From Opitutia bacterium UBA7350 (lineage in GTDB: Bacteria; Verrucomicrobiota; Verrucomicrobiia; Opitutales; Coraliomargaritaceae): 64,000 nt of DNA. Under the pieces are notes generated by a model, which was given only the letters and a program-made list of their open reading frames with translations, was not told the DNA's origin and did no database searches. Every line of letters begins with the position of its first letter. Position 1 is the stretch's first letter. Position numbers and translations under genes: made by a program. Below are positions 1 through 64,000 of this stretch, in pieces. The stretch covers positions 62,001 to 126,000 of the forward strand of contig CATINC010000017.1 of NCBI GenBank assembly GCA_949524905.1. Direction: 5' to 3'.

Positions 1-198
1 CCGACCATGGCTGCAGAGGGACGACCCGCTCTAGAGGTGCATCTTTTGGAAGAGACTCAGCTGGATGCCGGTGCGCAAGTTGAGGTCGAGTGGCTGGAGT
101 TTCGTAGAGGTGAAAAGAAGTTTGAAACGGAGGAAGTTCTGCGGGCGCATATTGCAGAGGATGTTGCTTGGGCGCGCAAACGGGCGAGCCATGGCTGA
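1..198 (+). CDS. 3' end of an unidentified gene (partial)
   Basis: This is the tail of a gene that begins before the window: the frame is open from base 1 and closes with TGA at 196-198. The 65 visible residues are hydrophilic and charged, ending in an Arg/Lys-rich stretch. I see no catalytic motif and cannot name the product. Its last 8 bases overlap the ATG of the pseudouridine synthase gene at 191, which suggests one operon and coupled translation. The ATG at 7 is probably internal rather than a true start, but this cannot be settled from the window. Confidence 0.5.
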
Positions 199-1129
199 AC
201 GCATGATTCAATACTTTGTTCCGGATACGGTGCAGGGTCAGAGAGCGGATAAGGTCTTTGCGGATTCATTTGCTGATGTGAGCCGTGCACGACTTCAGCG
301 TGCGTTTGATTCCGGACGCGTCACTTATAAAGGGGTAATTATTGATAAGGGTTATAAATTGAACGGGCCGGGTAAACTGCATGCTAGTTTGGAGGAATTG
401 GAAAAGGGAGTCGGTCCCCAGGCGGTGGCGATTCCACTCGAGATTGTATATGAGGATGCTTCGATCGTTGTCGTGAACAAAGCTGCTGGAATGATCACGC
501 ACCCAGGTAACGGAACAAGCGAGGATACTTTAGTCCATGCTCTCCTCCATCATACCGATGGAGCCTTGAGCTCGGTAGGGAGTCCTGAGCGACCTGGTAT
601 TGTACATCGCCTGGATAAGGAGACCACCGGTTTAATTGTGGTGGCAAAAACAGATTTAGCACATCACCGGCTCGCAAGTGCTTTTAGTGAAAGAAATACC
701 TATAAATGTTATCAAGCATTCATATTAGGAGTGCCCTTGCTAAAATCTGGAACCTGTCGCGAGCCAATAGGAAGACACCCAGTTCATCGAACACGAATGT
801 CAGTCCAAGGAAGTGGGCGTACCGCACACACAGAATGGAAGGTTGAGTCGATATATGGAGACCAAGCAGCGCGAGTAACCTGCGTGATCCATACGGGTAG
901 GACGCATCAAATTCGGGTACATATGAGTCATTTAAAGCACCCATTGCTAGGAGATATTAGTTATGGATTTAAGGCAAACCGATTGCCCGAAATAGTAGTG
1001 CCGCGCGTGATGCTACACGCTGCAGAGTTGCACTTTCCGCATCCTGAGACCGAAAAGAAAGTCTGTTTAAAGGCCCCAGCACCGGCAGATTTTGAAATAC
1101 TTGAGCAAAGGCTGCGTGCTAGCAATTGA
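191..1129 (+). CDS. rluD: RluD-type 23S rRNA pseudouridine synthase
   Basis: Converts uridines to pseudouridines in large-subunit rRNA; the RluD branch acts on helix 69 in well-studied bacteria. The protein is 312 residues from ATG 191. An S4-like RNA-binding segment lies at about residues 8-75, followed by the synthase domain. The catalytic signature HRLDKETTG is at about 139-147 with the nucleophilic Asp at 142, and a second family motif, [12 protein letters not shown], lies further on. The frame is open back to 65, but ATG 191 gives the normal family length and overlaps the upstream stop by 8 bases. The 3' end overlaps the convergent phosphatase gene by 11 bases. Exact target uridines are inferred; RluC/RluD paralogues are hard to separate without alignment. 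Confidence 0.9.
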
Positions 1130-2060
1130 GCGCCTCGCGGGCAAGGCCGTAACGAAGGTTATAGAAGGAATGCATCGCTGTTTCGCGCTGAGCATATTTT
1201 AGGACTGTTTCTATTGTTAAAAGGGAAATGGGGAGGATGTCTGCGCGGCGGGCGGGTAGATGCGGAATATTAAAGCGCTTATGAAGTGGGAGTTTAGCAA
1301 GCTCAGAACGCAATTTAGAAAGGGTTTTAAGCTTTAGAAAGGGAGAGGATGTTTCTATAGATTGATCTGCGCGAGCGGCAAGGATGGCGCGGGTAACGCT
1401 AGCCGCTCCACCCGTAATAATCAGTGGCCATTCTAAGGGCTGAAAATCAAAATCTTTCTTAGTTAATGTAGCGTGGATGTATTGAGAGATTTCAGCCTGA
1501 AGGATATCACTGAGAGGTATTTTGTGATCCTTGAGAAAGGCTTCCATAAGACGAACGGAACCCAGTTGGAGTGAAACTGCTTGCGTGATTTGATTTTTGG
1601 AAAAGCCAATGAGTTCGAGGCTACCTCCGCCAAGGTCCATTTGAAAAAAATGATCAAGACTTTTAAATTCTGGATCGCAAGCAAGTCCACGCCCGATGTA
1701 TTGGGCTTCCTGGTGACCGCTTAAGACCTGCATCTGGTGATTGGTTTGATTTTTTATGCAGTCGATGAACTGCGTGCCATTGCGCGCATCGCGCACAGCA
1801 CTGGTAGCTACCATACGAATGACTTCAGGCTCAAATTTTTTAGCTGAGCGAAGGAGTTTGCAGATACTCTCAAGGCCTTCATTCATTGCCGCTTCAGTGA
1901 GCTCAGGATCGGCATGACTGATTCCAGCGCTTATGCGAGTTTCAAGGGTCTCAGTAAAGCGTACTAGTAGATTGTTGTTGGGTGCCCTAATGCTGGCTAC
2001 CAATAGTTTAATAGAATTACTTCCGACATCAATGACGGCAACTGTTTTATCATATACCAC
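1119..2060 (-). CDS. Ppx/GppA family phosphatase
   Basis: Member of the exopolyphosphatase/guanosine pentaphosphatase family, which hydrolyses the terminal phosphate of polyphosphate or pppGpp in the cytoplasm. At 313 residues it is the short form with the two actin-like ATPase subdomains and no C-terminal HD domain. The phosphate-1 motif DVGSNSIK is at 11-18 and the phosphate-2 motif DLGGGSLEL at 142-150. The start is GTG 2060, because no in-frame ATG gives the conserved N-terminus. It runs against rluD and overlaps its stop by 11 bases, and it diverges from obg. Which substrate is preferred cannot be told from sequence. Confidence 0.85.
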
Positions 2061-2124
2061 TGAATATAGATGTGCTGTGTGCTTTGCAGTTGCAATGCCT
2101 ATGTCAGACAGGCAAAGGTGATGC

Positions 2125-3132
2125 GTGTTTTATGATGAAGTGAAAGTTAGCTTTTCGGCAGGAAAAGGTGGTGATGGCTGCTTTAGCTTTCGTCGTGCGA
2201 AGTATGAACCCAAAGGTGGCCCAGATGGTGGCAATGGCGGTCGCGGGGGTGATGTGTTTATTATTGGTGATGAAAATGTTGCGGATTTGACGACCTTTCA
2301 TTTTAAGCCTGGTTGGAAGGCGCGTAATGGAGAACCAGGGCGTGGTAGTAATCAATACGGAGCACAAGGTGAAGCAATCGAATTAAAACTTCCGGTAGGT
2401 ACGGTGGTATTTGACCGGGAAACAGATAGAGTCGTGGCAGAGGTCACAGAGCACGGAGAGCGAGTTCTTTTGCTCGAAGGAGGTGAAGGTGGAAAAGGAA
2501 ATACGGTTTTTAAATCATCCACCAATCAGGCACCACGAGAATTTACACTGGGTAAGTCGGGTGCATCCGGTGACTATCGTTTAGTGATCAAGACTATTGC
2601 CGACGTGGGACTGATTGGATTTCCGAATGCTGGGAAATCCACTTTGCTGAATATGGTCACTAATGCCCATCCAAGGACGGCTGCTTATCCATTTACGACA
2701 CTTTTCCCAACGGTTGGGGTTTTGGAGTTTCCAGATGATTATGAACGGATAACCGTTGCGGATATTCCGGGATTAGTAGAGGGTGCTAGTGCCAATCGTG
2801 GCTTGGGGCATCGCTTTCTCAAGCATATAGAGCGCTGCAAGGTTTTGCTTGTCATGGTTGATATGGAAGGCACGGATGATCGAGAACCCATCGCGGATTT
2901 GCGAGTCCTGCAGAATGAACTAACTCTTTATAAGGCGTCTTTATCGCGTAAACCAGTACTCGTTGCGGCCAATAAAATGGATGAACCCAAAGCGCTGGAA
3001 AATCTGAAAGTTTTCAAGAAAAAATGTAAGCACCCATTGTATCCAATCTCTTGTGTGTCGGATGAAGGGTTTGATGATTTGAAGTCTGCGCTCCTGGAGA
3101 CCGTACTAAAAGTGCGAGCAAAGGAAAGCTAA
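2125..3132 (+). CDS. obg: Obg GTPase (ribosome assembly)
   Basis: Essential GTPase that binds the 50S subunit late in assembly and links growth to stress signals. The 335-residue protein has the Gly-rich Obg fold at about 1-158 (many GG pairs between 14 and 42) and then the G domain: G1 GFPNAGKST at 165-173, YPFTT at 198-202, G3 DIPG at 213-216 and G4 NKMD at 283-286. The variable C-terminal OCT domain of some homologues is absent. The start is GTG 2125, preceded by an AAAGGTG-like ribosome-binding site at 2114-2120. A nearby ATG at 2121 is out of frame. Only 8 bases separate its stop from the convergent exosortase gene. Confidence 0.95.
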
Positions 3133-3140
3133 GCGCAAGA

Positions 3141-4076
3141 TTAGGCTTCCGCGTCTGAGCGAAGTGCCGAACGAGTAGGGCCTCCCATCAGAATCCAAAC
3201 CGTACATAGGCAAGTCCAGAAACTTGCAGCGCCTACGATTTCATGCATGAGGTCGTATTGTGTCATGGTATGGGGAGCAAGCAGGACAATGGCAACGATG
3301 CGGACGGCATTAAAAGCCATCCCAGTAAAAAGTGCAGCAATGAGGTTTATTAACAAGCTAAGTGGACGCAGTCGCTGGTATAAAGTAAGTAGAAGGGCAA
3401 GTAGCAGGCTGGTTAGGATAACGCCAAAACCATTGCACTCAGAGGCGACCACAAAAGGGATTTGATTGACGCTAAGAATGAGTTGAGGTGCGACTTCAGC
3501 GCTCTCTGAAATACCTAATTCAACGGATTTTCCAAGGAGGTTAAGTAGCTTTGCACTCCATTCTCCGGCAAGCGAACGCAGCGGCCAGTCAAGGGTGCTC
3601 ATAAATGTGCTTAGAATAATAAAGGTTCCAAAGCTGGCGCAGGCGGTGTAGGCAATGCGTCGCAATTGTACCCCAAAGATAAAAAGCACAAACGCACAAA
3701 GGGCACTGCAATAGGCCGTCACGCTGATGCTGCTGAGAGTAATATTACGCAAAAAGGAGGGCTCTGTAAGGCGATTCAAGAAAAAAGTAATGAGGATACA
3801 GAGATACGCGAGAAGGAGGCTATTGCGAGCAGGGCTATTGAGGGCGAGTGTCTGGGTTACTGAAATTCGGTTAAAGTACGCCAAAATGAAAACTGCAAAA
3901 ACAAGAACCAATAAAGCATTGAAGAAACGGCTTTGGTCTTGAGCACTGTTTGCGATCCATTGAGTGAGTGGCCAAAAGACAAAGCCGAGGCTAGCAAATA
4001 GGACAAGGTTGAGCCAAAAGTCCCATTTTTTTGATTTTTCACAGAAGCTTTCCAGGAGTTGCTTGCGAAGCGACAT
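3141..4076 (-). CDS. Exosortase/archaeosortase family transpeptidase
   Basis: Multi-pass membrane protease/transpeptidase that in other bacteria recognises C-terminal PEP-CTERM tails and processes or anchors the protein during export. The three catalytic residues of the family are all visible: Cys in SECNGFG (residue 214), Arg in FNAVR (259) and His in the MHEIVG segment (278), set among about eight hydrophobic segments. The start at ATG 4076 lies 2 bases past the dnaE stop; an ATG at 4103 would overlap dnaE by 25 bases and add nine residues, and neither has a clear ribosome-binding site. No dedicated polysaccharide genes are adjacent. The export module at 12-18 kb and the PEP-CTERM tail at 58.9 kb are the possible partners in the window. 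Exosortase subtype not assigned. Confidence 0.85.
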   Translation of the reverse strand: MSLRKQLLESFCEKSKKWDFWLNLVLFASLGFVFWPLTQWIANSAQDQSRFFNALLVLVFAVFILAYFNRISVTQTLALNSPARNSLLLAYLCILITFFLNRLTEPSFLRNITLSSISVTAYCSALCAFVLFIFGVQLRRIAYTACASFGTFIILSTFMSTLDWPLRSLAGEWSAKLLNLLGKSVELGISESAEVAPQLILSVNQIPFVVASECNGFGVILTSLLLALLLTLYQRLRPLSLLINLIAALFTGMAFNAVRIVAIVLLAPHTMTQYDLMHEIVGAASFWTCLCTVWILMGGPTRSALRSDAEA

Positions 4077-4078
4077 GA

Positions 4079-7000
4079 TTAAGAGGCACGTTTCTTTTGC
4101 CATTTGCGCCGATTATCCTCGGCTTGAACGGGAAGTGCTTTTATTCGGATGCCTGCAACGGCAGGGTGCCGACACAGGGTTTTGTAGTTCTCGCTATTAA
4201 TGGTAATTTTGAGTGCTTTTGAGGATTCAGTTTCAAGAATTTGATTATCGATCAAGAAACTGACAGCAACTTCAGAACTATGTTCTGTGGCTGTGCCACT
4301 TTCACGACTTTCTTGGTATTCATTGTCAATGGTCTCGCGCAAAAGTGGCAGGAATTCTTCAGTTTTTCGGTCAGGATGCAGAATAAAGTTAATTCTCTGA
4401 ATGAGGCGAGGTATGGAGGTATCTAGATCAAAGACATCGTAGCCGTGGAGAGACATTTCGCCGTTACGACGAGCTATTTGACCCTGCAGAAGTATTAATT
4501 TTTCATCTTCTAGGCGCGAGCGGTTGCGTTCATAGGCTTCTGAAAACATGACGATTTCGTAGTTATGCTTGCGTGTTGCGATCGTGAAGATGGCAAATTG
4601 CTTGTTATCCTTTTTTGTGTAGCGGGTCTGAATTCCGCTAAGGATGCCGCAAAGACGAAAAGTGCTATGGTCATCGAAGTCTTCGAGTTGCTCTGGTCCG
4701 GCAAAGGTGTCGAGGGCTATATCGAGTGCACGGTATGAGTCCATGGGATGACCCGAAAGATAGAGCCCTAAAAGTTCTTTTTCGTAGGCAAGCTTATCAG
4801 ATTTCGGCATGGGGGGCGCTTCCTGCCATCCAATGAGTTCACTTCCATGTGTAATATTTTTATCAAAGATATCAAGTTGGCCATTTTTTATATCCTCTTG
4901 CTGCCGTCGGGCAACTTCCAGTAGGAGCGGAAGGTTCATGAGGTAAGTTGCTCGGTCATGACCCATTGAGTCAAAGGCGCCAGTTTTGATCAGATTCTCA
5001 ATTGCTTTTTTGTTAATATTTTTATCGAGGACTCGCGAAAGCAAATTGAGCAAGGATATGAATTTACCATGCTCGCGCCTCTCGTTTATAATGATCTCTG
5101 CAGCTCCTTCTCCAACGCCTTTGATGGCGGCCAGACCAAAGCGAATACTGTGTTCCTCCTCTTCTAAAACAGGGGTAAATGTGTGCCCTGAAATATTAAC
5201 ATCGGGGCTAAGAACTGGCAATTTTAAGGCATTACATTCATCAAGGAAGTGGCCGATTTTGTCGGAATTTCCTTGCTCAGATCCGAGCACGGCAGCCATG
5301 AATTCAACTGGAAAGTTGGCCTTAAGATAAGCAGTGCGGTAGCTGAGCATCGCATAAGCTGCAGAGTGGGATTTATTAAAGCCGTATTCCGCAAACTTTT
5401 CTAGAAGGGCAAAGATCGACTCTGCGGTTCTGCGATCAATATCATTGGTCACTTTGGCACCGTTGATAAAGACTTCCTTCTGGGTATCCATGACTTCTTG
5501 GATCTTTTTACCCATCGCTCGCCGTAGAATATCAGCGCCACCAAGTGTGTAGCCAGCAATAATCTGAGCCGCTTTCATGACCTGTTCTTGATAGACCAGA
5601 ATGCCATAGGTTTCTTTAACTAAATCCTCTAAGAGGGGATGAGGGATCTTAACAATACTAGGATCTTTTTTACCCTGAATAAATTGATCAATGAATTGCA
5701 TGGGCCCTGGGCGATAAAGGGCAATTAGAGCGATAATTTCTTCAAAGGAACTCAGGCCTATTTGACGACACAGCTTTTGCATCCCACCAGACTCAAGCTG
5801 AAAAACCCCGGTGGTGCGTCCACTGTTGAGGAGTTTAAAGGTAGCCTCGTCCTTTAGGGGTACTTTCTCGATATCAAAGTCGGCCAGCGAACGATTCTTT
5901 CGTACGTATGTTTGAGCATCATCGATAACTGTTAAGGTTTTGAGCCCAAGGAAATCCATTTTCAAGAGGCCGAGTTCCTCGGAGGGGCCTTTGGGGTATT
6001 GAGTGGTGAGATCACCCTCCTGAAGGGTTACGGGTACAAGATTGGTAATCTCCTGGTCTGCAATGATGACGCCGCAGGCATGCTTTCCGGTATTACGAAC
6101 CATGCCCTCAATAACACGGCCTTGGTCAATAATACTTTGCGCAACGGGATTCTCTTTCACTTCCTTTTGAAGTTGGGGGGATTTCTTCAGGGAAGCATCG
6201 AGCGAAATATTGAGCTCGTCAGGAATCATCTTAGCAATTTTGTTCGCCTGATGGTATTCGATCTCATTAACGCGGGCGAGGTCACGCACTACCATCTTTG
6301 CTCCAAAGGTGCCGAAGGTAATGATATTGGCAACACGGTCTTTGCCATATTTTTCTCGGACATAGTTGACGACGAGATCGCGTCGCCGCATACAAAAGTC
6401 GATATCAAAGTCGGGAGGTGAGACTCGTTCAAGATTTAGCATCCGTTCAAATAGTAACCCAAAACTCAGTGGGTCGATGTCAGTAATTTTAAGAACGAAG
6501 GCTACAATGCAACCTGCGCCTGAGCCGCGTCCGGGTCCAACGGGAATATCTTCTCGGCGCGCCCAGTCGATGAGATCCCAGACGATTAGAAAGTAATCAA
6601 CAAAACCAGTACCTGTAATAATGGCGATTTCGTAGTCGAGTTGCTCGCAGTATTTTCGGTCTTCTGGAGAGGCGTTTTTCCAGTCTGCGCGACAGGCGTC
6701 ATAGTCGGCGCCATAACGCTCTTTGAGGCCTTCCTTGCAGAGCTCAAAGAGGAAAAGACCATTGGCTTTAAATACTTTGCGCTGTTCTGGATCGAGCGAG
6801 ATTGGTTCCTCGCCATCGCGGGTGAGGATGGTATTTTTTTCTAACTCATAAATATCAAGGATTCGGTCAAAGTTGACTTCGTCTTGACCATTCTGGATTT
6901 CAATGGGTCGTTCATAGACCGGGTAATGATCTTCGCCGAAAGGGAGCTTAACCTCACACATTTCCGCAACCGCAGATGTATTTGTGATGGCTTCAGGGTT

Positions 7001-7789
7001 TTCTTTAAAGGCGAGTTCCATTTCATCTCGAGACTTTAGATAAAATTGCTTAGAATCATAACGCATACGATTTGGATTGCTGAGCATGGAGCCTGTTTGA
7101 ATACACAGTAGGGAATCATGAGGCTCCCAATCGCTTGCAGTTACGTAGTGGACATCGTTAGTCGCAACGACCTTAAGATCAAATTCAGTAGCAATTTTTA
7201 GAAGATCTGGGATGATGCGGCGTTGTTCTTCTATGCCGTGATCCATGAGTTCGATGATGAAGTATTCCTTACCAAAAATATCAATAAATTGGGCGGCAGC
7301 TTCACGCGCAGCGGCGTAATCGCCCTCAAGGAGGTACTGTGGGATTACTGCAGCAAGACAGCCAGAGAAAGCAATGAGTCCTTCGCTGTGGGCTGCAAGC
7401 GTTTCTAGGTCAGTGCGCGGGTTATAGTAGAAACCTTTGGTGTGTGCTTTAGAGACAAGTTTGCAGAGGTTTTGATAGCCCGTAAAATTGCGGGCAAGGA
7501 GGCCCATGTGAAAACTTTTTTGATTTTTCCGCTGCTCGCCTTCAGTTGCAAGGGTGGGTTCATAGACAAGGTAGATTTCACAACCTAAGAGGGGTTTGAT
7601 GCCATGTTTTTCTGCCTGCTTAAAAAATCCCGTGAGGCCGTAAAGGACGCCGTGATCGGTGATGGAGAGTGCCTTCATGCCAAGCTCTTCTGCGCGAGAA
7701 CAGAGACGGTCAATTCGCGAGCACCCGTCCAAGAGGCTAAAATCAGTATGGACGTGTAAGTGGACGAATTCGCGGTCTTTTTTAGGCAT
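4079..7789 (-). CDS. dnaE: DNA polymerase III subunit alpha (DnaE)
   Basis: Catalytic subunit of the replicative DNA polymerase. The 1236-residue protein is full length for the DnaE1 class. It starts with a PHP domain ([13 protein letters not shown] near residues 9-21, keeping metal-ligand histidines), followed by the C-family polymerase core with the catalytic acidic motif PDFDIDF at about 458-464, a helix-hairpin-helix region, and a C-terminal OB-fold region near 990-1080. Kept PHP ligands fit a PHP proofreading or structural metal site, though this is inference. ATG 7789 gives the conserved N-terminus [12 protein letters not shown]. The exosortase gene follows with no gap, so the two are probably co-transcribed. 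Confidence 0.97.
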
Positions 7790-7850
7790 TAAAATCTAAT
7801 TTGGAGCTGGATGGGCGGGAGGCAAGTTCAAGCTTACTTAGGGGAGTAAT

Positions 7851-8567
7851 TTAGCGTTTCTTTTGCCATTGTGGGCTTCTGAAACGATCTTTTTCTTGCG
7901 CAATTCTATCTCTTTGAAAGTATGGGCGCAGATCATCGGGCGTCTTAATAGGGATGGCCCAAGTTTGGCTTATCTTTGCAAGAAAGTTTGTTTGGAATTG
8001 AGGATATTTAAAGGTATCGGGTAGGTTCTCACGAAGGATGGATCCTTGAATTAGGAGGCCCTTACGAGTTCGCTTGAGAGCAGCTCCAGCTATTTTAGCC
8101 CCGTCGGAGCGAAGAACGTCGTTGGCGCTAGCTTCAAGAAAGCATTGGCTTGGATTTGGGGCGAGGGTTAAATTCGGGGAGTCACAGGCTCGAGGGCAGG
8201 GTGCAAGGTCGCAATCTACCTGAGCTTGCTTCAAAACTTCTAAAATACATCGGTGTAATTCTTGATAGATTTTTGTAGGTGGATTTCTGCTGGTAGGGAG
8301 GGTGTGTGATAGAATGATGCTATAGGTCCAGTCGTTGCGGTGATCGACAATCCCGCCTCCAGTACTGCGCCGACAAAGTTGGAGGTCTTTTGGGAAGATT
8401 TCTTTTATGCTTTTCCACTTTTGGGTATAGCCAAAGGTGATCGCAGGTTCGGTCCAGCCGTAATGACGAAATAAAGCAGTATTAGGGGGGCAAGACGATA
8501 GGAGGGAGGCATCCACTGCCATGTTATGGGCAGCGTCTCCGAAGGCGTTGGGTAGGGCAATAAGCAT
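7851..8567 (-). CDS. Lipoate-protein ligase A-like protein
   Basis: Member of the BPL/LplA/LipB fold that attaches lipoate (or transfers octanoate) to a lysine of dehydrogenase E2 or glycine-cleavage H proteins. In 238 residues it shows the ligand-binding motif RRSTGGGIVDH at 66-76 and the conserved lysine in KIAGAA at 158, which contacts the carboxylate in LplA enzymes. The C-terminal accessory domain of E. coli LplA is not evident, so it may need a partner or act as an octanoyltransferase. It lies 8 bases behind the sugar reductase gene on the same strand. Likely clients in the window are the sucB E2 lipoyl domain and its relatives. Confidence 0.75.
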   Translation of the reverse strand: MLIALPNAFGDAAHNMAVDASLLSSCPPNTALFRHYGWTEPAITFGYTQKWKSIKEIFPKDLQLCRRSTGGGIVDHRNDWTYSIILSHTLPTSRNPPTKIYQELHRCILEVLKQAQVDCDLAPCPRACDSPNLTLAPNPSQCFLEASANDVLRSDGAKIAGAALKRTRKGLLIQGSILRENLPDTFKYPQFQTNFLAKISQTWAIPIKTPDDLRPYFQRDRIAQEKDRFRSPQWQKKR

Positions 8568-8575
8568 TTCGATCT

Positions 8576-9481
8576 CTAAGCTCGAAGGGGCTCAATAAAG
8601 GTGATTTCATCCAGCTGTTCTTGAAAATCAATCGGCTGAGTCTTAAGTTTGCTGACGAGTGGATTGAGGTTAAAGGCCAGGATTCTGGGACGGCTTGAGC
8701 AGTTGGTGTTTTCTTTGACTTTTACCGGGCAGATGGATTCGGCGGGTAGACCTAAATGATTGAGAATACGCTGTCCCATAGTAAAGCGACTGAGGACTTC
8801 TGAACCGGCCCAATGAAAGAGGCCATGGAGGTCACGGCGTTCTGATAATTCTAGCATGACTTCGGCTACATTGCCGGCAGAGCACGGTTGGCGTAGCTCG
8901 TCGGTAAAGAGTTTTGCTTGTTCTTTTTCATGGAGGGTTACCAGAAGTTTTTCGTGAACACTCCGGTTGCCTGCCGGGCTATTACCCATGAGAATAGGGA
9001 TGCGCAAAACAACAGGATCTTCTTTGTTGCATGCTAGGACTTCTCGTTCAGCAATAAGCTTTGTTTGGCCGTAGAGGTTTGTCGGTATGGGGGTGTCAGT
9101 GGATCGGTATGGGGCTTCGCTAAGGCCGTCAAAAACCATGTCGGTAGAAATATGTATAAAACGAGATCCTAAGTGGGTGCTGAGTTGTGCCAGTTGTTTC
9201 GGAAGATCGATATTGATTTTGCGAGCAAGCTCAGGTTGTGCCTCTACGGTGCTAGGATTTGAGAGAGCAGCGCAATTGACAATAACATCGGGCCAAAGAT
9301 GGAGGATGAGTTCAGTTAAGGCTTCGAGGTTAGAAGCATCGAGTTGTGGGTTGCTGGCGATTCCAGTTAAGGTACAAGCTTGAGTATGGCTGAGTGCATT
9401 AAGGGAATGACCGCGTCGAAGAGCGGCTTTTGCGTAGGCATTTCCTAGGAGACCAGTGGCACCTGTCAGTAGAATTTTCAT
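8576..9481 (-). CDS. RmlD-like SDR (dTDP-4-dehydrorhamnose reductase family)
   Basis: NAD(P)-dependent sugar-nucleotide reductase of the extended short-chain dehydrogenase family; RmlD itself makes dTDP-L-rhamnose. From ATG 9481 the protein has 301 residues: the nucleotide-binding GATGLLG at about 6-12 and the catalytic pair YGQTK (Tyr 137, Lys 141). The frame is open to 9508, but ATG 9481 begins exactly at the Rossmann strand MKILLTGATG. Genes rmlA/B/C are not adjacent, so the substrate may differ. It is first in a two-gene unit with the LplA-like gene and diverges from hisC. Confidence 0.75.
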   Translation of the reverse strand: MKILLTGATGLLGNAYAKAALRRGHSLNALSHTQACTLTGIASNPQLDASNLEALTELILHLWPDVIVNCAALSNPSTVEAQPELARKINIDLPKQLAQLSTHLGSRFIHISTDMVFDGLSEAPYRSTDTPIPTNLYGQTKLIAEREVLACNKEDPVVLRIPILMGNSPAGNRSVHEKLLVTLHEKEQAKLFTDELRQPCSAGNVAEVMLELSERRDLHGLFHWAGSEVLSRFTMGQRILNHLGLPAESICPVKVKENTNCSSRPRILAFNLNPLVSKLKTQPIDFQEQLDEITFIEPLRA

Positions 9482-9542
9482 AATGATAAAACTTGGTTTT
9501 TGTTGCAATGAAGCAGTAAGGTGGCAATTTGGACAACATTTA

Positions 9543-10652
9543 ATGAATTACGCTGATTTAGCGAATGCCGGAGTTTTAGCGCAACCGGTCTATGAACCAG
9601 GAAAACCTATATCTCAGGTGGCTCAGGAATATGGGTTCTTGCCAGAGGAGGTTGCTAAACTGGCTTCAAATGAAAATCCATATGGGCCTTCGCCAAAAGC
9701 AAAGGCAGCGGGCCAGGCTCAATTAGAGCAAGCGCACATTTATCCTGATGGGTCCGGGCAGCTCTTAAGGGAAGCTATTGCAATCGAGCGAGACATTCTC
9801 CCAGAATGTGTTGTTTTAGGCAATGGATCCAATGAAATTATAGAGTTACTAGGGCACGTATTTTTGCGACCTGGGGTGGAGGTTGTTCTAGGAGCCAAAG
9901 CTTTTATTGTATATAAGTTAGTGGCGCGCCTGTTTGGTGCAACTGTTGTAGAGATTCCAATGGACGGATTTTCGCATGATTTAAAAGCAATGCAGGCAGC
10001 GGTTACTGAAGAGACTCGGCTTTTGTTTGTGGCGAGTCCCAATAATCCGACCGGGGCAGCAAACGCCGCTGAAGATTTGTTAGCTTTAGCGGAGGATTTG
10101 CCAGAGCATGTAATCCTTTGCTTGGATGAAGCTTACGCAGAGTATTTAGACGCGGCACCCGATATGCGTGCGGCAATCTCTGAGGGTCATAAAGTAATTT
10201 GTCTGCGAACCTTTTCCAAAATTTATGGCCTTGGAGGATTACGAGTAGGCTACGGTTATGGGAATCGTGACTTAGTGGACTTATTACAACGCGTACGCCA
10301 ACCTTTTAATATCAATTCAGTTGCTCAGGCTGCCGCCATTGCAGCCCTTAAAGATATAGACTTTTGCCAGGGATGTCGCCGTGAAAATGCTATTGGTCGT
10401 GAGGTTTTAGATTCTGGATTAAATGCTATGGGTTTAGAAACTTTTGGTGGTTCGGCAAATTTTGTGCTGACAAAGGTCGGTAACGGCAATGCATGTTTTA
10501 AGGCGCTGCAATCAAAGGGCATAATCGTGCGGCCGTTGAATATTTATGGTATGCCTGAATACGTTCGTATAACAATCGGGACACCCCAAGAGAATACGCG
10601 ATTATTAAAAGCGATGAAGACTTGGTCACTTAGCGAGTTTATGCCCGCATAA
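9543..10652 (+). CDS. hisC: Histidinol-phosphate aminotransferase
   Basis: PLP-dependent class I/II aminotransferase of histidine synthesis, converting imidazole-acetol phosphate to histidinol phosphate. The 369 residues include SNENPYGPSP near the N-terminus, SPNNPTG, DEAYAEY, and the PLP-lysine motif RTFSKIYGLGG with Lys 226. The frame is open from 9456, but ATG 9543 avoids overlap with the divergent reductase gene and gives the family length. No other his genes are present, which is common for hisC outside operons. Broad-specificity HisC proteins can also act on aromatic or phosphonate substrates, so the exact role is likely but not certain. Confidence 0.88.
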   Translation: MNYADLANAGVLAQPVYEPGKPISQVAQEYGFLPEEVAKLASNENPYGPSPKAKAAGQAQLEQAHIYPDGSGQLLREAIAIERDILPECVVLGNGSNEIIELLGHVFLRPGVEVVLGAKAFIVYKLVARLFGATVVEIPMDGFSHDLKAMQAAVTEETRLLFVASPNNPTGAANAAEDLLALAEDLPEHVILCLDEAYAEYLDAAPDMRAAISEGHKVICLRTFSKIYGLGGLRVGYGYGNRDLVDLLQRVRQPFNINSVAQAAAIAALKDIDFCQGCRRENAIGREVLDSGLNAMGLETFGGSANFVLTKVGNGNACFKALQSKGIIVRPLNIYGMPEYVRITIGTPQENTRLLKAMKTWSLSEFMPA

Positions 10653-10682
10653 ATTATAGTTTATCTACAACGGTTTTTTTTG

Positions 10683-11933
10683 ATGATATTTGTATTAATT
10701 TTTCTAATAGTCTATGCCTTGTTAGTTTTTGGTGAGACTAGTTTAGTCATGATACGTTATGGGAAGGTAGCGCGTGTGACTCTGGAGAAATTAAAATGCC
10801 GTAAGGGGCTTTTGAAAATAATTCTAGAGGGGAAACAAGCAGCAGAAGCGCTGCGTTTTGGTAAGGTTTTTTGCGTGATGGGCTTAGGGTTTCAGATTTG
10901 CTTTTTTGTATGGAAACTTTTGCCGCAAGCAAGTTTTGCGGCTTGGGTCATTTATCTCTTAATAGGTACAACAACACTGTTATTGATTTATTGCTTGGGT
11001 GAATTTTTGCCGAGGGCATTAGCATTGCGGTATCCCGCAAAGGCACTTCGGCTCGGTGCGCCTGTTTTGGCACTATTTAAATTACTACTCGTACCCATGA
11101 GAAAGTTCTCTCTTGAGCGAGTTATTTTTAAATGGTTAAAGGTAACCGATGTATTACCCAATCCTCTAGATATTGGAGTGCAGTTACGTGCTTTAGGTCA
11201 TGATAATACTACCCTCACGCTGGTTGTGCGCTCCATAATTAATCGATCGATCCAAATGCAAGATTTGGTCGTGCATGATGTGTTGTTGCCGCGCAATGAG
11301 GTAATCTTTTATGATTTAAACGAAGATGTGACAACTAACCTTGAGCGTATGAAACGCGCGGGACATACGCGTTACCCACTCTGCCGAGGAGACTTGGATG
11401 AGTGCCAAGGAATTATCCACATTAAAGATATTTTCCGTAGCGAAGAAGGCGAGCTATTGGTCAAACCGGATGCATTAATGCGACCAACGGCTAGTTTTCT
11501 GCTTGAAACTCCACTCGAGGATGCGCTGCAGCGGATGCTAAGAACTAAAATTCATATGGGATTGGTGCATGATGATTTTGGGGGTGTACTTGGTGTGGTG
11601 ACATTGGAAAGAATACTTGAGGAATTGGTGGGCGACATTCAGGACGAATTTGATAGCGAAGATGATCCTATTGAGGAATTGCAGGAGTCTGAACAGTACC
11701 TGATCTCTGGTCAGGCACCCATCCACGAAGTAGAATCGCGCTTGGGTGTGGAAGTTATCAATCAAGCGGTTTCCACTTTTGGGGGACTGATTGCCAGTGA
11801 ATTGGGGCGAATTCCAGAGGCAGGCGAATTACTGGAAGTCTCTGGTATGCGCATTGAGATTACACGAGTCGATGACCGGCGTATTCTTACCACACGCGTA
11901 AAGCTAGTAGCAGTGCCTGACGAGCAGACTTAA
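10683..11933 (+). CDS. CorC/HlyC-type CNNM and CBS domain membrane protein
   Basis: Inner-membrane protein of the CNNM/CorC family, linked to magnesium and cobalt transport in other bacteria. The 416 residues comprise an N-terminal CNNM (DUF21) region with three to four hydrophobic segments (about 1-140), a CBS-pair region at about 190-315 (containing MKRAGHTRYPLC and the EERIL-like VVTLERILEELVG stretch), and a C-terminal CorC/HlyC domain at about 335-410. ATG 10683 is chosen over the TTG at 10680. The last 4 bases (TTAA) overlap the convergent TPR gene. Substrate and direction of transport are unknown; older 'hemolysin' labels for the family are misleading. Confidence 0.85.
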   Translation: MIFVLIFLIVYALLVFGETSLVMIRYGKVARVTLEKLKCRKGLLKIILEGKQAAEALRFGKVFCVMGLGFQICFFVWKLLPQASFAAWVIYLLIGTTTLLLIYCLGEFLPRALALRYPAKALRLGAPVLALFKLLLVPMRKFSLERVIFKWLKVTDVLPNPLDIGVQLRALGHDNTTLTLVVRSIINRSIQMQDLVVHDVLLPRNEVIFYDLNEDVTTNLERMKRAGHTRYPLCRGDLDECQGIIHIKDIFRSEEGELLVKPDALMRPTASFLLETPLEDALQRMLRTKIHMGLVHDDFGGVLGVVTLERILEELVGDIQDEFDSEDDPIEELQESEQYLISGQAPIHEVESRLGVEVINQAVSTFGGLIASELGRIPEAGELLEVSGMRIEITRVDDRRILTTRVKLVAVPDEQT

Positions 11934-13606
11934 ATTTGTTCGGATTTAAAGCGAGTTACGGTCTCGGCATTTTGTCGCAGCATGGAGCTTAGCTCAATCA
12001 GAAGACTTTCACGATTAGGCGTAAAAATAAAGCGATCGCTTCCTAGTTTACGATATGCTTCTAGAATAATTTCGGGTTGAGGTCTACGCATTTGTAGGAA
12101 GCGCTTTAGAAGCCCATTTAAATTTTCGGTATATTCCAAACCCAGCTCTAACTTTATTAGTTCAGCGAGTACGCGTTGGTTAGCTGGACTTTGCTTGTAA
12201 GCTTCGAGGAGCACTAATCGTGCATTACTCAGTTCGTTGATTTTTATTAAACGACTTGCCACTGCATAGAATTGGGCGGGGCCAACATTCTCACTGGTTA
12301 AAAACTCATTGAGATAAATGTCACCGAAGTCAGGGCGATTGATTCCGTAGGAGGCGACCGCTCGTAAGCTGTTAAAAATATCGCTACGTTTGCTCAGCCA
12401 GTCTGGGCGCTCTTTGTCCAGTTCTCCTGCAAATGAGAGGGCGCCTTCGTAGTCTTTGTAAACTAGGTGGGCTTCAATCATTAATAGTGCGAAAGCATCC
12501 ACATTAAACTCGTTTTCTAATGCCTTCTCATAGCAGTGCCGTGCGAGTTCGATATTGCCGGTATCGGCCGCAAAGTTTGCTATTGATTGAAGTGCATTAG
12601 CATCATCTCCAAATTGCCTTAGAACACGCTTAATTTCACGCTCTTCTCGCACGGTGTCGCTACTTTTATTATAAATGTAAAGAAGCTCGATGCGAGGATT
12701 TGGGCTTAATGGATTGGCAAGATTGCGCATAATCGCATATTTTCTTGCTTCTTCGTTTTGGTTTAATTCGCGATGATAACGACTTAACTGAAGTAAAATG
12801 TCTTCGGTGTTTTGAAATTTCTTCAAATTGAGTTTCAATTTCCTAATTGCCGTCTGATGTTGCCCTCGATTCCAATTAATCTGGGCGGACAAAAGGACGC
12901 CTTCCACGGAAGCATTGAGCTCATAAATGGTGATGTAGTCGTCAGCACGATCGTAATTTCCACGGAGGAAATTTGCTTGAGCGGCACCAAAGGACAAAAT
13001 TCGATTCTTGTCTGTTATCTCAGGCTCTTCAGGGAGGTAGGTGTCTGCGATTTCTTGTATCTCAGCATCCATCTGATGGCTTAAAAACAAGCGTAAGGTC
13101 GTCTTTAAGTAATCTAGATTATCAACACCTCCATGCTCTAATCCTTGTTGTAGTAACTGGGTTGCAATGTCAGTACGTTTAATAATCTTGTCGTAAAAAT
13201 CTGCTAGCAGGATACGACCTTCCAAATTATCGGGCGATCGAGTCACCCCAAGGCGCAAAAAGGTTAGCGCCTCGCGGTATTCGCCTGCTTCTAGTTGTTG
13301 AATTCCTTTTTCTACATGGAAATCCCCCATTTCCTTTCGATGTTCATCAAGTCGAAAGGGTAGAGTCACCATTCCACCAAAAGATACGGTCTCATAGTCT
13401 TTTTTGTGTTTAAACCATAAGTAAAGAACCCCTGCGGTCGTTATCCATGCGGTCGCAAATAAGGCTAGAAAAACGCTGATTAAACGCATCCATCGTAAGG
13501 AAACCGTTATTTGTCCGTCAGGGCGCCTTTTTTGTATTGCAAACCCAAATAATATTGAGCGTTCAAGGGTTGCTGCTTTTGGCTTATTTTTAATATTATT
13601 CATCAT
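11930..13606 (-). CDS. Membrane-anchored TPR protein of the export locus
   Basis: A 558-residue protein with a cytoplasmic N-terminal tail, one membrane helix at about 44-67 and a long periplasmic alpha-helical region of repeated 34-residue-like units. Examples start at about 97 (GIQQLEAGEYREALTFLRLG) and recur through residue 500. TPR proteins of this layout accompany Wza/Wzc exopolysaccharide exporters, including exosortase-linked clusters, where they may scaffold the machinery. It is divergent from the outer-membrane barrel gene at 13769, so the two share a 162-base promoter region. ATG 13606 is followed by a second ATG at 13603 that could equally serve. No enzymatic motif is seen. Confidence 0.75.
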   Translation of the reverse strand: MMNNIKNKPKAATLERSILFGFAIQKRRPDGQITVSLRWMRLISVFLALFATAWITTAGVLYLWFKHKKDYETVSFGGMVTLPFRLDEHRKEMGDFHVEKGIQQLEAGEYREALTFLRLGVTRSPDNLEGRILLADFYDKIIKRTDIATQLLQQGLEHGGVDNLDYLKTTLRLFLSHQMDAEIQEIADTYLPEEPEITDKNRILSFGAAQANFLRGNYDRADDYITIYELNASVEGVLLSAQINWNRGQHQTAIRKLKLNLKKFQNTEDILLQLSRYHRELNQNEEARKYAIMRNLANPLSPNPRIELLYIYNKSSDTVREEREIKRVLRQFGDDANALQSIANFAADTGNIELARHCYEKALENEFNVDAFALLMIEAHLVYKDYEGALSFAGELDKERPDWLSKRSDIFNSLRAVASYGINRPDFGDIYLNEFLTSENVGPAQFYAVASRLIKINELSNARLVLLEAYKQSPANQRVLAELIKLELGLEYTENLNGLLKRFLQMRRPQPEIILEAYRKLGSDRFIFTPNRESLLIELSSMLRQNAETVTRFKSEQI

Positions 13607-13768
13607 TTTGCTGCAAAAAAGTTATAATGTAAAAAAATTACCTACGGTTCATTAAAATTCAACATAAATCTGCTGTACCGGCTTATTTAAAGCAATTTAA
13701 AGAAATTATAGTATTAAAGTGAGATATTATTGTTGACCTTTAAAGTTAAAAACCCACAAGTAAAAGCT
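13607..13768. promoter_or_regulatory. AT-rich divergent promoter region of the export locus
   Basis: This 162-base gap separates the TPR gene (left) from the barrel gene (right) and must carry both promoters. It is clearly more AT-rich than the flanking genes and has a TATAAT at 13623-13628, but I found no well-spaced -35/-10 pair and no convincing operator palindrome. Confidence 0.4.
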
Positions 13769-14917
13769 ATGATTCTGAAAAATTTAAAATTTTCACTGTT
13801 ACCTCTAGTATTTTTGCTGACAATGCATTCATCCCAAGGAGCACCACTAATGTCCATAGGCGACGTGGGAACTGTTTCTTTTACGGGTCAGACGGTTGCA
13901 AAATGGGATAGTAATATATTTAGACAGGAAAATGGTGAAGTTAGCGATAAAAGCTTAACGTTTTCTCCAGGTCTATCTGCGATTTTTGGTCGTAATGCGA
14001 GTAATTTGGACATTGGCGCATCTACAAGTTTAGACTTTGTGAGATACCAAGACAGAGATGAGCTTGATTCAGAGTTATTTCATTTTCAAACGACTGCCGC
14101 ATATCAATCAGGGCGCATACAATCATCGGCAATGTATAGCTTTGATGAAAGTAAATCTAATAATGAACTCACCAACGTCGCGGGTGACTTAGTCGAAAGG
14201 GAATCAGAAAAAATCAATCTCAGTGCTGAGTATACCCTTTCTCCTAAGTTTAGTTTCAAACTAGGTCATGAGATTGACGATGCTGTTTACACAGGCACCT
14301 ATGCTGCTACCTTTAGCGATAGAGCCTATACTAGGACACCGGTAAATGTCTTTTATGAACTTACGCCCAAACTCGACTTAAGTTTTGGTTATGTACGAGC
14401 TGATATTGATGTTGATGGTTCAAGTAATGATGCCACTACTGATACCTTCAATGTTGGTTTTCGTGGTGAATTACTGCCCAAGCTAACTGGAAATTTAAAA
14501 GTAGGTTTTGTCGATTATGAAAACGAAGGTGGTACACGCGATGAGACTACTCTCAGCCTGAAAGCAGACTTAAATTGGAAAGTCAGTAGCAAAATATCAC
14601 ATCGACTGGATTTATTTCGTGACTTCGATGCCGCATCAACCGGTTTTGGAACAGCAGAGACTAAAGTTAGATGGAATACTTCTTACGCGCTTGATAGTAA
14701 GACTTTATTAAGCGGTAGGGTTGGTTACAACATTCGCGATTACTTGAGCAGCAATCGTGAGGATAGTCTGCTAACGCTTGGCTTGAATGGTTCTTACAGA
14801 TTAAATAATTATTGGAACCTTAATGCAGGTTATGTTTTCTCAAAGAATGATTCTAACCTAGATGGATCAAGTTATGATGATAACATTATAACCTTCTCTG
14901 CTGCAATCACTTATTAA
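13769..14917 (+). CDS. Outer-membrane beta-barrel protein of the export locus
   Basis: A 382-residue secreted protein. From ATG 13769 it starts with a signal peptide (MILKNLKFSLLPLVFLLTM, cleavage near residues 22-25). The rest is built of alternating polar/hydrophobic strands with frequent aromatic girdle residues and acidic turns, ending in a terminal Tyr, as expected for a BAM-inserted barrel. It resembles the outer-membrane proteins found in exosortase/exopolysaccharide clusters. Wza- and Wzc-type genes follow on the same strand after a strong hairpin at 14947. The function (secretion pore or structural porin) is unknown. The frame opens at TTG 13730, but that start would place 13 residues before the signal peptide. 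Confidence 0.75.
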   Translation: MILKNLKFSLLPLVFLLTMHSSQGAPLMSIGDVGTVSFTGQTVAKWDSNIFRQENGEVSDKSLTFSPGLSAIFGRNASNLDIGASTSLDFVRYQDRDELDSELFHFQTTAAYQSGRIQSSAMYSFDESKSNNELTNVAGDLVERESEKINLSAEYTLSPKFSFKLGHEIDDAVYTGTYAATFSDRAYTRTPVNVFYELTPKLDLSFGYVRADIDVDGSSNDATTDTFNVGFRGELLPKLTGNLKVGFVDYENEGGTRDETTLSLKADLNWKVSSKISHRLDLFRDFDAASTGFGTAETKVRWNTSYALDSKTLLSGRVGYNIRDYLSSNREDSLLTLGLNGSYRLNNYWNLNAGYVFSKNDSNLDGSSYDDNIITFSAAITY

Positions 14918-14946
14918 AATTGAACTTAACTAGTTCTTACTGGTCT

Positions 14947-14974
14947 AAAAATGCCTCCTAGGAGGCATTTTTTT
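14947..14974 (+). terminator. Perfect-palindrome intrinsic terminator overlapping the wza-type leader
   Basis: A 26-base perfect palindrome centred at 14959/14960 (CCTCC/GGAGG core, A-tract before, seven Ts at 14968-14974) is a textbook intrinsic terminator for the barrel gene. It ends only 6 bases before the ATG of the export gene, and its right arm contains AGGAGG at 14960-14965. Confidence 0.8.
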
Positions 14975-14980
14975 AGTATT

Positions 14981-15613
14981 ATGAAAAGCATGAAGTTATT
15001 TACATTTATTATTACCGCATTCTTCATTCAGAATTTAGTTGCGCAAGAGACAAGTGGTAACAGCAGTTATGGTGATAATAATGCTTCTGCCTCATCCTCC
15101 TCTTATGGCATAGCTGTAGGTGAGAATTATATTCTTAAAACCTCAGACGTGATTGAACTGCAGGTCTACCAAGAAAGAGATCTTACAAAAGCAGTGCGTA
15201 TTGAAGGTGATGGCACCGTAGCTTTAGCACTTATAGGTAAGGTAAAACTGGCAGGTATGACCGTTGCAGAAGCCCAATCTTTGGTGACAGACCTATACAA
15301 CCGTGATTATCTTGTTGATCCTCAAGTAGCACTCCAAATTGTCGAATTTGCACCTAAATTCGTACATGTTTTGGGTATGGTTGGTTACCCTGGTAAAGTG
15401 CCGATGCCGCCAGACTCAGATTTAACCCTAATTGATGCAATATCACAAGCAAGGGGAGTGACGCGACTAGGGAATGCTAAGAAAGTGCGCATAAAGCGCA
15501 ACGATGGAACTAAACCTTTTGACGTAAATTATGACGAAATTCGTCGGGGTGAAGCAAAGGACATTATACTCAATGAAGGGGACACTATTACCATCCCAGA
15601 ACGGATCATCTAA
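14981..15613 (+). CDS. Wza-type polysaccharide export protein
   Basis: Periplasmic/outer-membrane protein of the polysaccharide export family, which forms the channel through which chains cross the envelope. From ATG 14981 it has 210 residues: a signal peptide (about 1-22, ending FIQNLVAQ), a Ser/Tyr/Gly/Asn-rich linker at about 23-45, the Poly_export domain at about 46-125 (YILKTSDVIELQVYQERDL), and a SLBB domain at about 126-205 (VHVLGMVGYPGKVPMP). No lipobox cysteine is present, unlike classical Wza. The autokinase gene follows 14 bases later. The frame is open from 14951, but that start lies inside the terminator hairpin. Confidence 0.88.
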   Translation: MKSMKLFTFIITAFFIQNLVAQETSGNSSYGDNNASASSSSYGIAVGENYILKTSDVIELQVYQERDLTKAVRIEGDGTVALALIGKVKLAGMTVAEAQSLVTDLYNRDYLVDPQVALQIVEFAPKFVHVLGMVGYPGKVPMPPDSDLTLIDAISQARGVTRLGNAKKVRIKRNDGTKPFDVNYDEIRRGEAKDIILNEGDTITIPERII

Positions 15614-15627
15614 AAACAAATTTCAAA

Positions 15628-18003
15628 ATGAAGAATAACTACGTAAAAGGAGGGCCAGACCCCAATACAGGTGGCTATGGAGGCTACGGTTATGGTTACG
15701 GATCAGGCGGCAATTACGGATCAGGCGGCAATTACGGATATGGCGGCAATTACGGATATGGCGGCTATGGTTCTGAAGGCTATGGTAATTCCGGACCACG
15801 TCGTACGGCGCGTGATTATGTCCTCATGTTTCGAGAGCGGGTATGGTTTCTCATTGTTGCTTTCTTTATCATCTTTTCCGGGTCGATTCTTTATACATTT
15901 AATAAGACAAAAATTTACACCGCAGTTGCCACTATGCAGGTTCTCAGGGATGATCCTGCTGCAATTGAGGAGGGCGAAGAGATGGAGCCCAATCAAATTC
16001 GCAGTGCAGAAGATTTAAACACTCAAATCAGTGTTTTGAGTAGTTTGTCAATAATTCAGGGGGTTCAGCAGCGTCTTCAAGAAGATGAACTAAAACGCTT
16101 CATGGCACCCTACCAGGATGCTTTTACCTTTACAGGAGCGTTAACGCCAGGAGATGTTTTAGGTAAGAATAGAAAAGTGATTCCTCAGCGTATGAGTCTC
16201 ATGGTTAACATAGCTTATACGCATCCGGATCCCATCATTGCAGCACGAGTGGCTAATCTTTTTGCGGAAGAATTTATCAATCATAATTTAACTAAGAGCA
16301 TTGATGCAGCCATGAAGGCGGTTGAAGATTTGCGAGTTCGTGCGGACCAGCAAAGAGAGCGTGTTGAAGAACTTGAATTGGATTTAGCTGAGTATCGCGA
16401 AAAACATAATGCTGTATCTTTGGATCAGCAGGAAAATATTGCCGGCGAACAGCTCAGAACCTTAAACGCAATTAAGTCTGAAAATAAAAATAATTTTGAT
16501 ATTGCCGAAACCAAGTGGAATTTAGTTGAAACATATCGTCGTGAAAAGCGAGATTTGTGGGAATTAGCATTCATAGCAGAGCAATCACGTGTAGCCTACC
16601 TGTTGCAGGCTATTTCTGGCGCAAAAATTGAAATTTCATCTCTTGGTAAACGCTACCGAGATAAACACCCTACGATGATATCTCTAAATCAGACCTTACG
16701 TGAATCTGAATCAGAGCTTTCACTTGCGGTTGAGAATGCAGTTGAAAAAATTTATGCTAATTATTCAGAAGCTAAAGAGAATTTTGAAGTCGCCAGTAAA
16801 CGACTTGCGGAAAAAGAAAAAGAACTGATTGCACTGAGCAAAACAGGTGTTGAGTACAACACACTCTCACGAGAATTTGACGTACAACAAGGATTTCTGC
16901 AAGCGATTGTAAGTCGCATGACTATGCAGAAAACTTTGGTAAATCTAAAAAATCCAAATGCTCGTATTATAGATAAAGCCTTGCCTCCAATTCGGCACTC
17001 TTCGCCTAACATTTTAATTAACTTATTGGCTGGGGCTTTCGGCGGAATCACTACAGGAATTTCATTGGTCTTAATCGTCTCATTTCTTGATGATCGGATT
17101 AAAAGTGCTTTCGATATTGAAAGTTCTGTCGGGCTCTCATTGCTTGGGGTGATCACCAAAATCAAGAAGCTCGACACGGCATCTAAGGCACAAGCAGTTG
17201 CTTCAAATGCAGATCGGCATGTTACCGAGACTTTTAGATCAATTTACTCATCGCTTCGACTGAGCGAAGAAAGTAAAAACGCTAAGGTTATCCTCACTAC
17301 CAGTACAGTTCCCAGTGAAGGCAAATCATTTATCAGTTCGAATATGGCGCTGACCTTCGCAAATCACGGTGACAAAACATTGCTATTGGATGGTGACTTG
17401 CGCCTTCCTAATGTGGCTAATTCTATGCAGCTAGAAAATGAGAAAGGGCTTTTGAATCATATTCAATCAAAAGACAATCTGGATGATTTGATCATCAAAG
17501 AAGTTTACCCCAACCTCGATGTTTTACCCACGGGCGGAAAGTCAAAAAACCCGACCCAAATACTCAATGGGTCTGAATTTCATGACATGATCGCTGAATT
17601 AAGAAATCGCTATGATCGCATAGTGATTGACTCCCCACCGCTGGCAGCCGTTAGCGATGCTTTAATTTTATTACCTTTAGTAGATGGCGTTATTTATGTC
17701 ATCAAGTTTAATGCTGTGAAGCGTAAAACTGCTATTGTTAATGTTCGTCGACTTTGGGAAACAAACGTCCCTGTTTTTGGCGCAATTTTGAATTATGTCT
17801 CCACCGCTATGTCGAGTTACTATTATTCACAGTACTCCGACAAGAGCTACAAGAACTATTATACGTCTGCAGAAGATGAATTTGGCAACGATTTTGAGCC
17901 CCTTGTTGACGATAGCCAAGGGGAGGAATCAGACCTCGAAATCGCTGAAGAAGGACCTAAGGACGCAAAAGAAAGGGAGCACGATCTCAATCAAAGTACC
18001 TAG
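15628..18003 (+). CDS. Wzc-type chain-length/tyrosine autokinase with Gly/Tyr-rich N-terminus
   Basis: Inner-membrane polysaccharide co-polymerase fused to a BY-kinase; phosphorylation cycles of its tyrosine tail control chain export. In 791 residues it has: a Gly/Tyr/Asn-rich repeat segment (about 8-55) that normal Wzc proteins lack; a Wzz domain with the first membrane helix at about 70-92; a long coiled-coil region at about 230-430; a proline-rich motif ALPPIRHSSP before the second membrane helix at about 465-488; and the kinase with Walker A PSEGKS at 562-567, Walker A' LDGDLRLP near 587-594 and Walker B IVIDSPP near 665-671. The tail carries a Tyr cluster (SSYYYSQYSDKSYKNYY, about 728-744), the usual autophosphorylation site. 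A terminator follows at 18036. Confidence 0.92.
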   Translation: MKNNYVKGGPDPNTGGYGGYGYGYGSGGNYGSGGNYGYGGNYGYGGYGSEGYGNSGPRRTARDYVLMFRERVWFLIVAFFIIFSGSILYTFNKTKIYTAVATMQVLRDDPAAIEEGEEMEPNQIRSAEDLNTQISVLSSLSIIQGVQQRLQEDELKRFMAPYQDAFTFTGALTPGDVLGKNRKVIPQRMSLMVNIAYTHPDPIIAARVANLFAEEFINHNLTKSIDAAMKAVEDLRVRADQQRERVEELELDLAEYREKHNAVSLDQQENIAGEQLRTLNAIKSENKNNFDIAETKWNLVETYRREKRDLWELAFIAEQSRVAYLLQAISGAKIEISSLGKRYRDKHPTMISLNQTLRESESELSLAVENAVEKIYANYSEAKENFEVASKRLAEKEKELIALSKTGVEYNTLSREFDVQQGFLQAIVSRMTMQKTLVNLKNPNARIIDKALPPIRHSSPNILINLLAGAFGGITTGISLVLIVSFLDDRIKSAFDIESSVGLSLLGVITKIKKLDTASKAQAVASNADRHVTETFRSIYSSLRLSEESKNAKVILTTSTVPSEGKSFISSNMALTFANHGDKTLLLDGDLRLPNVANSMQLENEKGLLNHIQSKDNLDDLIIKEVYPNLDVLPTGGKSKNPTQILNGSEFHDMIAELRNRYDRIVIDSPPLAAVSDALILLPLVDGVIYVIKFNAVKRKTAIVNVRRLWETNVPVFGAILNYVSTAMSSYYYSQYSDKSYKNYYTSAEDEFGNDFEPLVDDSQGEESDLEIAEEGPKDAKEREHDLNQST
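15700..15771 (+). repeat. 18-bp in-frame tandem repeat in the autokinase gene
   Basis: Four 18-base units start at 15700, 15718, 15736 and 15754. Units 1 and 2 are identical (GGATCAGGCGGCAATTAC), unit 3 differs at two bases, and unit 4 has diverged at its end. They encode GSGGNY/GYGGNY hexapeptides. Near-identical DNA in adjacent units points to recent slippage or unequal exchange, and unit number may vary between strains. Confidence 0.85.
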
Positions 18004-18035
18004 CCTAGAAGAATTTAAATCTTTTTATAAGTAAA

Positions 18036-18066
18036 TAGCCCGATACAAATATCGGGTTATTTTTTT
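18036..18066 (+). terminator. Intrinsic terminator after the autokinase gene
   Basis: A 10-base stem (TAGCCCGATA with TATCGGGTTA, one G-T pair) around a 4-base loop is followed by a run of seven Ts at 18060-18066. It closes the export operon and may also slow transcripts arriving from the convergent tsaC side. Confidence 0.85.
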
Positions 18067-18069
18067 GCG

Positions 18070-19050
18070 CTATTTTGCAGCGGCACGCTTTAGGCGATCA
18101 TTAATGGCAAGCCCAATACCGCTATTTTCCGCAAGCTCTATCGTGATCTCCTTGTATTTCTGTTCGTCAAGATTCTGCAGTAATGCAAAAAGATTGTTTG
18201 CTGCCGTCTCCAAGCAACCGTCTTCGGAGAGCCAATGATAACCAGGGTGGTGGATTAATTTTTGCGACTTCTTGATAGACACAATGGCCTGCGATCCAGC
18301 AATTGTCTTTACTGCTTCAACCAAGGCCGTTTGATTTACAAGGTGAACTCTAGCTCTAGGGCTATAATGCTTACTTAGCAAACCGGGTGCGTTTTGAGCA
18401 CGATTCTCATTACGAGTAGTTGTTTGGACCAAAAGCGGGTAGTTGAGATGCTGCTCCAGCATAATTGGATCTATGGGTCCATAGCGTAGGAGCAAAGGCT
18501 TATTTTCATTGCGAGCGTCAATGATAGTGGATTCCACGCCATGCAAGGTACGACCACCATCCAGAATCGCAGTGATTTTTTCACCTAAAGTCCTTTTGAC
18601 ATGGGATGCTTCAGTCGGGCTCACATAGCCAAACGGATTAGCGCTTGGCGCGGCTAAGGGTACTTTAGAGATTTTAAGTAATTTCTGTAGTTCTGTTTGT
18701 GAAGGAACACGAATTGCTACGCTCTTTAAACCTGCAGTTACAATATCTGGGATAAGTGCTTTTTTTTGAGCAATGATTGTGAGCGGACCTGGCCAGAACT
18801 GTTTTGCTAAATGATCGATAAGGGAATTATTTACAATCAATTCTAAAGCAGCAGTGTAATCAAAGCAATGTACAATCAGTGGGTCAATTAGTGGCCGTCC
18901 TTTAATTTCAAAAATCTTACGTACGGCGGTCTCGCTCAAAGCATTACCCGCTAATCCATAAACAGTTTCGGTTGGAACAGCGACTATATCATCCTTCCGG
19001 ATCAGTTCTGCGCAAAGCTTTAGGTTTTTACTATTGGAGCTTAAAATCAT
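18070..19050 (-). CDS. tsaC: Threonylcarbamoyl-AMP synthase (TsaC/Sua5 type)
   Basis: Makes L-threonylcarbamoyladenylate for the t6A37 modification of ANN-decoding tRNAs, in the cytoplasm with TsaD/B/E. The 326 residues are the long Sua5 form: the YrdC domain (about 8-200) with PTETVYGLAGNA at 26-37 and the KGRP substrate motif near 50-53, then a C-terminal Sua5 domain introduced by SKHYSPRARVHLV. ATG 19050 fits the family start. It shares strand with rpsR, but rpsR has its own terminator in between. No odd features. Confidence 0.92.
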   Translation of the reverse strand: MILSSNSKNLKLCAELIRKDDIVAVPTETVYGLAGNALSETAVRKIFEIKGRPLIDPLIVHCFDYTAALELIVNNSLIDHLAKQFWPGPLTIIAQKKALIPDIVTAGLKSVAIRVPSQTELQKLLKISKVPLAAPSANPFGYVSPTEASHVKRTLGEKITAILDGGRTLHGVESTIIDARNENKPLLLRYGPIDPIMLEQHLNYPLLVQTTTRNENRAQNAPGLLSKHYSPRARVHLVNQTALVEAVKTIAGSQAIVSIKKSQKLIHHPGYHWLSEDGCLETAANNLFALLQNLDEQKYKEITIELAENSGIGLAINDRLKRAAAK

Positions 19051-19078
19051 ACTAGTAAGGCTTTGTGGACTTAGGTAT

Positions 19079-19112
19079 AAAAAATCCTTTCTGGCATAGC
19101 CAAGAAAGGATT
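19079..19112 (-). terminator. Intrinsic terminator of rpsR
   Basis: Read on the minus strand, AATCCTTTCTTGGC pairs with GCC(A)GAAAGGATT through a 3-base loop with one bulge, then a T-run. It lies 28 bases past the rpsR stop. Confidence 0.8.
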
Positions 19113-19140
19113 ACGAAGTTCTAGGTATGCCCGGCAGATA

Positions 19141-19338
19141 CTACTTCATCGTAATCATGTTACGTGCACGCTTAATGGTGTTTGTAATACGGCGCTGATG
19201 TTTTGCTGAGAGTCCAGTGATTTTGCGTGGCAAAATTTTACCTGTTTCGGTCACAAAACGAGACAGTTGCTCCACATCATTGAAAGTAAAGTCCATCGGA
19301 TTGAGGGAGCGATTAGGTTTTTTGTTTTCGGTACTCAT
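19141..19338 (-). CDS. rpsR: 30S ribosomal protein S18
   Basis: Small-subunit platform protein that binds with S6 near the central domain of 16S rRNA. The 65-residue protein has the family core: [24 protein letters not shown], then the basic [14 protein letters not shown] helix. It carries no cysteines, so this is a zinc-free form. It stands alone here with its own terminator and without rpsF, ssb or rplI, which often accompany it. The start at ATG 19338 gives the usual length. Confidence 0.95.
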
Positions 19339-19462
19339 AGCTTTGAAGCCGTGAAAAATGGGTCATTTTTCTTCGATGGACAAGAAAAAAATCTAATTTG
19401 AGCCTCTGATTGCTCTTGGTTATGGACATTCGGGCTAAATTAGCGAGTTTTAGGAGTCTATA

Positions 19463-19537
19463 GTCCCCATAGTTTAATGGATAGAACGACTGTTTCCTAA
19501 ATAGTCGGTCTGGGTTCGATTCCCAGTGGGGGCACCA
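19463..19537 (+). tRNA. tRNA-Arg (anticodon CCU)
   Basis: The 75-base sequence folds as a cloverleaf: acceptor GTCCCCA/TGGGGGC (one G-U pair), D arm GTTT...GAAC, anticodon stem ACTGT/ATAGT with loop TTCCTAA giving anticodon CCT (reads AGG), and T arm CTGGG/CCCAG with TTCGATT loop. The 3' CCA is encoded at 19535-19537. A possible -10 (TAAATT, 19436-19441) lies upstream without a well-spaced -35. Confidence 0.95.
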
Positions 19538-19623
19538 TCTAAATCAAAAAATTTGTGGGTTTTAATGCTTTGCAAGGCAGCGAGGCACTTGTTCAAACTA
19601 AGAAAGTCTACTATACTTCAAAT

Positions 19624-22212
19624 ATGCGCTCATTGGCAATAGTTTTAATTCTGACGCTTGCAACCTGTAGCTCGGGGCAAGTTTTAGAAGTGCCGTTGAT
19701 TAAAACGGATGCCTCAAAAGTTGATATCACACATTTTCAGGATGTTGAGATTGCAGAAGTTTTACTTGCTAGTGGCCTGCCTGTTTTGGCGACTGAGATT
19801 TATGCGGATATACTTTTAAATTCTGACATTAGTCCCGAACTAGAAAGACGTGTGCGTATTGGTTTGGTGAGGTCATACTTAGCTCAGGATGAATTTGAAT
19901 CTGCAAAAGCACAAATAAGGATTCTTCCAGAGGACGAGGCTGATAGTTCCCTAGAGCTCCTAAACGTTCTGGTAAGCTATGGCTCTGGTAAAGCTGTAGA
20001 TTGGAAATTTTTAGGAGAGGCATTAAAAAAGATCAATGCTTCTGCTTTATCACCGGTAGAACAATTCTGGTATTTTTTAATGGAGGGTTTGTATGCTGAA
20101 GAAGGCGAAGACTTGGAGGCAGCGGAGCGTTACCTTAAAGCGGCTCTTTCAAAGGCACAAAATGCTTACCAGCGTGCAAATTTAAAGGCAGTGTTGCTGC
20201 GAGAAAGCTTGCGTGGTGCAGCTCTGGAGTCGAGTGCGTTAAAGGAAATAGAGCGTGATTTAAAAAAATCGCGCGGGGCAGCAGCTTTTACTTTTGCAAA
20301 ACAGTATGCTTTAGCACTTTGGCATAGTGGAAAGGTTGATGATGCACTTGATTGGCTGGACTTAGATAAGCAACTCAAACGATATGGTCGCGGTTTTTCA
20401 CTCGCACAGCGCGAGGAGTTACGACTCATGCGTGCGATGATGTTAGGTGAAAGCTCGACAGAGGGGCAATTAGCGCTGGCAGAATTGATTCGTAGCGGAG
20501 GCTCTGTTGAAGTGATGGAAGTAGCACTCTATCTTTTGAGTCGCCAGAGTGAGGCCAGCGTCGTGTTTACGGAGCTCGTTAATGAAATCTTGGAACAGCG
20601 CCAAGCGCATCCATTGATGGGTCAAATGTACTATTTGCGAAGTCAAGTAGCCTTGCGCCGCGGGGAGTTGGAGTTGGCAAAAGCAGATGCCGAGTTTCTT
20701 TTGGAAAAATTTCCAGGTTTGATTCGGATTCTTGATGCATATTTTATTTTGGCTTATGCGGCATTGCGAGATGAGTCCCCACAATACCGAACTGCGGCGA
20801 ATTTTTTGATTCAACATCGCGAAAGCCTTGAGGAGCCCGATAGGATTATAAAGTTAAATATCCTTATTGGTGATTGCTACTATCTTAATGGGGACTACGC
20901 CAATGCCGCAGAGTTTTACGATCTTGCTCTCAGCGAAGGTCCAAACGCTTTAGGTTCTATTTTTCTTCGAGTTGTCATTACTTCATTAAGAATTGGAAAT
21001 CTTGAAGATGCTTTGCGTTACATTGATTCCCTGCCGCTAGGTAATTCAGTTAGCGCCGAGAAACGTTGGCAAGCCGAATGGAATATCGCACATGCGCTCA
21101 TTAAGCAGCAACGCGCTCAAGATGCCATTAGGCGCATTCGCTCATTGTTGGCCAGCGAGGAAACGGTTTCTTCAATGTTGTATCTAAGAATGCTTTGGCT
21201 CGAAATTTCTTTAGCCCTTGAATTAGGAGAAGCACGGCCGGATGCCTTGGCCCAAGTAGAGTTGCTGTTGGATCAACATGCTCAATTAGACAATTATACA
21301 AGTGAAGTGAAAAAGCAGACAGATCTTTTGGCAGCAGAGTTGCTATTGTTAAAAGCAAGAGTCCTTTATCAAAGGGATGAGTCTAAACAGGCAAGGGAGA
21401 CTTTGGGAAAGCTACGTGGACAATATCCAGCTTCCATGGCGGCACAGCGGTCCTATATATTTCAAGCTTCAGAGCTTGAATTGCTCGGAAATTTAGAGGC
21501 AGCACAGGCAGTAATGTTGGAGCTGGCTGAAATTTATCCACAAAGTCCGTTGGCACCTCAGTCAATATTTGAGGGTGCTTTGATTTGTGAACGGCGAGGG
21601 GTGGATTTTTATGTTGAGGCAATTCAATTATATGAGCGACTGGCCGATCGTTTCCCAAGTGATGCTTTTTTATATGCCGCACGGATGCGGCAAGGAGACC
21701 TGCTGCGGCTCTTAAATGATTTTGCGGGTGCGCAGATGATATATGAGACCCTCATTAACAGTGATCCAGGGAATCCCCAGCGTCCCGTGGCAGAACTGGC
21801 ACGTGCGCAATGTATGCTCGCACTCGCAAAAAAGAATCCTGCAAAATTAGGCCAGGCATCTTCTTCACTTGAGCGCTTGGTGGATATGCCGAATTTAGAC
21901 TTAAATTTTAGAGTAGAAGCTATGTTTAAGTGGGCCTTTGCGCTTAAAGAGCATGGATTTAAGGACCGAGCTCTTGAGGTTCTAGCGGAAAGTGTAGCAC
22001 GAAATCTACTCGACGTTAAGTTGGCCTCCACACTGAATGCAAGTGGTCGTTATTGGGCAGGTCGCACCTTACTGAATTTAGGTGAGTATTTAACAAATCG
22101 TGGGGATTTTACTGAGGCAAAAACAGTTTATCGAAAACTAATTGCTTATAATTTACCCGGTAGAGGGCTTGCCCAATCCCGTATTAATTCAATTCAAATT
22201 ATCAATAACTAA
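19624..22212 (+). CDS. Large secreted TPR-repeat protein
   Basis: An 862-residue protein starting with a signal peptide at ATG 19624 (MRSLAIVLILTLATC). LATC is a poor lipobox because Thr precedes Cys, so a lipoprotein is possible but uncertain. The rest is all-helical with many TPR-like units, for example near AERYLKAALSKAQNAYQRA, YYLNGDYANAAEFYDLALSEG and DFAGAQMIYETLINSDPG, and no catalytic motif. ExbB- and ExbD-type genes follow at 14 bases and then with a 4-base overlap, so it is probably a periplasmic partner of an energised inner-membrane channel. The frame opens at GTG 19555, which would put 23 residues before the signal peptide. Function unknown. Confidence 0.75.
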   Translation: MRSLAIVLILTLATCSSGQVLEVPLIKTDASKVDITHFQDVEIAEVLLASGLPVLATEIYADILLNSDISPELERRVRIGLVRSYLAQDEFESAKAQIRILPEDEADSSLELLNVLVSYGSGKAVDWKFLGEALKKINASALSPVEQFWYFLMEGLYAEEGEDLEAAERYLKAALSKAQNAYQRANLKAVLLRESLRGAALESSALKEIERDLKKSRGAAAFTFAKQYALALWHSGKVDDALDWLDLDKQLKRYGRGFSLAQREELRLMRAMMLGESSTEGQLALAELIRSGGSVEVMEVALYLLSRQSEASVVFTELVNEILEQRQAHPLMGQMYYLRSQVALRRGELELAKADAEFLLEKFPGLIRILDAYFILAYAALRDESPQYRTAANFLIQHRESLEEPDRIIKLNILIGDCYYLNGDYANAAEFYDLALSEGPNALGSIFLRVVITSLRIGNLEDALRYIDSLPLGNSVSAEKRWQAEWNIAHALIKQQRAQDAIRRIRSLLASEETVSSMLYLRMLWLEISLALELGEARPDALAQVELLLDQHAQLDNYTSEVKKQTDLLAAELLLLKARVLYQRDESKQARETLGKLRGQYPASMAAQRSYIFQASELELLGNLEAAQAVMLELAEIYPQSPLAPQSIFEGALICERRGVDFYVEAIQLYERLADRFPSDAFLYAARMRQGDLLRLLNDFAGAQMIYETLINSDPGNPQRPVAELARAQCMLALAKKNPAKLGQASSSLERLVDMPNLDLNFRVEAMFKWAFALKEHGFKDRALEVLAESVARNLLDVKLASTLNASGRYWAGRTLLNLGEYLTNRGDFTEAKTVYRKLIAYNLPGRGLAQSRINSIQIINN

Positions 22213-22225
22213 TTACTCACCTGAA

Positions 22226-22879
22226 ATGACTATGAATCTTTTCGGCAACACTCTTATCCAGCAAGGCGGCTATACTTTATATCCTCTTTTTATTCTGAGC
22301 ATTATTGCGATGCTTATTTTTATTGAGCGGGCCCTCTTTCTACATAAAGGCCAAATTCATTCTTTAGATTTTCTTGCTGGAATAAAAAACCTGATCAATA
22401 AAAAGCGCTTGGTTGAGGCACTTACTTTATGTGAGGAGACCCCCGGACCCCTTGCTCGAGTTGTTAAATCTGCGCTCCTGCAATATGGTACCAGCGATGC
22501 GCGAATTCACTCTGCAATTGAGTCAGCGGCACTGATAGAGGTTCCTATATTAGAGCGAAGGATCGGTACTCTTGCTGCAATTGCACGCATCTCACCACTA
22601 GTTGGGTTTATTGGTACTTTGATTGCGGCTTTTCAGGCACTCATTAATCTAGAAGCAGCGAATGCCGATAGCGCTCTATTTGTTGAATCTTTGGCGCAGG
22701 CAATCATCAGTTCGGCAGTTGGTTTGGGAATTGCAGCCCTTGCGGCTCTTGGTTATCATTTCCTTCACGGTCGTGTGAGAGCTTTAGTATTTGAGATCGA
22801 ACGGGTAGGGTATGCAATTTATGAATTCCTTTGCAGCAGTGAGCTCCAATCTGAGGTCGAGGAGAAGATAGAGCTATGA
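22226..22879 (+). CDS. ExbB/TolQ/MotA-family proton channel
   Basis: Inner-membrane subunit that with an ExbD/TolR partner turns proton flow into mechanical force for outer-membrane processes. The 217 residues show the three-helix layout: helix 1 at about 14-36 (YPLFILSIIAMLIFIERALFL), a cytoplasmic loop at about 37-110, helix 2 at about 115-140 (ISPLVGFIGTLIAAF) and helix 3 at about 155-185 (IISSAVGLGIAALAALGYHF). The Gly-rich helix 2 and Ala/Ser-rich helix 3 are family hallmarks. ATG 22226 follows the TPR stop by 13 bases; ATG 22232 is an alternative. Its last 4 bases overlap the ExbD-type start. Confidence 0.9.
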   Translation: MTMNLFGNTLIQQGGYTLYPLFILSIIAMLIFIERALFLHKGQIHSLDFLAGIKNLINKKRLVEALTLCEETPGPLARVVKSALLQYGTSDARIHSAIESAALIEVPILERRIGTLAAIARISPLVGFIGTLIAAFQALINLEAANADSALFVESLAQAIISSAVGLGIAALAALGYHFLHGRVRALVFEIERVGYAIYEFLCSSELQSEVEEKIEL

Positions 22880-23421
22880 ACCCTAAAGAGGCAAGGAATC
22901 CAATGGATACTACTACTAAATTGAGCGGAGGCTTTCGAAGTTTCAATTTAGTTGCTCGACTGAAGTCACCTAGTGCAAGCCTGGATCTTTTGCCTTTGCT
23001 AGATTTGCTCGCAGTGGCATTGCTCTTTAGCTTACTTTTTTCTCGTTTAGTGGTAATCCCAGGGGTAAGACTTGACTTAACGGAGACGAACTTGCGTATA
23101 CCAGCATCTGCTTCAGCGGTTGCGGTATTAACTGTTCAAAATGAAGGAATGCTTCTTTTTGACGGAGGGGTATATCAATTGGATACAATTACCTCCGCAT
23201 TCCAAGAGCGTGTAGCTCAAAAAAAGGCAAACTCCATAATTCTTCTACTTAAGGCAGGCGAGCGGCTTCCAATGGCATCACTGCTGGAAATTAGTGCTAA
23301 GGCTAAGGAAGCAGGGTTCTCGCAAGTTCACTTAGCTGCAAAGCGATCCGAATTTAAAAAGAACAAGCTACAAGTAAATGAACTAGAAACAGGTAATGAT
23401 TATAATTTTCTGGCTCCCTAG
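22876..23421 (+). CDS. ExbD/TolR-family protein
   Basis: Single-pass partner of the ExbB-like channel. The 181 residues have a cytoplasmic N-terminus of about 35 residues, one membrane helix at about 37-60 (LDLLPLLDLLAVALLFSLLF), and a periplasmic domain. The aspartate in PLLD sits where ExbD and TolR carry the proton-path Asp, so the protein looks functional. It overlaps the upstream gene by ATGA and is followed 3 bases later by the next gene, so all are probably one transcript. Confidence 0.85.
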   Translation: MNPKEARNPMDTTTKLSGGFRSFNLVARLKSPSASLDLLPLLDLLAVALLFSLLFSRLVVIPGVRLDLTETNLRIPASASAVAVLTVQNEGMLLFDGGVYQLDTITSAFQERVAQKKANSIILLLKAGERLPMASLLEISAKAKEAGFSQVHLAAKRSEFKKNKLQVNELETGNDYNFLAP

Positions 23422-23424
23422 TAT

Positions 23425-24180
23425 ATGAATAAAATCAAGCAGAGGTTGTGCGATTGGTTCGTGCGATGGCAAGCCTGGCCACTTAGCTTGCGTTGCTTTT
23501 ACATGGGATTTTGTACCCTGCTTGCAGGCCTTTTTTTTTGCGTGGATCTGCCAGAAATCAAGCATACCCAAACGGTGGAGAACGGCCCTTTTTTAAGATT
23601 TGCACCTCTGCAAGCAGTTTCTCAATATGATGCGATAAGCGAGCAAGCTATGTTATTTGATACAGCGCCATTATTTATTCCTACGCGTTGGAGTTTTGCC
23701 CAGCAAAAATTACCTAGTCAGAGTGTTGCCATTCCTGCGGGTTTCGAGGATTTTGAACCACTAATTGAGCTTTTGTCTCAAATGTCTGCCGGAGATGCCT
23801 TGGAGGCTGACAGTGGCCTTGTGCAATCACCCTTGGATATGCTAGGGCCTTCATTTTTGAAATTATTCAGTGGTAATTCTGGTCTATCTGAGTTGAAAGA
23901 GCCTTTTCCAGATCCTGTAGCAACCGCTTATTACCGCAGTGTTAATGCAGGGTGGTTGCGATTAGCCGTTTTGCCCAGTTTGGATACAGTGAGTCCGCTT
24001 ACTGAACCCGTCATTTTTTATGTCAATATTCCCAAAACTCGGGAAATGCTCGTCCTCCCAAGTATGGCAAGCGGATCGGGTATCGTTGCTTTCGATCGGG
24101 CCGTTCGTAATTGGCTGAGTTCTCCAGAGGTATTGGCGCTGCTTCCAATCGGGTATTCAGAGGTTGTCGTTTATCCTTAA
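23425..24180 (+). CDS. Unknown single-pass membrane protein beside ExbB/ExbD
   Basis: A 251-residue protein I do not recognise. It has a basic N-terminus, one membrane segment at about 26-44 (CFYMGFCTLLAGLFFCVDL) and a periplasmic region of about 200 residues with no Cys, no repeats and no catalytic motif. The C-terminus is compact: AVRNWLSSPEVLALLPIGYSEVVVYP. The topology (N-in, single helix, periplasmic C-terminal domain) and the place behind ExbB and ExbD are those of a TonB-like or TolA-like energy transducer, but the proline-rich spacer is missing and I see no sequence match. The role is inferred from position only. Confidence 0.7.
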   Translation: MNKIKQRLCDWFVRWQAWPLSLRCFYMGFCTLLAGLFFCVDLPEIKHTQTVENGPFLRFAPLQAVSQYDAISEQAMLFDTAPLFIPTRWSFAQQKLPSQSVAIPAGFEDFEPLIELLSQMSAGDALEADSGLVQSPLDMLGPSFLKLFSGNSGLSELKEPFPDPVATAYYRSVNAGWLRLAVLPSLDTVSPLTEPVIFYVNIPKTREMLVLPSMASGSGIVAFDRAVRNWLSSPEVLALLPIGYSEVVVYP

Positions 24181-24201
24181 GCGTTCAATTTATGTGAAGT
24201 G

Positions 24202-24708
24202 ATGATAGAAAATCCTCAAAAAAATAGTACACTCAAGTCGCAGGTATCTAAGATCCTGGAAAGTATGGATCAACTGACTGGGTCATGGAGCGAGCGACCT
24301 AGCTGGGATGCTTATTTTATGGCGACAGCGATGTTGATGGCTTCGCGTTCCAGTTGTGAACGTTTACATGTTGGTTGCGTGATTGTCTCAGCAGGCGCTT
24401 ACAAAAATCGTGTTATTGCTGCTGGGTATAATGGATTTTTGCCTGGCGCGGACCACGTATCGCACTTGCGCGACGGACATGAACAGGCTACCGTGCATGC
24501 AGAGCAAAATGCCATCAGTGATGCTGCGCGACGTGGGGTCTCGCTTGGAGGTGCAGTTGCTTACGTTACGCATTATCCATGCGTGAATTGTGCCAAGATA
24601 TTAGCGGCTGCAGGCGTACGAATGGTCAAATACTATCACAACTATCGAAACGATTCCTTGGTGCAAACACTCTTGACTGAAGCTGGGGTTGAGGTGGTTC
24701 AACTTTAA
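24202..24708 (+). CDS. dCMP deaminase family protein
   Basis: Zinc-dependent deaminase of the ComEB/dCMP deaminase group, which makes dUMP for thymidylate synthesis. The 168 residues contain the zinc site: HAEQNAI (His ligand and catalytic Glu) and PCVNC (two Cys ligands), about 33 residues apart, with the N-terminal SWDAYFMATAMLMASRSSC stretch typical of the group. ATG 24202 is preferred to GTG 24199. It follows the membrane operon closely and lies 4 bases before the YqgE gene, so it may share their transcript, although its function is unrelated. Confidence 0.88.
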   Translation: MIENPQKNSTLKSQVSKILESMDQLTGSWSERPSWDAYFMATAMLMASRSSCERLHVGCVIVSAGAYKNRVIAAGYNGFLPGADHVSHLRDGHEQATVHAEQNAISDAARRGVSLGGAVAYVTHYPCVNCAKILAAAGVRMVKYYHNYRNDSLVQTLLTEAGVEVVQL

Positions 24709-24712
24709 TACC

Positions 24713-25288
24713 ATGCGTTTAAATTCAAATTTTAACGATAAAAACACCCGTCGCTCAATGGTGGGCACACTTCTCTTGGCGCATCCGCAATTGCAGGACC
24801 CAAACTTTGCGCGTTCGGTTATTTTGCTGACGGCTCATGCCTCTGAGGAGGGTGCTTTGGGGGTTGTTTTAAATCGCCCGTTAAGCCGTAAACTTGTAGA
24901 TTTGAAACCTGAGCTTTGGGGATCTGCTCTAGCAGGCGTTCCACTTTATCGGGGTGGACCTGTCGCCTCAGATCAGGTAATCCTCGCCGCTTGGAAATAC
25001 CAAGCAACAGACTTAACCTTTAAGCTCTACTTTGGGATCGATGAAGTTAAGGCTAATCAGATTAAGGCCGAGGACCCCACATACGAATTACGTGCCTTTA
25101 TGGGTTATTCAGGCTGGAGTGAGCATCAGCTGGAAAATGAATTACAAAATGATTCCTGGCTGTTAAGTGAGCTCAAGCCTGATGTAAATAGCACTTCGGG
25201 TGACCCGCTTTGGCTCAAGCTACTCTCAGAAGTGAGTCCGGAGTTAGGTTTATGGGCAGATGAACCAGAGAATCTTTCTAATAATTAA
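24713..25288 (+). CDS. YqgE/AlgH family protein
   Basis: Member of the UPF0301 (YqgE/AlgH, DUF179) family, widespread and still poorly defined in function. The 191 residues begin with the typical GTLLLAHPQLQDPNFARSVILL and LGVVLNRPLS motifs, followed by the YRGGPV turn and the FMGYSGWSEHQLENEL block, all diagnostic. ATG 24713 is used, because the earlier start at 24689 overlaps the deaminase gene. It ends the apparent operon; no terminator hairpin is evident before rpmJ. Confidence 0.88.
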   Translation: MRLNSNFNDKNTRRSMVGTLLLAHPQLQDPNFARSVILLTAHASEEGALGVVLNRPLSRKLVDLKPELWGSALAGVPLYRGGPVASDQVILAAWKYQATDLTFKLYFGIDEVKANQIKAEDPTYELRAFMGYSGWSEHQLENELQNDSWLLSELKPDVNSTSGDPLWLKLLSEVSPELGLWADEPENLSNN

Positions 25289-25322
25289 GCCACCTATAAG
25301 TTAAAAGAGGGGGTATTTTCCA

Positions 25323-25351
25323 TTGACAAGCAGAACTCGCCTGCGTTTGCT
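25323..25351 (+). promoter_or_regulatory. Possible promoter of rpmJ-rpmE2
   Basis: A perfect -35 hexamer TTGACA at 25323-25328 is followed after 17 bases by a weak -10 (TTTGCT). It lies 27 bases before the rpmJ start. No Zur-like palindrome is visible around it. Confidence 0.35.
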
Positions 25352-25377
25352 CTGCGGTTCCTTTAATTTTTGTATCC

Positions 25378-25503
25378 ATGAAAGTAGTTTCGTCACTCAA
25401 GTCTTTAAAAGACCGTCACCCTGACTGCCAAGTTATTCGTCGCAAGGGTCGCGTTTATGTCATTTGTAAAACAAACCCGCGATTTAAAGCCCGTCAGGGT
25501 TAA
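25378..25503 (+). CDS. rpmJ: 50S ribosomal protein L36, zinc-free form
   Basis: A 41-residue protein, [18 protein letters not shown]... to ...NPRFKARQG, matching L36. It has HPDC and VIC but lacks the CxxC pair of the zinc-ribbon form, so it resembles the C-minus type (YkgO-like in E. coli). The gene is 22 bases upstream of the L31 type B gene, the same pairing as ykgO/ykgM. ATG 25378 and TAA 25501 are unambiguous. Confidence 0.93.
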
Positions 25504-25525
25504 TCTCGCTTAATTCATAATAACC

Positions 25526-25771
25526 GTGAAAACTGACATACATCCAAAATTAAATCCGGTTGCATTTGTAGATGTTTCTTCAGGCACTAAATTCCTGGCG
25601 CGTTCTACCATGCGTGGTAGTAAAACTGAGACCATTGACGGCGTGGAGCATCAAGTAGTGATTTGTGATATCACTGCGGATTCTCACCCTGCCTTTACTG
25701 GCGAGAAGCGTTTTGTGGACACCGCAGGGCGGGTTGAGAAGTTCCAAACAAAATTTCGCCGACGCCGGTAA
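25526..25771 (+). CDS. rpmE2: 50S ribosomal protein L31 type B
   Basis: L31 bridges the central protuberance of the 50S subunit to the 30S head. The 81 residues match the type B (longer, zinc-free) form: MKTDIHPKLNPVAFVDVSSG, the internal DSHPAFTG-like DITADSHPAFTGEKRFVDTAGRV stretch split around residue 55, and a basic tail FRRRR, with no CxxC motif. The start is GTG 25526. It pairs with the C-minus L36 gene upstream and is closed by a hairpin at 25788. Confidence 0.95.
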   Translation: MKTDIHPKLNPVAFVDVSSGTKFLARSTMRGSKTETIDGVEHQVVICDITADSHPAFTGEKRFVDTAGRVEKFQTKFRRRR

Positions 25772-25787
25772 GTGCTGTAACTTTACC

Positions 25788-25825
25788 AAACCCGCTGAGC
25801 GAATTTATTTGCCGGCGGGTTTTTT
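25788..25825 (+). terminator. Intrinsic terminator after rpmE2
   Basis: AAACCCGC at 25788-25795 pairs with GCGGGTTT and is followed by a T-run ending near 25825; the loop is rather long. The remaining bases to 25997 hold nothing I can identify. Confidence 0.65.
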
Positions 25826-25997
25826 ATATCCCTAGGAGCGGAATACATAGAAATAAGGCAAGCAGTGTGGGTGCTGCCAAAAGTTGAAAATTATGTTCTT
25901 TTGGTGCAGATTCTAAAAAAATAAGCAAATCTATCCAGGGTCTACTTACGGTTTATACTAAAGCAAAACGCAAAGCGTCGGCAAAACAGTCTTAATC

Positions 25998-26444
25998 ATG
26001 CATTATCGAGCACTTATTCAAAGTTGGCTACTCACTGCTCTGGGCATACTTCTCGCATCCTTTATTTTTCCGGGAATTGCCTATCGCGATGCATCTGCGC
26101 TCATCTTTGCGGTACTTTTATTGAGCCTTTGCAGTACCTTTATAAAGCCCTTTTTAATGCTGATGGCGATGCCTCTGATCATCTTAAGCTTAGGTTTAGG
26201 GATTTGGTTTATTAACGCCTTTCTTTTTCTAGGCGTTGCTGCATTTCTTGAAGGCTTTTATGTTGATGGTTTTAGAAATGCCATGGCAGGATCTTTCACT
26301 GTGAGCATTACGGAATTGCTCGCAAAGTACTGGTTCGGTGCCTTCGGAATAAAGGTGCGGGTACATCCGACGGCAAAACCGCCACAAAACCGAGATGTAA
26401 AGGCGTCTAAAGACTTAGATAAGGATGAGGTCATTGATGTATGA
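25998..26444 (+). CDS. YvlD-like small membrane protein
   Basis: A 148-residue integral membrane protein of the phage-holin-4/YvlD superfamily, whose bacterial members are envelope proteins of unclear role. Four hydrophobic segments lie at about 8-26, 33-58, 60-84 and 90-115, with the family pattern STFIKPFLMLMAMPLIILSLGLGIWFINA split over segments 2 and 3. The C-terminal 25 residues are charged and cytoplasmic in appearance. Despite the family name there is no phage gene nearby. ATG 25998 is the only sensible start. Confidence 0.75.
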   Translation: MHYRALIQSWLLTALGILLASFIFPGIAYRDASALIFAVLLLSLCSTFIKPFLMLMAMPLIILSLGLGIWFINAFLFLGVAAFLEGFYVDGFRNAMAGSFTVSITELLAKYWFGAFGIKVRVHPTAKPPQNRDVKASKDLDKDEVIDV

Positions 26445-26499
26445 AGCGTATATGTGTTTGACTCATACGGTGATCCGTAAAACTTAATAATTAAAAATT

Positions 26500-27897
26500 A
26501 TGTCCAATCAAATCCAGTATGATCTTGTTGTAATCGGTGGTGGCCCCGCTGGTTATGCTGCAGCTATTCGCGCCGGACAACTCGGCAAAAAAGTCGCCTG
26601 CGTCGAGCAGGAACGCCCCGGGGGGACTTGTTTGAATTGGGGATGTATCCCCTCTAAGGCACTCCTGAAGAGTGCCGAGCTCTTTAATAAGATTAAGCAC
26701 TGCGACGAGTTTGGTATCAGCGTTAGCGGGGCAAAATATGATTTTGGGAAAATCATAAAGCGATCGCGGGTGGTATCTGATACCATGGCAAAAGGCATTG
26801 AATTCCTTTTTAAGAAAAACAAAGTCGATTACATTAAGGGTGTTGGGCAAATCAATGTACCGGGTATGGTTGAGGTAGTTGAGGGTCCTGATAAAGGAAG
26901 CATTCTTTCTGCAGAAAAAATCCTCATAACCACGGGTTGCAAACCCCGTCAGTTACCTGATCTTGAGGTTGATGGCGAACGCGTGATGACTTCTCGCCAA
27001 GCGCTTGAAATGAAACATCAACCCAAGTCCATCGTCATTGTTGGGGCAGGTGCAATTGGGGCAGAATTCGCATATTTTCTAAATGCTTTTGGCACGAATG
27101 TTACCTTAGTGGAAATGCTAGACCAACTCCTTCCGGTGGAGGATAAGGATATCGCCGCCTTAGTGGTAAAGGAATTCAAAAAGCAGGGCATCGACTGCCG
27201 CATCTCCACCGCAGTGAAAAATATCAAGGTCAGCGGTAAGTCTGTTAAAATGGAGCTGGTTAAAGGCGAGGCTCGTGAAGCGGTGACCGCAGATGCCGTT
27301 CTTGTGGCAATTGGAGTGGTTGCCAATACCGAGCAACTTCTCTCGTCTAGGGTGAAACTCAACACGGACCGTGGTTACATTCAAGTGGACGATAAATATG
27401 AGTCCTCCATTCCAGGCATCTATGCAGCTGGTGATATTATTGGACCGCCTTGGCTTGCACACGTTGCTACTTATGAGGCCATTCAGGCGGTGCAGGGTAT
27501 GTTTGGTCACGGTACACCTGAGCGGGTCACCAATTTCCCTGGCTGTACCTATTGTGTGCCACAAGTGGCCAGTATTGGAAAAACAGAAAAAGCGCTCAAA
27601 GAAGAAGGCCTTGACTATAAAGTCGGTAAATTCCCCTTTATGGCATCCGGTAAAGCGGTTGCCTCGGGAACATCCGAAGGCTTTGTAAAGATGCTTGTCG
27701 ATCCTGAACATGGTGAAATCCTAGGCGCGCATATTGTAGGCGGTGAAGCCACCGAAATGATTGCGGAATACGGTCTTGGTATGAAACTTGAAGCCACGGC
27801 TGCCGAAATCCACAACACCATCCACGCACACCCCACTATGAGTGAAGCGATGATGGAAGCGGCTGCCTCCGTCTTTGGCGAAGCCATCCATATTTAG
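26500..27897 (+). CDS. lpdA: Dihydrolipoyl dehydrogenase (first copy)
   Basis: FAD-dependent E3 component that reoxidises dihydrolipoyl groups of 2-oxoacid dehydrogenases and glycine cleavage. The 465 residues have the N-terminal FAD fingerprint GGGPAGYAAA (13-22), the redox disulfide in GGTCLNWGC (Cys 44 and Cys 49), the NAD-binding GAGAIGAEFA near 182-191, and the C-terminal interface motif HAHPTMSE with the catalytic His-Glu pair. ATG 26500 fits. A second, sucAB-linked copy lies at 59151-60551, so this one may serve pyruvate dehydrogenase encoded elsewhere; that is inference. Confidence 0.93.
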   Translation: MSNQIQYDLVVIGGGPAGYAAAIRAGQLGKKVACVEQERPGGTCLNWGCIPSKALLKSAELFNKIKHCDEFGISVSGAKYDFGKIIKRSRVVSDTMAKGIEFLFKKNKVDYIKGVGQINVPGMVEVVEGPDKGSILSAEKILITTGCKPRQLPDLEVDGERVMTSRQALEMKHQPKSIVIVGAGAIGAEFAYFLNAFGTNVTLVEMLDQLLPVEDKDIAALVVKEFKKQGIDCRISTAVKNIKVSGKSVKMELVKGEAREAVTADAVLVAIGVVANTEQLLSSRVKLNTDRGYIQVDDKYESSIPGIYAAGDIIGPPWLAHVATYEAIQAVQGMFGHGTPERVTNFPGCTYCVPQVASIGKTEKALKEEGLDYKVGKFPFMASGKAVASGTSEGFVKMLVDPEHGEILGAHIVGGEATEMIAEYGLGMKLEATAAEIHNTIHAHPTMSEAMMEAAASVFGEAIHI

Positions 27898-27958
27898 TTT
27901 AGACTAAAAAAAGCCGTCGCCGTTCGCAGTTTTTGAAAATAGCGGCAACCTACGGACT

Positions 27959-28936
27959 ATGTTAACACCAGTAGAGCGTGGGGGGCTCCATTTGCCCGAC
28001 TGTGGGCTTTGGATGGATGCACGTCGGCCAAAACCCTTTGCGGTAGTATCGCATGCTCACAGCGACCACACCGCCCGCCACAAGTCCTTCCTGGCAACTC
28101 CGGCCACCATCGAGTTTATCCGTATTCGCTTAGGAGATGCGGTTGCCCGCCGCGGAATTCCCCTTGTTTATGGAGAGGTTTACCAGCACGGATCACTTAA
28201 AATCCAACTTTTCCCCGCCGGACATATCCTTGGATCAGCGATGGTTTATGTTGAAACCGACAAGGGCGAATCTTTACTCTATACGGGTGATTTTAAGACC
28301 CGCCCTGGTTTAGCTGCTGAGGCGATCAAGGTGCCCCAGGCTGACATCCTCGTGATGGAATCTACCTTTGGACGTCCGGAATTCGTTTTTCCATCTCTTG
28401 AAGTGGTGCATGAAAAAATTATAAGTTTTTGTCGCGAAAACCTCAGAGAAAAACAAATTCCGATTCTACTAGCCTATTCCTTAGGAAAAGCGCAAGAAGT
28501 CCTCAAGATTCTCGAAAGGGGAGCATTACCCATTATGGCTCATCGCACCATTCGATCCTTCAATCCAATTTATGGGCAATATGAATTTGCGATGCCTGAA
28601 ACGCGACCTCTCGATTTTGATAATATGGAAGGACAAGTGGTTGTTATGCCACCCACGGTACGTAAACAAATTCCCAGAAAGATCCCTCCGCATAAAATTG
28701 CAATGGTCAGCGGATGGGCCCTGCAGGAGTCTGCACGCTTCCGTTATCGTACTCATACGGTATTGCCGCTTTCAGATCATGCCGATTATCCCGATCTCTT
28801 AGGATTCGTTGAACAGGTCAACCCTCGCACCACCTACCTCATGCATGGTTCCACCACTGCCCTCGCTGCCGATCTTCGCCGCCGTGGACGTGAGGCTTGG
28901 TCTTTGATTCGAGCCGATCAATTGGAACTCCTCTGA
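27959..28936 (+). CDS. Beta-CASP-like MBL-fold exonuclease family protein
   Basis: Metallo-beta-lactamase-fold hydrolase related to RNA/DNA-processing nucleases (YSH1/CPSF73-like, also annotated as ligase-associated exonuclease). The 325 residues contain the metal motif HAHSDH at about 32-37, the GHILGSA motif near 88-94, TGDF near 110-113, and a late HADYPDLLGF segment consistent with a beta-CASP-type ligand. Start ATG 27959. No DNA ligase is adjacent, so its pathway is unknown. tRNA-Arg(CCG) follows on the same strand after 55 bases. Confidence 0.8.
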   Translation: MLTPVERGGLHLPDCGLWMDARRPKPFAVVSHAHSDHTARHKSFLATPATIEFIRIRLGDAVARRGIPLVYGEVYQHGSLKIQLFPAGHILGSAMVYVETDKGESLLYTGDFKTRPGLAAEAIKVPQADILVMESTFGRPEFVFPSLEVVHEKIISFCRENLREKQIPILLAYSLGKAQEVLKILERGALPIMAHRTIRSFNPIYGQYEFAMPETRPLDFDNMEGQVVVMPPTVRKQIPRKIPPHKIAMVSGWALQESARFRYRTHTVLPLSDHADYPDLLGFVEQVNPRTTYLMHGSTTALAADLRRRGREAWSLIRADQLELL

Positions 28937-28950
28937 AAGCGCTTTTCGCG

Positions 28951-28977
28951 TTGACCCAAAAGCTGCCCTGTTAAACA
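28951..28977 (+). promoter_or_regulatory. Likely promoter of tRNA-Arg(CCG)
   Basis: TTGACC at 28951-28956 and an A/T-rich -10 around TAAACA at 28972-28977 (15-base spacing, somewhat short) would start transcription about 8 bases before the tRNA 5' end. Confidence 0.4.
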
Positions 28978-28989
28978 TGATGCATGAAG

Positions 28990-29066
<77 letters not shown>

Positions 29067-29073
29067 CTTTATC

Positions 29074-29616
29074 CTAGGTAGTTGGTTTATTGTAGCGACG
29101 GATTTCAGGTATGTTGTCGATGAGCGGACAGATGGGTTCGGAACCAGGGCAGGGGGTGAAGCGCTCCGCACATTCAAATTCTTTGATGAGACGTTCGGCG
29201 TCGTGGGCGTGGCTGGTTTTAGTAGGTTTGTAACTGAGAAAGCCTTCGACGAGGGGCAGAGGACCGAAGTTGGGTAGTTGAGGAGCAAGTGCTTGCAGGA
29301 AACGGAAAGCAGCTGCATAGGTGCTCACGCCGGGGCCATGATACCAGCCGCGACCTTTTTCGAATGTGCCACGGATGTGGGGATTGCCGTCGGCTTTGTG
29401 GTATGTGGAGAGGACCGCTTCAAGAATAAGAATATGGGGGCCGTTGCTGTGGAGATATTCAGCAGTCCACTCGATACATGCACCAAAATGGAGGGTATGG
29501 GTTTTGTTTTTTTGAGTGGCAATACCGCAGGAGGCTTGAGTGGCACTATATCCGAGATCAATCGCTAAGCGCGGGAGGCGCGGGGGTAGTTTCGCGGTGA
29601 AGGCGTAGTCTGTCAT
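29074..29616 (-). CDS. Uncharacterised RNase H-fold-like protein
   Basis: A 180-residue protein I cannot assign to a named family with certainty. Its pattern fits an RNase H/RuvC-like fold: strand 1 LAIDLGYSATQASCGIA with Asp 20, a later strand HILILEAVLS with Glu 66, a strand ending VEGFLSYKP with Glu 124, and a helix start HDAERL with Asp 139. These acidic positions are what a two-metal nuclease or a DUF429-like protein would need. No membrane or signal sequence. It lies 12 bases behind the photolyase gene on the same strand and ends 7 bases from tRNA-Arg(CCG). Nuclease activity is inference; it could be a non-catalytic member of the fold. Confidence 0.65.
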   Translation of the reverse strand: MTDYAFTAKLPPRLPRLAIDLGYSATQASCGIATQKNKTHTLHFGACIEWTAEYLHSNGPHILILEAVLSTYHKADGNPHIRGTFEKGRGWYHGPGVSTYAAAFRFLQALAPQLPNFGPLPLVEGFLSYKPTKTSHAHDAERLIKEFECAERFTPCPGSEPICPLIDNIPEIRRYNKPTT

Positions 29617-29628
29617 CGGGTATGGGGT

Positions 29629-31164
29629 TCAGACGAGTTCACCTTTGTCGAGATCACCTAGGAAACGAGCGGCGTCTGTCTCGATTTCGGTTTGTCGTTC
29701 GGGGGTCATTTTATCGAGGGTGCGGTAGGTCATGGCGAGGCGTTGATTTCCTTTCAGGCGTAGGCGATTTCGCTGTAGAAAATTCCAGTAGAGGTAATTA
29801 AAGGGACACGCTTTAGGGCCGGCTTTTGTGGATACTGAGTAGGAGCAGGCACGACAATAGTTGGACATTTTATTGATGTAGGCTCCGCTTGAGCTGTAGG
29901 GTTTTGAGGCGAGGAGACCGCCGTCAGCGAAGAGGCTCATTCCGCTTACATTGGGAAGCTCGACCCATTGGTAAGCATCGGCATAGACGACGTGAAACCA
30001 ATCGTTGACCTCGCGAGGGTCAATTCCAGCGAGTAAGGCAAAATTACCCAATACCATAAGTCGCTGGATATGGTGAGCGTAGGCGTTTTCACGAGTTTCG
30101 CGGACGCATTGCCCGAGGCAATTCATGCGAGTAAGGGCACCCCAATAAAGCGGCGGTAGCGCTCGGTCGGCTTCGAAGAAATTAGCTTTTTCGTAATTTG
30201 GCATTTTGAGCCAGTAGATACCACGGACGTACTCGCGCCAGCCAAGGATTTGCCGGATGAAGCCCTCGACTGCATTGAGAGGAGCGCTGCCTTCGTGATA
30301 GGCTGCTTCGGCATTTTTTATGCACTCAAGGGGGTGAAGAAGACCGCAGTTAAGGTAGTGCCCAATATGACTATGGTACATCCAGGGTTCGTCCTGGAGC
30401 ATAGCATCTTGGTAGTCGCCGAAGCTGGGAAGCCTTTCTTCGATAAATTGCTTCAGTACGGTGAGGGCGTCGTGGCGAGTGACGGCATAATGAAAAGGCT
30501 GGAGGTCGCCAAAGTGTTCGGAGAATTCATGGGCAACGTCATTAATAGCTTCAATGGTTATTGGGTCTGGTGCGAAGCGTGAAGCCTCTGGAATGATAGT
30601 GCCTTTAGGTGGGGTTTTTCGGTTGTCGTGATCGAAGTTCCATTTGCCGCCTTCGGGGTCTTCACCGTTCATAAGTACATCGTAGCGACGACGCATTTCG
30701 CGATAGAAAAATTCCATACGAAATTGTTTCCGGCCTGCAGCCCATTGCGCAAAATCCTCAGGTGTGGCAAGGAAGCGATCGTCAGGGAGTATTTCTACAG
30801 AGGTACTAAATTCATCCTGCCAGGATTTTACTTCTTCAAAGACCCGGTATTCACTGGGTGCAGTGATAATGAGGGATTCTGGTTGTATTTCACTTATGGC
30901 GCGCTCAGCTTCTGCTCGGAAGGAACCAGCATTATCGGGGTCGTTAATTCGGGTGTAATGAACCGTAAACCCTTGCTTTTTGAGTTCTTCTGCAAAGTGG
31001 CGCATCGCAGAGAAGATAAAAGCAATTTTCTTTTTATGATGACGAACTGCAGTTGCTTCAGCGCGTACTTCTGCCATCAAAATTTGGTCTGTGGATGGGT
31101 CGAGTTTGGAAAGACTCGCGAGTTGTGGGCTGAGTTGGTCACCTAGAATGAAGGCTAGTTTCAT
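29629..31164 (-). CDS. Iron-sulfur cryptochrome/photolyase (FeS-BCP/PhrB-like)
   Basis: Light-dependent DNA repair enzyme or photoreceptor of the photolyase-related (DPRP, PF04244) group; the characterised relative PhrB repairs (6-4) photoproducts. The 511 residues start with the Rossmann-like antenna domain (LAFILGDQLSPQ) and continue into the helical FAD domain. Four cysteines match the [4Fe-4S] ligands of the group: Cys 353 in GQCVRE, then Cys 437, 440 and 453 (CxxC and a further Cys 13 residues on), the same spacing as in PhrB. ATG 31164 fits. The RNase H-like gene follows in the same unit, and the MFS gene ends 19 bases upstream on the same strand. Confidence 0.92.
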   Translation of the reverse strand: MKLAFILGDQLSPQLASLSKLDPSTDQILMAEVRAEATAVRHHKKKIAFIFSAMRHFAEELKKQGFTVHYTRINDPDNAGSFRAEAERAISEIQPESLIITAPSEYRVFEEVKSWQDEFSTSVEILPDDRFLATPEDFAQWAAGRKQFRMEFFYREMRRRYDVLMNGEDPEGGKWNFDHDNRKTPPKGTIIPEASRFAPDPITIEAINDVAHEFSEHFGDLQPFHYAVTRHDALTVLKQFIEERLPSFGDYQDAMLQDEPWMYHSHIGHYLNCGLLHPLECIKNAEAAYHEGSAPLNAVEGFIRQILGWREYVRGIYWLKMPNYEKANFFEADRALPPLYWGALTRMNCLGQCVRETRENAYAHHIQRLMVLGNFALLAGIDPREVNDWFHVVYADAYQWVELPNVSGMSLFADGGLLASKPYSSSGAYINKMSNYCRACSYSVSTKAGPKACPFNYLYWNFLQRNRLRLKGNQRLAMTYRTLDKMTPERQTEIETDAARFLGDLDKGELV

Positions 31165-31183
31165 GAGTAAGTAATTTGAGAAT

Positions 31184-32527
31184 TTATCTAAGGTTTACAC
31201 GGGTAAATCTTAAGCGATGTAAGGCGATGGCGAGGCTTATTGCGGCAATGAAGTAGATGGGAAACCATACGAGGGATTGTGCGAAAATAGTTGCTTCGGT
31301 GGTTGAATAGATAGCGTTTATGTCGGTATCTTGTTTTACTTTGATCAAGGCGATCAAGCCTGAGTAAAGAAGGGCAGTCGCGCCATAGGCTAGATTGGTT
31401 GTGAGTCCTCTAAAGCTGAGCACAGTCGCTCTTTGTTCAGAGGGAGCGATTTCGTTAAGATATCGACTGCCTTGGTAATTCATGAATTGCATCGCGATGT
31501 GAAGGAGCACTGCCGGTACAATACCCCAAATGGGGATCACCAGTGCGAGTCCACATAGTCCGGCCAAAACAAGCGTGCTTGTAATCCATAAATTAATTAT
31601 GGGTGAATAATGGTCAGCTAAGATACGCGCAATTCGTGGAGTAAAGATACCAAGGATTGCGGTGCCGGAACCAATCAGTCCAAAGCTAGCAATCGGTAAT
31701 TCAATAGTTTTCCAATACTCGCTCGCGAGGGTGAGGTATTGTCGAATGATACTATCCAGAGCCATTAAGCATAGGATGACTCCGAATGCGAGTGGGGTAA
31801 TGGCGATCCAACGAACAGCGGTAAAGATTTGCCGAATACTGTCACTCAAGGTTTCGCTCAGATCTTTATGGGCTTGCTTGGCTTCCTGCATGCAAAAAGC
31901 ACTGAAAAGCACTACCATGCTGGATAAAAAAGTTAAAAATACTGGTAGTTTAATGAGTTCAGATTGAGAGAACTGGATATCAAACCCTAAGCTGACTAAA
32001 GCGGCATTTACAAAGTTGGGGTCATACACGACGGCCCCAAGTGTCAAGGCAAAGAAGAATGCCACGGAGGTCATGCGTTGTACTTTTTCCAAAATGTTTC
32101 CCCATTCAGCTTCGCGCCCTGCAGCTTTAAGGGAATCATAAGCGAGTGCCTCATCGGCACCACTGGCAGCAGCTTCAGCGATTCCGCTGATGATTCGATT
32201 AATTAAGAAAAGGTAGAAAACCAATGAACCGCCTCCTGGAGATGCAACTAAAAGGACTACCATTTCAAGCGCCATACAAATCCCTGCAGCCATCAGAAGT
32301 TTGCGTCTGCCGAGGGTATCCGCAAGTGCCCCAGATGGAACTTCAGAGACCACAATCGTAAGCGCCCAGACGGCGTTTAAAATTCCAAATTGTTCCAGAG
32401 AAAGGCCGAAATCAAGGAAGAGGAGGGCGTATATGGGATAGTAAAAACGAGCTGAGAAAAAGGCGCGAAATACAGTGAAGAAACGAATATTTCGGGTTGC
32501 ATATTGACTGAGTTCAAGGGTATGCAC
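31184..32527 (-). CDS. MFS transporter
   Basis: A 447-residue polytopic protein with about 12 hydrophobic segments. The family loop between helices 2 and 3 is present (GALADTLGRRKLLMAAG, about 68-84), giving a clear major facilitator call. It has a large central cytoplasmic loop with charged stretches (CMQEAKQAHKDLSETL). The start is GTG 32527 with no better ATG upstream. It sits upstream of the photolyase gene on the same strand with an intergenic gap of 19 bases, so may be co-transcribed. The substrate cannot be inferred; related proteins include drug and sugar transporters. Confidence 0.85.
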   Translation of the reverse strand: MHTLELSQYATRNIRFFTVFRAFFSARFYYPIYALLFLDFGLSLEQFGILNAVWALTIVVSEVPSGALADTLGRRKLLMAAGICMALEMVVLLVASPGGGSLVFYLFLINRIISGIAEAAASGADEALAYDSLKAAGREAEWGNILEKVQRMTSVAFFFALTLGAVVYDPNFVNAALVSLGFDIQFSQSELIKLPVFLTFLSSMVVLFSAFCMQEAKQAHKDLSETLSDSIRQIFTAVRWIAITPLAFGVILCLMALDSIIRQYLTLASEYWKTIELPIASFGLIGSGTAILGIFTPRIARILADHYSPIINLWITSTLVLAGLCGLALVIPIWGIVPAVLLHIAMQFMNYQGSRYLNEIAPSEQRATVLSFRGLTTNLAYGATALLYSGLIALIKVKQDTDINAIYSTTEATIFAQSLVWFPIYFIAAISLAIALHRLRFTRVNLR

Positions 32528-32589
32528 GGCACTTTGTTTGATGGTTTATTCGCAAGGGCAGGACATCCCGCTTTCTAATTATGGCACAA

Positions 32590-33051
32590 CTAACCTAGTA
32601 GTGCTTTGGGTAGGGCAGTTTCGCGATAGTTGAAGATGGATTCAATTTGCCCACGAACGTAAAGAGCGTGAACTAGTTCTCCAATAGGGCCTGCGTACAT
32701 ACTATAATGCACTTCGTCTCGAAATTGCACGCCACCTTCAACTTCAGATATTTCGTGATAATGTAGCCACATCTTATAGGGGCCAATGCGTTGTTCATCT
32801 ACAAAGGAATGGTGATCACGCACGTGTTTAATCTCAGTGAGCCATGGACGATGCCCAATAAGCGGCATACCGATGCGGTATTCGATTAGGAGACCATCAA
32901 ACATGACATCTGGCACCTGGCTCATGATTGTGAAATCAAGGGTATCTGGAGTGATTTCGTTGAGGTTGCTGGGTTTGCGAATAAAATTCCAAGCAGTATC
33001 AAGATCGGTGGCGATTATCTGTTCTTTTCGAATGCGATGTATTTTTGCCAT
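32590..33051 (-). CDS. SRPBCC-family (START/Bet v1-like) protein
   Basis: A 153-residue soluble protein of the SRPBCC/polyketide-cyclase-like superfamily, a hydrophobic-pocket fold that binds lipids or aromatic ligands. Typical features are the N-terminal EQIIATDLDTAWNFIRKPSNLNEITP pattern split over residues 9-34, a central FVDEQRIGPYKMWLHYHEI strand pair and the C-terminal helix RGQIESIFNYRE. No catalytic residues are known for this subgroup. It diverges from the desaturase gene at 33119, consistent with a role in the same lipid pathway, but this is context only. ATG 33051 is clear. Confidence 0.75.
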   Translation of the reverse strand: MAKIHRIRKEQIIATDLDTAWNFIRKPSNLNEITPDTLDFTIMSQVPDVMFDGLLIEYRIGMPLIGHRPWLTEIKHVRDHHSFVDEQRIGPYKMWLHYHEISEVEGGVQFRDEVHYSMYAGPIGELVHALYVRGQIESIFNYRETALPKALLG

Positions 33052-33118
33052 GTCTAGTAAACGAATTTAAGGCCTTAGGCTTACTGAATTTGATTGTAAG
33101 GATGCCAAAACTTAATAG

Positions 33119-34021
33119 ATGTATACGTACTCTATGACTTTATTAAGCGCATTAAAGCACTGCATATCTGATCACGAAAATCAGCTTTTACTTACCAAGA
33201 CCCCGATGATACTGATGCATTTGGCTTGCATTGGAATATTTTTCACGGGTTTCAGTTGGGTGGCCTTGGTGGCTTTACTGGTAACTTATTTTGTACGCGT
33301 TTTCGCTTTGACGGCAGGCTTTCACCGTTATTTCTCGCATCGTTCGTTTAAGACCAGCCGTTGGTTTCAATTTCTACTCGCATGGGTGGGTACATCTTCA
33401 GCTCAACTAGGTCCAATGTGGTGGGCTGCGAATCACCGCCACCACCACCAGCATTCAGATAAAGAACCGGACATTCACTCGCCGGTTACACGTGGGTTCT
33501 TTTGGTCGCACATCGGTTGGGTCATGTGCAAAGCGCACAGCGATACTAAATACGACCGAATCAAAGACCTTACGAAATTTCCAGAGCTTCACTTCATCGA
33601 CCGTTTCCATGTGTTGCCGGTTTTATCGTTGATCGCCTTGCTCTACGGTATCGGCGCAATTTTAAATACCTGCTTTCCGTCATTAGGGACAAGCGGAATT
33701 CAATTGGTGATGTGGGGCTTTTTCTTGAGCACCGTATTTGTTTATCACGTGACTTTTTGTGTGAATTCAGTCACCCATATTATCGGCAAAAAACGATTCA
33801 AGACGGACGACGAAAGCCGTAATAATTGGTGGGTTGCCTTGCTTACTTTTGGAGAGGGATGGCACAACAATCACCATCGTTGGCCCTTGTCAGCTCGGCA
33901 GGGTATGTACTGGTGGGAGATTGATTTAACCTATTATTTGCTGCGTTTTTTGCAGTTTTGTGGATTAGTTTGGGATTTAAAACTTTATCCTGAAAAGATC
34001 TACGAGGAGGCTCGCAATTAG
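33119..34021 (+). CDS. Membrane fatty-acid (acyl-CoA/acyl-lipid) desaturase
   Basis: Di-iron membrane desaturase that inserts a cis double bond into fatty-acyl chains, probably delta-9. The 300 residues have four hydrophobic stretches and the three His boxes: HRYFSH at 69-74, HRHHH at 106-110 and HNNHH near 254-258. ATG 33119 is the annotated start; ATG 33134 (MTLLSALKHC) is a reasonable alternative and neither has a strong ribosome-binding site. Two further lipid genes follow at 15 bases and with an overlap. Substrate form (CoA ester or phospholipid) is not decided by the sequence. Confidence 0.9.
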   Translation: MYTYSMTLLSALKHCISDHENQLLLTKTPMILMHLACIGIFFTGFSWVALVALLVTYFVRVFALTAGFHRYFSHRSFKTSRWFQFLLAWVGTSSAQLGPMWWAANHRHHHQHSDKEPDIHSPVTRGFFWSHIGWVMCKAHSDTKYDRIKDLTKFPELHFIDRFHVLPVLSLIALLYGIGAILNTCFPSLGTSGIQLVMWGFFLSTVFVYHVTFCVNSVTHIIGKKRFKTDDESRNNWWVALLTFGEGWHNNHHRWPLSARQGMYWWEIDLTYYLLRFLQFCGLVWDLKLYPEKIYEEARN

Positions 34022-34036
34022 CGAAGGTAAATTTTA

Positions 34037-34825
34037 ATGGATGCATTTATATGGGGCTTGTTCCTAACGGGTATCGGTCTTGCCCTCAGTGCGTTTGCTC
34101 TGGCGAGCTATCTAAGGCTTTACGCCATGGTAGATCTGGTTTGGTCGCTGGGGATTTTATTCGGATCTTGGTCACTGGCCTTTTACATGGGTATCGAGCA
34201 AGCGCGTGCTGGTATTGTACTAGCAGCGGTGAGTTTTTGGGGAATACGCCTAAGCTTGCATTTGTTTAATGACCGTATTTTGCCACGGCGTGAGGATCCG
34301 CGATATGCCAATCTCAAAGCACGTTGGAAAAGTCAAAGTCCACGAAATTTCCTTTTTCTCTTTTTGTTACAAATCCCTTTAGCGGGCATTTTTTTAGTGC
34401 CACTGGGCGTGGCGCTTACAAATCCTACACCTTTTGGAATATGCGACGTGCTTGCATTCGTTCTAGCATTGCTGGCGCTTGGTGGTGAAGCCTTAGCGGA
34501 TCATCAATTGAAGGCCTTCAGATCAAAGCCTGACAACTTAGGCGAAGTCTGTCGCGAGGGTCTTTGGCGTTACTCTCGTCATCCAAATTATTTCTTTGAA
34601 TGGCTCTACTGGTGGGTGTATGTTTTACTTTCTATTGGAAGTGCTTTGTTTATCTGGAGTTTCATTGGGCCACTTATCATGTACTTATTTCTTCGATACA
34701 TTACAGGAATTCCACCTGCGGAGTATTCTTCACTCAAGCGGCGCGGAAAAGCTTACGCTGATTACCAGAAGTGCACGAGTCCATTTTTTCCATGGAAGCC
34801 TAGAAACGGGGGTTCAGGATCTTGA
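34037..34825 (+). CDS. DUF1295 membrane protein (steroid 5-alpha-reductase-like)
   Basis: A 262-residue integral membrane protein of the DUF1295 family, related to steroid 5-alpha reductases and isoprenylcysteine methyltransferases. It has about six to seven hydrophobic segments and the diagnostic C-terminal block: LGEVCREGLWRYSRHPNYFFEW at about 169-190 followed by RRGKAYADYQKCTSPFFPW at the end. These carry the cofactor-contact residues in the superfamily. The last 3 bases overlap the methyltransferase start (TGATG), so the two are translationally coupled. Likely role: reduction or modification of a lipid double bond; not proven. Confidence 0.82.
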   Translation: MDAFIWGLFLTGIGLALSAFALASYLRLYAMVDLVWSLGILFGSWSLAFYMGIEQARAGIVLAAVSFWGIRLSLHLFNDRILPRREDPRYANLKARWKSQSPRNFLFLFLLQIPLAGIFLVPLGVALTNPTPFGICDVLAFVLALLALGGEALADHQLKAFRSKPDNLGEVCREGLWRYSRHPNYFFEWLYWWVYVLLSIGSALFIWSFIGPLIMYLFLRYITGIPPAEYSSLKRRGKAYADYQKCTSPFFPWKPRNGGSGS

Positions 34826-36030
34826 TGGGTTCTAATAAATCCATAAGGCTATCTATTTTTGAATGGATAGTGTTACGCTATCTTGGTCGGTTGCGTGGTG
34901 GAACTCTTCGCCTCGAGTTAACGAGCGGTCGAGTGGAAAATTTAGGTGACGGTAAGGGTACAGAAGTAGATTTAAAAATGCTGGATGAGATGATGCCCCG
35001 TCGCTTAGTATTGGGGGGGAGTATGGCCTTAGGAGAAGGTTATGTTAATGCTTCTTGGACGACGTCTGATTTAAGTGCTTTGCTAACATTATTAGCACGT
35101 AATCAGTATGCCGTAGGTCGAATCCGTAAAGGTCTTTTAGTGCTTGGGCATTGGCTTGATCGCCTTTATCACAGGCGCCGCTCCAATACGCGTGAACGAA
35201 GTAAGTCTAACATAGAAGCGCATTACGACCTTAGTAATGATTTTTACGCTCTCTTTTTGGATCCAACGATGACTTACTCTTCAGCATTATATGAAAGGCG
35301 CGCAGAAGAAAGTCTTGAGGCAGCGCAGATACGGAAAATTGAGACTATGCTGAGGCGATCAGCTTGTCCACGAGAGGGGCATCTTTTGGAAATTGGGACT
35401 GGTTGGGGCGCCTTAGCATTGCGAGCCGCTCAGGCAGGTTGCCGGGTAACCAGTCTAACACTTTCTCAAGCGCAACTTGCTTATGCCAAAGAATTGATTG
35501 AGCAGGCTGGCTTTGATGAACAGGTGAATTTGAAGCTACAGGATTACCGTGATGAAAAGGGGCAATACGATGCAGTGGTTTCCTGTGAAATGATTGAAGC
35601 GGTCGGTCGAAAGTACTTGCCAAAATATTTTCAAACAATCCGCGATTGTTTGAAGCCTGGTGGAATGGCGGTTGTGCAAGCCATTACTATCTCGGATGAT
35701 CGCTACGCTCAGTATTGCCGCAGTTGCGACTGGATACAGCGTTATATTTTTCCTGGGGGGCACTTGCCCTCAAAGTCATATATGCGGAGCATTGTGGATG
35801 ACTTGGGTGGAATGGAGTTTGAAATAGCGGAATCCTTTGGATTGGACTATGCAGAAACATTGCGCCGCTGGCGTGATGCATTTAACGAACACGAAACGGA
35901 ATTAGAAGCGTTGGGCTTTGATGCGTCTTTCCGTCGAAAATGGAACTATTATCTAAGCTATTGCGAGGCAGGTTTTGAGACGGGCTCTATCGATGTGAGC
36001 CAAATCGTAGTGAAACGCTTGGTTCACTGA
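34825..36030 (+). CDS. Cyclopropane-fatty-acyl-phospholipid synthase-type methyltransferase
   Basis: SAM-dependent methyltransferase that adds a methylene or methyl group to unsaturated acyl chains of membrane phospholipids. The 401 residues show an N-terminal lipid-binding domain (about 1-115), the substrate region [23 protein letters not shown] split over about 129-152, and the SAM-binding motif [12 protein letters not shown] near 188-199. Later segments [14 protein letters not shown] and [10 protein letters not shown] are typical of CFA synthases. ATG 34825 overlaps the upstream TGA. The last 7 bases overlap the convergent aldo/keto reductase gene. Product (cyclopropane or methyl-branched) unknown. 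Confidence 0.9.
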
Positions 36031-37238
36031 GCTTGGCTTTTGCGCACTACAGGAGCTTCATAAAGAAGGGAATGAGCTTCGCGTAAAATTTCGGGTATGC
36101 GGTTGGCAAAGGGACTGCGCTTGAGGTATGGCGCTAAGGTTTCGTCATTAATCTCCTTGGCGTTTGAGCCGGGAAACCAATGCTCTGCTTGACCCAGCAG
36201 GTTGTATCGCATTTTTGCAAATTCGATCATGTCCAAACCTTTAGCGAAACTCCAAAGGCGGAGAATTTCGGGGATGTTGATCCCACCAGGAGTGTCTACT
36301 TGTAGAGGCAGACCTTCGTGCCAGTGCCGCATCCAATCTTCTCCAAGGGCATCCGCCATAGCGCGATCCAGTTTCTGTTCAATTTTTAGGACATTGGGTA
36401 AATGCGCTTCAATATTATTTACGGTGGTGATGTGTTCGACGAAATCTGAGGGACGAGCGGCTCCAATCGAGAGGGTGTGGACTGCAGGATCACGCAGACA
36501 GTAAAGATCATTGAAAGCCATGGGAGTGAGTGGTTGGCAAAGATCGAGCAATTTGGCAGAGGGTTCGTAGAGTTTACCGCCTTTATCGCAAGGGCTTATG
36601 ATAAAAATACCCATGTCTTGGGAAGCGGCGGCATCAACGGGAGCCCGGTTGATGGGGTGGTAAACGTAATACCAGTGAAGGTTGATGTATTCAAAGAGAC
36701 CGCTTTCAATTGCCTTGATGGCGATATCTGGGGGTGCATGGGTTGAGAACCCGATATGCCGACAGCGACCTTGTTGCTTTAATTTCTGAATGGCAGGCAT
36801 ACACTTTTTAGCCTGTTCAAGGGTCGCTTGGTTGTTGATGCCATGCACACTCAAGAGGTCGACATACTCTAGTTGCAAAGAATCCAGGGAAATTTGAAAA
36901 GCTTTAAGGAATGCATCAGGAGAATCCTTTGGGCTGATCTTTGTTTGCACGAGCAGTTTTTCTCTTGGGAGCTCAGGAAGTAATTTACCAAGTTGATACT
37001 CAGAAGTGCCATATCCGCGGGCGGTTTCAATGTGGTTGATGCCAAGCTCAAGCCCGTAGCGGATGGTGGCTTCTAGGTTTTTTTGGCATTCTGGCGTGAC
37101 GGATTTTCGGTCCTCGGGGGTATCGTTCCAGCTTTGGATAAATCGCATTCCGCCACAGCTTATGACCGGCATTTGCAATTCAGTCTTACCGAAACGTCGT
37201 TTGGGGACGAGACTGGAGTGTTGATTTGGGCTTTTGCT
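36024..37238 (-). CDS. Aldo/keto reductase family protein
   Basis: A 404-residue NAD(P)H-dependent oxidoreductase of the AKR superfamily. The barrel starts with [19 protein letters not shown]; the active-site region [16 protein letters not shown] has Glu where most family members have Asp, and Tyr in GYG. The Lys in LVQTKIS and His in LLSVHGIN complete the tetrad. The C-terminus is extended beyond the usual 320 residues and includes NDLYCLRDP, without a CxxCxxC ferredoxin motif. ATG 37238 is chosen over TTG 37274, which would add 12 unlikely residues. Substrate unknown; adjacency to the lipid genes is suggestive only. Confidence 0.82.
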
Positions 37239-37322
37239 CATTGTTGAGTCAGCTGTGCTGAAGTGCGAACCCAATGGGTTTAAAACCTGCCAAGTTGAGC
37301 AAGTAGAGGGGGATTTCCCAAT

Positions 37323-37871
37323 CTATTTGAGGATGATGATATCGACGCGACGATCTTGAACCGATTGATTTTTAGCTAGACCGCTGGTTGCTTCAAGGCT
37401 TCCCTTCGAGAGTGTCTCGATCCTAGAATCATTTATGCCAAGGGTAGAGAGGTAGTTGCGAGCGCTGTTGGCGCGCTGTTCACCAAGGGCAAGATTGTAG
37501 TCAGCAGTTCCATACCAATCACAGCGACCTTCTAGCAAGATGCCAAAACTCTTGTTTTTACTCAGATATTGGGCAGCTTTTTGTAACTTTTCGCGTTCGC
37601 TAGCGGCAATACTAGAGGAATCAAAATTAAAATATACAGGTTTAAAAAGCCCTACAACAGTCGGTCTACCATTGTATGTACCATCATTATAGCTGCTGCC
37701 TGCTTCCCGTGCTGGAGGGTTCCATTCGCCGCTTGTCTCGCCCGGCACAAATCCTTCTCCACCAAAACCGCTAGCAGTGTCGAGTGGGGTGGGTAACTGG
37801 GTGCGAGTGCAAGCGCTCAGAAGTAGGATGGCAGAAATTAAGATGAATACGTTGCGGATATTATGGATCAT
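37323..37871 (-). CDS. OmpA-domain (Pal-like) outer-membrane lipoprotein
   Basis: Peptidoglycan-associated lipoprotein type. The 182 residues begin with a lipoprotein signal (MIHNIRNVFILISAILLLSAC, lipobox LSAC, Cys about 21), then a Gly/Pro-rich linker, and an OmpA C-terminal domain from about 78: VYFNFDSSSI, LEGRCDWYGTADYN, LGEQRANSARNYL and DRRVDIIIL. These residues bind meso-diaminopimelate in peptidoglycan, which fits the Gram-negative envelope. No tol genes are adjacent. In function it may work with the ExbB/ExbD pair at 22-23 kb, but that is only a guess. Confidence 0.88.
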   Translation of the reverse strand: MIHNIRNVFILISAILLLSACTRTQLPTPLDTASGFGGEGFVPGETSGEWNPPAREAGSSYNDGTYNGRPTVVGLFKPVYFNFDSSSIAASEREKLQKAAQYLSKNKSFGILLEGRCDWYGTADYNLALGEQRANSARNYLSTLGINDSRIETLSKGSLEATSGLAKNQSVQDRRVDIIILK

Positions 37872-37949
37872 GTCATATTAAATTGTAGGGTGTGGTGTGT
37901 TGGGCAAACTTTTTCCTTTGTTTGAAACATTAAATATAAGAATGTACGG

Positions 37950-38798
37950 ATGTTTATGCAAAAAGATTCTAAAATAGAAGTATTCCTGATCGACAATGGT
38001 TCCTTGGCGCCTGAGGCGACACTCCAACTACGAGCTATAGCGGAAGCGATGAGTGGAAAGCTAGGGCTTAGGGTAGAGGCAGTCAGTTTATTGCACTCAC
38101 ACAAAGTAGACCCGTCAAAATTGAGCGGTATGGAGGCAACCATTGTCAAGCGCCGGATGCGCGCTTCATTTTCAGCAGGGCAGCGCCAATTTGTGTTATT
38201 GCCGCTTTTTCTTGGACCCAGTCGTGCCATCACAGAATACTTGCCGGAATTACTGGAGGAATTACGCCAAGAATGTCCCGAAATGAAGGTGACGGTTGCG
38301 GATTGCTTATTCGGCAAGTCGGTCAATCATCCCGATCCTAGATTGGTAACGATGCTAGGTGATTATGTTAAGACGGCTGATCCTCAGGGTACGATGCAGC
38401 TTGCTTTAGTAGATCATGGCACACCGGCGCCGGAGGTCAATGCATTACGAAATGCTGTGGCGCGCGCATTGTCTGATTTACTGGGGCGCCAAGTGATTGC
38501 TTGCTCGATGGAGCGTCGCGAAGACTCTAAGTATGATTTTAATGAACCACTCTTAGAGCGTCTGGACACGGTTTCGGGATTCACGGGCGGGCGTTTGCTA
38601 GCAGTAATGTTTTTTTTGCTGCCCGGGCGACATGCCGGGGCAGGTGGAGATGTGGCACGAATAGGTACTGGCCTGGTAGAGCGCGGAATCTATGATGCAG
38701 TGGAGTACACAACCCTCTTGGGCCGGCATCCCTTACTGGTGGAAATTCTTTTGGATCGTTATCACGAAGCGAGGGTTGACTCGCTGAGGACAGCTTAG
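37950..38798 (+). CDS. Duplicated CbiX/sirohydrochlorin-chelatase-like protein
   Basis: A 282-residue protein made of two CbiX-like halves. The first begins [14 protein letters not shown] (about 9-22) and the second [14 protein letters not shown] (about 145-158). In chelatases this position is a metal-binding His in a HGS motif: it is Asn in the first half and His in the second, so only one half keeps it. Other family patterns are [12 protein letters not shown] and [20 protein letters not shown]. No cobalamin or siroheme genes are adjacent. It may be a metal chelatase or an unrelated member. The stop overlaps the response regulator stop by 4 bases. Confidence 0.72.
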
Positions 38799-39439
38799 CG
38801 GTTAAGAATAATTAGCCCGTTATTGATAGCGTAGCGAGTTAGGCTAGCAATGTCGTGCAAGTCCAGTTTGCGCATTAGATTAGTGCGGTGATTTTCAGCG
38901 GTCTTTACGCTGATATCTAGTTTTTCAGCAATCTTTTTAGTGCTGTTACTCTCTGCAATCAGTTGGAGGATTTGGCGTTCGCGTCGGGTAAGGACGTTGA
39001 TTCCAGATTCTTTAGTCTTTGGGTCAGACATGGCATCGCGTAGCATTTGAGCGATTTCAGGGCCAAAGTAGCTACCACCGCCAGATACAATTTCGATCCC
39101 TTTGCGCAGTTCGTTGAGCGCTGCGGATTTTTCAACAAATCCATGAGCTCCAATTTGAAGCAGTTCACGAACAAGACCGGGCGTTTGATAGCCTGAGAAA
39201 ATGAGGATACGGGAGTTTGGGAGCTCCTTGGCGAGGCGTCGAAGAACATCGGTACCATTCATATTTGGCAACATGACGTCTAGTATAATGAAGTCTGGCT
39301 TGATTTCTAGGCAACGATCGCAACCCTCTTTGCCGTCGCCGGTTTCAATGACGATATTGTGCTCCTCGCTATTGAGGATGGTTTGGGTGATGAGTTCGCG
39401 AATGGCAGTTTGATCTTCGATGATGGCTACGCTTTTCAT
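38795..39439 (-). CDS. NarL/FixJ-type response regulator
   Basis: Two-component transcription factor. The 214 residues have a receiver domain (1-120) with acidic EDQ at 8-10, phospho-acceptor Asp 54 in [10 protein letters not shown] and Lys 104 in FVEKS, followed by a LuxR-type HTH domain from about 148: [25 protein letters not shown] and [15 protein letters not shown]. No histidine kinase gene is nearby, so its signal is unknown. The gene is read towards the CbiX-like gene and lies next to a tRNA-Ser on the same strand. Confidence 0.92.
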
Positions 39440-39471
39440 AATGTTTGGTATAGGATTTTAGGGATCTTTTT

Positions 39472-39559
<88 letters not shown>

Positions 39560-39574
39560 AAGTTTTCTCAGTGA

Positions 39575-39602
39575 ATATTAAGGGATTATGCTGATATGGC
39601 AA
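39575..39602 (-). promoter_or_regulatory. Promoter of tRNA-Ser(UGA)
   Basis: On the minus strand, TTGCCA (39597-39602) and TAATAT (39575-39580) are 16 bases apart. Predicted initiation falls about 8 bases before the tRNA 5' end, as for the other tRNA promoters in the window. Confidence 0.5.
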
Positions 39603-39688
39603 AAATTAGGATTTAAGTTTGGTAAACTAGTTTAATACGGACTAAGGTAAAATACTGTGGATTCGGGTTATGTCCTGAAGTTTGTCTG

Positions 39689-41227
39689 CTAAAATAGCTG
39701 TCTGTCAAGACTACGATATTGAATCGCCTCTAACAAATGAGGACTTTCTATCTTATCTGACTGGGCAAGATCTGCAATGGTCCGGGCGACCTTGAGTATG
39801 CGGTCGTATGCGCGAGCTGAGAGCGAAAATTCCTGCATGGCTTTTTGCAGTTGGTTGCTAAGGGATGCATCTAAAGCGCAGTATCTTCGGATATCAGCCG
39901 ATTGCATCCTGCTATTGCAGCGATTGGTAGGATAGTGACTGAATCGAAGATACTGACATTCGCGGGCCTTAGCGCAACGGGCTCGTATAATTTTAGAGGA
40001 TTCTCCGGGCTTGGAGTTGATCAGTTCTTCAATGCGAAGCGCGGGTGCTTCAACATGGATATCAATGCGATCAAGGAGTGGACCACTTATTCGTGAGCGG
40101 TAACGTTGGATTTGTGTTATGGAACACCGACAAGGATGGGTGGGATCACCTGCGTATCCACAGGGGCAGGGGTTCATCGCGCAAACAAGCATGAAGGTAG
40201 CGGGTAGGGTGACTTTGGCGGCACTACGGGAAATAGTCACTTGCCCTTCTTCGAGTGGTTGGCGTAAAACCTCTAAGGTACTGCGGCGAAACTCCGGATG
40301 TTCATCGAGAAAAAGAACACCTTGGTGGGCGAGGGAAATTTCCCCTGGGCGAGGAAAAGTTCCGCCTCCGAGAAGACCCACATCACTGATGGTGTGATGT
40401 GGGGAGCGGAAGGGTCGTTGGTTGCGCGTTTTTGAAGGATCAAGGGTAATCCCTGCCGCGGACTGAACGCTTAGAATCTCGAGAAATTCCTCGAGTTTTA
40501 GAGGCGGCATAATACCCGATATCCGTTTTGCAATCATAGATTTACCGGAGCCTGGACTGCCGATCATGATAAGGTTATGGCCGCCGCTGACCGAGATTTC
40601 TATGGCGCGCCGGAGTTTGTGTTGACCTTTTACGTCTGAAAAATCTAGGAGATCTAAATCATTACTTGCTCTGCTAAATAGAGCAGGCTCAACCGAGAGG
40701 GGCTTGATGCTTATCTCGCGGTTTAAGAATTTAATGGCTTGGTCAAGGCTTTGGATGGGGATGACTTGGATGTCGCTTACGAGAGCAGCTTCAGGCGCAG
40801 AGGCTTCCGGAAGGAGAAGGCCCTTTTTGTTGAGCTGTCGTGCGAGTTGTGCCATCGCAAGACTGCCCTTAACGGGTCTAGTTTTTCCTGAAAGACTGAG
40901 TTCGCCTGCTATTAAGTAGTCTTGAAGGGTAGTAGCTTGGCATTGCTTCATTGCAGCAAGCACCCCAAGCGTGATTGGTAAATCATAAGCTGGACCTTCT
41001 TTGCGGAGGTCTCCTGGAGCAAGATTTACGGTGGTTCGGGTCTCGGGTTGTCGATAACCGCTATTACTGATCGCAGAAAAAACTCGGTCTTGTGATTCCT
41101 TGACGGCCGCATCTGGTAAACCTACAAGAATAAATTTAAGCTCGCCCACCTCGCCAGTATTCACCTCTACTTGGACTGGTAGCGCTTCGATCCCAAAAAG
41201 TGCTGCCGATAAGGTATTCGCAAGCAT
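39689..41227 (-). CDS. YifB/ComM-type Mg-chelatase-like AAA+ ATPase
   Basis: Hexameric AAA+ ATPase; the ComM homologue drives branch migration of DNA during natural transformation. The 512 residues show the N-terminal Lon-protease-like (ChlI) domain, with [26 protein letters not shown] split across residues 20-45, the Walker [14 protein letters not shown] near 222-234, Walker [10 protein letters not shown] near 308-316, and a C-terminal Mg-chelatase domain containing [16 protein letters not shown] 41227 gives the family N-terminus. With the PilB/PilT/PilC genes 2.5-8 kb away it may support DNA uptake, but comEA and comEC are not seen here. Confidence 0.92.
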
Positions 41228-41283
41228 AAGTTTTTTTACTTATAATGTAAAAAATCTAAGTCCATCAAAAAAAGGATGCTTCA

Positions 41284-41898
41284 TTGAGAAAAGAAAAAAC
41301 AGTTACAAAACCTAACGACCGTGGATGGCGCATAAGCTTAACGGGAGGTATGGGTTGCGGTAAAACTTCAGCAGCAGGTTTCTTTGCGGAAGCAGGTTGG
41401 TCTGTTTTATCTGCAGATATTTTGGTTCAAAAAATACTTGCCTCAAATGATGCAGTGAGAAGGGCTTTGAGTTCGCGATGGGGAGTAAGTGTTGTTGATG
41501 AGAAGGGACAGGTTAATCGGGATGCAATCGCTGATCTTGTTTTTAAAGATTTGGAAGAATTAAACTGGCTGGAGGGGTTGTTGCATCCGCTAGTGCAAGA
41601 CGAATGGACTCGAGCTGTTAAAGAAAAACCGTCTTTAAATTGGGTAATAGAAATTCCATTGTTATTTGAGAAAAGGCTTGAAAAAGACTTTGATTTTATT
41701 GTTTGTATTACGTGCCCGTATTCAACTGTGATTACTCGAATGGTCCATCGAGGTTTTTCTGCAATCTCAATTGAACAACGTTCCAACCAGCAAATGGCTT
41801 TGTCTGAGAAAGAGGATCGTGCAGACTTTGTTATTACCAATTCCGGCAGTCTTAAATTTTTGAAAAAGCAAACGCTTAGCTTAATTGCAGAATTATAA
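41284..41898 (+). CDS. coaE: Dephospho-CoA kinase
   Basis: Catalyses the last step of CoA synthesis, phosphorylating the 3'-OH of dephospho-CoA. The 204 residues contain the P-loop GGMGCGKTSA at about 21-30 and the conserved SADILVQKIL near 43-52, with IEIPLLFEKRLEKDFD later. The start is a TTG at 41284, supported by an AAGGA ribosome-binding site at 41271-41275 and by the lack of an in-frame ATG. It diverges from the ComM-type gene and precedes rho by 54 bases on the same strand, an arrangement seen in several related bacteria. Confidence 0.92.
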   Translation: MRKEKTVTKPNDRGWRISLTGGMGCGKTSAAGFFAEAGWSVLSADILVQKILASNDAVRRALSSRWGVSVVDEKGQVNRDAIADLVFKDLEELNWLEGLLHPLVQDEWTRAVKEKPSLNWVIEIPLLFEKRLEKDFDFIVCITCPYSTVITRMVHRGFSAISIEQRSNQQMALSEKEDRADFVITNSGSLKFLKKQTLSLIAEL

Positions 41899-41952
41899 GC
41901 AATTTTTTCTGTCGGGAATTCATAGCCTTAACCTTAAGCCCCCAAAACGTAT

Positions 41953-43701
41953 ATGAGTGACTCAGATACTACCTTGCCCAGTAATAATTTCAATGAGTCA
42001 GATGCCGATCTGGTACCTAAGCCTCCACGTAAAACCGTTCGAAGAGGTGCGCGAAAACGCACTCCAAGTGCGGAGACGACTGAGACACCCTCGGATGAGG
42101 GTACTGTGACCGGGGCTGCTTACGAAGCAATGATGGCGGCTGGATCTCAGGGTGAAGTAGACTCAAAATCGCAAGCTCAGCTCGAAAGCAAAGACAAGGA
42201 AAACTTAGGTAATCGAAATTATGGACGACGGAGTAACGGAAACTCGAATCAAAACCGTCACCCCAAAAGTAAGAAAGCCAAGGGTCGATCACGCAATCGC
42301 TGGCAGCATAAAAAGATCACAAATCGCGAGGAAGGACCCTCGTTAGATTTAGGAGACTTGCCGGATTTTGAGGCCTTTGCAAATTTTGAGGCACTACAGG
42401 CATTCGTTGCCAACCTAGAAACTGTCAAAGGTAAGGCGATTGATTTTACCGAAATCTACAATTTGCCGCTACCCGAATTACGAGAAGCTGCAGATAAGCA
42501 ATCAACTGAAGTTCCAAATGCGCCCAATCGTGAACAATTGATCGATGCCTTGATCACGCAGGCTTTTGAGCAAAATTCTGTAATTGAAATAGTGGGCGTT
42601 CTTGATCTTTTAGAAGACGAAAGCGGCGGTCTTTTGGTCTATGAGCGAGATAATTATCGCGTGGTCTCACAAAGTGCATTTGTTCCACAAGCACTTATTA
42701 AGCATTATAGTTTGCAACCTGGGCATATTATAAAAGCACGCTTACACCCGCATCGAGCATCAGAAACTTGTTCATTTGTAGTCTCTATAAATGAAGTCAT
42801 GGGGCGTGATCCTAATACTTTAAGTGAGATTATTCCCTTTAAAGAACGCGTTCCTTATTATCCGACCGAGCGCATTTTGATGGAAACCGGGGGCGATGCA
42901 AAGTGGGATAATTTATCTATGCGTGTGGTTGACTGTCTCACTCCGATTGGTTTTGGCCAGCGCGGTTTAATTGTTGCTCCACCCCGCACGGGTAAAACCG
43001 TGCTGCTTCAAGGGATGGCAAATGCAATTAAAGCAAATTGTCCTAAGGCACACCTCATTATTTTGCTCATTGACGAAAGACCCGAGGAGGTTACTGATTT
43101 TCGCCGTCAAGTGGACGCCGAGATAATCAGTTCTACTTTTGACGAAGCTGCTGATAGCCATGTTCATGCGGCAGAAATGGTTATAGAAAAAGCACGCCGG
43201 ATGGTAGAAGTTGGTGAAGACGTCATAATATTATTAGATTCAATCACGCGCTTGGCACGAGCTTACAATACCATGATGCCCAACAGCGGTAAAATTCTGT
43301 CGGGTGGGGTAGAGGCTAATGCTCTGCAAAAACCAAAGCGATTCTTCGGATCGGCTCGTAATATTGAAGACGGAGGAAGCCTTACGATTTTGGGTACCGC
43401 CTTGGTGGAAACGGGGAGCAAAATGGATGAGGTCATTTTTGAAGAATTTAAGGGTACTGGTAATATGGAATTACACCTTGACCGAGGCCTCTCCGATAAA
43501 CGCATTTTCCCAGCCTTGAGTATGGACAAGAGCGGGACTCGAAAAGAGGAACTACTGTATCATCCGGAGGAAATGCTTAAAATTTATTCATTGCGTCGCG
43601 CTATGAAGGGCATACCTTCCACTGATGCAATGGAAATGCTCATCCAGCGCATCAAGAAAACTAAAACGAATGCAGAATTTTTAGTGAGCGTCGCTCGCTA
43701 A
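41953..43701 (+). CDS. rho: Transcription termination factor Rho
   Basis: Hexameric RNA helicase that ends untranslated transcripts. The protein is 582 residues, about 160 longer than E. coli Rho. The extra part is N-terminal: about residues 1-130 are low-complexity, first acidic/Thr-rich and then basic Asn/Arg/Lys-rich ([21 protein letters not shown] around residue 92), a feature shared by Rho of several phyla. Next come the RNA-binding CSD ([20 protein letters not shown] start near 216), the P-loop [11 protein letters not shown] near 342-352, and the Q/R-loop region [15 protein letters not shown]. Start ATG 41953. The pilus motor operon starts 41 bases later. Confidence 0.97.
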
Positions 43702-43742
43702 GTTCGATTTTTCTACCCGACTACTTCATCCCCTTTTATTCT

Positions 43743-45470
43743 GTGACTACATCTGACGATTTTGTCCTTCAGCTCTTAATTGATAAGGACATCGTTGATG
43801 CCGTCAGTGTTGAGCGGGCACGTGCAACAGTCGCAGAGGAGAGCGAAGAGGCTGAAGTCGATAGCTTGGCCCTGGAACGTTTGATTAAAGATCAAAAGTT
43901 TACTCAGGGGCAGGTTGCTCAGGCTCTTGCTGATGAGTTTAGCATGGAAGTGGTGAACTTAAACGAGGTGCGTGTAACCGGTGAATTGCTGGAACTCGTG
44001 CCCTATGATTTAGCGAGCCGCTATAAAGTATTTCCACTGGAAATGGATGATGGTGAGTTGCAACTAGCGATTTGCGATCCGCTCGATATGGATGGTATCG
44101 ATAGTATCAGTCATGTTGTTCAGCGTACCGTCGTTAGCCGTGTAGCCACACTCGAAGCGATTGAACAGGCAATCCACCAATATTATGAGGGCGCCCAAGT
44201 GGGAGAAGTAGAGGAAATTTTCGAAGGGATTCATGAGGGTGAGGGCAAAGAAGAAGGGCTTGAGGTAAAAGTTTTAGACGATACAGAAGCTTCTGAGGAA
44301 GAAGCGCCCATAATCAAATATGTGCAGATGGTAATTTCGGAAGCCATTAAGCGGCGAGCCTCGGATATTCATATGGAGCCGCTGGAAAAACGATTTCGTG
44401 TGCGCTATCGAGTGGATGGAGTTTTGCATGAAGTTGAAAATCCACCCAAACGCTTACAGCCTTCTATTGTTTCGCGCATCAAGTTGATGTCGAATGTGAG
44501 TATTGCTGAGAAGCGTGTTCCACAAGACGGGCGCATTAGTATCGAAGTCGGTGAAAAGGATATTGATTTGCGTGTTTCAACCCTACCAACGGCCTACGGT
44601 GAAAGTATCGTGATGCGTATTTTAGATAAAGAAGGTCTGCGATTAGGCCTTCCAGAGCTTGGATTCTTCAGTGATGACCAAGCAGCTTTTGAACGTATAA
44701 TCTCTATGCCAGACGGAATTTTTCTCGTTACCGGTCCGACGGGTTCCGGTAAATCTACTACCTTATATTCCGCCTTAAATTACATCAACCACCCCGATCG
44801 CAAGATCATCACCGTGGAGGATCCGGTTGAATACGAGATGGTGGGAATCAATCAAGTGCAGGTCCGTCGTGATGTCGGCATGACGTTCTCTGCGGCCCTT
44901 CGCTCGATGCTACGACAGGCACCCAATATTATTATGGTTGGAGAAATCCGGGATATGGAGACTGCTGAGATTGCGGTTAACGCCTCCTTAACTGGCCACA
45001 TGGTTTTCAGTACTCTGCATACAAATGATGCTCCTAGCGCGGTGAGTCGTTTGGTCGATATCGGAATAAAGCCCTTTCTTGTCTCGGCGGCCTTGCGTGC
45101 GGTATTGGCGCAACGCTTAGTGCGTCGTATATGCCCGGATTGTAAGCAACCAGATGAGCCAGACGAGCGCCTGCTAAATTCATTAGGAATACGACAGGAT
45201 CAAATCATGGAGGCTACTTTCAAAAGTGGAAAGGGTTGTCCGAAATGTGTGGGCACTGGATTTCGCGGCCGAGTGGGGATTTTTGAAATGTTCACAATGA
45301 ATGAAGAATTGCAGCAAATGATTTACGAGGAAGCGAGCTTGGTCATGCTTCGCAATAAAGCACGTGAAATCGGAATGCGGACGATGCGCGAAGATGGCAT
45401 CCGCAAAGTTTTGGCAGGGGTAACGACTCCTAATGAAGTGCTCCATGCTACGGTCTCAGATGCGGAATAA
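43743..45470 (+). CDS. pilB: GspE/PilB-type assembly ATPase, copy 1
   Basis: Hexameric ATPase of type IV pilus or type II secretion systems that powers pilin addition. The 575 residues have an N-terminal GspE_N/MshEN region (about 1-150), and the GSPII_E core with Walker [10 protein letters not shown] at about 331-339, Asp box VEDPVEYEM and Walker [16 protein letters not shown]. The zinc-binding four-Cys motif is present: CPDC near 463-466 and CPKC near 497-500. The start is GTG 43743. It opens an operon with pilT, a second PilB-type gene and pilC. No pilin genes are visible. Confidence 0.9.
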
Positions 45471-45508
45471 CTTAACCCTCACAACTCCACCCGAATTTAC
45501 AGAAGACG

Positions 45509-46585
45509 ATGGCATATGAAATGAATCAACTCTTAGAGCAAGTGTTTGAGGCAGGCGCTTCAGATCTTCATCTACAGGTTCATGAAGCCCCGGCACTTCG
45601 AATACACGGTAGCTTGAAGCCGATTGAGGGTACTCCGTTAACACCAGACGATACGAAGGCACTCTTTGAATCAATCGCCCCACCGGCAGCACAGGAATCT
45701 TTCAAAAAAAGTGGGGGAGCGGATTTTGCCATAGCTTTTGGCGATAAGGCTCGTTTTCGGGTTAGCGTCTTAAAGTCAAAAGAGAATATAGGGATGGTAC
45801 TTCGTTTGATCCCAAATGAATTACTATCGCTTGAAAAAATTGGATTACCTGAAACGATTAAGGACCTCATTGCACGACCACGTGGGCTTTTTCTTGTTAC
45901 TGGTCCAACTGGATCAGGTAAATCCACAACGCTCGCCTCTATGATAGATTGGATTAATTCCAATCGTAGTGATCACATTATAACCATCGAAGATCCCTTA
46001 GAATATTACCATACTCATAAGCAATGCATTGTGACTCAGCGCGAAGTTGGAGAAGATGTCCCCACTTTTGCAGATGCCTTGCGAGGGGCGCTCCGCCAGG
46101 ATCCTGATGTTATCTTGGTGGGTGAAATGCGTGATCTAGAAACCATTGAAGCCGCAGTAACTGCAGCAGAGACTGGACACCTCGTTTTTGGTACCCTCCA
46201 TACCACTGGAGCTGCTAGGACGGTGGATCGCATTGTGGATGCCTTCCCCTCAAGCAGTAAGGAGCAAATCCGTACTCAGTTAGCATCCTCATTACTTGCG
46301 GTTGTGTCGCAGGTGCTCTGCGAGAAGAAAGGCGGAGGCCGTATAGCAGCATTTGAAATTATGGTTATGACCAATGCAATTTCTCAATTGATTCGTGAAA
46401 ATAAAACTTATCGCATAGCTTCCGATATTCAAACGGGCGCCAATAAAGGCATGATCGGGTTGGATGCGCACCTCTTTAAGCTCTACCAAGAGGATCTGAT
46501 TAGTGCCGAAGTTGCTTTGAGTAAATCCCAAACCCGTGATGAATTGCGAGATCGTCTCATCCAGAGTGGCGCCATCCTAGATTAA
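45509..46585 (+). CDS. pilT: PilT/PilU-type twitching retraction ATPase
   Basis: ATPase that disassembles type IV pili. The 358 residues are shorter than PilB because the N-terminal extension and the zinc-Cys motif are missing. Walker [10 protein letters not shown] is at about 132-140; the Walker B/His box region shows [17 protein letters not shown] and [11 protein letters not shown]. The C-terminal motif AIRNLIRE of PilT appears as [10 protein letters not shown] near 291-300. ATG 45509 is preceded by AGAAG. It sits between the two PilB-type genes; 33 bases follow before copy 2. Whether it retracts (PilT) or modulates (PilU) is unclear. Confidence 0.9.
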
Positions 46586-46618
46586 TACCCATATTGTACC
46601 TTTAGCCTGAATTTTCCA

Positions 46619-48307
46619 ATGTTTGAAGACCACAACGATACTTTATACGATATCATTAAAAATTCAAAAATGCTCAGTAATGAGCAATTGGAAGAATTGA
46701 ATGAATCTCATCTGAGTACGGGAAAGTCTTTAGCAAATGCTGTTACCGATGCAGGCTTGGTAGAGCGAGCAGCTTTACTTCAAGCTATTTCAGTTTTTTT
46801 GGCTTACGATTATCTTGAGGAAGTTCCTTCCAACATTCCCGATTCGGTATCCTCTAGCATTCGCTCAAATGTAGCGCGTATGTATGGAGTGGTTCCTCTT
46901 GAGAACGACGACACCTCCATTCGCTTACTCGCTTGTGACCCGTTTAATGCCAGTATCGTTGATGACCTGACCTTTAGTTTAAACAAGGATGTCTCTGTTG
47001 TAGTTGGAGACCCTCGCAATGTGCAAACCCTCCTTACCAATACCTATGGCGAAGAGGATTCTTCTATCGATGATCTGCTCGGTGATCTTGGTGAGGATTT
47101 TGCTACGGCAGAATCCGATACCAAAGAAATGGATCCGGCGGAGATGGCTAATCAGACGCCCATCATTCGCTTTGTTAATCTGGTACTTCAGCAAGCAATT
47201 AAAGACAAAGCATCAGATATACACTTTGAGCCCTTTGAGGACGAATTTCGTATTCGTTATCGAATTGATGGAGCGCTTTACGAAATGGCACCGCCTCCAA
47301 AAAACCTCGCGGTGCCGGTAATTTCTCGCGTCAAAGTACTTTCAAATATGAACATTTCTGAAAGACGGATTCCACAGGACGGGCGCATCAAAATGACAAT
47401 CGCTGGTCGTCCGGTTGATTTACGGGTATCAACGCTGCCCACGCGGTTTGGGGAGAGTGTTGTACTGCGTGTGCTGGATAAATCGGTTGTTAATCTCGAC
47501 CTTGAAGCGCTCAGCTTATCTGAAGAAATCCTTAACAAAATTCGTGAAATTGTAGATCGACCCAATGGCATCTTTATCGTTACAGGTCCCACCGGTTCAG
47601 GTAAAACCACAACCCTTTACAGTGCTCTTCGTGAGATCAATAAAGTAGAAACAAAAATCCTTACTGCTGAAGATCCGGTTGAGTATGAGATTGATGGCAT
47701 CATGCAAGTGGCGGTAAACCATCAGGTAGGACTCGATTTTGCCAAGGCTTTACGAGCCTTCCTTCGTCAGGACCCGGATAAAATTATGGTAGGAGAAATT
47801 CGTGACCTTGAGACCGCCCAAATTTCAGTTCAGGCATCGCTTACAGGACACGTGGTATTGAGCACCTTGCACACAAATGATGCCCCCGGCGCAGTCACTC
47901 GCTTAATTGACATGGGGCTTGAACCTTTCCTTATTTCGGCCTCGCTTGAGGCAATCCTTGCTCAGCGTTTGGTTCGTCGAATTTGCTCCTCATGCAAAAC
48001 AGCCTATGAGCCCAGTCAGGAACTTGTTGAAATGCTCGAGGTCGATCCGCTTGAAATTGCAGACAAAGATTTCTTTTACGGTGAAGGCTGCTCTGAGTGC
48101 AGCAAGACCGGTTACCGCGGCCGAGTGGGACTCTTCGAGATGCTTGTTGTCACAGATGCGATACGAGAGCTTATTAACAAACGAGCGCCCACACTCGCAA
48201 TTAAACAAAAAGCGCTTGAACAAGGTATGCGAAGTTTACGTGATGATGGATTGCGGGCAATTTTTGATGGAAAATCTACTATTGAGGAAGTCCTAAAATA
48301 TACCTAA
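46619..48307 (+). CDS. GspE/PilB-type assembly ATPase, copy 2
   Basis: A second full-length PilB/GspE ATPase, 562 residues. Like copy 1 it has the N-terminal MshEN region, Walker [10 protein letters not shown] near 323-331, AEDPVEYEI and [12 protein letters not shown], and the four-Cys zinc motif (CSSC near 457-460, CSEC near 491-494). Copies 1 and 2 are clearly distinct proteins and not a recent tandem duplicate. pilC follows after 12 bases. In type IV pilus loci a second assembly ATPase often serves a secretion system or a pilus subtype; which copy drives which machine is not visible. Confidence 0.88.
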
Positions 48308-48319
48308 TAAAATAATTTT

Positions 48320-49585
48320 ATGCCTAAATATAAATACTCTGCCATTGATAGTAATGGTAAACAAAAGACCGGAATTGTTAATGCTGATACTCTGGAATCT
48401 GCAAATGCTAAACTCACAAGCATGGGTCTTATGCCAACCCAAGTAGTTGCTGCGGGCTCAGGTGATACAAACCCCAACAAGGGTAAAACGAGTTCAAATA
48501 AGAATAAAAAGGAAAGCAAAAAGGGCAGTCGCGGATTCGGTAAAATCATTAAGCCTGAAGGCTTAGCTATTTTTACACGACAACTATCAACGCTTCTTGA
48601 GGCAGGGTTGCCGCTTCTACGTGCACTTGAAGTTATGATTCGACAGGAGCGAAATTTACGCTTCCGCAGTGTGCTAGAACAAGTGGCCGAACAGGTTAAA
48701 TCCGGAAATGCATTATCTGACGGCTTGGGGCAGTTTCCCAAGGTTTTTGATCGTCTATATGTGAATATGATTCGCGCAGGTGAAGCGGGTGGGGTGCTTG
48801 CGCTGGTGCTCTCGCGACTCGCTACTTTCATGGAAAAAGCTCAGCGCACCAAAGGAAAGGTTAAGTCTGCGATGATTTACCCTATCGTGGTGGTTGGCGT
48901 AGCCGTTTCGATCGTAACCTTGCTGATGGTGGTTGTGGTGCCAAAATTTCAGACTATTTTTGATGATATGCTGGACGGAGCTGCTCTTCCAGGTCCAACA
49001 CAATTGGTCATCAATATCAGTAATGGTATCCGCGAGAACATCTTATTAACGGCCATTACGCTGGTGGTATTTTTCTTTGGTTTAAAGTATCTTTTGAAAA
49101 CTCCTATGGGTCGAACTACCTTTGATTGGCTTTCCATTAATACCCCGAAGCTAGGCGACCTCGTGCGCAAGGTGAACATTGCCCGCATAACGCGTACTTT
49201 TGGAACACTCCTCTCCAGTGGCGTTCCCATTTTGCAAGCAATCAATATTACCAAGGATATTTCTAACAACAGTCACTATGCTAATGCTTTAAGCAGAATT
49301 CATGATAGTGTGCGTGATGGGGAAACACTCGCTGGCTCTATGGAGCGCGAGAAAGTTTTTCCTAGTATGGTTACTAGTATGGTGGATGTGGGAGAGGAAA
49401 CGGGAGCACTTGCAGAAATGCTCAATCGTGTTGCCGATAATTATGACGAAGATGTAGACAACGCTGTCGGTGGCATAACCTCAATAATTGAACCGGTCAT
49501 GATTGTCTTTCTCGCGGTTGTCGTCGGTTTTATTGTGATTGCCCTCTTCCTCCCGATTATCGAAATTATTAAACAACTTTCTTAA
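48320..49585 (+). CDS. pilC: PilC/GspF-type inner-membrane platform protein
   Basis: Polytopic platform protein of type IV pilus or type II secretion systems, contacting the assembly ATPase. The 421 residues have a basic Lys/Ser-rich cytoplasmic linker (about 45-72, [11 protein letters not shown]), then two GspF domains (about 80-203 and 285-405) with the repeated pattern [19 protein letters not shown] and [15 protein letters not shown] and three membrane segments (about 185-208, 232-255, 382-410). ATG 48320. It ends the motor operon at a terminator (49602). Confidence 0.92.
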
Positions 49586-49601
49586 TTTCATTAATTCTTG
49601 A

Positions 49602-49636
49602 GCGGCCTGTTTCTCTAGGCAGGTCGCTGATTTTTT
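49602..49636 (+). terminator. Terminator of the pilus motor operon
   Basis: GCGGCCTG at 49602-49609 pairs with CAGGTCGC at 49620-49627 (one G-T pair, 10-base loop), followed by TGATTTTTT. Confidence 0.7.
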
Positions 49637-49641
49637 AGGCC

Positions 49642-50898
49642 ATGCATTTTATCCTCATCACAGTACTGGCATTGCTTTTTATAAAAACAATCGTCTCGCT
49701 TGTGCTGGAATGGATAAACCTCAGGCACGTGCGTAACAACGCAGGCACCATCCCCGATAGCTTTCGCGATTTTATGGATGTCGACACCTATGCCAAATCC
49801 ACAGCTTATACTGAAGCTCGCGCACGATTTGGTATCATCAGTGAAGTCTTTGATGCCTTGGTACTGGTCATGGTGCTGGTTCTTGGAATTTTACCATGGC
49901 TTTACGAAGGCCTCACTCCCTTGTTGGGTAGCGGTATCTGGAGTCAAAGCTTAGTGCTCATTGCCATTATGTTAATCCTGGGACTACCTGGATTACCTTT
50001 TGACTGGTGGAGTACCTTTCGCATAGAAGCGAATTTTGGTTTTAATAAAAGCAGCTTGAAGCTTTGGATCACTGATAAAATTAAAGGGATCTGTATTGGT
50101 TTGGTAATCGGGTTGCCGCTTTTGGCTCTCTTGCTCTGGTTGGTCGAAGCCCTTGGAGCAAACTGGTGGCTCTGGGGCTTTGGTGCGTTTTTCCTTTTTC
50201 AGCTTATTATGGTGGTGGCATATCCCATGTATATCATGCCGCTTTTTAATAAACTTGAACCGCTTGAAGCAGGTGAATTAAAGACTCGTCTATTTGACTT
50301 GGCAGACCGTACCGGCTTCAGAGCACAAACCATTCTTGTGATGGATGGAAGTAAACGCTCGGGGCATTCTAATGCTTTCTTTGCGGGATTTGGACGCTTT
50401 CGCCGTATTGTCCTTTTTGATACCTTGATTGAACAGATGAATACGAGCGAAATCGAGGCTGTTTTAGCACATGAAATCGGTCACTACAAACTGGGTCATA
50501 TTCCCAAGATGATTTTTCTTTCTGCGTTCAGCACCTTTATAATGTTCGCAGTTCTTGGTTGGCTCAGTCATTCTGAGCGGTTTGTGACTGCCTTTAATTT
50601 CGAACCAACGAGCATGGAAAGCCTAGTCCCGGTTTTTCTTTTAGTAGCTCTCCTAAGTGGACTCGTGAGTTTTTGGTTTGGACCACTCTCTAGTCGACTT
50701 TCTCGCAAGCATGAATACGAGGCTGATGCTTTTGCACGTGGCGCAATGCAAAGCCCAGATTCACTCATTGCTGCTCTGCGAAAATTACATAAAGAGAATC
50801 TCAGTAACCTTACCCCGCATCCTATCTACAGCGCCTTCTATTATTCGCACCCAACTTTGCCGGAACGCGAAAGTGCCCTGCGCCATGCTGAGAATTGA
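49642..50898 (+). CDS. M48 family membrane metallopeptidase (Ste24/CAAX-like)
   Basis: Integral membrane zinc protease of family M48A. The 418 residues carry the catalytic [10 protein letters not shown] motif (HExxH) near 279-288 and the third ligand region [10 protein letters not shown] near 359-368, set among about six hydrophobic segments as in Ste24 and HtpX. The N-terminal region of about 100 residues with two helices matches the CAAX-protease N-terminal domain. Bacterial members are thought to clear damaged membrane proteins. ATG 49642 lies just past the upstream terminator T-run. The 3' end overlaps the next gene by 14 bases. Confidence 0.88.
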
Positions 50899-51820
50899 GG
50901 CGAGGCGCAGGCTGGTTTTTTGCCGCACACGAGCCGTGCTTCTACTCGTTGCGCTATTTTTATCTAACGCTGCGCCTGCTGAAACCCTCCGCGTCGCCAC
51001 TTATAATCTTTATAATTACCTTTCCATGGACCGCAGTGTTGATGGTAAGTGGCGTAAAGACTACCCTAAGCCAGAGAGTGAGAAATCTGCCGTACGCCGA
51101 GCCATTGTGGAAGTGCGACCCGACGTGCTTGCTATCCAAGAAATTGGAGACCTCAAATACTTAAATGAATTACGAAATGATCTTCGCCGTGACGGCCTTG
51201 ATTACATCCACATCACCCACCTGCAAAATCCAGAATCTGATCGCTGCCTTGCCATTCTAAGCCGATTGCCTTTTTACCAGACTAAGCAACACCAAGACCT
51301 TGATTTTAAATACTTCGAAGGCCGTCATTCCGTTCGACGCGGAATGCTTGAGGTGGAAATTCGTCCTATTCCCGGGCTTAGAATTCAGATTTTTAACCTC
51401 CATTTGAAAAGCCGATGGACCGTTCGCGATGATGACCCTGAAGCTGCCCTTCAGCGCACGCGCGAAGCAGAGGCCTGTCGTAATCGCATCATTGACCGTA
51501 CCATCAATGAAAGCCGCCCTCATTATCTTATCCTCGGTGATTTTAATGATAATCCTGATAGTTCACCCCTGCGTCGCTTCAAGAAACGCGGCAACTTAAT
51601 CATCGCAGAGCGCCTTATTGCCGCCGATAGTCGAGGCGAATTTTGGACTCACTTTTACCGTCGCCAGTCTAGTTATTCAACCGTGGATGGTATACTAGTT
51701 TCGCCACCGATGATGCCTGCAGTAAAAGTTGGACGCATTGCAGATACTCTTAGCCCGCCACAAGGTAGTGATCATCGCTTGGTGTATGCCGATTTTGATT
51801 TTTCTAAGCTTTCGAATTAA
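50885..51820 (+). CDS. Secreted endonuclease/exonuclease/phosphatase-fold protein
   Basis: A 311-residue secreted member of the EEP superfamily. A signal peptide starts at ATG 50885 ([26 protein letters not shown], cleaved near 38), followed by the barrel: [11 protein letters not shown], the catalytic Glu in [15 protein letters not shown] and the final [10 protein letters not shown] with the metal His. The substrate could be DNA, a phospholipid or another phosphodiester. The frame is open back to 50678, but that part overlaps the M48 gene. It overlaps the M48 stop by 14 bases, so is likely coupled to it. Confidence 0.82.
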
Positions 51821-51883
51821 ATTTAATACAGAGGGCATTTCCTCGGTTGCAAGTCATGCAAGCATTGCCACTCTTCAGACTAT

Positions 51884-52663
51884 ATGGAATTAATTTTCAT
51901 GGGAACGGGGACATCACAAGGGGTGCCGATGATCGCACATCCTGAAGATGGATGTGATCTAAATAATCCAAAGAATTGGCGCACGCGCAGCTCTATTCAT
52001 GTGGTCATGGATGAGCATCATATTCAGGTTGATGCAGCCCCTGAGTTTCGTATGCAGTGTATCCATTGTGGTATTGAAACACTGGATACCTTTATCCTAA
52101 CACACCACCACGCAGATCATATCCTGGGTATGGATGACCTGCGGCGTTTTTGTGATTTGAAGGGCGGAGTCGCCTTACCTGTTTACAGCAATACCGAGGG
52201 CCTTAAGCAGGTAAGAACAATTTTTCCCTATGCGATTGTAAAAAAACCTAAAGTCCGGGGTTATCCGGCTTTTAATTTACACAAGATGCCATCTATGCTT
52301 GAACTTTCAGGTGGGCGTGTCGAATCAATTACTTTACCACACGGATCAATTGATGTGCTTGGCTTGGTCTTTACGGAGGCTTCAAGCGGTAAGAAATTGG
52401 TTTATTTTACCGATTGTAAATCGGTGGATGCAGATGCGCAGGCGCTAGCTGAAGGAGCCGATGTGGTTGTTTTAGATGGTCTACGATTCAAACCACATCC
52501 TTCGCATATGACCGTGGACGAGGCGGTTCAAGTTGCGATTAAAATAGGAGCACCATTATCTTACCTAACCCATATGACCTATAAAGTGGACCATGAAAGC
52601 ACGGAGGCTAAACTGCCTGAAAATATCCATTTGGCCTTTGATGGCCTACGTTTAAATTGGTAA
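51884..52663 (+). CDS. PhnP-like MBL-fold metal-dependent hydrolase
   Basis: Metallo-beta-lactamase-fold phosphodiesterase-like protein of the PhnP/tRNase Z-like group. The 259 residues contain the N-terminal GTGTSQGVP motif near 7-15, the metal motif THHHADHILGMDDLR near 71-85, the TDCKS segment near 176, and the distal HMTYKVDH near 227-234. PhnP itself acts on cyclic ribose phosphate in phosphonate use, but no phn genes are present. ATG 51884 is clear. It is convergent with accA, 13 bases apart. Confidence 0.82.
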   Translation: MELIFMGTGTSQGVPMIAHPEDGCDLNNPKNWRTRSSIHVVMDEHHIQVDAAPEFRMQCIHCGIETLDTFILTHHHADHILGMDDLRRFCDLKGGVALPVYSNTEGLKQVRTIFPYAIVKKPKVRGYPAFNLHKMPSMLELSGGRVESITLPHGSIDVLGLVFTEASSGKKLVYFTDCKSVDADAQALAEGADVVVLDGLRFKPHPSHMTVDEAVQVAIKIGAPLSYLTHMTYKVDHESTEAKLPENIHLAFDGLRLNW

Positions 52664-52676
52664 AATCAAAAGCTAT

Positions 52677-53663
52677 CTAATTTTCAACGATAGAGGTTTT
52701 ACTGTCTTCAAACTTACCGAGCTTGCGGTAGCGCTTATAGCGTTCGTCTAAAAGTTTGCTTACGGATTTGCGCTTGAGATTAGCGAGATTCTCTTTGATA
52801 GCAGCTTTGATCATTTCAGCAGCTTTTTCATAATCCCGGTGTGCTCCTCCAGGGGGTTCGGGTAGGACAGCGTCAACAACTTCAAATTCTAAAAGGTGCC
52901 GTGGGCTAAACTTTAATGCTTCGGCTGCTTTAGGTGCTGCCGCACGATCTTTCCATAAAATGGCCGCGCAACCCTCCGGTGATATTACAGAGTAATAGCA
53001 GTTCTCCATGATCATGACTTTATCGGCAACCGCCATTCCAAGAGCACCACCAGAACCACCTTCACCGATCACAATCGACACAATGGGAACTTTCAAGCAG
53101 CTCATCTCGCGAATATTCACGGCAATGGCTTCTGCCACGTGGCGTTCTTCTGCCCCAATGCCAGGATAAGCCCCTGGGGTATCAATAAAAGTGACCACTG
53201 GCATACCAAATTTTGCTGCCATTTCCATCAAGCGCATGGCTTTACGATAACCTTCGGGATTTGGGCATCCAAAGTTGCGCTTTAAATTGTCCTTGGTGTT
53301 TCGTCCCTTCTGCTGGCCGATGACCATCACCGATTGGTTATCAAGAAAAGCAGGCCCACCCACAATAGCGGCATCCTCACTGAAGCGGCGATCGCCATGC
53401 AACGGCTGGAAATCGGTAAAGATTCGCTCGATGTAATCCAGCGAGTAGGGTCGCTTTGGGTGACGAGAGAGCTGAACTCTTTGCCAGGCGGTCAAGTTAG
53501 TGTAGATATCTGCTTTGAGTGCCTCGATCTTTTTCTCAATAGCAGTAATTTCGCTGCTAACATCCACTTTAGATTCTTCAGAAACCGACTGCAGGGTCAT
53601 GAGTTGCTTTTCCAGCTCACGCAGTGGTTTTTCAAATTCGAGAGTATAGGTCACGTCATCCAT
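52677..53663 (-). CDS. accA: Acetyl-CoA carboxylase carboxyltransferase subunit alpha
   Basis: Transfers the carboxyl group from carboxybiotin to acetyl-CoA, the committed step of fatty-acid synthesis, together with AccD. The 328 residues carry the AccA signature LEFEKPLRELEKQL at the N-terminus, the crotonase-fold core GRNTKDNLKRNFGCPNPEGYRKA split over about 143-168, TFIDTPGAYPGIGAEERHVAEAI near 185-207 and IGEGGSGGALGM. ATG 53663 is chosen over TTG 53678. It lies downstream of the small TPR gene on the same strand; accD is elsewhere. Confidence 0.96.
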   Translation of the reverse strand: MDDVTYTLEFEKPLRELEKQLMTLQSVSEESKVDVSSEITAIEKKIEALKADIYTNLTAWQRVQLSRHPKRPYSLDYIERIFTDFQPLHGDRRFSEDAAIVGGPAFLDNQSVMVIGQQKGRNTKDNLKRNFGCPNPEGYRKAMRLMEMAAKFGMPVVTFIDTPGAYPGIGAEERHVAEAIAVNIREMSCLKVPIVSIVIGEGGSGGALGMAVADKVMIMENCYYSVISPEGCAAILWKDRAAAPKAAEALKFSPRHLLEFEVVDAVLPEPPGGAHRDYEKAAEMIKAAIKENLANLKRKSVSKLLDERYKRYRKLGKFEDSKTSIVEN

Positions 53664-53703
53664 GAAGCCAGTATCCAAATGGTTCCTTGCAAAACTGTCA
53701 ATC

Positions 53704-54063
53704 TCAGGGGTTGTCTGCTTCAGGAGGAGGACTTTTCAATTCTTGCTTCCAGCTCAGCATACGTGCCTGTGCTCCAAAATGCTCAGCTTGCTCCTTATCT
53801 CCGCATTGTACCCATATGCGCGAAAGGCTGGTATTGATATGAATATCTTCTGGGCAAAGCTTGTGAGCTGCTGTAGCTGCCTCCAGTGCGGCCTTATATT
53901 TTTTCTGAGCATAATAAACCTCAGTGAGAGCGTGCCAGGCCTCAAATGAGTCTGGATGGTTCTCCAGAAGCTTACGTAGGCAGTCTTCTGCAGATGCGCT
54001 ATCGCCGAGGGTAAATTCGTAGGTGGCGGCATCAATGCAGTCTTGGAGTGAAGTTTCGCTCAT
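53704..54063 (-). CDS. Small TPR-repeat protein
   Basis: A 119-residue soluble protein with two to three TPR-like units: residues about 5-38 (IDAATYEFTLGDSASAEDCLRKLLENHPDS), 39-72 (FEAWHALTEVYYAQKKYKAALEAATAAHKLCPED) and a partial third. It has no signal or membrane segment. The frame upstream of accA suggests co-transcription, but the function is unknown. ATG 54063 is the only strong start. Confidence 0.7.
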   Translation of the reverse strand: MSETSLQDCIDAATYEFTLGDSASAEDCLRKLLENHPDSFEAWHALTEVYYAQKKYKAALEAATAAHKLCPEDIHINTSLSRIWVQCGDKEQAEHFGAQARMLSWKQELKSPPPEADNP

Positions 54064-54114
54064 GTTCTCATGTTTAAGGTTGCCCGTTTAGTCTAGAGTA
54101 AAGAGTGTTGGCAA

Positions 54115-54819
54115 ATGGCTGTACCGCAAATCGAAAAACTCTTAATTGTTCAGGATCGTGATGCTACTCTGCAAAAGACAGAACAGGAATTAGCTCGCCT
54201 GCCACGCGAGCGGGCAGCACTCGATGCTAAAATCTCATCCGAGACAGAAAATATTGAAAGTGCACGGGCTGCCCTGAAAGCTAAAGAGCTAGCGCGAAAA
54301 GAACTTGATTCGGAGGTCAAGATACTAGAAGCCGCGATTCAGAAGTTTCGCACCCTCCAGCTTGAGGTTAAAAAGAATGATGAATACCGTGCACTCACGC
54401 AGCAGATTGAACAAGCTGAAGGAAGCATCGCCTCTCTCGAAGAAAAGGAAATTGGACTACTCCTCGAAATCGATGCCGAGCAAGAAGGTTTTAATGAGGC
54501 AAAAGCAGAAATTGATGCCCGTATCAAAATTCAAAAGCATAGCATTACTCAACTTAAGGAACGCGAAACTAACTTAAAATATAGCTTAAATGATGCGCGT
54601 GTGGCTCTGGAAGAAGCACGCGCAGGTGCTGATTCCGAATACCTACAACACTACGATCGCGTTCGCAAACTCAGCAAACGCACGCCCTATGTTGCTCGCA
54701 TTGAAAACCACACCTGCTCCGGATGCCATTTGCGTGTCTCTAATGAAGTAGCTCAGGCAATCCGTGACCCTAAGGAACCTCATTTTTGTGATCAATGCGG
54801 TCGCCTAGTGTACCTTTAG
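54115..54819 (+). CDS. Coiled-coil zinc-ribbon protein
   Basis: A 234-residue protein of the C4-type zinc-ribbon (zf-RING_7) family. Residues about 5-190 form a long antiparallel coiled coil rich in Glu/Lys/Ala; the C-terminal ribbon has CSGCH (Cys 202, 205) and CDQCG (Cys 226, 229), the four zinc ligands. A chlamydial homologue binds nucleic acid and is linked to type III secretion, but here the role is open. ATG 54115 is divergent from the TPR/accA unit, 51 bases away. tRNA-Lys follows. Confidence 0.82.
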   Translation: MAVPQIEKLLIVQDRDATLQKTEQELARLPRERAALDAKISSETENIESARAALKAKELARKELDSEVKILEAAIQKFRTLQLEVKKNDEYRALTQQIEQAEGSIASLEEKEIGLLLEIDAEQEGFNEAKAEIDARIKIQKHSITQLKERETNLKYSLNDARVALEEARAGADSEYLQHYDRVRKLSKRTPYVARIENHTCSGCHLRVSNEVAQAIRDPKEPHFCDQCGRLVYL

Positions 54820-54849
54820 TGGTTTACCATAAAACTCCTCCCCTTGCGC

Positions 54850-54878
54850 TTGACAGCTTTGCCTCTCACACTTTGTAT
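54850..54878 (+). promoter_or_regulatory. Promoter of tRNA-Lys(UUU)
   Basis: A perfect -35 TTGACA at 54850-54855 and TTGTAT at 54873-54878, spaced by 17 bases, would start transcription about 9 bases before the tRNA. Confidence 0.5.
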
Positions 54879-54893
54879 GTCCCGCTTCTACAG

Positions 54894-54969
<76 letters not shown>

Positions 54970-55157
54970 GTGGGATAAAGGGCATTTGAAAATTCAAAGG
55001 CGAAATGATCCTTTATGTTTGAAATAATCGGCTAAATTAGTGTCTAAAAATTTCAATTAATGAGCTCAAAACCTATTTAAATAAATATAAATTTTTTTAG
55101 GTCAAAGGAACTATTTTCCTTTTGCCATGTATTATTAATCAGTGTTCACTTAATAAA
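54970..55157 (+). promoter_or_regulatory. AT-rich leader of the ECF sigma gene with hairpin
   Basis: The stretch between tRNA-Lys and the sigma gene is AT-rich and holds no gene. A hairpin CAAAGGAA/TTCCTTTTG (55103-55124, 5-base loop) lies in it. GGAACT at 55107-55112 followed after 16 bases by GTATTA is a loose match to ECF-type autoregulated promoters (GGAAC -35). Confidence 0.4.
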
Positions 55158-55760
55158 ATGCTAGAAAAGTCTCAAAATGCTTTAGCAGATGATCTGCTGA
55201 TTGAAAGAATTCGACAAGGGGATTCAGCGGCTTATGATACCATGGTACTTCAGCATTGGGATCGCATCTATGCTCGCGTGCATCATTTGTTGAAAAACAA
55301 ACAAGATGCCGAGGAGGTAACTCAAGACGCTTTTATCCGAGCGCATCGTGGACTCGACAACTTTCGCGGAGATGCAGCCTTCTCTACATGGCTTTATCAG
55401 ATTGCCACAAATTTAGCTCATAATCGTTACTGGTATTGGTTTCGTCGAAAACGGGATCAGTCTATTTCATTTGACCAACCCATTGGGGAAGATGGCAATT
55501 TGACATTGGAAAGCGTTATTCCAAGTCGCAGTGAAACGCCTGCAGAGGCAAGTATGACGCAAGAATTTGTAGATCGAGTTTCAGATTGTATGTCTGGGCT
55601 CAATGAAAAACATCGTGAAGTGTTGATAATGCGCAATGTGAGAAATCTTTCTTATGATGCCATTGCTGAGGAACTGGGAATAAACGTAGGTACGGTCAAA
55701 AGCCGGATTGCGCGGGCCCGCGAGACGCTGCGTGCGCTCATGGGAGTCGACTTCTCATGA
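55158..55760 (+). CDS. ECF-family RNA polymerase sigma factor
   Basis: Alternative sigma factor of the RpoE-like extracytoplasmic class. The 200 residues have region 2 at about 15-85 (AEEVTQDAFIRAHRGLDNFRG, then FSTWLYQIATNLAHN) and region 4 at about 137-190 (HREVLIMRNVRNLSYDAIAEELGINVGTVKSRIARARE). The frame opens at 55122, but ATG 55158 starts at the family N-terminus. Its stop overlaps the anti-sigma gene by ATGA, the usual arrangement for an ECF/anti-sigma pair. Signal unknown. Confidence 0.92.
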   Translation: MLEKSQNALADDLLIERIRQGDSAAYDTMVLQHWDRIYARVHHLLKNKQDAEEVTQDAFIRAHRGLDNFRGDAAFSTWLYQIATNLAHNRYWYWFRRKRDQSISFDQPIGEDGNLTLESVIPSRSETPAEASMTQEFVDRVSDCMSGLNEKHREVLIMRNVRNLSYDAIAEELGINVGTVKSRIARARETLRALMGVDFS

Positions 55761-56437
55761 AGGAGCAAAATTTCAGAGATTTGCTAAATCTCTACCTGGA
55801 CGGCGAACTATCGCCGGAAGATGAGTCACGTTTAGCGGAATTGATTGCATCCGATGCAGAGCTTCGAGCTGATTTCATGCAAGCTTGCCGTTTGCATGGT
55901 GCAACTCAAATGGCATTGAATCCGCAAGCCTTGCAGCCAAAAGATCTAAATCAGCGCTATTTCTGGTCACGATTATTCATCGGTATGGCGGCAGCATCCT
56001 GTGCGGTTTTAGGTGCTATGTTTTTAATGCCATGTGTTATCAGTGATGAAGCCGCTCACATCAGCGTCCCATTGTGTGCCCAAGACCCTTATCTAAATAA
56101 CGCGGTGATCGAGCAAGTGAACAAAGATAAGGAAGCTCCATCCTATGAACATTCAAATGCTTGTTTGGCAGCTCATTTTCGACTTCAGGGTCTAGAGCCA
56201 GCAATTTCCCCTGCAGATATCGCCTTAATGCCTCTGGATCCTAGCGAACACTTCAGCAAGCACGTGATCCCGCTCAGTGAGGTCAATTTTAAGGAAGAAG
56301 CTGAGCGATTACTTTCCAGTGAATTATTTAGAAAGAGATCTCGTATCAATGATCTAGAATTTGAGTCATTCATGGTCGATCCATTGATAAACCGAGTGCA
56401 GAATATGGGTTTTTCGGGTTCACTGGTAGTTTATTAG
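55757..56437 (+). CDS. Membrane anti-sigma factor candidate
   Basis: A 226-residue protein coupled to the ECF sigma gene by overlap. The N-terminal 50 residues have the typical start LNLYLDGELSPEDESRLAELIASDAELRADF of anti-sigma domains, but the HxxxCxxC zinc motif of ZAS proteins is absent (one Cys, at 44, near a His at 47). One membrane helix lies at about 72-95 and a 130-residue periplasmic domain follows, with Cys 103 and Cys 119-120 region residues. It probably holds the sigma factor at the membrane until a periplasmic signal arrives. Confidence 0.78.
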   Translation: MKEQNFRDLLNLYLDGELSPEDESRLAELIASDAELRADFMQACRLHGATQMALNPQALQPKDLNQRYFWSRLFIGMAAASCAVLGAMFLMPCVISDEAAHISVPLCAQDPYLNNAVIEQVNKDKEAPSYEHSNACLAAHFRLQGLEPAISPADIALMPLDPSEHFSKHVIPLSEVNFKEEAERLLSSELFRKRSRINDLEFESFMVDPLINRVQNMGFSGSLVVY

Positions 56438-56478
56438 AAACCGCCGAACGGGGGTTCTAATGTTAGCCTCAGATTCTG

Positions 56479-57084
56479 CTACCCAAGGGCAGTTCTAATG
56501 AGCGCTTCCACGCTAGCTTCTGCCGGTAGTTGGGTACTCGCTTTGCGAATGAGCTTATCTGCTTCAGCGGGTTTATAGCCTAGGGTCATTAAGCTTGCGA
56601 CCGCATCCTGATAGTTGCTTGTTGGAGGATTCGTGTTTGTAGCGGGGTCTGTCTTTCCAAAGGCAGGACTCATCCCATCTGCAAAGACTTTGTCTTTAAG
56701 CTCGATGACTAAACGTTCAGCAGTCTTGCGTCCAATGCCCGGGCATTTTGCCAAGAGGGCAATGTCAGAGGCGGCAATTGCATTGCGAAGGAGTTCAACT
56801 GACATACGACTGAGGATGCCGATGCCGATTTTGGGACCTATCCCACTAACTCGCTCTACCAGGAGACGAAAGAAGTCTCGGTCCTCGGATGCAGCAAAAC
56901 CGTATAGGGTAGCGCTGTCTTCGCGATAAACGGCATGGGTAAAGAGAGTAGCGCTTTCACCATGAGGCGGGATTTTTTCCGCAGTGGTAACCGGGATATG
57001 TATTTCGTATCCAATGCCATTTAGATCGAGCACGCACCGTAAAGGCGCAGATTCGATCACGGTTCCTTGGATGCGAGCGATCAT
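56479..57084 (-). CDS. ruvA: Holliday junction branch-migration protein RuvA
   Basis: Tetrameric DNA-binding subunit that loads RuvB at Holliday junctions. The 201 residues have the N-terminal OB domain (MIARIQGTVIESAPLRCVLDLNGIGYEIHIP split over 1-31), a helix-hairpin-helix region (VSGIGPKIGIGILSRM and CPGIGRKTAERLVIELKD) and the C-terminal RuvB-binding domain from about 150. ATG 57084. It follows dapB by 4 bases, an operon without functional link. ruvB and ruvC are not in the window. Confidence 0.95.
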   Translation of the reverse strand: MIARIQGTVIESAPLRCVLDLNGIGYEIHIPVTTAEKIPPHGESATLFTHAVYREDSATLYGFAASEDRDFFRLLVERVSGIGPKIGIGILSRMSVELLRNAIAASDIALLAKCPGIGRKTAERLVIELKDKVFADGMSPAFGKTDPATNTNPPTSNYQDAVASLMTLGYKPAEADKLIRKASTQLPAEASVEALIRTALG

Positions 57085-57088
57085 TTCT

Positions 57089-57826
57089 TTAATCTGTGAG
57101 TCCTAAGACAGCTTCCATGTCGTAGAGGCCGGGTTGTTGTTTGAGTGCCCAGCGCGCCGCATGTAAGGCCCCACGAGCAAAGATACGTCGATCGGTGGCA
57201 CGATGGGTAAGTTCAATCCGTTCGCCTTGACCGCAAAAATAAACGGTATGCTCGCCTACAATATCTCCGCCACGGATGGCGTGGATGCCAATTTCATCAC
57301 TGGGGCGAGCGCCAACGATACCTTCGCGACCATGTGTGAGCTTGCTGTCATCAAGCTTATAGGTGGACTGCAAGATTTCAATCAGGCGAGCAGCGGTTCC
57401 GCTTGGGGCATCTTTTTTATCATGATGATGGAGTTCCAGGACTTCGGCCTCAAAAGATTCTGAGAGTATGGGCGCGGCTTTACGGGTAAGGTAGTTGAGG
57501 GTGTTAACCCCAATAGAATAATTGCCCGCCCAAACAAGGGGGATTTTACCTTTAGTTACTGCAAGGATTGTCTGGCGCTCTTCAGGGCTGTGCCCAGTTG
57601 TACCAATAACCAATGGAATTTTTTTGGCGACGGCAAGTTCTGCGATGATAGGGGTAACTTCGTGAAAACTAAAGTCTATGATGACTTCGCAGTTATCGAT
57701 GCCGGTGGCAGGGTCGTCACCTGCATCGCATGCATATGCGATGTGAGCACCTTGTTGGGGGGCGACTTCTGAAATAGCGAGACCCATGCGGCCACGGGCA
57801 CCGTTGAGAAGGACATTTATTGGCAT
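57089..57826 (-). CDS. dapB: 4-hydroxy-tetrahydrodipicolinate reductase
   Basis: Second enzyme of the diaminopimelate/lysine pathway; reduces the DapA product with NAD(P)H. The 245 residues have the N-terminal GARGRMG nucleotide fold, VIIDFSFHE near 48-56 and the catalytic block ELHHHDKKDAPSGTA near 130-144 with the HHH-D and Lys residues. ATG 57826. It sits between dapA and ruvA on the same strand, 30 bases after the dapA stop. Confidence 0.95.
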   Translation of the reverse strand: MPINVLLNGARGRMGLAISEVAPQQGAHIAYACDAGDDPATGIDNCEVIIDFSFHEVTPIIAELAVAKKIPLVIGTTGHSPEERQTILAVTKGKIPLVWAGNYSIGVNTLNYLTRKAAPILSESFEAEVLELHHHDKKDAPSGTAARLIEILQSTYKLDDSKLTHGREGIVGARPSDEIGIHAIRGGDIVGEHTVYFCGQGERIELTHRATDRRIFARGALHAARWALKQQPGLYDMEAVLGLTD

Positions 57827-57856
57827 GGGCGAAGGGGCTAGTGTTTTGTTAGGTGA

Positions 57857-58750
57857 CTAGAGCAGGTTCAATTTCTGAAGGAGAGTATCAAGGTCTGCCT
57901 GATGGTTTTTGCTTAGGGGTGTAAGTGGAAGACGTACAGAGGGGCATTGGATGATACCAGTGCGCTGGAGGGCGTACTTGATTGGCACGGGATTAGGTTC
58001 AATGAAGATAGCTTTAAAGAGGGGGTAAAATTTTAGGAAGGTTTTGCGAGCGGACTCAAAGTCATTTCCTTGGGCCGCTTGAACCATTTCAACGAGGGGA
58101 GCAACGACAAGATTTGATGCCACGCTAATGACTCCAGTTGCACCAGCGGACATAAATGGAAGGGTTAGGGCGTCATCCCCGCTCATTACGCTGAAATCGG
58201 AACCAAGGGTATTAATATAGCGAGCAACTTTGTCGCAGGATCCTTCGGCGGCTTTCATGCAGCAAACATGTGGAAAGGCTTCATAAAGGCGTGCGGTGAC
58301 TTCAACTGATATCTCAATGCCGCAACGCGAAGGGATGGAGTAAAGAATAATGGGTTTCTCCGTGGCTGCAGCAATTTTACTGAAGTGATGAAAAAGACCT
58401 TCATCATTTGGCTTATTGTAATAAGGTGCTACGAGCAGGAAGCCATCTGCACCAGCAGACTCTGCTTCTCGAGTCAGGCTGACCGCTTCATCGGTTGAGT
58501 TAGAACCCGTTCCTGCGTAGACAGGGACTTTCCCTTCAGCGGCTTTCACAGTAGCGCGAATTACCTTGATGTGTTCGTCTTTATTGAGAGTAGGTGATTC
58601 GCCGGTAGTGCCAACAGAAACCAGGCCATTGATGCCACCTGTAATTTGATGCTCGATGAGTTTTTCTAAATCTTCATGGGACACGGAACCTTCGCGCATG
58701 GGGGTGGCGAGGGCAGTAAAGACTCCAGCAAATGGTGTGTGCGATCTCAT
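57857..58750 (-). CDS. dapA: 4-hydroxy-tetrahydrodipicolinate synthase
   Basis: Condenses pyruvate with aspartate semialdehyde. From ATG 58750 it has 297 residues. The N-terminal FTALATPM and GTTGESPTL are the family signatures; the Tyr in LYSIPSRCG and the Schiff-base Lys in CCMKAAEG are visible. The open frame to 58786 lacks an ATG, so 58750 is used. It opens the dapA-dapB-ruvA unit. Confidence 0.94.
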   Translation of the reverse strand: MRSHTPFAGVFTALATPMREGSVSHEDLEKLIEHQITGGINGLVSVGTTGESPTLNKDEHIKVIRATVKAAEGKVPVYAGTGSNSTDEAVSLTREAESAGADGFLLVAPYYNKPNDEGLFHHFSKIAAATEKPIILYSIPSRCGIEISVEVTARLYEAFPHVCCMKAAEGSCDKVARYINTLGSDFSVMSGDDALTLPFMSAGATGVISVASNLVVAPLVEMVQAAQGNDFESARKTFLKFYPLFKAIFIEPNPVPIKYALQRTGIIQCPSVRLPLTPLSKNHQADLDTLLQKLNLL

Positions 58751-58822
58751 GATTAATATCGCAAAGTTATTAAGGGGGCTGCGCAACTAGAAAGATGCTT
58801 AATATTGCTTTTGATGGACAAT

Positions 58823-58858
58823 AAAAAAGCCCTGGTACGACGAAACGCTGGGGGCTTT
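58823..58858 (-). terminator. Terminator downstream of the PEP-CTERM remnant
   Basis: On the minus strand AAAGCCC at 58852-58858 pairs with GGGCTTT ending in a T-run (TTTTTT) at about 58823, with a loop of about 19 bases. It lies 28 bases past the stop of the truncated PEP-CTERM frame. Confidence 0.7.
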
Positions 58859-58885
58859 GGGGAAGTTGGTGAGATCAAGAAGTGC

Positions 58886-59149
58886 CTAACGGCGACGAAT
58901 CATGACAAAGATTAAGCTAGCTAGACCGACCAACAAAGCATAGGTGGCGGGTTCAGGAACCGCCTCGGTATAGGTGATATCGACTTCGAATTGGTCCATG
59001 CTGACATCATGATTTATGTGGGGAAGAGCAGAGGAAGTTGCTCCAGCCCAATTGATGTATCCAAATTGAGCGATACCGTAGGGGTTAAAATCTAAATGCG
59101 GAAAAAGGCAGAAGAAGTGCCTAGAGCGCTTAAAAGGCTTCCGGTTCTC
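58886..59149 (-). pseudogene. 3' remnant of a PEP-CTERM protein gene
   Basis: About 87 codons, open from the lpd stop to TAG at 58886, encode the end of an exported PEP-CTERM protein: a short strand-rich part (FGYINWAGATSSALP, DQFEVDITYTEA), the sorting signal VPEPATYALLVG, a hydrophobic helix and RRR. The frame has no signal peptide, and its only ATG (about 100 bases before the stop) would give about 37 residues. The open frame continues into lpd only by chance. I read it as a truncated gene whose 5' part was lost. The sorting signal would be a substrate type for the exosortase at 3.1 kb. Confidence 0.7.
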
Positions 59150-59150
59150 T

Positions 59151-60551
59151 CTAGCTATGAAGGGTGCGCCCACCGACCGCGAGGGCTGCTTCTTTAAGCG
59201 TTTCGGTAAGGGTTGGGTGGGCGTGGACGGTTCGAGCGAGATCCTCTGCGCTACCACCATATTCCATATGAGCGATTGCGGAGGCAATCATCTCAGAGGC
59301 GCTTTTAGCAATGATTTGAATACCTAAGAGTCGGTCACTTTGAGCATCGGCAATTACTTTTGCAAATCCGTCGGTTGCATCTGTGGCAATAGCGCGACCA
59401 TTCGCAAGAAAATTGAATTTACCAACTTTTACGGTGAGGCCTTTTTCTTTGGCGGCAGCCTCAGTGAGTCCAACGCTGGCAATCTCTGGCTCTGTGTAAA
59501 TAACGTTTGGGATACAGTCGTAATTGACGTGACCAGCTTGGCCAGCAATGCACTCAATGCAGGCGACTGCTTCTTCTTCGGCTTTATGGGCGAGCATGGG
59601 ACCTTTGATAACATCACCGATTGCATAGATACCTGGGGCAACGGTGCGGTATTGGGCGTCAACCGGGATACGCCCCTTTTCGTCGCAGCTGATGTCGACG
59701 AGCTCTAAACCCAGACCCTCGGTGTTGGGGCGTCGTCCAACCGCTACAAGAATCTTATCTGCCTCAAAATCAATATTATTACCGTCTTTTTCTGCAGTAA
59801 GAATAGTGCGCTTCCCATCTTGTTTTACCCCGATAACTTTGGTACCTAGGTGGAAATTGAGACCCTGTTTTTTAAAGAGGCGTTCAGCTGTTTTAGATAC
59901 ATCTTTATCAAACCCAGCAGCGATGTTCGGAAGGAATTCGATAACATCAACCTGTGCGCCTAGGCGCGCCCACACGGAGCCTAGTTCTAAACCGATAGCT
60001 CCAGCACCGACAACGGCTATTTTATGTGGAACTTCGGTGAAGGCAATGGCTTCATTGCTGCTAACAATGGTTTTCCCATCAAAGGGCAGAAAGGGGAGTT
60101 CAATGACGCTAGAACCCGTGGCCAGAATGATGTTTTTTGCTTGGAGGATAGTTTCATTTTTACTGCATACACGGACTTGATTGCTGCTGCTCAGTTTACC
60201 TAAACCATGAAAGACCTTTATTTTATTGGCTTTCATAAGGTGTTCGATGCCGCCGCGCAGTTGATCCACGGTTGCAGACTTTTTCGCCATCAGTTGGCTG
60301 ACATCAATGACGGGTTTCTTGATTTGAATACCGTGTGCGGCAGCGCCGTGTGCCGCGAAGTGGAACATCTCGGTTGAGTGCAAAAGGGCTTTGCTCGGAA
60401 TACAGCCGACATTGAGGCAGGTGCCGCCAAGATGTTTATCTTTCTCAACCAGAGCAGTTTTAAATCCAAGCTGAGCTGCGCGTATGGCGGCAACGTAGCC
60501 TCCGGGCCCCGAACCGATGATAATGCAATCGAATGAGTTGGCTTCTGACAT
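59151..60551 (-). CDS. lpdA: Dihydrolipoyl dehydrogenase (sucAB-linked copy)
   Basis: E3 component of the 2-oxoglutarate dehydrogenase complex. The 466 residues have [10 protein letters not shown] (13-22), the redox disulfide in GGTCLNVGC (Cys 45 and Cys 50), the NAD motif [10 protein letters not shown] near 180, and HAHPTLTE near 445 with the catalytic His. It is the third gene of the sucA-sucB-lpd operon, 25 bases after sucB. It differs clearly from the copy at 26500. ATG 60551. A PEP-CTERM gene remnant follows directly. Confidence 0.95.
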
Positions 60552-60576
60552 AAACTAGTCTGGTTATTGTACCTAT

Positions 60577-61833
60577 TTAAATACCAAAGAGCAAGCGACT
60601 GGGGTCTTCGATTGCTTCTTTTATTTTGATAAGGAATGTGACTGCCTCTTTGCCATCGATGAGGCGGTGGTCGTAACTAAGGGCGAGATACATCATGGGG
60701 CGGGCCACGATTTCACCGTCACAAACAACTGGGCGTTCTTGGATATTATGTAGACCAAGGATAGCAGGCTGAGGGTGGTTGATGATAGGCGTGCTGAGCA
60801 TGGAGCCATAGATGCCACCATTGGAGATGGTGAAGACGCCGCCTTGTAAGTCTTTCATTTCAATTTTACCTTCGCGGGCAGCCTTGGCGTAGTTCAGGAT
60901 ATCAGTCTCAATCTCAGCAAAATTTTTGTGATCGCAGTCGTGCACAACGGGCACCATGAGACCTTTGGGGGTGCCCACCGCAACGCCGATATCGTAATAA
61001 TTTTGGCTAACAACGCTATCGCCTTCAATACGGGCATTCACTTCTGGTACTGCTTGCAGGGCATGGGTGACGGCTTTGGTGAAGAATGACATGAAGCCAA
61101 GTTTAATGCCGTGTTTTTCAACGAAAGCATCTTGGTGAGTTTTGCGTAAACGCATGACTGCACTCATATCGACTTCATTGAATGTCGTGAGCATGGCGGC
61201 CTCTTGTGTGGCGGCAACGAGGTGTTCAGCGATTTTGCGTCGAAGGGGAGACATCTTCTTGCGGGTCTCGCGGGTGGTAGGATCAACTACTGAAGTGGGT
61301 GCAGTTTGAGACGCAACCCTTGGGGTTGGCTTAGCTTGTTGCAGGATATCCCCTTTAGTGATGCGCCCGTCTTTGCCAGTGCCGCTAATAGTGCTGGTAT
61401 CAACGCCCGTTTCTTTTGCAGCTTTTTGAGCGGCGGGTGAAAGTGGATGCTTTGAATTTTCGGAGTTTTCAGTTGGCGACGCGAAGTCAGGCTGTGGATC
61501 CGGCTCTGGGCTTGATGCAGGTGCGGGTTCGACTGCTTCAGGTTTTACTTCATTTTCAGGTCTTGCCGCAGGCGCATCAGATTCATCCGGGGCAGGCGCG
61601 CTTTCATCAATCAATGCTACGACCTGTCCAATTTCTACTTCTTCATCTGCTGAGACCTTGAGTGTTATGGTTCCGGCAACTTCAGCGCTTCCTTCAGAGG
61701 TGATTTTATCTGTTTCAAGTTCAAAGAGAGCTTGTCCAACCTTGACGTAATCACCGTCCTTGACCTGCCAAGCGGCAAGAATTCCGCTACTAATGGATTC
61801 ACCCATTGCGGGTATTTTTACTTCGGTTGCCAT
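60577..61833 (-). CDS. sucB: Dihydrolipoyllysine succinyltransferase (E2)
   Basis: Core of the 2-oxoglutarate dehydrogenase complex; transfers succinyl from lipoate to CoA. The 418 residues have one lipoyl domain (1-77, lipoyl Lys 43 in [11 protein letters not shown]), a Pro/Glu/Ala-rich linker (about 78-130), the peripheral subunit-binding domain near 133-168 ([25 protein letters not shown]) and the catalytic domain with YDHRLIDG (His 389, Asp 393). ATG 61833. It follows sucA by 28 bases and precedes lpd. Confidence 0.95.
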
Positions 61834-61861
61834 GACTTTGAGAGTTTTTTGGTAAAGCAGG

Positions 61862-64000
61862 TTACTGGGTGGTGATATTAAAAGCGGTTTTTATGAGTTT
61901 ATTTTGTTCATATTTGTGCCGAGCAAGGCTTCCAGTAGCTGGACTTGCAGCTCTGCGGCGACCAGCGTAGCGCACCAGGCGTTTAAGCGTCTCGGTCAAG
62001 CGAGGTGCTACAAAGGTCCATCCTCCCATATTTTGGGGTTCTTCTTGGCACCAAACAATCTCAGCGTCTTTGGGATATTTATCGATGAGTCTTTTCAGGA
62101 GTTTGCTATTAAAAGGGTAGAATTGTTCTAATCGAAGGAGGGCAGTATCTTTGATTTTTTGCTCGGTACGGAAGGCTTTGAGATCGTAGTAAACTTTTCC
62201 AGAACATAGGATGATGCGCTGTGTATTTTTTTTCGTGATACTGGAATCGTCAATTATGGACCAGAATTCATCGTCGGTAAAGTCGGCTATTTTAGAAACA
62301 CATTCCTTGTGCCGAAGGAGACTTTTAGGTGACATGATGATAAGTGGCTTTTTAAAAGCACGTTTCATCTGTCGACGAAGGACATGGAAAAGTTGAGCGG
62401 GTGTGGTTAGGTTGCAGACTTGAATGTTATTTTCAGCACAGGCCTGAAGAAAGCGCTCCAGGCGAGCAGAGGAGTGCTCCGGTCCCTGACCTTCATAACC
62501 GTGGGGTAGGAGCATAACGATCCCACTTAAGCGTCCCCACTTCGATTCGCTACTGGTAATAAATTGGTCAATAATAACCTGCGCGCCATTAACAAAGTCG
62601 CCAAACTGGGCTTCCCATATGCAAAGCATTTGCGGGTAATCGAGCGAGTAACCATAATCAAATCCGAGGACGGCAGCTTCCGAAAGCAGGGAGTTGTGAA
62701 CGCAGAATTGAGCCTGATCTTCGCTAAGGTCTAAGAGGTTGCAGTAGCGCTCGCGGGTTTCTTCATCATAAACGACAGCATGTCGGTGGCTAAAGGTGCC
62801 ACGTTTGGAGTCTTGCCCGCTTATTCGAACGGGGGTTCCGTCTAGAAGGAGGCTTCCAATGGCAAGTGCTTCTCCAAGTCCCCAGTCGATGCCACTATCG
62901 TCCGCGAAAGATTTAAACCGGGCAGTCATTTGTCGCTGAACTTTTCGATTCAGGTGGAAACCGTCAGGAAATTCAGTGTGTTTTTTGACAATGTGTGCGA
63001 GTGTTTCTTTAGATACACTGGTCTGGTATCCTTTGTAATTATAGGGGGCCTGCTCGGTAGCGCTGGATCCTTCGAAGGGATCTAAGGGCGCTTTTGCTTC
63101 AAGGGCTTTAGCGGCGGTGAGGGCTTGTTCCAGTTTTTGTAGGTATTGCTCTACAAGCTCATTGACTTCTTTTTGTTCGAATTCGCCGTTGGCAATAAGT
63201 CGCTCGGCGAAGGAGCGACCGATGGGGGGCATGCTTGAAATCTTTTTGTAAAGGACAGGTTGAGTAAATGCGGGTTCGTCCGATTCATTGTGACCATGCT
63301 TGCGCCAGCAATACATATCAATGACCACGTCGCAGCTAAAGGTTTGGCGATAATCGAAGGCAGTCTCTACGGCAGCAATAACGGCAAGAGGATCGTTGCC
63401 GTTGACATGGAAAATAGGGGCTTCAACGATTTTAGCGACATCGGTACAATATCGACTGGAGCGAGCATCCTGGGGTCCAGTGGTAAAGCCAATCTGATTG
63501 TTGACAACGATGTGAATGGTCCCACCGGTGCGATAACCTCCCAGTTGTGAAAAGTTGAATACTTCCGCTACTATTCCTTGTCCGGCAATAGCTGCATCAC
63601 CGTGAATCAGGATCGGTAATACTCGCTTGCGCTCAAGATCTCCTCGGATGCGCTGCCGAGCGCGGGCTTTGCCCTGTACGACGGGATCGACCGCTTCTAG
63701 GTGACTTGGGTTTGCGGCTAATCGCAGTTCTACTTCATGGCCATTTGAGGTTTTGCGGCGTGTTTCAAATCCCAAATGATATTTCACGTCGCCATCGCCA
63801 TAAATTGCATCGGGAACATAATTTTCTGAAAACTCGCGAAGAATATAATCAAAGGATTTTCCAAGAAAATTTCCAAGGACATTGAGTCGACCGCGGTGAG
63901 CCATCCCCATGACGATTTCATCTACTTGGTTTTTCTCTGAGCGCTCAAGAATACTCTCTAAGCAAGCAATTAGAGTTTCGCCGCCTTCAAGGGAAAAGCG
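61862..64000 (-). CDS. sucA: 2-oxoglutarate dehydrogenase E1 (partial, runs off right edge)
   Basis: Thiamine-diphosphate E1 that decarboxylates 2-oxoglutarate and succinylates E2. About 712 C-terminal residues are visible. The frame stays open to base 64000, reading [16 protein letters not shown] and then [18 protein letters not shown], the typical E1 block. The ThDP region [19 protein letters not shown] and [10 protein letters not shown], the [10 protein letters not shown] stretch and the C-terminal transketolase-like domain ([27 protein letters not shown]-type block near the middle) are clear. The Met at 63910 is internal, not the start. It heads the sucA-sucB-lpd operon. Confidence 0.95.

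Follow-up and report, generated by a model that had tools for sequence, protein, structure and literature searches.

A conserved Gly/Tyr-rich N-terminal tail on a Wzc-type tyrosine autokinase of Verrucomicrobiota, a possible second phospho-acceptor region

The cytoplasmic start of Escherichia coli Wzc is a short stretch followed by helix alpha-1, which comprises residues 17-30 in the K30 structure (PMC8285477, available sections). In the portions of two papers available to us, alpha-1 is described as packing against the helix that forms the base of the C-terminal tyrosine tail and transmitting the state of that tail; during stepwise tail phosphorylation the alpha-1 contact is lost and the membrane helices rotate, and the fourth phosphate causes the octamer to fall apart (PMC8285477, PMC11986026). 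The YxY motif is said to register tyrosines in the active site and the i-2 pocket of Wzc (PMC11986026, available sections). The route from tail phosphorylation to polymer length and export is a matter of current research, and in these excerpts it is modeled with the C-terminal tail only. For Streptococcus pneumoniae, a title cited by PMC4574921 names a C-terminal (YGX)4 repeat domain of the autophosphorylating kinase CpsD, and the accessible text of the same paper states the acceptor role for the "tyrosine cluster". According to an excerpt of PMC4340800, the co-polymerase Wzd of Lactobacillus rhamnosus is tyrosine-phosphorylated by the kinase Wze. Titles and abstract openings in the open-licence literature searched revealed no earlier account of a Wzc-type kinase with a Tyr-rich segment at its N-terminus, and the available portions of PMC7485978 and PMC12881504 do not mention an N-terminal Tyr-rich tail.

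We analyzed a 64,000-nucleotide stretch of DNA from Opitutia bacterium UBA7350 (the window). Based on TIGR01007 and PDB matches, the forward-strand gene at 15628-18003 encodes a Wzc-type polysaccharide co-polymerase/tyrosine autokinase of 791 residues, and all features of this protein given below lie on the same strand. In profile searches the protein scored 152.4 bits against TIGR01007 (cut-off 108.05), as a BY-kinase domain should, and the solved relatives matched in the PDB search were Wzc, VpsO, and CapAB. Pfam Wzz reached 21.1 bits (cut-off 25.5), and TIGR01005 and TIGR03017 aligned over the Wzz region with scores under their cut-offs. A single wzc-type kinase match was obtained in the 1.67-Mb host genome (99.97% complete), and this was the sole such protein found there. 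The first membrane helix (TM1) was located by hydropathy scans at about residues 72-91 (15841-15900), and TM2 was read from the sequence only. In the family alignment A1, Walker A (STVPSEGKS, residues 559-567, 17302-17328) is invariant, and Walker A-prime (LLLDGDLR, residues 585-592, 17380-17403) and Walker B (RIVIDSPP, residues 664-671, 17617-17640) were also placed; by pattern, the three motifs were detected in 72, 70, and 71 of 72 orthologues, respectively. The ordinary C-terminal tyrosine cluster is also retained, as the original prediction held: it occupies residues 731-745 (YYYSQYSDKSYKNYY; 17818-17862, alignment A1) and has at least five Tyr in 72/72 orthologues. Residues 58-71 (RRTARDYVLMFRER; 15799-15840, alignment A1) form a juxtamembrane segment at the position of Wzc helix alpha-1, in which D63, Y64, R69, and R71 are invariant or nearly so, and this segment is probably equivalent to alpha-1.

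The kinase gene belongs to a block (10680-19050) consisting of a CBS gene, a TPR protein gene (reverse strand), a beta-barrel gene, wza, wzc, and a convergent sua5 gene (reverse strand). This block is common to distant families of the order; among distant members it was whole at two loci (L169 and L170) and partial at two others (L171 and L175), and only wza-wzc was found at L172. The divergent TPR protein gene (11930-13606, reverse strand), which is conserved in synteny, encodes an N-terminal hydrophobic stretch, and the outer-membrane beta-barrel gene omp (13730-14917, forward strand; BBP2_2, EpsL-like) was assigned by profile matches and synteny. Pfam matches to Poly_export (6.8e-19) and SLBB, together with synteny, identified the wza-type export protein gene at 14981-15613 (forward strand), 14 bp upstream of wzc. 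Its ATG at 14981 was preferred over the listed start at 14951 because the latter falls within an intrinsic-terminator-like hairpin (14947-14972, forward strand) between omp and wza. As expected of the PCP-2a type, the export gene adjoins the kinase gene: wza lay next to wzc in 30/30 loci (L001-L030) examined by tblastn. Between the signal peptide and export domain, the Wza proteins of the host's family carry a low-complexity Ser/Gly linker that has 0-2 Tyr, a counterpart across the membrane that is almost without Tyr; Tyr is thus no general low-complexity habit of the locus. Two low-molecular-weight phosphatase genes were found in the host genome. One (G000:C5) has the signature CTGNICRSP, and the second, beside a permease-like gene, looks arsenate-reductase-like by sequence; locus L144 carries a phosphatase. 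An exosortase gene (3141-4103, reverse strand; PF09721, 4.8e-23) lies about 11 kb from wza-wzc, and a stronger exosortase match is located elsewhere in the host genome (G000:C4).

Residues 1-58 of the kinase contain 12 Tyr and 24 Gly, all ahead of TM1. By composition, the Gly/Tyr-rich low-complexity tail proper covers residues 15-56 (15670-15795), with Tyr at 11 and Gly at 22 of its 42 positions; against family body frequencies, the binomial chance of this content is 5e-9 for Tyr and 1e-19 for Gly. The open reading frame, repeat finding, and composition agree that the Gly/Tyr repeat domain claimed on the kinase N-terminus is real, in frame, and before TM1, and its predicted length of about 48 residues is close to the approximately 42 found. 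Tandem Repeats Finder detected an 18-bp tandem repeat of 3.9 copies with 96% match at 15696-15765. The near-identical 18-bp units of the original prediction are therefore present, but such exact repetition is local: what the orthologues conserve is the composition, not the repeat unit. The tail is preceded by a conserved N-terminal box (residues 1-14, MKNNYVKGGPDPNT; 15628-15669), recognized in alignment A1 and in the family N-termini, whose form in the host's family is MKNDYVRGxPDPNSGG. Two further open reading frames with repetitive translations (15671-16018, forward strand; 15721-15996, reverse strand) represent the repeat in other frames and are not genes. When a second GY-rich protein was sought in the host genome with TAYGGNTAYGGN, a pattern blind to GY segments without YGYG, none was detected; 4 of the 21 matches fell in the tail and the remaining 17 were not in GY-rich frames.

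The absence of a strong Shine-Dalgarno sequence ahead of the ATG at 15628 might indicate a wrong start codon, with translation beginning closer to the membrane helix. However, this ATG and the box are conserved, as orthologues from the host's family share this start position and open with MKN[DN]Y.... Distant orthologues have lost the box but retain a Gly/Tyr-rich frame ahead of TM1, and no conserved later start was seen among the orthologues. Translation from a start closer to the membrane is thus extremely improbable, and a true start at residue 60 or later, which would leave the repeats unexpressed, is excluded by the conserved start codon as far as sequence can tell.

To survey the tail, genomes of 57 relatives, 286 members of the class, and 288 members of the phylum Verrucomicrobiota were searched (these sets overlap), and N-termini were examined for every orthologue-level match and for a group of paralogue and outgroup kinases. 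Each distinct protein entered the counts a single time, and start codons were picked by rule and a short motif list. In total, 127 proteins were kept, comprising 72 orthologues with more than 700 bits and 55 others with less than 590 bits against the family profile. The orthologue set was scored against alignment A1, which includes the tail, and the gap in bit scores and a tail-free tree served as guards against circularity. L042 (broken ORF) and L048 (N-terminus cut off by a contig end) were dropped by the length filter; the count for L041, which lacks a clear start Met, includes some upstream residues, and L049 contains a run of X. A single scan of the genome contigs yielded two loci, both already among the whole-genome loci.

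The tail was found in 72/72 distinct complete orthologues across the host's order, down to 33% identity, so that the repeats are far from absent in close relatives, the outcome that would have spoken against the original prediction. Every one of the 72 has three or more tail Tyr, and five or more are present in 69, the others being L071, L075, and L085 with 3-4; because the orthologues share ancestry, these counts are not independent. Loci L031 and L032, from metagenome assemblies labeled Opitutia bacterium and Verrucomicrobia bacterium, belong to relatives of the host genus. Among the non-orthologue kinases (paralogues and outgroups), at least five Tyr occurred in the N-terminal tail of 2/55 (L091 and L113) and three Tyr in one more. 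Tailed kinases coexist with untailed paralogues in G048 (L040/L046), G070 (L069/L094), and G171 (L082/L115), among other genomes. At the dropped locus L042 (G015, 1444-3760) a frameshift splits the kinase, and part of the GY tail lies in another frame before the original frame returns; this break is likely due to long-read assembly indels, or is possibly a real split. L113 (398-2566, reverse strand) and L091 (387-2591, reverse strand) encode short GY tails on kinases outside the main clade. No tail was found in family relatives of L113 at any of the 24 further loci read, and L091 comes from the sole genome of its order in the set.

A kinase tree, built without tail columns, included 39 orthologues out of the 72 and the complete set of 55 non-orthologues. 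The 39 tailed representatives grouped together with SH-aLRT support of 99, next to untailed kinases of the same order that formed a clade of their own, and the tail label required three changes on the tree, a number that 0/500 shuffles matched. On the simplest reading, the tail would stem from a single gain at the root of the lineage, followed by retention, and similar tails would have arisen separately in L113 and, perhaps, L091; since L113 alone carries a tail within its family, it looks like a separate gain. A constraint placing all 41 tailed rows in one clade, a grouping chosen after the tree was known, was rejected (AU p 4e-5). The N-terminal Gly/Tyr tail on this Wzc-type autokinase is thus real and lineage-wide, and its order-wide conservation suggests a second switch region.

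The aromatic residues of the 72 tails, with starts corrected for upstream residues, were 620 Tyr, 10 Phe, and 0 Trp, compared with 1083 Tyr, 1598 Phe, and 199 Trp in the bodies of the same proteins. A similar skew was observed in their C-terminal clusters (541 Tyr, 16 Phe, 0 Trp). Tyr-Gly occurred at 445/620 tail tyrosines, giving the repeated Tyr-Gly-X of a CpsD-like (YGX)n domain, and YxY was present at least once in 67/72 tails. Tyrosines two and three residues apart were enriched (168 and 129 observed vs 105 and 80 in shuffled tails), adjacent tyrosines were depleted (28 vs 138), and gaps of 7-11 were rare (13 in all vs about 70). The excess at spacing 2 held in 31 thinned tails (76 vs 51.5; reached by 0/300 shuffles). 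Spacing 12 was also in excess (29 vs 4.7 in shuffles), probably owing to the box conserved in the host's family. Tail length ranged from 28 to 94 residues among the orthologues, with the composition persisting and Lys, Arg, and Glu low, and the last tail Tyr lay 15-27 residues (median 18) ahead of the RERxW segment. A spacing of 2-3 with few adjacent tyrosines fits phospho-acceptor and clustering ideas alike and favors neither.

Our best explanation, held tentatively and at slightly less than even confidence, is that the tail may be a cytoplasmic, probably disordered, second phospho-acceptor region of the Wzc-type autokinase. This reading is based on the retention of the tail throughout the order (72/72) and its single clade on the tail-free tree; on a Tyr-only bias matching that of the C-terminal cluster, the acceptor region of known BY-kinases; on Tyr-Gly repetition like that of CpsD (YGX)4, frequent YxY, and retained kinase motifs; and on the location of the tail directly before the alpha-1 position, the Wzd precedent, and the phosphatase at L144. 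The near-exclusion of Phe and Trp, the CpsD-like repetition, and the kept kinase motifs all strengthen the case for the "second set of tyrosines" originally proposed. In the eight-protomer ring, the GY tails would hang beside the kinase active sites, and their tyrosines, mostly 2-3 apart, would be phosphorylated in trans, as the C-terminal tail tyrosines are. As extra acceptors near neighboring active sites, they could let tail charge modulate the alpha-1/TM1 lever; the added charge would alter this coupling and loosen or re-tune the ring, and hence chain growth and export. A low-molecular-weight phosphatase with the CTGNICRSP signature might then reset the tail. Unphosphorylated, evenly spaced tyrosines could bind tails together, in which case phosphorylation would also switch self-association. 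An AlphaFold2 model of the window protein and two relatives (three sequences) had a mean pLDDT of 32.5 and was uninformative, so it is by analogy with E. coli Wzc that the tail is proposed to reach an active site.

The main rival of the acceptor reading, a serious one though less probable, is a sticker-and-spacer scaffold, in which evenly spaced tyrosines on a Gly/Ser/Asn backbone associate within or between rings and form export foci, phosphorylation being incidental. The enrichment of Tyr spacings 2-3, the depletion of adjacent Tyr, and the rarity of gaps of 7-11 agree with such a scaffold, as do the low Lys, Arg, and Glu contents and the varying length with persistent composition. Tyrosine without Phe or Trp also occurs in sticker-type disordered domains; however, Phe and Trp are good stickers too and are nearly absent here, and the protein itself is a tyrosine kinase with its motifs kept. 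The scaffold and acceptor roles can coexist.

Two other explanations were weighed. The Tyr/Gly repeats could serve as a docking platform, a recognition motif for a partner in the cytoplasm or membrane such as a glycosyltransferase, Wzy, a TPR protein, or a division protein, and the conserved neighbors, a TPR protein among them, are in line with this, as is the box MKN[DN]YVxGxPDPN conserved ahead of the repeats in the host's family. Outside that family, however, the box is lost and the GY stretch stays, so there is no constant docking motif, and we regard docking as unlikely. Near-neutral repeat expansion, whereby slippage-prone Gly/Tyr codons lengthen a dispensable N-terminus that has no function, would explain why the 18-bp units are nearly identical and why the length differs among relatives. 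It is disfavored and in our judgment very unlikely, given the retention of the tail in 72/72 complete orthologues down to 33-50% identity, its Tyr-only aromatics, and its absence from paralogues of the same genomes.

A more specific proposal, to which we give only a minor share of our confidence, is that the eight GY tails of a ring would form a phospho-switchable, gel-like plug that contains some 60-100 tyrosines and fills the space separating the kinase ring from the membrane. Unphosphorylated tails would be cohesive and ring-stabilizing, and tails charged by the kinase would repel each other and open the ring. If this plug exists, it would add an autophosphorylation cluster at the end of the protein away from the known one, and this second cluster would be ancestral to the whole order. 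A Tyr-only segment beside the signal-carrying helix offers a natural experiment on two tails, and would be a bacterial case of a disordered Tyr/Gly segment fused directly to a tyrosine kinase.

Compared with known systems, the window protein appears to share the order of parts of E. coli Wzc (PDB 7nhr and 3la6): a short cytoplasmic start, TM1, a periplasmic domain, TM2, a kinase with Walker A, A-prime, and B motifs, and a C-terminal Tyr tail. The difference lies before alpha-1, where E. coli Wzc has about 16 residues and the window kinase has 57 that are rich in Tyr. In the exosortase-linked XrtB system, EpsE, EpsF, EpsG, and EpsL resemble the wza, wzc, and omp products in sequence, and the window contains an exosortase gene. 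All four equivalog scores were nevertheless below their cut-offs (EpsE 90.2/262.65, EpsF 131.2/422.75, EpsG 91.6/313.8, EpsL 46.3/275), and the EpsF-like and EpsG-like parts are fused in the window kinase. In the Wzd/Wze system, the co-polymerase part is itself tyrosine-phosphorylated, and here such a role is proposed for the tail; in contrast, Wzd and Wze are split proteins with scattered tyrosines, and the available text of PMC4340800 reports no GY repeat. The likeness to CpsD, as far as the title and excerpt describe it, consists of Tyr-Gly-X repeats within a BY-kinase system. The Wzd and CpsD precedents make an acceptor role less exotic. The CpsD repeat is C-terminal on a separate kinase subunit, whereas the present one is N-terminal on a fused co-polymerase that also has the ordinary C-terminal cluster; because of this location, the tail may work like the CpsD repeat rather than being one.
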